A stretch of 26,806 nt of DNA from a virus. The stretch spans positions 1-26,806 of the IMG/VR virus record IMGVR_UViG_3300038701_000729; one strand, given 5' to 3'. The number at the start of each line of letters is the position of its first letter. The first letter of the stretch is position 1. The notes below the pieces were generated by a model that was not told the DNA's origin, searched no databases, and saw only the letters and a program-made list of their open reading frames with translations. The position numbers were made by a program, and so were the translations under genes. Below, one piece after another: positions 1 through 26,806 of this stretch.

Positions 1-596
1 GCCGTGATCTTGGAGTCAAACGTAGCCTTCGGATACAGCACGGAAAGCTGATCGTAGCGCACGTTCTTCCGCTCACGGTAGACGTGATCAATCCTGTCGT
101 CAGGCCCAGTGTCCAACACCACATGAGGCAGCGGGATAGCAGAGAAGATGATGGGGTTAACCGAATCCCCCTCCTCAACGGCAAGCACCCCAGTCCCAAC
201 GGCCAAGTCCATGAAGGACTCATGCACCTCTTGCGAGAAGTTGGAGTTCTGGATCACCTCAAAGACATACTCAGTGACGGTATCAAGCGCGTCGTCAATC
301 GAGTCCTTTTGCTCAGGCGGAACCTCGGAGCCAGAAGTGAGGTCAGCCCAACGCGCAAAGTTCGGAACCAAGCCAGACTGAAGACGGGATGCAAACTCCT
401 GCACGCCAACAACCGCAGTCTCGTCAAAGATGCGTTCGTCTCTACGCTGGCCCGGCGTCTCGTAGTAAAACGATTCCCGCTGAGGAAGCGCATACTCGTA
501 GCACTCCTCGAACAAAGGCACCCAGTTCTCCCGGTATGCCTTCGCCTTGTTGTATCGCTCAAGGTAGTGCTTGGCGACGTTAGAACCTGCTTGCAT
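1..596 (-). CDS. Portal (head-to-tail connector) protein, N-terminal part, truncated by window edge
   Basis: The portal forms the dodecameric ring at the capsid vertex through which DNA is packaged and ejected. I translated about 198 codons from ATG 596 to the left edge with no stop. The N-terminus (YLERYNKAKAYRENW), then RRDERIFDETAVVGVQEFASRL and LVPNFARW, has the layout of the T7-type head-tail connector family (PF12236). The gene overlaps the end of the upstream small gene by 17 nt, as many pairs here do, and lies downstream of the large terminase as in T7-like phages. There is no strong Shine-Dalgarno before ATG 596; an in-frame GTG lies just upstream, so the start is less sure than the identity. 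The rest of the gene is outside the window. Confidence 0.88.
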   Translation of the reverse strand, partial: MQAGSNVAKHYLERYNKAKAYRENWVPLFEECYEYALPQRESFYYETPGQRRDERIFDETAVVGVQEFASRLQSGLVPNFARWADLTSGSEVPPEQKDSIDDALDTVTEYVFEVIQNSNFSQEVHESFMDLAVGTGVLAVEEGDSVNPIIFSAIPLPHVVLDTGPDDRIDHVYRERKNVRYDQLSVLYPKATFDSKIT

Positions 597-816
597 ATCC
601 AGAACCACCCGACATCGAAGTGAACAGCGAGCGGCGACCAGCGCCACCGCGACGACCGGCCTGAACGTTACGACCGCTAATGGCTTCGGTCACATCTTCA
701 CGCTTGGCCCGAGCGCGCTCCTCAACCTCAGCGCGCTTGGCAACTTCGGCCTCTTCTCTTTGCCGCGCCGCAGCTTCCCGTTCGGCGGCACTCGGCCCAG
801 TCCCCCTCATGCACAT
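580..816 (-). CDS. Small conserved phage protein between terminase and portal (78 aa)
   Basis: A charged protein of unknown function. Its first half is a predicted amphipathic helix or coiled coil rich in Glu, Arg and Ala (EREAAARQREEAEVAKR); its end reads GRRSLFTSMSGGSGY. From memory, small proteins ending in an RRSL(L/F)TS-Gly-rich tail are common beside the terminase or portal of podoviruses, so a structural or assembly role is plausible but unproven. AGGAG lies 6 nt before ATG 816; a second Met is two codons later. It sits 33 nt downstream of the large terminase and overlaps the portal start by 17 nt, suggesting translational coupling. Confidence 0.75.
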   Translation of the reverse strand: MCMRGTGPSAAEREAAARQREEAEVAKRAEVEERARAKREDVTEAISGRNVQAGRRGGAGRRSLFTSMSGGSGYASRF

Positions 817-849
817 GGCAGTCTCCTATCCAGTTTCTCAAGGTATAAC

Positions 850-2376
850 CTATCGGGCGATTCTTTGCCACAAGCTCTGCTTTTTCTGCTTTGGCTTGCG
901 GTCGAAGACATTAAAGTTGCGGCTGGCTACAGTCGGAGCTGCTGGCTTTTGACTGTTGATAAGCGCCCTGCCCTCGCCCGCACCCAGCAACATATACTGA
1001 AGCGCATCGTGAACGTGAGAATACATGTTCTTGTCTGGCTTGTCGGCGTAGCGTTCGCCGCTCACCTCCATGCGCTTGTAGGCATAGCCGCCCTCAAAGC
1101 CTTTGATCAGCATAGAACAGCGACGGTCGATAAGAAACGCAGGCTTGCCCTCAGCCATTTTCGTAAGCTGAGAAGACACAGACTCCACTCGTAGGTCCAC
1201 AGAGTTGGACGGCGCAGGGAAGGCCCTGAGGCCAGCGCCCCTAAGAATCTGGAACGGCGTGGACTCGTCAGTCTGCGCCCGGAAGTCACCAGCCGGGTCA
1301 CCATAGATGACAGTCTCGGAGCAGGCTTGGAACCGTGTAGCCAGCTCGTTTCTCAACACTTCGGCAAACCTGACAATGCCCATGTCCACAGCCACAATCT
1401 CTGACTGGACAAACCACCGCCCCCTCACCTTCTGGCCGAATGTGGCGGAGGGTGTCAGGCCAAAGTCTAGGCCCACATAGACTGGCAGCCCAGCGGCAAT
1501 GGGTATTTCTTCCTTGGCGATATGGGCTTCCGCAGAGAAGGATGGATACACAGGCTTACCGTCCTGAACCATGCCAAGACGGTTCATCACATACACATCA
1601 ATCCATGACTTCGTCTTACCCTGAATCAAGTTCGGGTAGTAAGACTTCATCATGTTCTTGGTGTTCTCGGCCTTCGGGTTTGGCTTGTAGGTCTCGATCT
1701 CGTTGTCTTCGTTCTTGACCTCGACCATCCCCGGAGGCTGGACATAGAAAGACCAGTTGTCTGGCTTCACCAGCATCTTCGCTTGCTCGCGCGGAATGTG
1801 GTCGGGAATCGGAACCTCGCCCGACATGATCGGCCACCAATGATCTTCTTCCGGCGCGTTGGTATCTGCGATGACGCCAGTCCAAGTCGGGCCTCCCTCT
1901 CGCATAGAAGGAAAGCGACCGACGCGCATTGTGCAGGCGTCAATGATGCTCTTGGGAACCTCCCTTGCCTCGTTAATCCAGATGCCAGTGAGTTCGAGCG
2001 ACAGCAGCTTCTTCACATCTTCCGGGCGATCAAGAGCAAGGAAGATCACCTCAAGCTCTAGGTCGCCCTTCTTAATCATGTGAGTGTAAGGGACCGACCA
2101 CGTAAACTTGCCCCAGTCATTCTCTGGAAACCAGTCAAGCCAAGTCTTGATGGTAGTAGTCCTGAGCTGAGGGTTGGTATTCCTGATGATAGCCCACCGG
2201 GAACGCCGAAGACCCTTGTCGTTCTTCTCTTGCTGAAGCGCCCTGCGAAACACCTCAATGCAGCAAGCCACCGACTTCCCGCTACCAACCGGCCCACGAA
2301 CGCCACGAAAGAAAGTGTCGTCCTTCATAAAGGACTTCAGCACTTCCCCGTCAGGCTTGTAGACCAGCTCTACCAA
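850..2376 (-). CDS. terL: Terminase large subunit (ATPase and nuclease)
   Basis: This is the DNA-packaging motor: it cuts the concatemer and pumps DNA through the portal using ATP. The 508-aa length suits the family. Visible motifs are Walker A GPVGSGKS at residues 28-35, a Walker B-like GIWINEAR at 131-138 with likely catalytic Glu136, and a C-terminal RNase H-fold nuclease with VGLDFG (Asp304), YGDPAGD (Asp360) and HVHDALQY (Asp457) as the metal-binding acidic positions. SWIDVYVMNRLG (258-268) is typical at the ATPase-nuclease junction. The usual Walker B Asp before the Glu is Asn here, as happens in some members. It overlaps the upstream small gene by 7 nt and precedes the portal module. 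Confidence 0.95.
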   Translation of the reverse strand: MVELVYKPDGEVLKSFMKDDTFFRGVRGPVGSGKSVACCIEVFRRALQQEKNDKGLRRSRWAIIRNTNPQLRTTTIKTWLDWFPENDWGKFTWSVPYTHMIKKGDLELEVIFLALDRPEDVKKLLSLELTGIWINEAREVPKSIIDACTMRVGRFPSMREGGPTWTGVIADTNAPEEDHWWPIMSGEVPIPDHIPREQAKMLVKPDNWSFYVQPPGMVEVKNEDNEIETYKPNPKAENTKNMMKSYYPNLIQGKTKSWIDVYVMNRLGMVQDGKPVYPSFSAEAHIAKEEIPIAAGLPVYVGLDFGLTPSATFGQKVRGRWFVQSEIVAVDMGIVRFAEVLRNELATRFQACSETVIYGDPAGDFRAQTDESTPFQILRGAGLRAFPAPSNSVDLRVESVSSQLTKMAEGKPAFLIDRRCSMLIKGFEGGYAYKRMEVSGERYADKPDKNMYSHVHDALQYMLLGAGEGRALINSQKPAAPTVASRNFNVFDRKPKQKKQSLWQRIAR

Positions 2377-2561
2377 TCAAGCACCTGTCTGTCTTTGCCA
2401 GCCTTGATCATCCCGGCAGCAACCTCCGGCCCCAAGGCCTCGATGATCTTGTCGGCTTCGTAGTCAGTCACAAAGTCCTTGGGATGATGCTGCATGTGAA
2501 CCTTCTTCACCACAGCACGGAGCGTATCGCGCTCACTCTGGCTTAGTGCGTTTAGAAACAC
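2370..2561 (-). CDS. Small conserved protein preceding TerL (63 aa, GTG start)
   Basis: A longer reading from an ATG at 2618 is possible, but GTG 2561 is preceded by a perfect AAGGAGG (2569-2575) at 7 nt, and the extra residues of the long form would overlap the neighbouring gene and look non-native. From GTG the protein is 63 aa, begins VFLNALSQSERDTLRAVV and contains VTDYEADKIIEALGPEVA. Its last codons overlap the TerL start by 7 nt. I do not recognise a defined domain. Its invariable place before the large terminase makes a packaging accessory role plausible, but a small-terminase candidate lies elsewhere (3942-4322). Confidence 0.75.
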   Translation of the reverse strand: MFLNALSQSERDTLRAVVKKVHMQHHPKDFVTDYEADKIIEALGPEVAAGMIKAGKDRQVLDW

Positions 2562-2727
2562 GCTTGGTCCTCCTTGGAGGCTTAGAAGAAGCTGCGGGCT
2601 TGGCGTCAGGCACCTCAATCAACAGACGAGACTCTGTCGTGCGCGTCGCACCAGAGTAAGGCTTGTCGAAGAAGTAATGCACCTCACCCTGATAATCCTC
2701 AGCACTATGCGCAAACACCCATGCCAT
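2533..2727 (-). CDS. Hypothetical phage protein (64 aa)
   Basis: Not recognised. The N-terminal two thirds (MAWVFAHSAEDYQGEVHYFF) look like a small folded beta-rich unit; the C-terminus is a basic tail (SSKPPRRTKRVSKRTKPE) that could bind nucleic acid. The start is set by TGATG overlap with the stop of the upstream DUF5872 gene and by GAGG about 8 nt before. It overlaps the following GTG-start gene by 29 nt. It belongs to the chain of overlapping small genes between the two terminase genes. Confidence 0.7.
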   Translation of the reverse strand: MAWVFAHSAEDYQGEVHYFFDKPYSGATRTTESRLLIEVPDAKPAASSKPPRRTKRVSKRTKPE

Positions 2728-2972
2728 CAGCGATACCTCTTTGCTTTCTCAGCTACATCCTTCGGCTGCTTGGCAAACTGCTTGCCCTTCCGAATCGCAG
2801 CGCGCTTCGCAGCGGTCGTCCTCTTATACTCAGAGTCGCTCATAGCCTTGATCGCCTTCTCAGGAAGGTAACGCTCGCCAGTCGCCTTCGAGCCTTGCGT
2901 AGAAGGCTTGCCGCTCTTCGTTCGCCACTTCTGCGCAGTCCACCGACGAAGAGACTTCTGAGGAGCCTTCAT
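2727..2972 (-). CDS. DUF5872 family protein (81 aa)
   Basis: A small, very basic protein. It reads APQKSLRRWTAQKWRT near the N-terminus, then GKPSTQGSKATGERYLP and a Lys/Arg-rich end with GKQFAKQP and KRYR. I recognise this pattern as DUF5872, found in many marine phages and some algal or giant viruses; its function is unknown. High positive charge suggests nucleic-acid binding (inference). Start and stop overlap with the upstream gene as ATGA (2969-2972), which implies coupled translation. Confidence 0.82.
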   Translation of the reverse strand: MKAPQKSLRRWTAQKWRTKSGKPSTQGSKATGERYLPEKAIKAMSDSEYKRTTAAKRAAIRKGKQFAKQPKDVAEKAKRYR

Positions 2973-3139
2973 GACGTATACCCCCCACCCTTCGCCTTAT
3001 ACTGCTTCGCCAACATCTGAGCCTTCCGAGCCGACCACTGACCGGGCTTGCCACCCTTGCCGCCAGCCTTGATCCGATTAAACAAACTCTTCCGCATCCC
3101 CGGCTTAGTATAGTTCCCAGCCTCATTTACCCGAGACAT
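2969..3139 (-). CDS. Conserved small basic phage protein, 'VNEAGNYTKP' type (56 aa)
   Basis: This short gene was read directly from the sequence: ATG at 3139, TGA at 2969-2971. The product begins MSRVNEAGNYTKPGMRKSLF and continues IKAGGKGGKPGQWSARKAQ, ending KQYKAKGGGYTS. I recall near-identical proteins in marine podo- and myoviruses, usually beside DUF5872 and DUF6321 genes as here; function unknown. Its start lies inside the end of the upstream gene (17-nt overlap) and its stop overlaps the next start (ATGA). The conserved trio of basic proteins might act as DNA-binding or assembly factors, but nothing in the sequence proves it. Confidence 0.8.
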   Translation of the reverse strand: MSRVNEAGNYTKPGMRKSLFNRIKAGGKGGKPGQWSARKAQMLAKQYKAKGGGYTS

Positions 3140-3317
3140 TGCGACCAACCCTCATCAGCAAAGAACGATTCTGAGACGTCAACATCCCGCGCTGCTGCTG
3201 ACCAGTCCGAACATTCTTGTAAACAGGATCAAGACCCTCAGTCTCATCATCCCGCAAAGAAGGAAGAGGCCCATAGTCAGGCTTGCTAAAGCTCATCGAA
3301 CCACCGCCAAAACACAT
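3123..3317 (-). CDS. Hypothetical phage protein, MCFGGG N-terminus (64 aa)
   Basis: The reading frame is open further upstream, but the extension overlaps the DUF6321 gene and is Cys-rich in a non-native way. ATG 3317 overlaps the upstream stop as TGATG and has AAGGAG about 9 nt before it. The product begins MCFGGGSMSFSKPDYGPLP and ends GQQQRGMLTSQNRSLLMRVG. A Cys-Phe-Gly-Gly start followed by a Pro-rich stretch and a (S/R)xLLT-type tail is common in small podovirus structural-region proteins, from memory. No domain recognised. Confidence 0.72.
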   Translation of the reverse strand: MCFGGGSMSFSKPDYGPLPSLRDDETEGLDPVYKNVRTGQQQRGMLTSQNRSLLMRVGRNVSGK

Positions 3318-3631
3318 CAGCTCTTCTCCTTCGACTTGTTCCGGCGACTGATCGCAGCAGCCTTCCGCTTCGCATCCGCCTTGGAACTCGCACCCCAAGC
3401 CTGCAACGACTTCAACAACCGAGTCGGCTTGCCATCCTTGTCACGCTCAGGCCCCTTCATGTTCCCCATCCGAGCAAGAAAAGAAGCACGCCTCGGATTG
3501 TCCCCACTCTTCACAGGTGCCTTCAAATCACTCCCCGGATTCTCCCGCTCGTAACTACGACGACCCTTCTCGTTCAACCCACCAGACTCAGACTTACCAG
3601 CCTTCCGCTGCCAAGCAGGACTCTTAGCCAT
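3317..3631 (-). CDS. DUF6321 family protein (104 aa)
   Basis: The product begins MAKSPAWQRKAGKSESGGLN, followed by EKGRRSYERENPGSDLKAPV, RRASFLARMGNMKGP and KPTRLLKSLQAWG, the layout I know as DUF6321, a phage-associated family of unknown function. It is strongly basic, with a C-terminal Lys/Arg cluster. ATG 3631 has AAGGAG 7 nt upstream; the frame is open further back but without support. It overlaps the upstream 29-aa gene by 8 nt and the downstream gene by 1 nt. Canonical members end in a Cys-containing short tail; this one has a different, longer basic tail. Confidence 0.82.
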   Translation of the reverse strand: MAKSPAWQRKAGKSESGGLNEKGRRSYERENPGSDLKAPVKSGDNPRRASFLARMGNMKGPERDKDGKPTRLLKSLQAWGASSKADAKRKAAAISRRNKSKEKS

Positions 3632-3713
3632 TGGTAATCTCCTTAGCCTTCCAGACTTCAGGAACCCTACCATAGCGAGCAAGCATTTTCTTCACACATT
3701 CAGCAGCAGTCAT
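3624..3713 (-). CDS. Putative 29-aa peptide, first gene of the small-gene cluster
   Basis: Reads MTAAECVKKMLARYGRVPEV and ends WKAKEITNG. AAAAGG lies about 6 nt before ATG 3713. Its end overlaps the DUF6321 start by 8 nt (AATGGCTAA), the same coupling seen throughout this cluster, which supports it being translated. The sequence would form one amphipathic helix. The same frame is open upstream to 3818, but that part reads through the G-rich leader and looks non-coding. Unknown function; it may act mainly to couple translation to the downstream genes. Confidence 0.55.
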   Translation of the reverse strand: MTAAECVKKMLARYGRVPEVWKAKEITNG

Positions 3714-3779
3714 GATCGAACCTTTTTGGGAAAAAATACGAGGGAGGGACCTATAGTAACGGAGAGTGTTGCGATTTTT

Positions 3780-3803
3780 CCCCCTACCCCCCTCCCCTAC
3801 CCA
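3780..3803 (-). other. G-quadruplex-type motif in the minus-strand leader
   Basis: Read on the minus strand, this stretch has four separate G-runs of 3, 4, 6 and 5 Gs joined by loops of 2, 1 and 2 bases (TA, A, TA). That satisfies the usual G3+N1-7 rule for an intramolecular quadruplex. It would be in the RNA of the minus-strand transcript, about 65 nt before the first ORF and downstream of the repeated motif at 3860-3877. Folding is inferred from the pattern alone. Confidence 0.6.
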
Positions 3804-3859
3804 TCGTTGCTGGGGCATTTTTCTCCGGGAGAACTGAGAGACTCAGGTCGCTGTTACCG

Positions 3860-3877
3860 TCTTACACTTATCGAACA
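3860..3877 (-). promoter_or_regulatory. Repeated 18-nt motif, copy A (minus-strand orientation)
   Basis: Minus-strand reading TGTTCGATAAGTGTAAGA. It matches copy B at 4423-4440 in 17 of 18 positions; flanking bases are not conserved, so the repeat is compact. Both copies point the same way and each lies upstream of a minus-strand gene set. It could be a late promoter or an activator/repressor site; no -10 hexamer supports a standard host promoter. Confidence 0.6.
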
Positions 3878-3922
3878 CCTTCTTCTCAGCATCCCCAATG
3901 GACTAGGACACACCGTCAGTCA

Positions 3923-3940
3923 TGTTCCAAATGTGTAAGC
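3923..3940 (+). promoter_or_regulatory. Repeated 18-nt motif, copy C (inverted, plus orientation)
   Basis: Plus-strand reading TGTTCCAAATGTGTAAGC matches the motif of copies A and B in 15 of 18 positions, in the opposite orientation and 45 nt from copy A. The inverted placement fits a protein-binding site better than a directional promoter. It ends just before the small terminase stop codon. It is more degenerate than the other two and could be coincidental. Confidence 0.4.
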
Positions 3941-3941
3941 C

Positions 3942-4322
3942 CTAGTCGCCTAGGTCAATCGACACCCGGATGTCACCGGCAACCATCACTTGGCTTCTGT
4001 CGATGGGCTTATACCCAGCTCGGTCAAGGATATCTTGCGCAGCTTGAAGCTGAACGTACTCACTCTTAGCGCCCTGAGCGAGTCCTGCAACACGTTGAAC
4101 AGCCATCAAAGCATTCAACCCAAGCCTCTCCTGAGTGGCCTGAGCCATGTATTCCTGCACGTGTGGGAGCTTGAGCGTCTTGTAGGCTGTGACCTTGCCT
4201 GAGTCACCAGAAGCGTAGCCTGCCTTCTCTGCGGCTCTTGCGACTGAGCCACCTTCAGCTAGCAAGGTATCAACCAGAGCCTTCTGTTTCGTGGTCAGCT
4301 TACGTTTCACAGGCGTATTCAT
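3942..4322 (-). CDS. terS: Terminase small subunit (probable)
   Basis: A 126-aa protein that would recognise packaging sites and recruit the large subunit. LTTKQKALVDTLLAEGGSVA, then RAAEKAGYA and a following helix, has the helix-turn-helix layout of small terminases of the Terminase_2/TerS type; the second half is helical (ERLGLNALMAVQRVAGLAQG, EYVQLQAAQDILDRAGY), suiting oligomerisation. The open frame reaches 4388, but ATG 4322 follows AAGGGGGG at a proper distance and gives the expected N-terminus (MNTPVKRKLTTKQ). It is the first minus-strand gene from the divergent region and is separated from TerL by the small-gene cluster, unlike the adjacent TerS-TerL pairs of many phages. Confidence 0.75.
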   Translation of the reverse strand: MNTPVKRKLTTKQKALVDTLLAEGGSVARAAEKAGYASGDSGKVTAYKTLKLPHVQEYMAQATQERLGLNALMAVQRVAGLAQGAKSEYVQLQAAQDILDRAGYKPIDRSQVMVAGDIRVSIDLGD

Positions 4323-4422
4323 GAACACCCCCCTTACCCCCCTCTTATCCGCCTTGGAGGAAGCCCTGTCAATGCACAGGCTCAACATGTGCTGGCGTTA
4401 TTACGTCTGTTTCAGGGCCATC

Positions 4423-4440
4423 TCTTACACTTTTCGAACA
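4423..4440 (-). promoter_or_regulatory. Repeated 18-nt motif, copy B (minus-strand orientation)
   Basis: Minus-strand reading TGTTCGAAAAGTGTAAGA, identical to copy A except for one A/T change at position 8. It lies about 100 bases upstream of the small terminase start and points toward it. The leader between them carries two G6 runs, paralleling the G-rich leader downstream of copy A. Confidence 0.6.
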
Positions 4441-4493
4441 TGGGGTCTGAGTGCAACCATCAGGTGTGCGAATCACCTTGGTCCTCGCCTGTT

Positions 4494-4534
4494 CTGGAGT
4501 AGGTCTTGGAGTATTACAGTAAGGCTTAGAGTAT
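4494..4534 (+). repeat. Tandem GAGTA-type direct repeats
   Basis: Three similar decamers, CTGGAGTAGG (4494), CTTGGAGTAT (4505) and CTTAGAGTAT (4525), lie in a row. The last two are exactly 20 bases apart, about two helical turns. They are upstream of the first early gene and could be regulator sites or part of its promoter (the last GAGTAT would be a poor -10). Function is inference. Confidence 0.35.
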
Positions 4535-4784
4535 GGGGTTGAGGGCTTCTGAGCTGCCGCTCTTCATCTCTTACTCTCTCTGTGCAGGACGCACCCTCGC
4601 CGTCAGACTGGCATGGCTGAGCCACCGACAGTTCGCAACGACAATCCTCGCTTCCCCCTTCTATGCCTGCTCACTTGTCCTGTGTGGCTCTACGTTCTGC
4701 GTCTACCCGTTCGGGGATTGTCATTGCGAACTGCAAGCGCCGCCCTGCGGGCGTCGTCGGATGGCTCATCCATTGGTCTGACAT

Positions 4785-4803
4785 GGCGAGGGTGGTCCTC
4801 GCC
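4785..4803 (+). promoter_or_regulatory. Hairpin in the 5' leader of the first early gene
   Basis: GGCGAGG and CCTCGCC form a perfect 7-bp stem with loop GTGGT. No U-run follows, so it is not an intrinsic terminator. It ends 20 nt before ATG 4824, directly before the purine-rich ribosome site (GAGAGAAGAGAT). Such leader hairpins can stabilise mRNA or control initiation; which applies here is unknown. Confidence 0.45.
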
Positions 4804-4823
4804 CACAAAGAGAGAGAAGAGAT

Positions 4824-5372
4824 ATGACGAAGAATACTGCTCAGAAGCCCGCAACCCAGAAGAACCTTATCGAAGTAATCACCGAGACCCTGACCCAGAA
4901 CGAACAAGTCCTGCGCAACGGTGACTGGGTTCACACCGACGTGATGGCCTTCCAGCGCCGCATCATCTTCGAAGCGCTGATGGACAAGCTCGACTGGCTT
5001 ATCAACAGCCCCAAAGGCACCGAATCCTACGTTGCACAGACGCGCGAGCGCATCGGTCAGGCCCAGAAGCGTTACGTCGGGGACGAGATCAGCACGATGT
5101 TCCTGAAGGGCGCAATCGCTGAAGCCAAGGCCGCTCAGCTCAAGGACATGGCCCTCAAGAACCTGATGGACCAGCTGAACGCCGCCTACATCAACGACAA
5201 CGGCCAGAGCTACACGCCCTACGGTCGCACCAAGCGCTCGAACGTCCGCGTCGATGAACCCGCCGACATCCCCAGCGACATCGCCGCAGAACTCAAGGCG
5301 CTTGGCATCGCACCCGACCTCGGCACCACCGCCAACACGCAGGGCGTCGAAGATACCCGCGACATCGCGTAA
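4824..5372 (+). CDS. Early hypothetical protein, own transcription unit (182 aa)
   Basis: Not recognised. The protein is largely helical and Ala/Gln/Lys-rich, reading TQKNLIEVITETLTQNEQVL near the start, a central FQRRIIFEALMDKLDWLIN, and an acidic C-terminus (EPADIPSDIAAELKALG). No membrane segment or catalytic motif is visible. It is the first plus-strand gene, has a purine-rich ribosome site and leader hairpin, and is followed at once by a strong terminator (5381-5409), so it appears to be expressed as a single-gene unit. Codon use is more C-ending than the following small genes. First-expressed phage genes often act on the host, but that is only positional inference. Confidence 0.82.
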   Translation: MTKNTAQKPATQKNLIEVITETLTQNEQVLRNGDWVHTDVMAFQRRIIFEALMDKLDWLINSPKGTESYVAQTRERIGQAQKRYVGDEISTMFLKGAIAEAKAAQLKDMALKNLMDQLNAAYINDNGQSYTPYGRTKRSNVRVDEPADIPSDIAAELKALGIAPDLGTTANTQGVEDTRDIA

Positions 5373-5380
5373 CCCAAAGA

Positions 5381-5409
5381 GGGTCAGCCTTCATCGGCTG
5401 GCCCTTTTT
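5381..5409 (+). terminator. Rho-independent terminator after the first early gene
   Basis: GGGTCAGCC and GGCTGGCCC form a 9-bp stem (one G-T pair) with loop TTCATC, followed by TTTTT. It begins 8 bases after the stop codon of the 182-aa gene. A strong hairpin and U-run leave little doubt that it ends that transcript, at least partly. Confidence 0.88.
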
Positions 5410-5486
5410 CTTTGCCTACCACTAGCTCCCAACCCACCGCATGCTGCCGACGCACCGGCCCGAGCGCGGAGGTAAGGGCATAAAGT

Positions 5487-5561
5487 ATGGCGGCCAAAGA
5501 CAAACAAACCCGAAGCTCACCAGAGTTTCAAAATCATTTGGAGAGAGAGAAATGCAACTGA
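5487..5561 (+). CDS. Possible 24-aa leader peptide
   Basis: ATG 5487 is preceded by GGAGGTAAGGG (the AAGGG about 8 nt before) and gives MAAKDKQTRSSPEFQNHLER plus four residues. Its stop lies 10 bases inside the next gene, which fits coupling. Support is only the ribosome site and overlap; the peptide may be spurious. Confidence 0.3.
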   Translation: MAAKDKQTRSSPEFQNHLEREKCN

Positions 5562-5737
5562 ACATCCACAACATCACCAAAATCAAGACAGAGCAGAAGC
5601 ACCATAGCTTTGTCGACAGAAGTTTCTTTTGTCTTACCCTTGACGTTGAGACTGAGAACAAAGGCACCATGACCGTATGCCTTTTCAGCGACCAGCCCAT
5701 TACCCTCATTAACCCAGCAATCATACAGGTGGACTAA
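5552..5737 (+). CDS. Hypothetical protein (61 aa)
   Basis: Not recognised. The product begins MQLNIHNITKIKTEQKHHS and continues with alternating hydrophobic residues (RSFFCLTLDVETENKG, MTVCLFSDQPITLI), suggesting a small all-beta fold. The frame is open upstream, but ATG 5552 follows a GGAG-GAGAGA ribosome site and the upstream extension overlaps the leader. Its stop overlaps the next start as TAATG, so it is the head of a run of small coupled genes after the terminator. Confidence 0.65.
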   Translation: MQLNIHNITKIKTEQKHHSFVDRSFFCLTLDVETENKGTMTVCLFSDQPITLINPAIIQVD

Positions 5738-5820
5738 TGAAACATCTCATCGGTGACCTCATCGGGGTGATAGCGGTCTTCGCTATCCCCTTTCTCTTCC
5801 TCATCATCTTCGGAGCATAA
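5737..5820 (+). CDS. Single-pass membrane peptide (27 aa)
   Basis: Read from the sequence: ATG 5737 to TAA 5820, giving MKHLIGDLIGVIAVFAIPFL and then FLIIFGA. Residues about 4-26 form one continuous hydrophobic segment; the charged residues are at the N-terminus. The start overlaps the previous stop (TAATG) and the next ATG follows 1 base after the stop, so it fits exactly between two genes. Its role is unknown; small membrane peptides in early phage regions can affect host membrane or lysis timing (inference). Confidence 0.6.
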   Translation: MKHLIGDLIGVIAVFAIPFLFLIIFGA

Positions 5821-5821
5821 C

Positions 5822-6010
5822 ATGAACCATGGACACAACAGTCCGTATGACAGAGGCGGCGCAGACAGTTGGTATATGCGCCCGCCTGAGCCGCACAAGA
5901 AAGACGAGACAGGCAAGCGTGTCACCAACCTGACGCCCGAAGAGATCATCGAATACTACAAAGGCTATGAAGCTAACGAGCTTGCCAACCTTCACAAAGA
6001 CTACAACTAA
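5822..6010 (+). CDS. Conserved phage protein, 'HGHNSPYDRG' type (62 aa)
   Basis: Begins MNHGHNSPYDRGGADSWYMR, then RPPEPHKKDETGKRVTNL and TPEEIIEYYKGYEANEL. From memory, short proteins with an N-terminal HG-SPYDRGSAD motif and a later PHxxxxxxxxxxxLTxEEIxxYxxGY motif are found in a great many tailed phages and some bacteria, with no known function. GGAG precedes ATG 5822 by 7 nt. It lies between the membrane peptide and the DUF932 gene. Confidence 0.75.
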   Translation: MNHGHNSPYDRGGADSWYMRPPEPHKKDETGKRVTNLTPEEIIEYYKGYEANELANLHKDYN

Positions 6011-6024
6011 CAGGAGATGAATTA

Positions 6025-6858
6025 ATGTTCGACATCGTAACCAATGACTGGGACTTCCCGGTCGAGCTTCAGCCTGTCTTCGATGCCCGTGGCATTGAGA
6101 TACCCGGCTCATCCGCAGTTGTGCGCACCGACAACCACAATGTGCTTGGTGTTCACGGCTCTCGCTATCGCCTCGTTCCCAACAGCACCATCGTCGAGTC
6201 AGTCATCGACGCCGTGAAGGAAGCCAACCTCAGCCGTGACTACGACCTCAAGTTCTACACCGCTGACGGTGGAGCCAAGATGCGCGGTGAGATCATATTC
6301 AATGACCTCACTGTAGAGCCTGCGGTGGGTGACTACGTTCGCTTTCGTGTCAGCTTCTTCAACAGCTACGATGGCAGCTGGTCTTTCCAAGCCAACGCAG
6401 AAGGCTTGCGCTTGTGGTGTCTCAATGGCTGCACCACGCCTGACGCTGTATCTCGCAGCAAGTTCAAGCACACTCAGTCAATCAACATCGAAGGCACCGC
6501 TGACAAGATTGGCCAAGGACTCAATGCCTTCATGCAATCGCCTGAGCTATGGCGTGAGTGGATGCGAGTGCAGGTGAGTGACGAGATGGCGGAGACATTC
6601 TTTAAGCACACACTCGCCAAGTCTTTCACTCGTCAAGTCAACACCACCAAGACCAACGAGAAGCAGCTTGAGAACCTGCTTGGTATCTGGCGCAACGAAA
6701 AGCGTGAGCTGGGCGCTAACAAGTGGGCGCTCTACAACGCCATGACCTACTGGTCGAGTCACACCTCTGACCTCAAGAATCCCGAGGTGTCTCGCCGCAA
6801 CCGCGAAGATCAGATTGCTCGCACCATGAGCAGCAACAAATGGATGGAGATTGCATGA
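6025..6858 (+). CDS. DUF932 (phage/plasmid-related) protein (277 aa)
   Basis: The N-terminal two thirds follow the DUF932/TIGR03299 layout: SSAVVRTDNHNVLGVHGSRY near residues 29-48, an acid-basic core with FYTADGGAKMRGEIIF, RFRVSFFNSYDGSWSF, LRLWCLNGCT and then FKHTQSI. The family is common in phages and plasmids and its biochemical role is unsettled. The C-terminal third is helical and charged. AGGAGATGAATTA before ATG 6025 is a good ribosome site. The stop overlaps the next start (ATGA at 6855-6858). The absence of a polymerase nearby leaves open a replication-accessory role, but this is not shown. Confidence 0.82.
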   Translation: MFDIVTNDWDFPVELQPVFDARGIEIPGSSAVVRTDNHNVLGVHGSRYRLVPNSTIVESVIDAVKEANLSRDYDLKFYTADGGAKMRGEIIFNDLTVEPAVGDYVRFRVSFFNSYDGSWSFQANAEGLRLWCLNGCTTPDAVSRSKFKHTQSINIEGTADKIGQGLNAFMQSPELWREWMRVQVSDEMAETFFKHTLAKSFTRQVNTTKTNEKQLENLLGIWRNEKRELGANKWALYNAMTYWSSHTSDLKNPEVSRRNREDQIARTMSSNKWMEIA

Positions 6859-7151
6859 AACACCGAATCCTGAATCACGCTGACAACATCATTCATGGTG
6901 CGCGTCAGCGTGACTATGGCGAAGCCGAACACTCCTTCGATGCAGCCGCTGCGATGTGGTCAGCCTACCTTGGCCACCCCATCAAGGCCGAGCAGGTCGC
7001 CATGTGCATGATCCTTCTCAAGATCAGCAGGTGCAGAGAAGAAGCACAGTTCGACAGCCTCGTTGATATTTGCGGTTACGCCGCACTGACTGACACCATC
7101 AAGAACGGAGCGCGCTATGTCGCTGAACCTGACCAAGCCTACGACGTTTGA
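6855..7151 (+). CDS. DUF6378 family protein (98 aa)
   Basis: Begins MKHRILNHADNIIHGARQRD, then YGEAEHSFDAAAAMWSAYLG, AEQVAMCMILLKISRC and DSLVDICGYAALT. This is the DUF6378 pattern: an RxxxYGxxxxxF segment, a hydrophobic MILLKI(S/A)R helix and a DxxxDxxGYAAL helix, resembling small MazG-like all-alpha folds in its acidic helix arrangement (that link is inference). Function unknown. ATG 6855 overlaps the DUF932 stop; the last 35 nt overlap the next gene. Confidence 0.75.
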   Translation: MKHRILNHADNIIHGARQRDYGEAEHSFDAAAAMWSAYLGHPIKAEQVAMCMILLKISRCREEAQFDSLVDICGYAALTDTIKNGARYVAEPDQAYDV

Positions 7152-7353
7152 GCAGATGGCAGATGACTTCGGTGCATCTGCCTCTTGGCCCACACAGATT
7201 CTTGTGTGGGCTGACATCCTTGCCGCTCACAATCCCGGCTTTGACCGTGATAAGTTTGTGCGTCGAGCAACCAAAAAATGGGAAGAAACCTGTGAGCCAA
7301 CACCAGACCACGACCTCCAGTGCGACGAAGACTTCCTTAAGTATCTTGTATGA
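7117..7353 (+). CDS. Hypothetical protein (78 aa)
   Basis: Not recognised. Reads MSLNLTKPTTFEQMADDFGA, then SWPTQILVWADILAAHNPGF, DRDKFVRRATKKWEE and an acidic end (DHDLQCDEDFLKYLV). It looks like a compact helical protein. The 35-nt overlap with DUF6378 is long, yet composition and the downstream tight junction support it as a gene. Conserved domain unknown. Confidence 0.62.
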   Translation: MSLNLTKPTTFEQMADDFGASASWPTQILVWADILAAHNPGFDRDKFVRRATKKWEETCEPTPDHDLQCDEDFLKYLV

Positions 7354-7375
7354 AGAGGCTTACGCTGAGAAATGG

Positions 7376-7696
7376 ATGGCACTGAACAAGGCAGAGGGGC
7401 ATCGTCCCTCTCCACCAGCCGACGCTACCAAGCAAGCCAAGCTGCAAGCCATCGCAAGGAAGGGCGCACAAGCCACGTTGAGAAAGCGTGTGACCGAGTC
7501 AGCAGGCGAGAAGATGTGCAACCGAGCCATGTTCCTCGCCAAGAAACACCCGCCTCTCATGAGCCGCCATCTTGTCTCCAAGTATGGGGTGACTGAAAGC
7601 TACAGCCGCAAGATCATCATGAAGCTAAGCCAGCAGGGCCGGATCAAGTGCATTGGAAAAGACGAGTTCAATGCAAAGATGTGGGTTCCACGTTGA
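7376..7696 (+). CDS. Winged-helix/HTH-like hypothetical protein (about 106 aa)
   Basis: The C-terminal half (CNRAMFLAKKHPPLMSRHLV, SKYGVTESYSRKIIMKLSQQ, GRIKCIG) looks like a winged helix-turn-helix: two helices, a recognition helix and a short wing ending MWVPR. The N-terminus is basic with a Pro/Ala linker. The start is uncertain: ATG 7376 gives MALNKAEG, but an in-frame TTG at 7346 would overlap the previous gene in the style of this cluster. It may be a DNA-binding regulator acting on the control region directly downstream, but no direct evidence exists. Confidence 0.6.
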   Translation: MALNKAEGHRPSPPADATKQAKLQAIARKGAQATLRKRVTESAGEKMCNRAMFLAKKHPPLMSRHLVSKYGVTESYSRKIIMKLSQQGRIKCIGKDEFNAKMWVPR

Positions 7697-7705
7697 CAGG
7701 CTGAC

Positions 7706-7717
7706 TGCACTTGTGCA
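7706..7717. repeat. Inverted repeat TGCAC-TT-GTGCA
   Basis: Perfect 5-bp arms around TT, 8 bases downstream of the consensus-like TTGACA. Palindromes of this size are typical of dimeric HTH operators; binding is inference. Confidence 0.35.
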
Positions 7718-7836
7718 ACAAGGCCTATGCCAGCGCACACAACGCAACATCAACACTCGAAGCAAAGTGTCACGGCTTTCGCAGTTTTGGTCGCGCGCTA
7801 CCGAATGCGCCACATTCCGTGCGCTGGCATTTAAGA

Positions 7837-7873
7837 CCCTGACATCAGGGCCACCGGGCTTGATCACCCGGTG
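7837..7873. repeat. Two adjacent inverted repeats before the HTH gene
   Basis: CCCTGA-CA-TCAGGG (7837-7850) is a perfect 14-base palindrome. One base later, CACCGGG and CCCGGTG (7852-7858 and 7867-7873) can form a 7-bp stem whose loop contains TGATCA. They end 18 bases before ATG 7892, overlapping the probable leader. They may be operators or stacked RNA hairpins. Confidence 0.5.
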
Positions 7874-7891
7874 TCGAAACACAGGAATCAA

Positions 7892-8128
7892 ATGTCCAAC
7901 CGCCTGCAAAGCTACCTTGAGATTCTTCAGTCCAAGTCTGAAGAGCTAGGCGTGAGCTTGTTCGACGCCTTTAAGTGGAAAGACATTGCTGATTCTACTT
8001 ACTACCGCACGATGAAGGGTGACACTGAGCTGCGCTACGAGACGGCGCGCTTGGTCAATCATGCACTGCATGAACTTCATGCACTGCGAGCACACCGTGA
8101 AGCGCTCAAGAAATCCAAGGCTGGGTAA
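7892..8128 (+). CDS. Cro/XRE-like HTH DNA-binding protein (78 aa)
   Basis: Begins MSNRLQSYLEILQSKSEELG, then VSLFDAFKWKDIADSTYYRT and MKGDTELRYETARLVNHAL. The segment SLFDAF...IADSTYYRTMKGDTELRYETA has the shape of a short lambda-repressor-like HTH (turn before STYYR, conserved-looking TELRYETA helix). ATG 7892 is chosen because AGGA lies 6-7 nt before it; an ATG at 7871 lies inside the hairpin. It follows a leader with three palindromes, so autoregulation is plausible. No CI-like peptidase domain is attached, so it resembles a small Cro-type regulator. Confidence 0.68.
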   Translation: MSNRLQSYLEILQSKSEELGVSLFDAFKWKDIADSTYYRTMKGDTELRYETARLVNHALHELHALRAHREALKKSKAG

Positions 8129-8135
8129 GCAAGCC

Positions 8136-8399
8136 ATGTGCGAAGCATGTGAGCAGCTGGCAGATCATTACGTCTGCCTACTCAAAGACTTGGACTCTTG
8201 TTGGACGATCTGCATTCGCTGCTACAGGGATGAGACATGGCCAACCGTAATAAGAACAAAGGAACCTACCACGAAAAGTGGTTCGTCAACTGGCTCCAAT
8301 CCCTCGGCATCAAGGCCAAGCGCCAGCCCCTCTCAGGATCACTGGGAGGCGAGTATAGCGGCGACATCAAACTCGAAATCTTGGGACACGAGCTGGTAG
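8136..8399 (+). CDS. Possible small Cys-rich protein overlapping the resolvase gene
   Basis: ATG 8136 opens MCEACEQLADHYVCLLKDLD, then SCWTICIRCYRDETWP. The CxxC, a lone Cys and CxxxC...C spacing could hold a metal ion, and this part exactly fills the gap between two genes. The remaining ~50 residues overlap the nuclease gene by 163 nt and look like an out-of-frame shadow (Ser/Pro-rich). No good ribosome site is seen. Either a small zinc-ribbon protein with an overlapping tail, or spurious. Confidence 0.3.
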   Translation: MCEACEQLADHYVCLLKDLDSCWTICIRCYRDETWPTVIRTKEPTTKSGSSTGSNPSASRPSASPSQDHWEASIAATSNSKSWDTSW

Positions 8400-8581
8400 C
8401 AGAGGTCAAATACAGAGACAGCTCAGGCTTCCCTAGCCCCTTCTCTGTTTTGGATAATAGAGACGTAGCTCTCTACAAAAGACGGCGAGGAACGCCGCAA
8501 ACTCTAGTCATCATGAGCGGCGAAGTGTTCGCCAAACTGTTAGGAGAAGATGATGAATCAGAAACAGGGCATCCTGAATGA
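8237..8581 (+). CDS. Holliday junction resolvase-like PD-(D/E)XK nuclease (114 aa)
   Basis: Reads NKNKGTYHEKWFVNWLQSLG, then KRQPLSGSLGGEYSGDIKLE and ELVAEVKYR. GxYxE (Glu13), RQPLSGSLGG, GDI (Asp42) and AEVKYR (Glu55, Lys57) are the ordered motifs of archaeal Hjc-like resolvases: an N-terminal acidic helix residue, the metal-binding Asp and the E-x-K. The enzyme would resolve branched DNA formed in replication and recombination, or trim DNA for packaging. AGGGATGAG precedes ATG 8237. It fits the downstream recombination set. The exact substrate is not shown. Confidence 0.72.
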   Translation: MANRNKNKGTYHEKWFVNWLQSLGIKAKRQPLSGSLGGEYSGDIKLEILGHELVAEVKYRDSSGFPSPFSVLDNRDVALYKRRRGTPQTLVIMSGEVFAKLLGEDDESETGHPE

Positions 8582-8780
8582 CCTGACGCAAGGCCGCAAG
8601 ATCACACCCATCGAAGCGCTCGAACAACATGGATGTTTTCGTTTGGCCTCACGTATCTACGACCTTCGCAAAGAAGGCTGGCCGATACTCAAAGAGATGA
8701 TACAGCACCCGTTCGAAGATCAGGTGCAATACGCTGAGTATCGTCTCGATCCCAACAAAGAAAACTGGCCGACGCAATGA
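8553..8780 (+). CDS. HTH_39-like DNA-binding protein (75 aa)
   Basis: Reads MNQKQGILNDLTQGRKITPI, then EALEQHGCFRLASRIYDLRK and EGWPI. The pattern LxxLxxGxxITPxEALxxxGxxRLAxRIxDLRxxG is the helix-turn-helix family HTH_39 (PF14090), common in phages and prophages, usually in early regions. Two ATGs are adjacent; 8553 is chosen because AGGAG lies 6 nt before it (3 nt for ATG 8550). It overlaps the nuclease by 29 nt and the next gene by 4 nt (ATGA). Confidence 0.78.
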   Translation: MNQKQGILNDLTQGRKITPIEALEQHGCFRLASRIYDLRKEGWPILKEMIQHPFEDQVQYAEYRLDPNKENWPTQ

Positions 8781-9046
8781 GTCCCAAGGTGAGGCAAGCT
8801 GTAGCCAAAGCAGCAGCCGAAACAGGTATCTCACCGCAAGACATCATGGACATGACCACCAAGGTTAAGCCTATCACCCGTGCTAGGTGGCGAGCTTGGC
8901 TTGCCTTGCGCAATGAAGGTTGGTCACTGTGCAAGATTGCAATGGTCTGGGGGTGTCATCACACTTCTGTGTGTCAGGGCACAAACACACTCAAGATGGA
9001 GATGAAGAATGGCAGTCGTAAATCTGAGGCAGCCGCCGAAGCCTGA
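8777..9046 (+). CDS. DnaA domain IV-like DNA-binding protein (89 aa)
   Basis: Residues about 18-72 read ISPQDIMDMTTKVKPITRAR, then WRAWLALRNEGWSLCKIAMV and WGCHHTSVCQGTNTL. This matches the C-terminal DNA-binding domain of the bacterial initiator DnaA: basic helix with R at ITRAR, hydrophobic helix, then the signature (D/H)H(T/S)(T/S)V helix that reads the DnaA box. The AAA+ ATPase part is absent. It may bind host-like DnaA boxes at a phage origin or compete with host DnaA. ATG 8777 overlaps the previous stop. Confidence 0.72.
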   Translation: MSPKVRQAVAKAAAETGISPQDIMDMTTKVKPITRARWRAWLALRNEGWSLCKIAMVWGCHHTSVCQGTNTLKMEMKNGSRKSEAAAEA

Positions 9047-9305
9047 AGAACTCTTCGATGCGTTCTGGAATGCGTATCCCAAGCGCGTAGGCAAGGGCCA
9101 TGCGCGCCGTGCGTTTGCCAATGCCTGCAAGATAGCTGACCCAAACACCATTGTGCTTGGGGCTATGCGCTTTGCTGATCACATTCGCAATGAGCAGACG
9201 CCCATGCAGTATGTTCCTTACCCTGCGACGTGGCTCAACGGTGAGCGCTGGGACGACGAGCTATGGCAAAGCGAATCTGACTGGGGAGACTTTGATGAAC
9301 TATGA
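9009..9305 (+). CDS. Replication-organiser-like domain protein (98 aa)
   Basis: Reads PPKPEELFDAFWNAYPKRVG, then KGHARRAFANACKI, VLGAMRFADHIRNEQTP and YVPYPATWLNGERWDDE. The FxxFWxxYPK(R/K)xxKxxAxxAF ... PYPATWLNxxRWxDE pattern is the C-terminal domain of many phage and prophage replication proteins, usually after an N-terminal HTH. Here it stands alone; the HTH function might be supplied by the DnaA-like gene that overlaps it by 38 nt. Role in loading host helicase is the family expectation, not shown here. Confidence 0.68.
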   Translation: MAVVNLRQPPKPEELFDAFWNAYPKRVGKGHARRAFANACKIADPNTIVLGAMRFADHIRNEQTPMQYVPYPATWLNGERWDDELWQSESDWGDFDEL

Positions 9306-9798
9306 AGTGCGCATGGAGATGGTGCGAAGCTGGCTCAAGAAGGAGATGCTGCCTCGCTTCTCTGCCCCTGCCAACGTGGACAAAGCCGTTGCCTTGCAAG
9401 ACGTGGCCGAGGCTGTGAATGCCAACCTGCCTCGTGTTGATTCAGGTGAGCGGTTCAATCACTATCTGACAGGTGTGGCCAAGCATGTGGTGCAACATGC
9501 GCGTGGCCGCACCTTGCCCCCACCCAAGGACTTCATCGATGCTTGCCGTGAAGTGACCAAGGCCAAGGCGGTCGGCGTCAGCTTCAAGCAAGTCACCAAG
9601 TTTTGCCCATACAAAATCACCGAGCAAAGAGTGAAGGCGGGCGAAGCCATCAGCAGCACATGGCTGACTGATCGAATGTTGGACGACCTAATCGCCAACA
9701 CCGACTTGACAATGGAGGATTTGACCCCTTACATTGTCGCACATAAGCAGTCTGGAGAGACACAAGATCATGAACAGAATGGGATTCATCGGTGGTAG
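9295..9798 (+). CDS. Hypothetical early protein, possibly replication-associated (167 aa)
   Basis: Not recognised. Begins MNYEVRMEMVRSWLKKEMLP, then RVDSGERFNHYLTGVAKHVV and PPPKDFIDACREV; mostly helical with a basic centre. The frame is open upstream to 9151, but ATG 9295 overlaps the previous gene by 11 nt and gives a protein-like N-terminus. The C-terminal ~25 residues lie in the overlap with the exonuclease gene. Position between the replication-organiser-like and exonuclease genes suggests a replication or recombination accessory, as inference only. Confidence 0.7.
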   Translation: MNYEVRMEMVRSWLKKEMLPRFSAPANVDKAVALQDVAEAVNANLPRVDSGERFNHYLTGVAKHVVQHARGRTLPPPKDFIDACREVTKAKAVGVSFKQVTKFCPYKITEQRVKAGEAISSTWLTDRMLDDLIANTDLTMEDLTPYIVAHKQSGETQDHEQNGIHRW

Positions 9799-10543
9799 CG
9801 ACACCATCAAGATCATGCAAGGCGACTGGCTTGAACTCTGGCAGATCAAGACTGGACGAGCAGCGCCTTCGGACCTCAGTGATAACATTGCTGTGCAGCT
9901 TGGGATTCATACCGAGTCCTTCAACCTCAAGTGGTTTGAACAGCGCGTCGGCTTCAAGGTCACGGGCCACCAAAAAATGTTCTTCGAAAACATCGGAGAC
10001 ATCCCGATCAAAGCCACCATCGACGGCATGACCGGCAACAACGAGATCGTAGAAGCCAAGCACACCAACGCTCACAACAGCATGGAGTCCTTGCTCGAAT
10101 ACTATATGCCCCAGCTTCAAACCTACATCAGAGCGGCTGACGCAAAGGGGGCATGGCTTTCTGCAATCTTCGGCAACAACAAGTGGGAGGCATCATTCGT
10201 TGCGCGAGATGATAAGTATTTCGCTTCTATGTGGGCCGTGGTGTCAGACTTCTGGGGTTGCGTTCTACGCGATGAAGAGCCGCTTGGCTTCAGTGTCCCC
10301 GACCTTAGCATCGACCGCATTGCGGTGGACGACATGGTCAAGCGTGACGCCAGCACAGACAACGCCTTCATCGACGCCGCCCACACCTACGTCGAGAACG
10401 AAGATCAAGCTCGTGCATTCGAAGGGGCCAAGAAGAGCCTGAAAGAAATGGTCGCAGCAAATGAACGGGAAGTTTACTGCGACCTGCTCACCGTCAAGCG
10501 CGCCAAGAACGGCTCGCTGCGCATCACGAAAAGGAGAGGATGA
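9770..10543 (+). CDS. YqaJ-type viral recombinase/exonuclease (257 aa)
   Basis: A PD-(D/E)XK enzyme of the YqaJ/lambda-exonuclease class that would resect double-stranded ends 5' to 3'. Motifs: FIGGSDT (residues 6-12), DWLELWQIKTGR (19-30), LGIHTESFNLKWFE with Glu49, ATIDGMTG with Asp85, and EIVEAKH with Glu95 and Lys97 as the E-x-K, then YYMPQLQTYI (111-120), the helix with Tyr and Gln typical of the family. ATG 9770 (MNRMGFIGGSD) is favoured; a TTG at 9734 or ATG 9779 are alternatives. Overlaps the previous gene by 29 nt and shares its final base with the start of the partner annealing gene, the usual pairing of these enzymes. Confidence 0.82.
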   Translation: MNRMGFIGGSDTIKIMQGDWLELWQIKTGRAAPSDLSDNIAVQLGIHTESFNLKWFEQRVGFKVTGHQKMFFENIGDIPIKATIDGMTGNNEIVEAKHTNAHNSMESLLEYYMPQLQTYIRAADAKGAWLSAIFGNNKWEASFVARDDKYFASMWAVVSDFWGCVLRDEEPLGFSVPDLSIDRIAVDDMVKRDASTDNAFIDAAHTYVENEDQARAFEGAKKSLKEMVAANEREVYCDLLTVKRAKNGSLRITKRRG

Positions 10544-10992
10544 TGACACTCGAACTGTGGAACAAGGTCGCTAAGTCTGACCCCAAGTATCTTAAGCCTG
10601 TCAGCTTTGGGTCTCGCACCTTCACTGCGATTGACCCAATGTATCAGGTGCGCTGCGCCACTGAAGCGTTTGGTCCTGTCGGTGAGGGCTGGGGTTGGCA
10701 TGGCGAGACTCGCTTTGTGAACCTGTCCAATGGCGACACTGCTGTGATCTGCGATGTCACTATTTGGCACGGCAATCAGGGCAACACGTTCGGCCCCTTC
10801 CCCGGCTGTCGCAAGTTCTTCGATGCAGCGAAGGGCAGGCTTAACGAAGACGCGCCCAAGATGGCAGTCACTGATGGCCTGACCAAAGGGCTTTCGCACC
10901 TTGGCTTCAACGCCGACGTGTTCCTCGGTGAGCATGACGGCAACAAGTATGTCGAGGACTCTAAGGCAGGTAAGGCCAGCGTTGGCTGGTGA
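10543..10992 (+). CDS. Rad52-superfamily-like single-strand annealing protein (149 aa)
   Basis: Reads ELWNKVAKSDPKYLKPV, FTAIDPMYQVRCATEAFGPV, GEGWGWHGETRF and, near 103-127, DAPKMAVTDGLTKGLSHLGF with NADVFLG and NKYVED. Phage proteins with WxxVxxTDPxxTK...QxxxATExFGxxGxxWG...KxxTDAxxKALxxLGFxADxxxGxxDxxKYV belong, as I recall, to a Rad52-like annealing group; the KxxxTDxxxKxLxxLG stretch resembles the Rad52 core. It would anneal the single strands made by the upstream exonuclease. AAGGAG lies 6 nt before ATG 10543; ATG 10540 is less well placed. Shorter than typical Rad52-like Sak proteins, and the assignment is not certain. Confidence 0.62.
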   Translation: MTLELWNKVAKSDPKYLKPVSFGSRTFTAIDPMYQVRCATEAFGPVGEGWGWHGETRFVNLSNGDTAVICDVTIWHGNQGNTFGPFPGCRKFFDAAKGRLNEDAPKMAVTDGLTKGLSHLGFNADVFLGEHDGNKYVEDSKAGKASVGW

Positions 10993-11039
10993 ACGCAGCG
11001 CGCTCGCCCTGCGATAGCGGGCGCGCAAGTGAGGCAGCT

Positions 11040-11132
11040 ATGAGCGGAAGATGGATAGATCACTACAGCTCGCCAGACCTTTTGCTCTTTGCTGCCTTAA
11101 TCCTCTTAGCAATCTGGATATGGAGACACTGA
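11040..11132 (+). CDS. Small membrane peptide (30 aa)
   Basis: ATG 11040 (GAGG 5 nt before) to TGA 11132 gives MSGRWIDHYSSPDLLLFAAL then ILLAIWIWRH. Residues about 12-28 form one hydrophobic span flanked by charged ends. The next gene starts 1 base after the stop. The 47-base gap before it contains a GC-rich imperfect hairpin (about 10997-11026) with no U-run. Unknown function; one of two such peptides in the early region. Confidence 0.5.
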   Translation: MSGRWIDHYSSPDLLLFAALILLAIWIWRH

Positions 11133-11133
11133 A

Positions 11134-11364
11134 ATGAACTGGAGCTTTGGACCTGTGATTGTTGTGCCTGATGATACAGGCATCCCCGTTGCCAAGTGCT
11201 TGTCTGGCAGCGTTGCATGTCGCGGATACAGCGGCGGTCAATGCTATTGGAACGGCGAAACTAAGGCGGTCAACGACGACAACACTACGCCAGATTGGTG
11301 TCAATACAAAGAAAACGCAATTGCTGATGCCAAGGATATGATGGAGAACGATAGCAATGTCTGA
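11134..11364 (+). CDS. Hypothetical Cys-containing protein (76 aa)
   Basis: Not recognised. Begins MNWSFGPVIVVPDDTGIPVA, has KCLSGSVACRGYSGGQCYW with three cysteines, a further Cys later (DWCQYKEN), and an acidic C-terminus. A small beta-rich, possibly metal-binding or disulfide fold is suggested. GGAGA lies 8 nt before ATG 11134. It overlaps the SSB-like gene by 8 nt. Confidence 0.62.
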   Translation: MNWSFGPVIVVPDDTGIPVAKCLSGSVACRGYSGGQCYWNGETKAVNDDNTTPDWCQYKENAIADAKDMMENDSNV

Positions 11365-11737
11365 CTATGACAACACCAACCGAGGCGCGGCCTTCCCTCC
11401 CTTCGATACGCAACAGATGATCTTGCAGGGCAAGCTCAACATCGAGGGCATCGACAGCAACATGGTCTTGGTCAAAGACGTAACCAAGTCAGGCAAGACT
11501 GTGATCGGTGTGTATCAGCGCATTGGCACCCTGTTTCAAAACGAAAAGAGTGCGGAGAACCAGCCTGACTACACCGGGCCTGTCAAGCTTCGCATGTTCA
11601 ACGCAGAGAAGCGCCTTGCCGCATGGAAAAAGATGAAAGATGGCAAGCCCTACCTCACGATGTCAGCCTCCGACAAACAAGAGCGTCAACAGGAAACATC
11701 TGACGCTGGGCTTGTGAACGATGACATCCCGTTCTAA
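11357..11737 (+). CDS. SSB-like protein with acidic DDIPF tail (126 aa)
   Basis: The last residues (122-126) are DDIPF after a polar linker, the hallmark C-terminal tip by which bacterial SSB recruits partners. The body (MILQGKLNIEGIDSNMVLVK, YTGPVKLRMFNAEKRLAAWK, PYLTMSASDKQE) is beta-rich and resembles small DUF736-like/OB-like folds more than classical SSB, so the DNA-binding fold is inference. It is the last gene before a strong terminator and follows the exonuclease and annealing genes, the expected third partner. The tail could recruit host SSB-interacting enzymes. Confidence 0.6.
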   Translation: MSDYDNTNRGAAFPPFDTQQMILQGKLNIEGIDSNMVLVKDVTKSGKTVIGVYQRIGTLFQNEKSAENQPDYTGPVKLRMFNAEKRLAAWKKMKDGKPYLTMSASDKQERQQETSDAGLVNDDIPF

Positions 11738-11765
11738 CGTCAGGCTACTTCTCTCCTGACTACCT

Positions 11766-11799
11766 GCCCAGCCAGTCCTCCCTCTGGCTGGGCTTTTTT
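11766..11799 (+). terminator. Rho-independent terminator ending the replication/recombination operon
   Basis: GCCCAGCCAG and CTGGCTGGGC form a perfect 10-bp stem with an 8-base loop, followed by TTTTTT. It lies 28 bases after the SSB-like stop and 12 bases before the next gene. Confidence 0.92.
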
Positions 11800-11811
11800 C
11801 TTGGAGGCGTT

Positions 11812-12045
11812 ATGCGCATTGAGAAGTGGCACGAGATGAGCAAGCGGCACAAAGAAGAGCGCCGACAGATCATCGAATACTGCAAAGCACACAAGATGAC
11901 ACAGAAGGATGCTGCTGCCTACCTCGGCATCAGCCTTTCTGGGCTGAACAAATACATCAAGAACAATGGCATCAGATGGGACAAGCCAAGACGTCAGCTC
12001 AAGACGCCACGGCGGGCTAAGCCGCTTGCACCAGATGCTTACTAA
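11812..12045 (+). CDS. HTH DNA-binding protein (77 aa)
   Basis: Reads MSKRHKEERRQIIEYCKAHK, then MTQKDAAAYLGISLSGLNKY and IKNNGIRW. The MTQKDAAAYLGIS-xSGLNKYI segment is a clear helix-turn-helix (homeodomain-like/XRE) with a basic arm on both sides. GGAGG precedes ATG 11812. It begins right after a strong terminator, so it needs its own promoter or readthrough; the terminator's T-run and first codons leave little room, suggesting readthrough or antitermination (inference). Confidence 0.75.
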   Translation: MRIEKWHEMSKRHKEERRQIIEYCKAHKMTQKDAAAYLGISLSGLNKYIKNNGIRWDKPRRQLKTPRRAKPLAPDAY

Positions 12046-12070
12046 CCCGCGCAGAGAAAGGAAAAAACCA

Positions 12071-12562
12071 ATGACTAACACCGGCTACTACAACACCGGC
12101 AACCTCAACAGCGGCAACCTCAACAGCGGCGACTGGAACACCGGCAACTTCAACACCGGCTGTTTTAACACGATCACGCCTGAAGGCGGGTATTATTTCA
12201 ACCGCTGGCTTACGCGAGAAGAGTGGGACAACGCCTGTAAACCCAATTGGCTTTATGCTCCCACCCCGACGACTTGGGTGTGTTCTGAAGACATGACCGC
12301 CGAAGAAAAGGCCGCACACCCCGAGCATGAAACCACCGGAGGCTACCTTCGCGTCAACGACATGAAAGAGGAATGGCGCAAAGCCTACGACGACGCATCA
12401 CCCGAAGATCGGGAGGCCGTGAAGCGCCTGCCCAACTTCGATTCTGAGGTTTTCCTTGAGATCACGGGGCTTGATCTGCGCGACATGCCCGAAACCGCCC
12501 CGTGCGAAGGGCGAGAGATCGAGATCGACGGTGTGACCTATGTTCTGAAAGCAAAGGAGTGA
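12071..12562 (+). CDS. NTG-type pentapeptide-like repeat protein (163 aa)
   Basis: The N-terminal ~32 residues are short repeats of the form N(T/S)GN(L/F)[21 protein letters not shown], then [11 protein letters not shown]. This is the 'pentapeptide_2' class seen in mycobacterial PPE-MPTR proteins and in phage proteins, expected to form a small beta-helix. The rest ([19 protein letters not shown] ... [18 protein letters not shown]) is a separate acidic domain. ATG 12071 follows GAAAGGA; the longer frame from 11966 overlaps the HTH gene. Function is unknown; it is directly followed by an ADLSx-type repeat protein. Confidence 0.75.
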
Positions 12563-12567
12563 GGTAA

Positions 12568-13215
12568 ATGACACTTGGGAAATTGCGCAAGGCGCTGGAT
12601 GAACACGCAAAATGGATCAGGGGGGAGGGCGGAAGCTGTGCCGACCTGAGCGATGCCGACCTGCGCGGTGCCAACCTGCGCGATGCCAACCTGAGCGATG
12701 CCGACCTGAGCGGTGCCGACCTGAGCAATGCCAACCTGAGCTGTGCCGACCTGAGCGATGCCGACCTGCGCGGTGCCGACCTAAGCGATGCCAACCTGAG
12801 CGGTGCCGACCTGCGCGATGCCAACCTGAGCGGTGCCAACCTGAGCGATGCCGACCTGAGCGGTGCCGACCTGAGCGGTGCCGACCTAAGCGATGCCAAC
12901 CTGAGCGGTGCTGACCTGAGCGGTGCTGACCTGAGCAATGCCAACCTGAGCGGCGCCAACCTGAGCGGTGCCGACCTGAGCTGTGCCGGAGTTATCAACT
13001 GCGGCCAGCGCAGCGATGGGTATAATTTTTTCATCCACGTCACCGCAAAAACCGAGCCGATGCTGATCGCAGGTTGTCGGTATTTTACTTTAGAGGAAGC
13101 GCGAGAGCACTGGAACAAAACCAGACCCGAAGGCCAGCGCCTTGGTGACGAAAGCCGCGCTTTGCTTGACCACGGTGGGCGGATGCTGGGGATTTACCTG
13201 AAGGCCACGTGGTGA
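12568..13215 (+). CDS. Pentapeptide repeat protein, A(D/N)LSx type (215 aa)
   Basis: After a short basic N-terminus ([19 protein letters not shown]) come 23 uninterrupted pentapeptides A(D/N)L(S/R)x at residues 25-139, which should form a right-handed quadrilateral beta-helix. A conserved tail follows ([53 protein letters not shown]) that I have seen attached to phage pentapeptide proteins. Related helices (Qnr, MfpA) mimic DNA and bind gyrase; whether this one does is unknown. It lies in a GC-rich accessory block after the operon terminator. GGTAA precedes the ATG. Confidence 0.88.
12640..12984 (+). repeat. Tandem 15-bp repeat encoding the pentapeptides
   Basis: 23 consecutive 15-base units, close to GCCGACCTGAGCGRT, with only a few synonymous and D/N or S/R changes. 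The near-identity at DNA level, not just protein level, indicates recent expansion or gene conversion. Long open frames on other strands and frames here are by-products of this repeat. Confidence 0.92.
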
Positions 13216-13239
13216 GAGATGCAAAGAGAGGAAAGACCA

Positions 13240-13470
13240 ATGACTGACCAACAGAAAGACGGCGGGCCAGCGTTTGCAACCCTGCACCACGATCAAGGCA
13301 TGTCCCTGCGCGACTGGTTCGCGGGGCAGGCAATGGCGGGCGTAGCCGCGTCCATTATTGAAGCGGGAATGGATGACGGCGCCTCGGCACAAGACGTTGT
13401 AAAGACTATCGCTTCCTACTCGTTTTCCATTGCCGACGCCATGCTTGCAGCACGGGAGGACAAGGCATGA
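13240..13470 (+). CDS. Conserved phage protein, 'MSLRDWFAGQA' type (76 aa)
   Basis: Reads MTDQQKDGGPAFATLHHDQG, then MSLRDWFAGQAMAGVAASII and IADAMLAAREDKA. The GGPAFxxxxxxGMSLRDWFAGQAxxG pattern and IADAML(A/K)xR end occur in many small (pro)phage proteins; function unknown. ATG 13240 has AGAGGAAAG before it; the earlier start at 13219 lacks one. The stop overlaps the next start (ATGA). Confidence 0.75.
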   Translation: MTDQQKDGGPAFATLHHDQGMSLRDWFAGQAMAGVAASIIEAGMDDGASAQDVVKTIASYSFSIADAMLAAREDKA

Positions 13471-13769
13471 ACAAAATCGAGGAAATCCGCAAGGCGCTGG
13501 AAGGCGCATCTGAAGGGCCCTGGCATATTTCAACTGACCACTGGGGAAACGTAGATGTTGTTTCGTTCTCAGGTCTTGTTGTTGCCGAGGGCCAGGCCCG
13601 TGACGCTCCTTTGATTGCCCTCGCCCATGATATGGCGCAGATCGTGCTGGCGGCTGAGAAGCTGGCGGATGCGGTCAACGTGATGCACCTAATGCCACAC
13701 GGCGTAACCAATGAAGTTTTCGAGGCGTATACCAACTATCGCAAAGCCGTGGAGAACCCCAATGACTGA
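13467..13769 (+). CDS. Ead/Ea22-like protein, part 1 (100 aa)
   Basis: Reads IEEIRKALEGASEGPWHIST, a middle variable section, then ARDAPLIALAHDMAQIVLAA. The RxALExAxxGPW...AxLIALAxDM pattern is that of Ead/Ea22-like (PF13935) phage early proteins, first seen in lambda. Function unknown. Overlaps its neighbours on both sides (4 and 8 nt). Confidence 0.72.
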   Translation: MNKIEEIRKALEGASEGPWHISTDHWGNVDVVSFSGLVVAEGQARDAPLIALAHDMAQIVLAAEKLADAVNVMHLMPHGVTNEVFEAYTNYRKAVENPND

Positions 13770-14055
13770 CCAAGAACTGCTCCACCAGCTTCGCCACAGC
13801 AAAGGCTGGCCAACGCTGGGCAACGCAGCAGCCGACCGCATCGAAGCCCTAGAGGCAGAGCGTGACGCGCTGGCCGAGAAGCTGGAACAGGCGGTGAAGG
13901 CACTGAAAGGTGCTGAAATATACATTCGGGCCGACGCAGATCATATCGCAGCACAAGATGGCGAGGATTGCCCAGAATATCGAGTTGCTATGGACTGCCT
14001 TGATCCTATTCGCGCCACCCTCGCCGCAATTCAGGAGGGCAACACCGATGACTGA
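13762..14055 (+). CDS. Ead/Ea22-like coiled-coil protein, part 2 (97 aa)
   Basis: Reads MTDQELLHQLRHSKGWPTLG, then NAAADRIEALEAERDALAEK and LEQAVKALKGAEIYIRADAD. The ADRIEALEAERDALAEKLE stretch is a coiled coil typical of the second half of Ea22-like proteins. Together with the preceding gene it looks like one Ea22 domain set split over two overlapping genes; both are intact frames, so this may be a natural arrangement rather than a frameshift. GGAG lies 7 nt before ATG 13762. Confidence 0.7.
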   Translation: MTDQELLHQLRHSKGWPTLGNAAADRIEALEAERDALAEKLEQAVKALKGAEIYIRADADHIAAQDGEDCPEYRVAMDCLDPIRATLAAIQEGNTDD

Positions 14056-14449
14056 CACCCCCGACACCATCACCCGCGAGGAGGCCGACGCCCGCGTGGC
14101 TGCGGCGCTGAGAGAGGCGGCTGAGAGAATGGACAACGGGTTCAGCTACAACGCCGGGAACAGAGTGCGCGCCCTCATCCCCGACGCGGGCAAGGCACTG
14201 GATCGGGCGATAGCGGAGGCGGTTAGCTTGTCCGAAGCGATGCTGGCCGCCCTTGACGAAGCCGAGGCGGAGCGGCACCGCTGGAGACAAGCCGCATCGC
14301 TTGGGTCGCTACATACCCAAGCGGACCTTGACCGCGCAGTAGCTAAAGCCCATGCGGAGGCGTATCTAAGCGGCTGGGTAAACGGTTCCAACGGCGTCGA
14401 GCCGCCAGACTTCGGCAATCCTGTTTTTGAAAAAGCCCCCGGCGATTAA
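14048..14449 (+). CDS. Hypothetical Ala/Glu-rich protein, last early gene (133 aa)
   Basis: Not recognised. Reads TITREEADARVAAALREAAE, a central helical region (SLSEAMLAALDEAEAERHRW) and ADLDRAVAKAHAEAYLSGW near the end. Composition suggests coiled coils. AGGAGG precedes ATG 14048; the longer frame from 13910 overlaps the previous gene without support. GC content is clearly above that of the phage core genes. Its stop codon sits in the loop of the convergent terminator hairpin. Confidence 0.7.
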   Translation: MTDTPDTITREEADARVAAALREAAERMDNGFSYNAGNRVRALIPDAGKALDRAIAEAVSLSEAMLAALDEAEAERHRWRQAASLGSLHTQADLDRAVAKAHAEAYLSGWVNGSNGVEPPDFGNPVFEKAPGD

Positions 14450-14457
14450 GCCGGGGG
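14426..14457 (-). terminator. Convergent terminator for the minus-strand lysis/tail operon
   Basis: CCCCCGGC and GCCGGGGG form an 8-bp stem with loop GATTAA. On the minus strand it is followed by CTTTTTC (14429-14435), a good U-run for transcripts coming from the lysis genes. On the plus strand no U-run follows, but the hairpin overlaps the end of the last early gene. It marks where the two transcription directions meet. Confidence 0.82.
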
Positions 14458-14502
14458 AGTAAGCGCCGCGCAGAGATACAGGGCGGTGAAATCAAGACGG
14501 CG

Positions 14503-14721
14503 CTATCTGCAAAGAGCTGTCATTCGATCATCTAGGTCCGCTGCCCAAAACGCAAGCGGCGATGTATCCAGAGGGCGGGGCATAGAAAGCCTCGCTTCAC
14601 CATACCCCTCGCAGCCCGCATCACCAAACACCGTCGTTTTTCCGCACCCGGTCATCAGGGCTATCCCCAGAAGCCCGACCATCCCCAACAGCCTCACGGC
14701 TTTTCTGCATCCTTTCTGCAT
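14503..14721 (-). CDS. Outer-membrane spanin lipoprotein (Rz1-like, 72 aa)
   Basis: Reads MQKGCRKAVRLLGMVGLLG, then IALMTGCGKTTVFGDAGCEG and YGEARLSMPRP. A basic N-terminus, a hydrophobic stretch and a lipobox-like MTGC with Cys26 make it a secreted lipoprotein; the mature part would be ~47 aa with the MPRP...DDRMTALC tail seen in o-spanins of this phage type (memory). The first 101 bases lie out of frame inside the downstream half of the i-spanin gene, the classic embedded/overlapping Rz/Rz1 form. ATG 14721 has GAAAGGA 9 nt before it; ATG 14742, part of a 21-base direct repeat, is an alternative. Confidence 0.72.
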   Translation of the reverse strand: MQKGCRKAVRLLGMVGLLGIALMTGCGKTTVFGDAGCEGYGEARLSMPRPLDTSPLAFWAADLDDRMTALCR

Positions 14722-14854
14722 TCTCTCGCATCCTTTCTGCATTCGCAGCCTGCCAACCTGTGCGCTCACCTTTGATGCGCCCCCAGATGTTGCCAACTGC
14801 CAGCCCCCCAATCGCTGCAATAATGGCCACAATAGCTGCAATGATGTCTGTCAT
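14621..14854 (-). CDS. Inner-membrane spanin (Rz-like, 77 aa)
   Basis: Reads MTDIIAAIVAIIAAIGGLAV, then GNIWGRIKGERTGWQAANAE and RMRENAERMQKSREAV. One N-terminal membrane segment (about residues 3-22) is followed by a periplasmic helical region, as in i-spanins, which join with the o-spanin to fuse inner and outer membranes at lysis. ATG 14854 overlaps the holin stop (ATGA). A 21-base direct repeat (AGAATGCAGAAAGGATGC units) occurs in its middle. The out-of-frame overlap with the lipoprotein gene strongly supports the assignment. Confidence 0.75.
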   Translation of the reverse strand: MTDIIAAIVAIIAAIGGLAVGNIWGRIKGERTGWQAANAERMRENAERMQKSREAVGDGRASGDSPDDRVRKNDGVW

Positions 14855-15030
14855 GTTGCCCAACCCTTCTTCTTAGCAAAGCCGTATGCGACCTCGACCG
14901 CAGCGCCCACACCCATTGCAGCATAGATCACAATGTCAGGGTCGCCTGCCAAGAAGTCGCCAGCTTCCATGCCGAGGATAAGACCCACGCCATAGCGCAA
15001 CAGGATGCGAGCGAGCGGAGCGTAAGTCAT
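14851..15030 (-). CDS. Holin (two-segment, 59 aa)
   Basis: Read from the sequence: ATG 15030 to TGA 14851, giving MTYAPLARILLRYGVGLILG, then MEAGDFLAGDPDIVIYAAMG and VGAAVEVAYGFAKKKGWAT. Two hydrophobic segments (about 8-28 and 33-51) with a basic C-terminus fit a small class II holin that lets the amidase reach the wall. AAAGGTGG lies before the ATG. It overlaps the amidase (ATGA, 15027-15030) and the i-spanin, so lysis genes are translationally linked. Very similar holin-like proteins occur in phages of Rhodobacteraceae (memory). Confidence 0.78.
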   Translation of the reverse strand: MTYAPLARILLRYGVGLILGMEAGDFLAGDPDIVIYAAMGVGAAVEVAYGFAKKKGWAT

Positions 15031-15620
15031 GCCGGGCCACCTTTGCCAAGAAACGAGAAGATGCGAGACAGAAGTGCAGCCAGCCCTGTGGGTCGCTGTG
15101 CTGGCTCAGGAGCGACGATCTGGGGTTTCGGGCGTGCAGCTACCGTGTTCGGCACAGAAGGCCGTGTGCGCCCGCCTGTGAGCCACTCCGACACCTTGAA
15201 GCACGGGCAGCCCTTCTGGTCGGTGTAGTCGTTGTGGCCCTTGATGTGCGTGATCGCCGGATACCGCTCGCACAGGTCAGTGATAAGGCTGCGAAGAGCC
15301 GCGTCCTGCTCAGGCGTGAAGTGATCTGCGAAGTCGTCAGTAGCCAGCCCCCAAGGCCCATGCGGCCAGCGGCCACCCACAAGGCAGATGCCGACGCTGC
15401 CGGTGTTGTGGCCTTTCACATGCGCGCCGGTCTTATTGAGGTGCCGCCCGGTTGCGACCTTGCCGTCGCGGTCGATGACATAGTGATATCCAATGCCAGA
15501 CCAGCCGCGCTCCCGGTGCCACCGATCAATCTCGTCGCGCTTGGCTTTAACGCCCTTGCCCTTCATCCAGTCAGGCGGCGTGGCCGATGCGTGAATGATG
15601 ATCGTGTCGAAGCGTCTCAT
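15027..15620 (-). CDS. Endolysin: N-acetylmuramoyl-L-alanine amidase, T7 lysozyme-like (197 aa)
   Basis: The enzyme cuts the amide link between MurNAc and L-Ala in peptidoglycan. Amidase_2 fold: IIIHASAT with His10, GIGYHYVID (Tyr45, His46), GAHVKGHNTGSVGI around 65-78, and IKGHNDYTDQKGCPCF with His129, Lys136 and Cys138. His10, His129 and Cys138 match the Zn ligands of T7 lysozyme, with Lys136 at the catalytic lysine. A Pro-rich linker leads to a hydrophobic tail (GLAALLSRIFSFLGKGGPA), longer than in T7 and perhaps membrane-associated. No signal peptide is visible, so a holin is needed. GAGGAAGTGA precedes ATG 15620. Confidence 0.9.
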   Translation of the reverse strand: MRRFDTIIIHASATPPDWMKGKGVKAKRDEIDRWHRERGWSGIGYHYVIDRDGKVATGRHLNKTGAHVKGHNTGSVGICLVGGRWPHGPWGLATDDFADHFTPEQDAALRSLITDLCERYPAITHIKGHNDYTDQKGCPCFKVSEWLTGGRTRPSVPNTVAARPKPQIVAPEPAQRPTGLAALLSRIFSFLGKGGPA

Positions 15621-15624
15621 GGCG

Positions 15625-15849
15625 TCACTTCCTCAGATGCGTCTCTATGTTGTCGAGCTTCTCCATCACCGCGCGGAAGCTCTCCTTCATCTCCTTAAAC
15701 TCCCGGTCATGAGCCTCCTTGTTCGCCGCCTGCGTTGCCTTGAGCACGGCGATGTCCGTGCTGTTGACCTGCGTCTTGTTGTGCAGCAGCCAGACAAACG
15801 CAGCGACCGGCGCGACGACCCAGTTCATGAGGGTGTTAAGGAGGTCCAC
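15625..15849 (-). CDS. Membrane-anchored coiled-coil protein in lysis cassette (74 aa, GTG start)
   Basis: Reads VDLLNTLMNWVVAPVAAFVW then LLHNKTQVNSTDIAVLKAT and a coiled coil (HDREFKEMKESFRAVMEKLD). One N-terminal membrane segment and a long charged helix recall XhlA-like or second-holin proteins; the function is not proven. GTG 15849 is used, with GGAGAT about 9 nt before it. It lies 4 bases upstream of the endolysin, so it is part of the same translation unit. Confidence 0.68.
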   Translation of the reverse strand: MDLLNTLMNWVVAPVAAFVWLLHNKTQVNSTDIAVLKATQAANKEAHDREFKEMKESFRAVMEKLDNIETHLRK

Positions 15850-15852
15850 GGC

Positions 15853-16323
15853 TTAAATCTCCATCGGTATCGCTTGCAGGCCCATCGCGGCGACTGCATC
15901 GGTCCCCTTCATGCCGACCACGGCGACGATCTTGGTGGCGTCCACTTGCGGCACGGGGTTGTCAGGCATCTCGCCCGTCTCGGGGTCAGGCTGTGCGGGT
16001 AGCCAGACGTTGCCCCTGAGCATGTCGTGGGCGCGGTTGGCTGCTGCCATGTTGATGAGGTAGTTGCCGTCCTCGTCAGGCACGTCCATCGGGGGTCGCT
16101 GAAGGTCAGCGTATTGCAGCGAGGCCAGCATCATGTCGATTGCCGTCTGAGAGGCAGGCGTAGACAGGACACGGTAGCGGTTGCCCTGCGCGTCCTGATA
16201 CTGGGCGGAGAATGTATCCATTAGCTCAGAGGCCGACTGGCCCACGCTCATGCCATGCACAAGCCGCATCTGAATAGCGTCGGAGCGGGTTGCCTCGGGG
16301 CAGGCTACGGTGAGGATAGGCAT
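15853..16323 (-). CDS. Hypothetical tail-region protein (156 aa)
   Basis: Not recognised. Begins MPILTVACPEATRSDAIQMR, with LVHGMSVGQSASELMDTF, QGNRYRVLSTPASQTAIDMM and a C-terminal VDATKIVAVVGMKGTDAVAA. The protein seems globular with Ala/Met-rich helices and no membrane segment. It overlaps the upstream stop by 1 nt (TAATG) and lies between the adhesin and lysis genes, so it may be a tail accessory or chaperone (inference). Confidence 0.72.
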   Translation of the reverse strand: MPILTVACPEATRSDAIQMRLVHGMSVGQSASELMDTFSAQYQDAQGNRYRVLSTPASQTAIDMMLASLQYADLQRPPMDVPDEDGNYLINMAAANRAHDMLRGNVWLPAQPDPETGEMPDNPVPQVDATKIVAVVGMKGTDAVAAMGLQAIPMEI

Positions 16324-16550
16324 TATCCCATCCTCTCAAAGTTCACAGTGCCTTTGAACAAGCCGCCGCACTTGGTAGAGCCGGGGTAACCCACACCATC
16401 ATACCATTTGCCAGCGCCATAGACTTGATAACGGACGTTGTAGCTGCCGTCCTCGTTCTTGCTGACGATTTCGCAGTTGTCCATGTCGGCAGGAAAGCCG
16501 ACAATCCACTTTGCTTTTTCGCCGGGGGAAAACTCAAGCTGATCTGTCAT
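16323..16550 (-). CDS. Hypothetical small beta-rich protein (75 aa)
   Basis: Not recognised. Begins MTDQLEFSPGEKAKWIVGFP, then VSKNEDGSYNVRYQVYGAGK, WYDGVGYPGSTKCGG and LFKGTVNFERMG. Aromatic and Gly-rich strands suggest a small carbohydrate-binding or tail-decorating fold, but that is only composition. ATG 16550 overlaps the adhesin stop by 4 nt. Confidence 0.7.
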   Translation of the reverse strand: MTDQLEFSPGEKAKWIVGFPADMDNCEIVSKNEDGSYNVRYQVYGAGKWYDGVGYPGSTKCGGLFKGTVNFERMG

Positions 16551-18346
16551 AGCGTGACGCCGCTCCTGTCTGCGAGGAAGGTTTCAGTGTCGGAGATTTC
16601 TTGGGTGGTGAGAACGCGATCAATAGCAATCCCGCCAAAGAAAGTAGTTTCGCTTGTTAACGGCGATATATTCCTGAACACCCGACCAATGGAAAAAATG
16701 TTGGCGTCAGAGACAACACCGGCAGCGGCTGCGGACTCTGTGCCATCTACGCCGTTTGATCTAACCGTAGCCGTTTTAGCAGTTGCGTCAAAGAAACCAA
16801 AAACAACAGAAGGTGAATCATAAGGCAACGTGCTGCTGGGGCGGGAGGCTGTATTAAATGCGTAACTCGCTCTGTTCCCGTTGACAGCGCTGTCAATAAT
16901 CACATACCTGTCGTTATCAACCGAGTTTTTAGCAAATCCCATTAGGCCAAACTCTTTATAGCCAGCAGCCATCGTAACATCTGTGCTGTTGAACCACGAA
17001 CCTTCAAACGCAAGACTATCATCCACCCCGTCGAAGTCGAGATACCAGAGGCTATCCACGCCCGCCTCGGTCACGTCATACTCGGAGACTACCTTTTGGT
17101 AGGCGGTGGCGGTGGAGGCTTCTTCGAGTTGTGCTTCTTTTACGTAGGCAATGCTGGCACCAGAACAGGAGTAATTGGCAATACTAGACGCGCTGTCAGT
17201 GCCGTAAACAATAAACCCAATACTGTCGGAGCCATTGGTTGCTGTGTCCGTAATTGTGACCGTAAAATAGCCATCAACGTCAGGTCCACTCGTTGTTGGC
17301 GTCCCGCCATTGCCGTTGTCGTATGTTACAGACCCGTCTGCCGGGTCAAATATGACAATGCACTGCGAACCAAAATTCAAACTTGAAGAAGCAACGGCCA
17401 AGTATCTTTTTGGAGTGGACGTGACTTCTTTTATTTTAAGCCTGAACGTGTAGTCCTTCCCAATCTCCGGCAAAGCAACCGAGTCTTGCCGTATTTGAAC
17501 ACGAGAAGTGCCAGACGCAGGTTCTTTTAACTCGTCCGCAACGCCGTCCGTATTAGCTGAAACCGTTCCAGTTACTTTTATCCAAGCCGCATTATCAAGC
17601 TCTTCCGTATAACTCAGCAGGTTCCGCCGCCCGCCGCTCGGCACACGGGCAAGGACAGGCCGCGCGTCGGGGTTCGTCTGCGTGGCGTGGTTGCCGGGGA
17701 GTTCGCGGACGGAGATGTTGTCGATGGTGGCTGTCGCGCCTGTGGACAAGATATTTCTAAATGCAACGTAATGAGTTGTAGCCGTCGCCGTAAAAACTAG
17801 GGAGTATGTTCCTGCCGTCAGGTTTGTAATATTGGTTACTCCGGTGCCACTAATGTCGTTCGGATCAGTAACAACGGAAAACTGCACTTCGTGAGATGCC
17901 GAGACAATTTGGAAATCCACAAAGTAGGTATTGCCCACCACACAAGTTATTGGCGAGGTTGCCCCTTGCGCGTTAATGGGTCGTCCATTGCGGCGAATGT
18001 CCAGATAACCAGAAGCATCCCACAAAGCTAGAGAAGACCCTACCGCCGTCCAACCCGTAATGTCTGTATCAAACGTCCCATTCGTGACCAGTTCACTCCC
18101 CAGCCCCGTAAAGCTGCCACCCGAATACCCAGCCCCTTGGCTTGTATCCAGTTGGAACCCGACAGTATCCCCGGCACCTGCGGGCGTGAGGTCAGTCGTG
18201 GACAGGAAAGAGGTCGTCGGCCCCGGCAGGAACAGAGCGCCTTCCTCGCCAGAGGCAAAGAGGGACACGGGGTCGAAGGCCGTGCTGCTCAGGAGACGCC
18301 CAAACGGCGAGCGAATGCCAGATAGCGGGGATACGATCTCACGCAT
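16547..18346 (-). CDS. Tail adhesin/receptor-binding protein with carbohydrate-binding-like domains (599 aa)
   Basis: Residues 1-40 (MREIVSPLSGIRSPFGRLLS, then SSTAFDPVSLFASGEEGALF) match a short N-terminal module I know from tail proteins of Rhodobacteraceae phages; it probably anchors to the tail. ELVTNGTFDTDITGWTAVG (about 85-103) begins a CBM4/9-like jelly roll ending in IDNISVRELPG. RRNLLSYTEELDNAAWIKV starts a second such domain ending in AQLEEASTATAYQ. The last ~170 residues (LWYLDFDGVDDSLAFEGSWF ... TTFFGGIAIDRVLTTQEISD) fit a LamG/concanavalin-like domain. It should bind host surface sugars. It overlaps the genes on both sides. Confidence 0.78.
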   Translation of the reverse strand: MREIVSPLSGIRSPFGRLLSSTAFDPVSLFASGEEGALFLPGPTTSFLSTTDLTPAGAGDTVGFQLDTSQGAGYSGGSFTGLGSELVTNGTFDTDITGWTAVGSSLALWDASGYLDIRRNGRPINAQGATSPITCVVGNTYFVDFQIVSASHEVQFSVVTDPNDISGTGVTNITNLTAGTYSLVFTATATTHYVAFRNILSTGATATIDNISVRELPGNHATQTNPDARPVLARVPSGGRRNLLSYTEELDNAAWIKVTGTVSANTDGVADELKEPASGTSRVQIRQDSVALPEIGKDYTFRLKIKEVTSTPKRYLAVASSSLNFGSQCIVIFDPADGSVTYDNGNGGTPTTSGPDVDGYFTVTITDTATNGSDSIGFIVYGTDSASSIANYSCSGASIAYVKEAQLEEASTATAYQKVVSEYDVTEAGVDSLWYLDFDGVDDSLAFEGSWFNSTDVTMAAGYKEFGLMGFAKNSVDNDRYVIIDSAVNGNRASYAFNTASRPSSTLPYDSPSVVFGFFDATAKTATVRSNGVDGTESAAAAGVVSDANIFSIGRVFRNISPLTSETTFFGGIAIDRVLTTQEISDTETFLADRSGVTL

Positions 18347-18620
18347 GGCTTACCAAAACCTCAATCGACTTGGGCGCATATGCCCAGACACGCACAGCAG
18401 CAATGCCGGGGAACAGATCAGACAGAGCTACGTTGCGCTCTCCCTGCCCCGGATTGTAGCGAACTGCGCCGTCATCGCTTGTAGGTTTGGTGGTGTCAGT
18501 CGTGCCCTTCACCAGCATGTAATACGTTCCCTTGTTCTGGAACGTGATTGACGTGACGTCAGCATCGGTGAGCTGCGTCCAGTCGTCTGCCGTGAGGACG
18601 ATGTCAGTGTTCTGTGCCAT
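18339..18620 (-). CDS. Small tail-associated protein (93 aa)
   Basis: Reads NTDIVLTADDWTQLTDADVT, then SITFQNKGTYYMLVKGTTD, GAVRYNPGQGERNVALSDLF and VRVWAYAPKSIEVLVSHA. Small beta-sandwich phage proteins with this WxQLTDxxVTxxTFQN...GERNVALSDLFPG pattern accompany tail adhesins of alphaproteobacterial phages (memory). It may decorate or link the fiber. GGAGG precedes ATG 18620 by 7-8 nt. The 46 bases before it, up to the fiber gene, hold only an AT-rich GTTAAAGATTAAC-like inverted repeat (about 18665-18677, overlapping the fiber stop). Confidence 0.75.
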   Translation of the reverse strand: MAQNTDIVLTADDWTQLTDADVTSITFQNKGTYYMLVKGTTDTTKPTSDDGAVRYNPGQGERNVALSDLFPGIAAVRVWAYAPKSIEVLVSHA

Positions 18621-18666
18621 GTTGGCCTCCGTTCATTTCGGATTGCGTATAGCGTATCACAACTCG

Positions 18667-19887
18667 TTAAAGATTAACAGCTCGCCGCAGCATGATAGCC
18701 TTGCCCGCAGTCCAAGTTCCACGAGCAAAACTGCTATAGCCACTAAACCTTAGCCTGTTAGCTTTAGATGCAGAGTTGGTAGCAGCAGTGGCGCCAGACA
18801 CTTGGATATTGTGTTTGAAAGGAATTGCGCCAATTCCCAAGCGCGGAAGAGGTATGTCCACTATGTATGTGCCTGTAGCTGATGCGGTGTTGATGCTGCT
18901 ACTTTTTCCAGTATAATAATTAACGTTAACAGACTCTTTCCACGCCGCATCTAAACTCCAATACACGTCAATGCTTAACAATCTATTATTTGCCATTCCG
19001 ACAAACAACACAGCATATTCATAGCCATCTTCAAAGTTTGGCGTTTCAATGTAAGTTTGATCGCCGTCAACGGCGTGATCGTAAATCACTCCATCAACAC
19101 CATCGTAATACTCCAAACCAGAAGGCGGCACTAAGGATGTAATCGCAGCAGAAACCTTGGCAGGCGACACAATAGCTTCTGTAGTGCTAGTGCCAGCTTC
19201 CCAATCAGAAGTGTTAAGTGCGCCAGTGGTGGCACCAGCAGCAAGGCCAAGAGTCGTTCTTTGCGCCGCAGCATCTGCATCATCCAGCAGCGCCTGACCC
19301 GCAGAGGTCACGCCAAGAGCAGTAAGAACTTCACCACCATTGTCCTTGGAGATAATCGTTTCACCGAACACAGAAACAATGATCTCACTTGTAGTCCCCG
19401 ATGTCATAACCGGGTCGCCATTTCCATCGAAGGCAAAATAGTTACCGGCTCGCGTAGAAGAGTCAGGAAGCTCAAACACAACCTGACCAACATCTGAGTC
19501 AGGAATGTGAATTGCCCTGTCCCAGCGATCATTCATGTCAGCAACAAGAGCGGTCAACGTATCAAGCTGAGCGTTCAGTGCAGCGCGGCTGATCTCCAAG
19601 CCTTGCTGAAAGTCAGTCGTGCGTTCGATAGCAATGCGCCGGAACAAAAGAACGCTAGAGCCGCCAGTCGCACCCACCACAGCCGAGTTGAACGTCAGAG
19701 TGCCAGTGGCCCCATCACCGCCACTCAAGGTGTAATCAGTCCCCTCAGCCTTCAGAGTGCCATCGACATAGACTTTAATATCTGAATCTTCGAAGAACTC
19801 AAACGGCACCGCAAACACCGACTGAGATGCACCCTCAGCCACCGTGTAAACCACCCGGGGGTTGTTATCTGCAAGATTGATAGCCAT
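18667..19887 (-). CDS. Tail fiber protein with T7-fiber-like N-terminus (406 aa)
   Basis: The first ~140 residues (MAINLADNNPRVVYTVAEGA, FAVPFEFFEDSDIKVYVDGT, TDYTLSGGDGATGTLTFNSA, VLLFRRIAIERTTDFQQG) follow the N-terminal domain of T7 gp17-like fibers, which attaches the fiber to the tail. A helical coiled-coil trunk follows (ISRAALNAQLDTLTALVADM), then a beta-rich C-terminal receptor part (NTASATGTYIVDIPLPRLG). The frame is open to 19950, but ATG 19887 has GGAG 7 nt before it and gives the canonical start. It lies 11 bases downstream of the large ejection protein. Confidence 0.88.
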   Translation of the reverse strand: MAINLADNNPRVVYTVAEGASQSVFAVPFEFFEDSDIKVYVDGTLKAEGTDYTLSGGDGATGTLTFNSAVVGATGGSSVLLFRRIAIERTTDFQQGLEISRAALNAQLDTLTALVADMNDRWDRAIHIPDSDVGQVVFELPDSSTRAGNYFAFDGNGDPVMTSGTTSEIIVSVFGETIISKDNGGEVLTALGVTSAGQALLDDADAAAQRTTLGLAAGATTGALNTSDWEAGTSTTEAIVSPAKVSAAITSLVPPSGLEYYDGVDGVIYDHAVDGDQTYIETPNFEDGYEYAVLFVGMANNRLLSIDVYWSLDAAWKESVNVNYYTGKSSSINTASATGTYIVDIPLPRLGIGAIPFKHNIQVSGATAATNSASKANRLRFSGYSSFARGTWTAGKAIMLRRAVNL

Positions 19888-19898
19888 GCCTGTCTCCG

Positions 19899-22800
19899 TC
19901 AGTTGGCGATGTAACGACCAAGTTGATTGATGTCTTCCCTCAAGAACCACAGGTTCGAGAAAGGCAGATTTCGAATGAACTGAGACGCACCCTCGCCATA
20001 GTCCCCCGATGCAAATGTTGCTGCGGACCTTACCATATCAGCAGTCCACCCACTAGCAGCGCCAGTTACGTTGGTAACCGCATCCACCATGTTTGGGTCT
20101 TGGGGGTAGCGAGGCTGAATGAAGCCCCCTGTGATGTTTGGCCCGCCAAGAGCAAGGCTGGTCTGAAGCGTGGTGTAGAACAAGTCGCTGTAAAGTGCAG
20201 CCACACCAGACATGTCAAACGACTTGCCCAACCTATCTTGAACAGACATATCGTCCCAAACATAATCAGGCGTTCGAATAGAGCTAATCATGTAACCAAG
20301 CGCCATCATCGAAGCTACGCCAGCCAAACGATTACGCACTGCGCCTTGCATCATAACACCAACAGTCTTGTTGACGTTAGCCATAGCAAATCCAAAGAAC
20401 TGCAAGGGCAATGCCAAGAAGCCATTTTCGATGCGCACATACCCCGGCACGTTAGGGTCAGCCTCCAAGCCAAACAGCTTTCCGTAACGCTCGGGCAAGT
20501 AAACTATGCCATCCATAATGGTAGGCCGGTCCATAGCAGTAGCCGACATAACCACATTATCGACGTGAGATTTCAACGCGCCACGGAAGGTATTAACCGT
20601 CTCTTGTGACGTTCTCTCTGCCTGCTCAGCAAGGCGACGCGCTTCTCTGTCCAGCACAATGTCCCGCAAGAACACATCGTTTTTCTTGCGACCATCAAGG
20701 CCAATGGTTCTGAAGCTGTAAGTCGGGTCATTCTCAAGGATTGCGCGCTGCACCAAGAAGTTGCGATAGGCAGTCGGTGTAGCAAACGCCTCTTCAGGCA
20801 TAGCCCCACCCTGAGAAAGCTGAAAAGCATGAGAAGTCGCCGCGTCAGAAACAGCCGTCTTCTGCTTTCTACGCTCGCGCATGTAAGCCAAAGCCGCATC
20901 ATCAATGCGCGCCTCATACTCAGGCAAAGACATCCTGCCTTGTGCAATCTTCCCGTGATGCAGCTCGTGCATCAGGATGAACTCAGCGAAGTCGTTTGGA
21001 TTCTGAAACTGATCTACGTTTTCGTAGAGCGCCCGACGATGTTGATAAGCAACTGGGTCGATGTCGCCAGTGACTAGCTGGTCGTTGATCTCATCAAGAG
21101 AAGCGCGCGGGTCTTCGAGCTTGCGCTGCACCCTGCGCCAATACTTTCGGATGCCAGCAATGTCCAAGTAAACCACACCATCTTCCACTTGGCCCCGGCT
21201 ACTTACAAACGAATACTGGTGGTAGCCAAGAAGGTCGGTTTGATTCTGACGGCTGAACACATCCCGAACAATCTCAGGGTCAGTAACAATGCGGCCTACG
21301 TTGAACTCACGCCCAACCTGCTGAACAATCTCTTCGTTGGTTAACGAAAGCAAAGAACGCTGGCGGTTCAGGAATGTTTCGTTCGTGCGCAGATAAGCAT
21401 CACGCGCAGCAAGGAAGTTAAGCCATTGCTGCTCGCTGGTGATTGCATCTTCAGGAAGGTTGTAAGGCGCACCAGTCCACGGGCGCTCGTCAAACCTCTG
21501 AGCATCCTTCAACTTGCGAGTCGCACTTGTTACTTGAGGCAAGCGACGCGGCTCAGTCCAGCTGCGCTGTGGGAAAAGCTCACGTTCAATGTAGTCATAG
21601 TCTACAGTGAAGGAGCCGTCTTCATTGCGCACTACGGGCTGATAGCGACCGCCAACCTCTATGCCGTCTCCGTCACTAATGCGAGCGACAGTTCCATCGG
21701 CCTGAGTCATAGTGGGCGTGTTGAGCCATTCGTCAGTGTTGGCCAAGATTAGCCCAGTGTTCGGGTCAGTTTGCCAAGGCGCATCCGCAATGCTACGCGC
21801 TGTATCGCCGTTAATCCCATACCGAGCAAGATAAGCCATCTCAGCAGGAGATGCCTCGCCACGAACAAGGCGCTGAGAATAGTCAATCAGCATGTGAGCG
21901 CCATTCATACCAGCGAACTCTTTGCCAATCGTGGTGACTGGACCAAGAAGATTTGCTGTGTAAAAGGCATTGCGCAACCTATCCATGCGCGTATTCGACA
22001 GGACGTTAAAGTTTTGGTCGTCCATCACGCGAAGATATGCAGAGCCAAGAAGCATATCCAAAGCAGCGCCAGACTTGCGCAGCTCATTTTTGTTGATGGC
22101 TCTTATCGTCGGGTCAAAAAAAGACTGCATACTACGCCCAAGCGTAGGCATAGAGTTTTCCATAACAATGCGGCCTAAGTCACCGACCGCAGCAAGACCA
22201 GCGCCGCCAAGGAATGTGAACGATGCCATGTCGCGAAGAAACGCAGCAGTTTTCTGATTGAGGGTGTCAGGATTCTCAACAACCCGACCCACAACACGCC
22301 GATACAAAACATCAAAGTCACGAACGTATGCTTGAATCTGTGCCTCTGGCACGTTGTTCATTCGCATACTGTCCGTCACTCGCGTCAGAACCTCTTCCCT
22401 TTTGCCACCAAACTGTTTGCGGAAGTGATACTGAGGTGCAGTCCTGCGAGCGTAAGTCGCCATAAGCGCTGTCGGATCAAGCTCGATGAAGTCCACGACC
22501 ATGCTGTTTGGGATGTCGAGTGAACGAGCTTGAATGTTTGTGCTTCGGCCACCGCCAACAAAAACCTCTTCAATATCTTTGTTCTGATTTTCACCCAAGA
22601 TATTGTCGATAGTCTGATCTACCCGACGCGCAATAGCATCCTCATCAGTCCCAAGCGCAATGCGTTCCCAAGAACGAGTCTCTTCATTGAAGCGCGTGAT
22701 GTAAGGATTCTCTCGGAACCAACCCTTGAGGATATTGGCAAACTCATCACGCCGCTGGCGGATTTGCTCAAGCCGCCAGTAGCGGGGAAGGTGAGGCTCA

Positions 22801-24425
22801 GCAGAACCGCTAGGCAAGTTCTCAAGCTCAAACCGAGAGCGCGCCAAGTCTTCTTCTGCGCCCCTCAATGCAGCTCGGTTGTATGGCGTGTCCTTCTGAG
22901 TGAGCAAAACGCGCAAGTCTTCAACACGCTGACCAAGCCGCTCAACCTCAGCGCGCACAGTGTTGCGAGTGCGAAGCTGACCAGTTTCAATAAGGCGCTG
23001 CTCCCACATCTCAAAGTAACGATTGATCAAATCAGACGCGCGAGACTGAGCGTCAGTCATCTCTTCGCCAAGAAGGCGCTTACGACTCACTTCGGCAAGC
23101 CACTCAGCCTGAGTAGCCGGTTGCCTGCGGGTTGTGCCAGTGACGCTAGAAGCTACACGACCAATGTCTCGGCGCACATTCGTTGCATTAAGATCGACAC
23201 CAGCAAGAACAGAGCTTCCAATCTCAGGAGCGCCAGTGTCTTCAGCCCAAAGTGCGCGCAGCTTGTCGTTGGTCTGGGCAAACTCACCAAGGTTAGCAGC
23301 AGCCCGTTGATACACCGACAAACCGCTCGTAGCTCCAGCTCGCTGAAGCTCAAGCTGAAGTCCGCTGTCATACGCCAACTCAGCAATGACACGCTTAGCA
23401 GTGTTGTTTGCCCCACCATAATCAGCAGTCAGGATGCGACGAGCCGGAGTCGTTACCCAGTTAAGGAACCAGTTATCCCCGCCTTGAGACGGGCGATAAA
23501 TGTCGTTCGTGTTAATGCCCATAGACTCTAGGTCACGAGCAAAAGCCTCTTGAGCGTATGGCTGTCGTTGAGCTTGAAGCGTGGCAATCCCATCTTGAAT
23601 GTTGCGAGCTTCGCGCGAACCAGACACCACAATAGAAAGCTCACGTTGTAGCTCAGAAATTTGCTCTAGGTATTGCCGGTTGATCGCCTCAACATCTTCT
23701 ACATTGCCAAGAGGGCGCTCAGCCCTGCGCAGAGGCGCTGTGCTAGTGTCAGCAACGCCAAGTTCATTAGCGCGCAAGGCAATATTGCCAAGCAGCGCAG
23801 CTTGCTCTCTCAGCCTTTGCTGAGCAGCTAGTCGAGTAGAAGCCGGGATAGAGGCTACACCACCAAATGCAGCGCCAAATACAGCATAGCTTGCCGTGTT
23901 TACCAAGCTCTCAGTCGTGCTTTGGACAGGGTCAAACGGCTGAACCAAGCCAAAGTTTAAAGCAGCCCCGGTTGCGCCAGCAGCAGCACCAGCCCTACCC
24001 ATAGTGCGCAGCGCAGAAACACTACCAGCCCGGACAACAGGACCACCAATCGGAATCGCCAACAGGTTTACAGGGTTAAGAACTTCGGCAAGAAGAACCT
24101 GACCAAGGCTAGCTTCAGCCATAGTTTGACGACGCCCAATCGACTCATCAATGGCACGAGTAATCTCAGCTGCGTGTTCTGCGTTTACCGCTGCGCCATA
24201 CGAAGAAGCAAACATGCTGTGGCGCTCAGGAACAGATGATCGCCAGTCAAAGCCTTGCTCTGGAACAAGGCCATAAGTTGCTACGTTGCGAAACCGCTCA
24301 GCCGCAGGATCAAGATAATACCCAGTCGTTGCAGACAGAACCTCCCCAAAACGAGGATCAGTTGTTCTTGGTGCGCGGCCAACAGGGAGCGCGCCAAGCC
24401 CAGCCTCGTCAAGAGTAACCGCCAT
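19899..24425 (-). CDS. Large internal virion/ejection protein (gp16-like, 1508 aa) with HELHH motif
   Basis: T7-like phages eject a very large core protein that spans the cell envelope and helps DNA entry; size, position (after the gp15-like protein and before the fiber) and C-terminus (IRNLPFSNLWFLREDINQL) fit. No lytic transglycosylase domain, present at the start of T7 gp16, is visible. Instead FILMHELHHGKIAQGRMSLP contains HELHH at residues 1153-1157 (HExxH), a possible zinc peptidase site. Hydrophobic segments occur near 110-180 (LLAEVLNPVNLLAIPIGGPV, AAAGATGAALNFG) and at about 1330-1400. Long Arg/Glu-rich coiled coils fill the middle. The start overlaps the previous stop (TGATG). Confidence 0.85.
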   Translation of the reverse strand: MAVTLDEAGLGALPVGRAPRTTDPRFGEVLSATTGYYLDPAAERFRNVATYGLVPEQGFDWRSSVPERHSMFASSYGAAVNAEHAAEITRAIDESIGRRQTMAEASLGQVLLAEVLNPVNLLAIPIGGPVVRAGSVSALRTMGRAGAAAGATGAALNFGLVQPFDPVQSTTESLVNTASYAVFGAAFGGVASIPASTRLAAQQRLREQAALLGNIALRANELGVADTSTAPLRRAERPLGNVEDVEAINRQYLEQISELQRELSIVVSGSREARNIQDGIATLQAQRQPYAQEAFARDLESMGINTNDIYRPSQGGDNWFLNWVTTPARRILTADYGGANNTAKRVIAELAYDSGLQLELQRAGATSGLSVYQRAAANLGEFAQTNDKLRALWAEDTGAPEIGSSVLAGVDLNATNVRRDIGRVASSVTGTTRRQPATQAEWLAEVSRKRLLGEEMTDAQSRASDLINRYFEMWEQRLIETGQLRTRNTVRAEVERLGQRVEDLRVLLTQKDTPYNRAALRGAEEDLARSRFELENLPSGSAEPHLPRYWRLEQIRQRRDEFANILKGWFRENPYITRFNEETRSWERIALGTDEDAIARRVDQTIDNILGENQNKDIEEVFVGGGRSTNIQARSLDIPNSMVVDFIELDPTALMATYARRTAPQYHFRKQFGGKREEVLTRVTDSMRMNNVPEAQIQAYVRDFDVLYRRVVGRVVENPDTLNQKTAAFLRDMASFTFLGGAGLAAVGDLGRIVMENSMPTLGRSMQSFFDPTIRAINKNELRKSGAALDMLLGSAYLRVMDDQNFNVLSNTRMDRLRNAFYTANLLGPVTTIGKEFAGMNGAHMLIDYSQRLVRGEASPAEMAYLARYGINGDTARSIADAPWQTDPNTGLILANTDEWLNTPTMTQADGTVARISDGDGIEVGGRYQPVVRNEDGSFTVDYDYIERELFPQRSWTEPRRLPQVTSATRKLKDAQRFDERPWTGAPYNLPEDAITSEQQWLNFLAARDAYLRTNETFLNRQRSLLSLTNEEIVQQVGREFNVGRIVTDPEIVRDVFSRQNQTDLLGYHQYSFVSSRGQVEDGVVYLDIAGIRKYWRRVQRKLEDPRASLDEINDQLVTGDIDPVAYQHRRALYENVDQFQNPNDFAEFILMHELHHGKIAQGRMSLPEYEARIDDAALAYMRERRKQKTAVSDAATSHAFQLSQGGAMPEEAFATPTAYRNFLVQRAILENDPTYSFRTIGLDGRKKNDVFLRDIVLDREARRLAEQAERTSQETVNTFRGALKSHVDNVVMSATAMDRPTIMDGIVYLPERYGKLFGLEADPNVPGYVRIENGFLALPLQFFGFAMANVNKTVGVMMQGAVRNRLAGVASMMALGYMISSIRTPDYVWDDMSVQDRLGKSFDMSGVAALYSDLFYTTLQTSLALGGPNITGGFIQPRYPQDPNMVDAVTNVTGAASGWTADMVRSAATFASGDYGEGASQFIRNLPFSNLWFLREDINQLGRYIAN

Positions 24426-26806
24426 CAGTATTCCTCCAAAAGACCGGGTTGAGTCCCAACGGAGCCGGGTTGCAAGCCAGGAATAAAGCGCCGAACCCCC
24501 AGCATCTCTTGCCTTGCTTGCCCTGCATTTATTTCATCGGCGCGCTGAAGTGCCAGATCAATATCAAGGGGCAATCTGAATGCCGGTTCTTGAGTGCTGA
24601 GGATTAGAGGCTGACCCGGCATGTCATTGCGCATGACCATTTGGATTTCATCAGTGTCAGTATTGATCTGATACACCTGATACAAGCTACCGCCACGAGC
24701 ATCTCGCCCCGGAATAGGCACAAGAACAGAGCGGCGCTGCGGCATAGAGGATCGAAGAAAGATATTCCCGCGCACCTGACTGGGGTCAACTTCATCAGTG
24801 CGCATGATGGGGGCAGCGTCAGACCTTAGCGCAATTTCTTCATTTGCAAACCTCAAGAAGTCCCTCTCATTGCCCGGAACAGTTTTGCTCAGGTCGTAAG
24901 GAGTCCGACTTGTCATCCTTCCATCCGAGCCAAACTGCATCACAAGACCTTCGCTGTCCGGAGCATAGTCAGACAGTCGAGACTCAAGCCGCTCTCTAAC
25001 ATAGTCAGCATTGCCGCCAGCCTCAGGCGCAGCCGTTGAGAATCCAATCAGGTGGCTTGCATATGTTTGGAAAGCGCGCTGTTGGTCAGCGGGGAGCTGA
25101 GTGTAGCCGTCAACGCTTTGCATGAACTCGTTGAAAGGCTGACCGAGGTAAGCCTCAGCCCGTTGCGCAAAGCCCTCACCCCTTACCTGAGCCGAGGCGC
25201 GCATAATCTCAGAGAAACGAATGCGGCCAGCTTCATCAGTGCCAAAGATTTCAGCAGCCTCAGACATCATGTCCAACACGCCAACAACATCTTGGCTAAG
25301 TGCGTTCACGGCAGCAGGACGAGTGCCATCTGGCCTATTTGACCAACGCTCCCAGTGACCAAGAATGGTTCCCATGTTTGGGCGGATTGCACCACGGCCA
25401 ACAGAGTTAAACGAATCATAAAGAATCTGCGGCAGGAAATTAGTCTGCGAGTAAATGCTCGACAAAGCAGCGCTTGTGGTAGAGTCCGCAAGGTATTCAG
25501 GGTTATCAAGCAGGTCAGGCGGCAAGGGCTGGTTGGTTTCCCGAGTCCATTGCCGAGCAAAGAGCGCGTCGGCGGCCTCACGATCAACCGCTCGCTCAAA
25601 GTTACCCCCGCCCAAGATAATGCGGTTGAAGGTTTGATTGCGCTCAATTTCTTGCTGATTGATCCTGATGCGTTCATTGGCCTCGCCAACAGCGCGCCCG
25701 ATTTCAGTAGGTAGCGTAGAAGCGTTGCCAGTTTGATTGGCAAAACTGCGAGCCATGTCGATAGCAGCAATGACGTTCTCGGGAAGCTGAGGAAGCCCCT
25801 CGGGAGGAAGCACCCCGTTCCGAGCATAAGATTCAAACAGCTCTACATCCAAGGTGTTGCCAGCCTCGAAGAACGCAGAAGCCAACATGCCGCGAGAAGC
25901 ATTTGTGTTGATAAGGTTGAGCGCTCGGTTGCGCACCGTGTCCGTCATGGCCGGTGCAGAATCAATAGCCTGAGCTAAGTTGGAAGCTGCGGTTGCGATT
26001 TGATCTGGCGGCAGATTTGGCAGGATGCCAGCGTTCGGAAAGATTTGATCTTCAACAAAGTCACGAGCAGCAATCTCATCACGAGCCTGCTGATAGCGAG
26101 CAGACCTAGAGCGATAGCTGTCCAAATTGCTGGCAAAGTTGTCAAAGACATTAGAGTCAAAACGGCTTAGCCTGCGAAGACCCTCATAGATTTGACGCTC
26201 GCGTGGCTCAAGAAGATCAGGATTGCGAGACGCAAATGCAGAAGCGACTCGGTCAACCTCGTCTTGGTTAAGCTCCATCCGAGCAAGGTTGTCGAACAAG
26301 CCCTCTTGGACTGCATCAACAGTAAGGCGAACCTCGTCCTGCATTGCGCCGCGCATATCTTCGTCGCGCTGCATGGGGATGTTAGTTCGAAGCTCACTCA
26401 GTGCGCCAAGCGTATTGTCAAGCACAAGGCCAATGCTTGCCGTGTTCATGCGGCCAAAGTTGCCACGAATCTGACTAACACGGTCCTCTTGGCCAAGCTG
26501 AATGCTCAACACGTTTTGAAGAGCTAAAGCCTCAGCCTCCAAACGAGCCGGTTCAGAAACCTGCTCAATCAACTCAGCCCGGTCAATCAAAAGCCGATTA
26601 GCAAAAGTGTCGTAGTCCTTTGCGGCGCTTGCATCAGACAAAAGATGGCTCAAGTAAGGAGCAAGCGAAGGAGCCTCTCGCATTGCGCCTGCAATATCTT
26701 GGCTGCCAATTAGCCTACGCAAGCGAGACACATGGTCAGCGTTGGCCGGGTCGCCCATGTTTAGCTGATTGATATAGTAAGTCGTCATGCCAAACAGGTC
26801 AGCTTC
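24425..26806 (-). CDS. Internal virion protein (gp15-like), N-terminus beyond the window
   Basis: About 790 codons are visible with no stop up to the right edge. The first internal Met (26788) has no ribosome site and the frame stays open upstream, so the real start is probably outside. The protein is long, helical and Gln/Arg/Asn-rich, e.g. FASNLDSYRSRSARYQQARD and GRAVGEANERIRINQQEIER, with a more folded C-terminal part (RSVLVPIPGRDARGGSLYQV YQINTDTDEIQMV). No catalytic motif is seen. Identity rests on size, composition and its place directly before the gp16-like gene, as T7 gp15. It would form part of the DNA-ejection channel. Confidence 0.75.
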   Translation of the reverse strand, partial: EADLFGMTTYYINQLNMGDPANADHVSRLRRLIGSQDIAGAMREAPSLAPYLSHLLSDASAAKDYDTFANRLLIDRAELIEQVSEPARLEAEALALQNVLSIQLGQEDRVSQIRGNFGRMNTASIGLVLDNTLGALSELRTNIPMQRDEDMRGAMQDEVRLTVDAVQEGLFDNLARMELNQDEVDRVASAFASRNPDLLEPRERQIYEGLRRLSRFDSNVFDNFASNLDSYRSRSARYQQARDEIAARDFVEDQIFPNAGILPNLPPDQIATAASNLAQAIDSAPAMTDTVRNRALNLINTNASRGMLASAFFEAGNTLDVELFESYARNGVLPPEGLPQLPENVIAAIDMARSFANQTGNASTLPTEIGRAVGEANERIRINQQEIERNQTFNRIILGGGNFERAVDREAADALFARQWTRETNQPLPPDLLDNPEYLADSTTSAALSSIYSQTNFLPQILYDSFNSVGRGAIRPNMGTILGHWERWSNRPDGTRPAAVNALSQDVVGVLDMMSEAAEIFGTDEAGRIRFSEIMRASAQVRGEGFAQRAEAYLGQPFNEFMQSVDGYTQLPADQQRAFQTYASHLIGFSTAAPEAGGNADYVRERLESRLSDYAPDSEGLVMQFGSDGRMTSRTPYDLSKTVPGNERDFLRFANEEIALRSDAAPIMRTDEVDPSQVRGNIFLRSSMPQRRSVLVPIPGRDARGGSLYQVYQINTDTDEIQMVMRNDMPGQPLILSTQEPAFRLPLDIDLALQRADEINAGQARQEMLGVRRFIPGLQPGSVGTQPGLLEEY

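Follow-up and report, generated by a model that had tools for sequence, protein, structure and literature searches.

A cluster of four G-runs lies close to the terminase genes of the virus analysed here, and it raises the question of what such a sequence does at this position. The window, the whole stretch of DNA that we analysed, is 26,806 bases long, as is its source, a linear IMG/VR virus record. The initial annotation took the G-runs for an RNA G-quadruplex in the leader of the packaging genes that could slow ribosomes or polymerase, or act as a packaging signal.

The four G-runs are present as described and are beyond chance. Read on the minus strand from 3802 to 3780, they are GGG TA GGGG A GGGGGG TA GGGGG (3, 4, 6, and 5 G). 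The canonical quadruplex pattern occurred twice in the window, compared to a mean of 0.39 in dinucleotide shuffles, and the strict form (at least 3/4/4/4 G with loops of 1-2) was found in none of 200 dinucleotide shuffles of the window. G5-G5 doublets were found twice in the window and 15 times in total over 200 shuffles. A second G-rich site, reported next to the terS ribosome-binding site, is also real (GGGGGG TAA GGGGGG, 4342 to 4328, minus strand).

The position of the G-runs needs to be restated. They had been placed in a leader, and they are in the intergenic space between terS and the gene for a DUF6321 protein, downstream of terS. On the minus strand, terS comes first, followed by the G-run region, a predicted 29-aa ORF, the DUF6321 gene, and terL. 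The genes and the second G-rich site are as follows.

850-2376, minus strand: terL, large terminase subunit, from annotation and relatives
3317-3631, minus strand: gene for a DUF6321 protein (PF19846, E=2.7e-24; phrog_4689), the next conserved gene past the element E described below
3624-3713, minus strand: predicted 29-aa ORF (MTAAECVKKMLARYGRVPEVWKAKEITNG), directly 3' of E, called from sequence only
3942-4322, minus strand: terS, small terminase subunit (Terminase_2), 126 aa from M23 of a 148-aa ORF
4328-4342, minus strand: terS-leader G-doublet, G6-TAA-G6, overlapping the terS Shine-Dalgarno sequence and outside E

TerL of the window has Pelagibacter phage Hodr as its closest annotated relative (65%), and TerS matches Pfam PF03592 (Terminase_2) with 34.7 bits compared to a curated cut-off of 26.1. 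The solved structures nearest to the window TerS are the small terminases of PaP3 (6W7T, E=1.5e-4) and NV1 (7JOQ). The names of these phages come in part from PMC7672466.

Conservation and layout of element E

The G-runs are one end of a longer conserved element. We gathered relatives with TerL, TerS, and two DNA patterns as queries, and inspected the interval from terS to the next gene. Nearly all relatives had a doublet of G-runs, AAAA immediately after it, then a GTCCYYCACTCACATTTTTYCC-like block and AAAAGG. We refer to this arrangement, which is roughly 75 letters long and rigidly spaced, as E. Its family layout is G5-6, T or TA, G5-6, A4-5, about 20 variable nucleotides, GTCCYYCACTCACATTTTTYCC, and AAAAGG. 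In the window, its parts are as follows.

3716-3802, minus strand: element E as a whole, made up of the profile match (3792-3716; nhmmer E=5.9e-13) and two extra G-runs specific to the window
3780-3802, minus strand: G-block, with the A-proximal doublet G6-TA-G5 (3792-3780) as conserved core, from sequence and family comparison
3775-3779, minus strand: A-tract AAAAA abutting the G-block, the most conserved columns of E (sequence, profile, and alignment)
3752-3774, minus strand: spacer, variable in sequence and fixed in length, GTTACTATA here and GTTACTGTAATA in many relatives
3728-3751, minus strand: right half, GGTCCCTCCCTCGTATTTTTTCCC here, with ATT 42 nt from the first A of the A-tract
3716-3727, minus strand: end of E, AAAAAGGTTCGA, here doubling as the Shine-Dalgarno region of the next small ORF

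The ribosome-binding site of the predicted 29-aa ORF MTAAECVKKMLARYGRVPEVWKAKEITNG thus overlaps the end of E.

The geometry of E is fixed. An alignment of 63 diverse copies gave one nearly ungapped block of 78 columns, and the distance from the first A of the A-tract to ATT was 40-43 nt in 80/80 non-redundant copies. Mean information was 0.6-1.0 bit per column at positions -15 to +14 and +30 to +59, 0.25 bit per column in the 15 spacer columns, and 0.05-0.20 outside E; conservation ended at the edges of the element.

The G-run doublet is the family-wide feature, and the form with four runs is private to the window. In the set of 78 non-redundant copies, two G-runs were present in 61, one in nine, three in six, four in one, and none in one; 63/80 copies had two runs that were each at least four G long. 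In several copies, the A-proximal G-run was replaced by C: L066 and L079 have CCCCCAAAAAC (CCCCC), L035 and L124 have GGTGGCCCC, and L134 and L136 have GGGGTACCCC. These replacements destroy any quadruplex and retain GC beside the A-tract.

The G-runs are next to certainly not an artefact of assembly or sequencing, nor drifting low-complexity sequence. G-run lengths differed by one or two among copies, and the end of contig L034, at its G-block, looks garbled, both as expected of such noise. However, about 80 non-redundant copies, drawn from many metagenomes and from cultured isolates, have the same block.

E is tied to terS. It was on the terS strand and 8-162 nt 3' of the terS stop codon in 174/174 copies with a readable terS, and insertion of small ORFs ahead of the DUF6321 gene, as seen in some loci, left E beside terS. 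We also scanned IMG/VR with a pattern for the right half of E only, using neither G nor terS. This blind scan recovered 31 true copies of E, found only beside terS: 30 of the 31 had a terS match, and the remaining copy is at the end of a contig that starts within the 3' end of terS. All 31 had the left block, as a G-doublet except for a single G-run in two.

E is mostly present once per genome. The family profile (nhmmer) found a single copy in the window. We searched 18 whole records, 17 near-full IMG/VR records and Hodr, that may themselves be incomplete. Thirteen of the 17 had exactly one full match, one (G004) had one copy and a fragmentary second match (E=0.35), one (G016) had a partial match only, and the profile had no match in the other two. 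In Hodr, one copy was significant and two further matches were weak.

E is carried by a large group of marine bacterial viruses, most of them uncultured. The profile did not match MEP301, BcepC6B, Pmp11, or Pseudoalteromonas Y3, and there was no G-doublet with an A-tract near terL of Mx8, Rollin, or Rhizobium phage RHph_TM3_14A. We found no published description of E in a literature search conducted mostly outside subscription journals.

Alternative readings of E: RNA structure, transcription, and replication

An RNA G-quadruplex that slows ribosomes or polymerase is a highly improbable function for the G-runs. The window sequence fits the canonical pattern, and the original observation, as a reading of the letters, is correct. 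The check proposed for it was whether relatives keep the G-runs while the loops vary. The runs were indeed kept, as a doublet, but the canonical intramolecular pattern was possible in only 5/78 non-redundant relatives, and four runs were present in 1/78. The predicted stability of the RNA was no better than that of shuffles (z=+0.9), and the predicted fold can pair the G-runs with the C-rich right half of E. What is conserved is at the level of DNA spacing, a layout that continues for about 60 nt past the G-runs and has no RNA structure: there were no conserved or covarying RNA pairs and no RNA hairpin at E in the family alignment, and no Rfam match at E up to a value of 1. Nor did the proposal that G-rich leaders recur after both copies of a repeated motif generalise, as the G-doublet in the terS leader was present in 5/108 relatives tested. 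We conclude that the RNA-quadruplex reading is not supported by the comparison. Separately, we looked for inverted repeats around the G-block, and the best arms averaged 4.3 nt compared to 4.0 in shuffles, which is unconvincing.

We considered whether E could be a control site for late transcription. It would be an operator, or a promoter served by a phage-specific activator, terL and the morphogenesis genes would be under its control, and proteins would contact the G-block and the right half. E is ahead of terL and late genes in both phage groups (including the Ss1-type phages described below), two blocks at fixed spacing would suit an activator and RNA polymerase, and the spacer of many copies has a TACTGTAAT-like resemblance to a -10 sequence. 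However, the spacer, where a -10 would fall, is the least conserved part of E, and there was no match to a sigma-70 promoter (-35 and -10 hexamers) in 3500-4900. There is one copy of E per record, and its place in the main group is within the packaging cluster, 3' of terS, and not at the start of the late operon. We regard a control site as unlikely, though well worth weighing.

A start of replication primed by transcription is a less likely explanation than a control site. In such a scheme, the nascent G-rich RNA would stay paired with its template (an R-loop) or form a hybrid quadruplex of two RNA G-runs and two from the displaced DNA strand, as in mitochondrial CSB II, and the RNA, cut near the A-tract, would prime DNA synthesis. 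The conserved unit, in which an A-tract follows a sense-strand G-doublet, fits this scheme. But copies with a single run or with a C-run persist (L066 and L079, L134, L035 and L124) beside the 61/78 with two runs, the scheme does not predict a right half at a rigid distance of 41 nt, and the position of E is tied to terS.

The G-tract of CSB II has a doublet form with A/T-rich sequence beyond it, and ColE1-type origins have a G-run upstream of AAAAAC. The G-tract of human CSB II is reported to be on the non-template strand and to form a hybrid quadruplex with the nascent RNA (PMC5027508), and the G-tract of E is likewise on the sense strand. Unlike CSB II, the phage element has C-run variants, and a hybrid, termination, and priming at E are hypothetical. 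As a phage counterpart of CSB II, E would form a hybrid or hybrid quadruplex when transcribed, and this structure would halt polymerase, prime replication next to the terminase genes, and so couple late transcription, replication, and packaging. Such a role seems to us slightly less probable even than transcription-primed replication in general.

Proposed packaging role of E and known packaging sites

Based on its fixed geometry, its single copy, and its strict position next to terS, we infer that E is, on balance, a terminase recognition site (pac or cos) at which packaging starts on concatemeric DNA. A packaging signal had been among the functions suggested at the outset for the quadruplex; a spaced DNA architecture fits that suggestion far better than it fits the slowing of ribosomes or polymerase by a quadruplex. 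The ring of TerS would read the shape of the DNA at junctions between GC blocks and A-tracts. The left junction would be the G-run against AAAA, and the right junctions GTCC..CAC against ATTTTTT and then CCC against AAAAA, with a constant distance of about 41 bp (four helical turns) between left and right. TerS would then position TerL to cut in or near E. This reading also draws on TerS and on the make-up of E: TerS is a Terminase_2 protein related to TerS of PaP3, which binds packaging-site DNA, and E provides GC/A-tract junctions at fixed phase while tolerating G-to-C swaps beside an unbroken A-tract.

One site for comparison is that of HK97. Binding of HK97 TerS needs an A-tract in the channel of the ring beside a C:G bend, and flipped A:T pairs are tolerated whereas GC within the A-tract is not (PMC10370121). 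Recognition depends on the A-tract, the C:G pairs, and the bend, and the orientation of base pairs in the tract is minor, as at E, where the G-to-C swaps of L066, L079, L035, L124, and L134 are beside an invariant A-tract. The two differ in arrangement. HK97 TerS has a single 15-bp site that is 15-29 bp from the cut (PMC10370121), whereas in E two blocks are separated by about 41 bp, and the element is 3' of terS in the main group.

Among solved structures, TerS of PaP3, a Bruynoghevirus, is the closest to the window TerS (6W7T; PMC3488191, PMC7672466, PMC8540360). PaP3 TerS binds cos-containing DNA and stimulates TerL (PMC3488191). The cos of PaP3 is disputed, as its sibling, phage Delta, has terminal repeats of 182 bp in place of a cos (PMC8540360). 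Bruynoghevirus differs from the family described here in that the family profile detected no copy of E in the Delta genome, and its termini are either a 20-nt cos or the 182-bp repeats. We also considered the cos of P2 (GGCGAGGCGGGGAAAGCAC...GTATTTTTTC), which has a G-rich block followed by an A-tract, and a TATTTTTT block with its ATT 33 nt on. The anatomy is alike, but the right-half score was p=0.25, and we dropped P2 cos as evidence of homology and treat it as a resemblance only.

Similar layouts are present near the terminase genes of several cultured podoviruses. Cronobacter phage Ss1, Vibrio phages VA-RY-3 and PVA7, and Microcystis phage Mwe-JY08 have a G-doublet, AA, and an ATT-like block in this neighbourhood. 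The G-doublet is unlikely to be due to chance in the three loci tested: its chance expectation was 0.002 for Ss1, 0.002 for VA-RY-3, and 0.046 for Mwe-JY08, and the right-half scores were modest (p=0.04, 0.08, and 0.003, respectively). In Ss1, VA-RY-3, and PVA7, the element reads GGGGGAGGGGGTAA and then CACGC.[AG]TTTT at about the offset found in E; compared to E, the offset is 36-37 nt rather than 41 and the A-tract is shorter. The Ss1-type element is 5' of the gene in the terS position that precedes terL, whereas E of the main group is 3' of terS; E is therefore always ahead of terL, as a late-gene control site would be. Mwe-JY08 has a 40-nt version of the layout, 3' of a TerS-like ORF.

We looked for signs of genome ends at E. 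Contig ends, which here are those of metagenome contigs rather than of virion DNA, formed no peak within E or around it, and contigs had no common first or last base there, as they would with fixed ends. Nor did any near-full contig run from E to E. With no cluster of contig ends at E, no genome terminus was seen there, and these data do not distinguish a cos site with fixed cohesive ends from a pac site that starts headful packaging. Our literature search on the physical ends of Ss1-, VA-RY-3-, and Hodr-type phages and of BcepC6B found nothing useful. We also compared the divergence of E with that of the neighbouring proteins. The distance correlations were r=0.41 for E and TerS, r=0.49 for E and TerL, and r=0.32 for E and the DUF6321 protein. 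The divergence of E tracks that of TerS only moderately and that of TerL, a better clock, slightly more closely, and the test therefore does not point to co-evolution with TerS in particular.

If E is a packaging site, it provides a sequence handle on the start of packaging in an abundant and mostly uncultured group of marine podoviruses. It would then mark the orientation of the genome and the likely start of packaging in metagenome contigs, and its roughly 80 natural variants could be used to test the reading of DNA shape by ring-shaped TerS.

Other sequence features

Several other features were found in the window and in the related loci. The motif TGTTCGAWAAGTGTAAG occurs three times flanking terS (3861-3877, minus strand; 3923-3939, plus strand; and 4424-4440, minus strand), compared to a chance expectation of 0.16 in the window at up to three mismatches. 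It is possibly an operator. L082 has TGTTCGAWAAGTGTAAG upstream of terS and an inverted copy just past terS, and a search for exact matches found one other viral contig, L157. The ribosome-binding region of terS is a doubled TAAGGGGGG-like unit (G5-8 TAA G5-8), shared with a few relatives only (L082-L085 and L260). The divergent region upstream of terS contains an inverted repeat (4629-4733) with 22-nt arms that are 91% complementary and 61 nt apart. The early gene block, which is oriented rightward, contains a gene for a pentapeptide-repeat protein (12568-13215, plus strand; Pfam E=4.4e-44).

The sequence TGTGCGTT is strongly strand-biased in the loci, with 194 occurrences on the plus strand and 28 on the other, compared to about 23 expected per strand, counts that are inflated because the loci overlap. 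It is possibly a phage late promoter or an RNA signal. It is found in many loci, for example at L066:727, L068:4404 and 7526, and L030:7548, and is often in the leaders of late genes, sometimes ahead of AATATTTTTTT and a ribosome-binding site.
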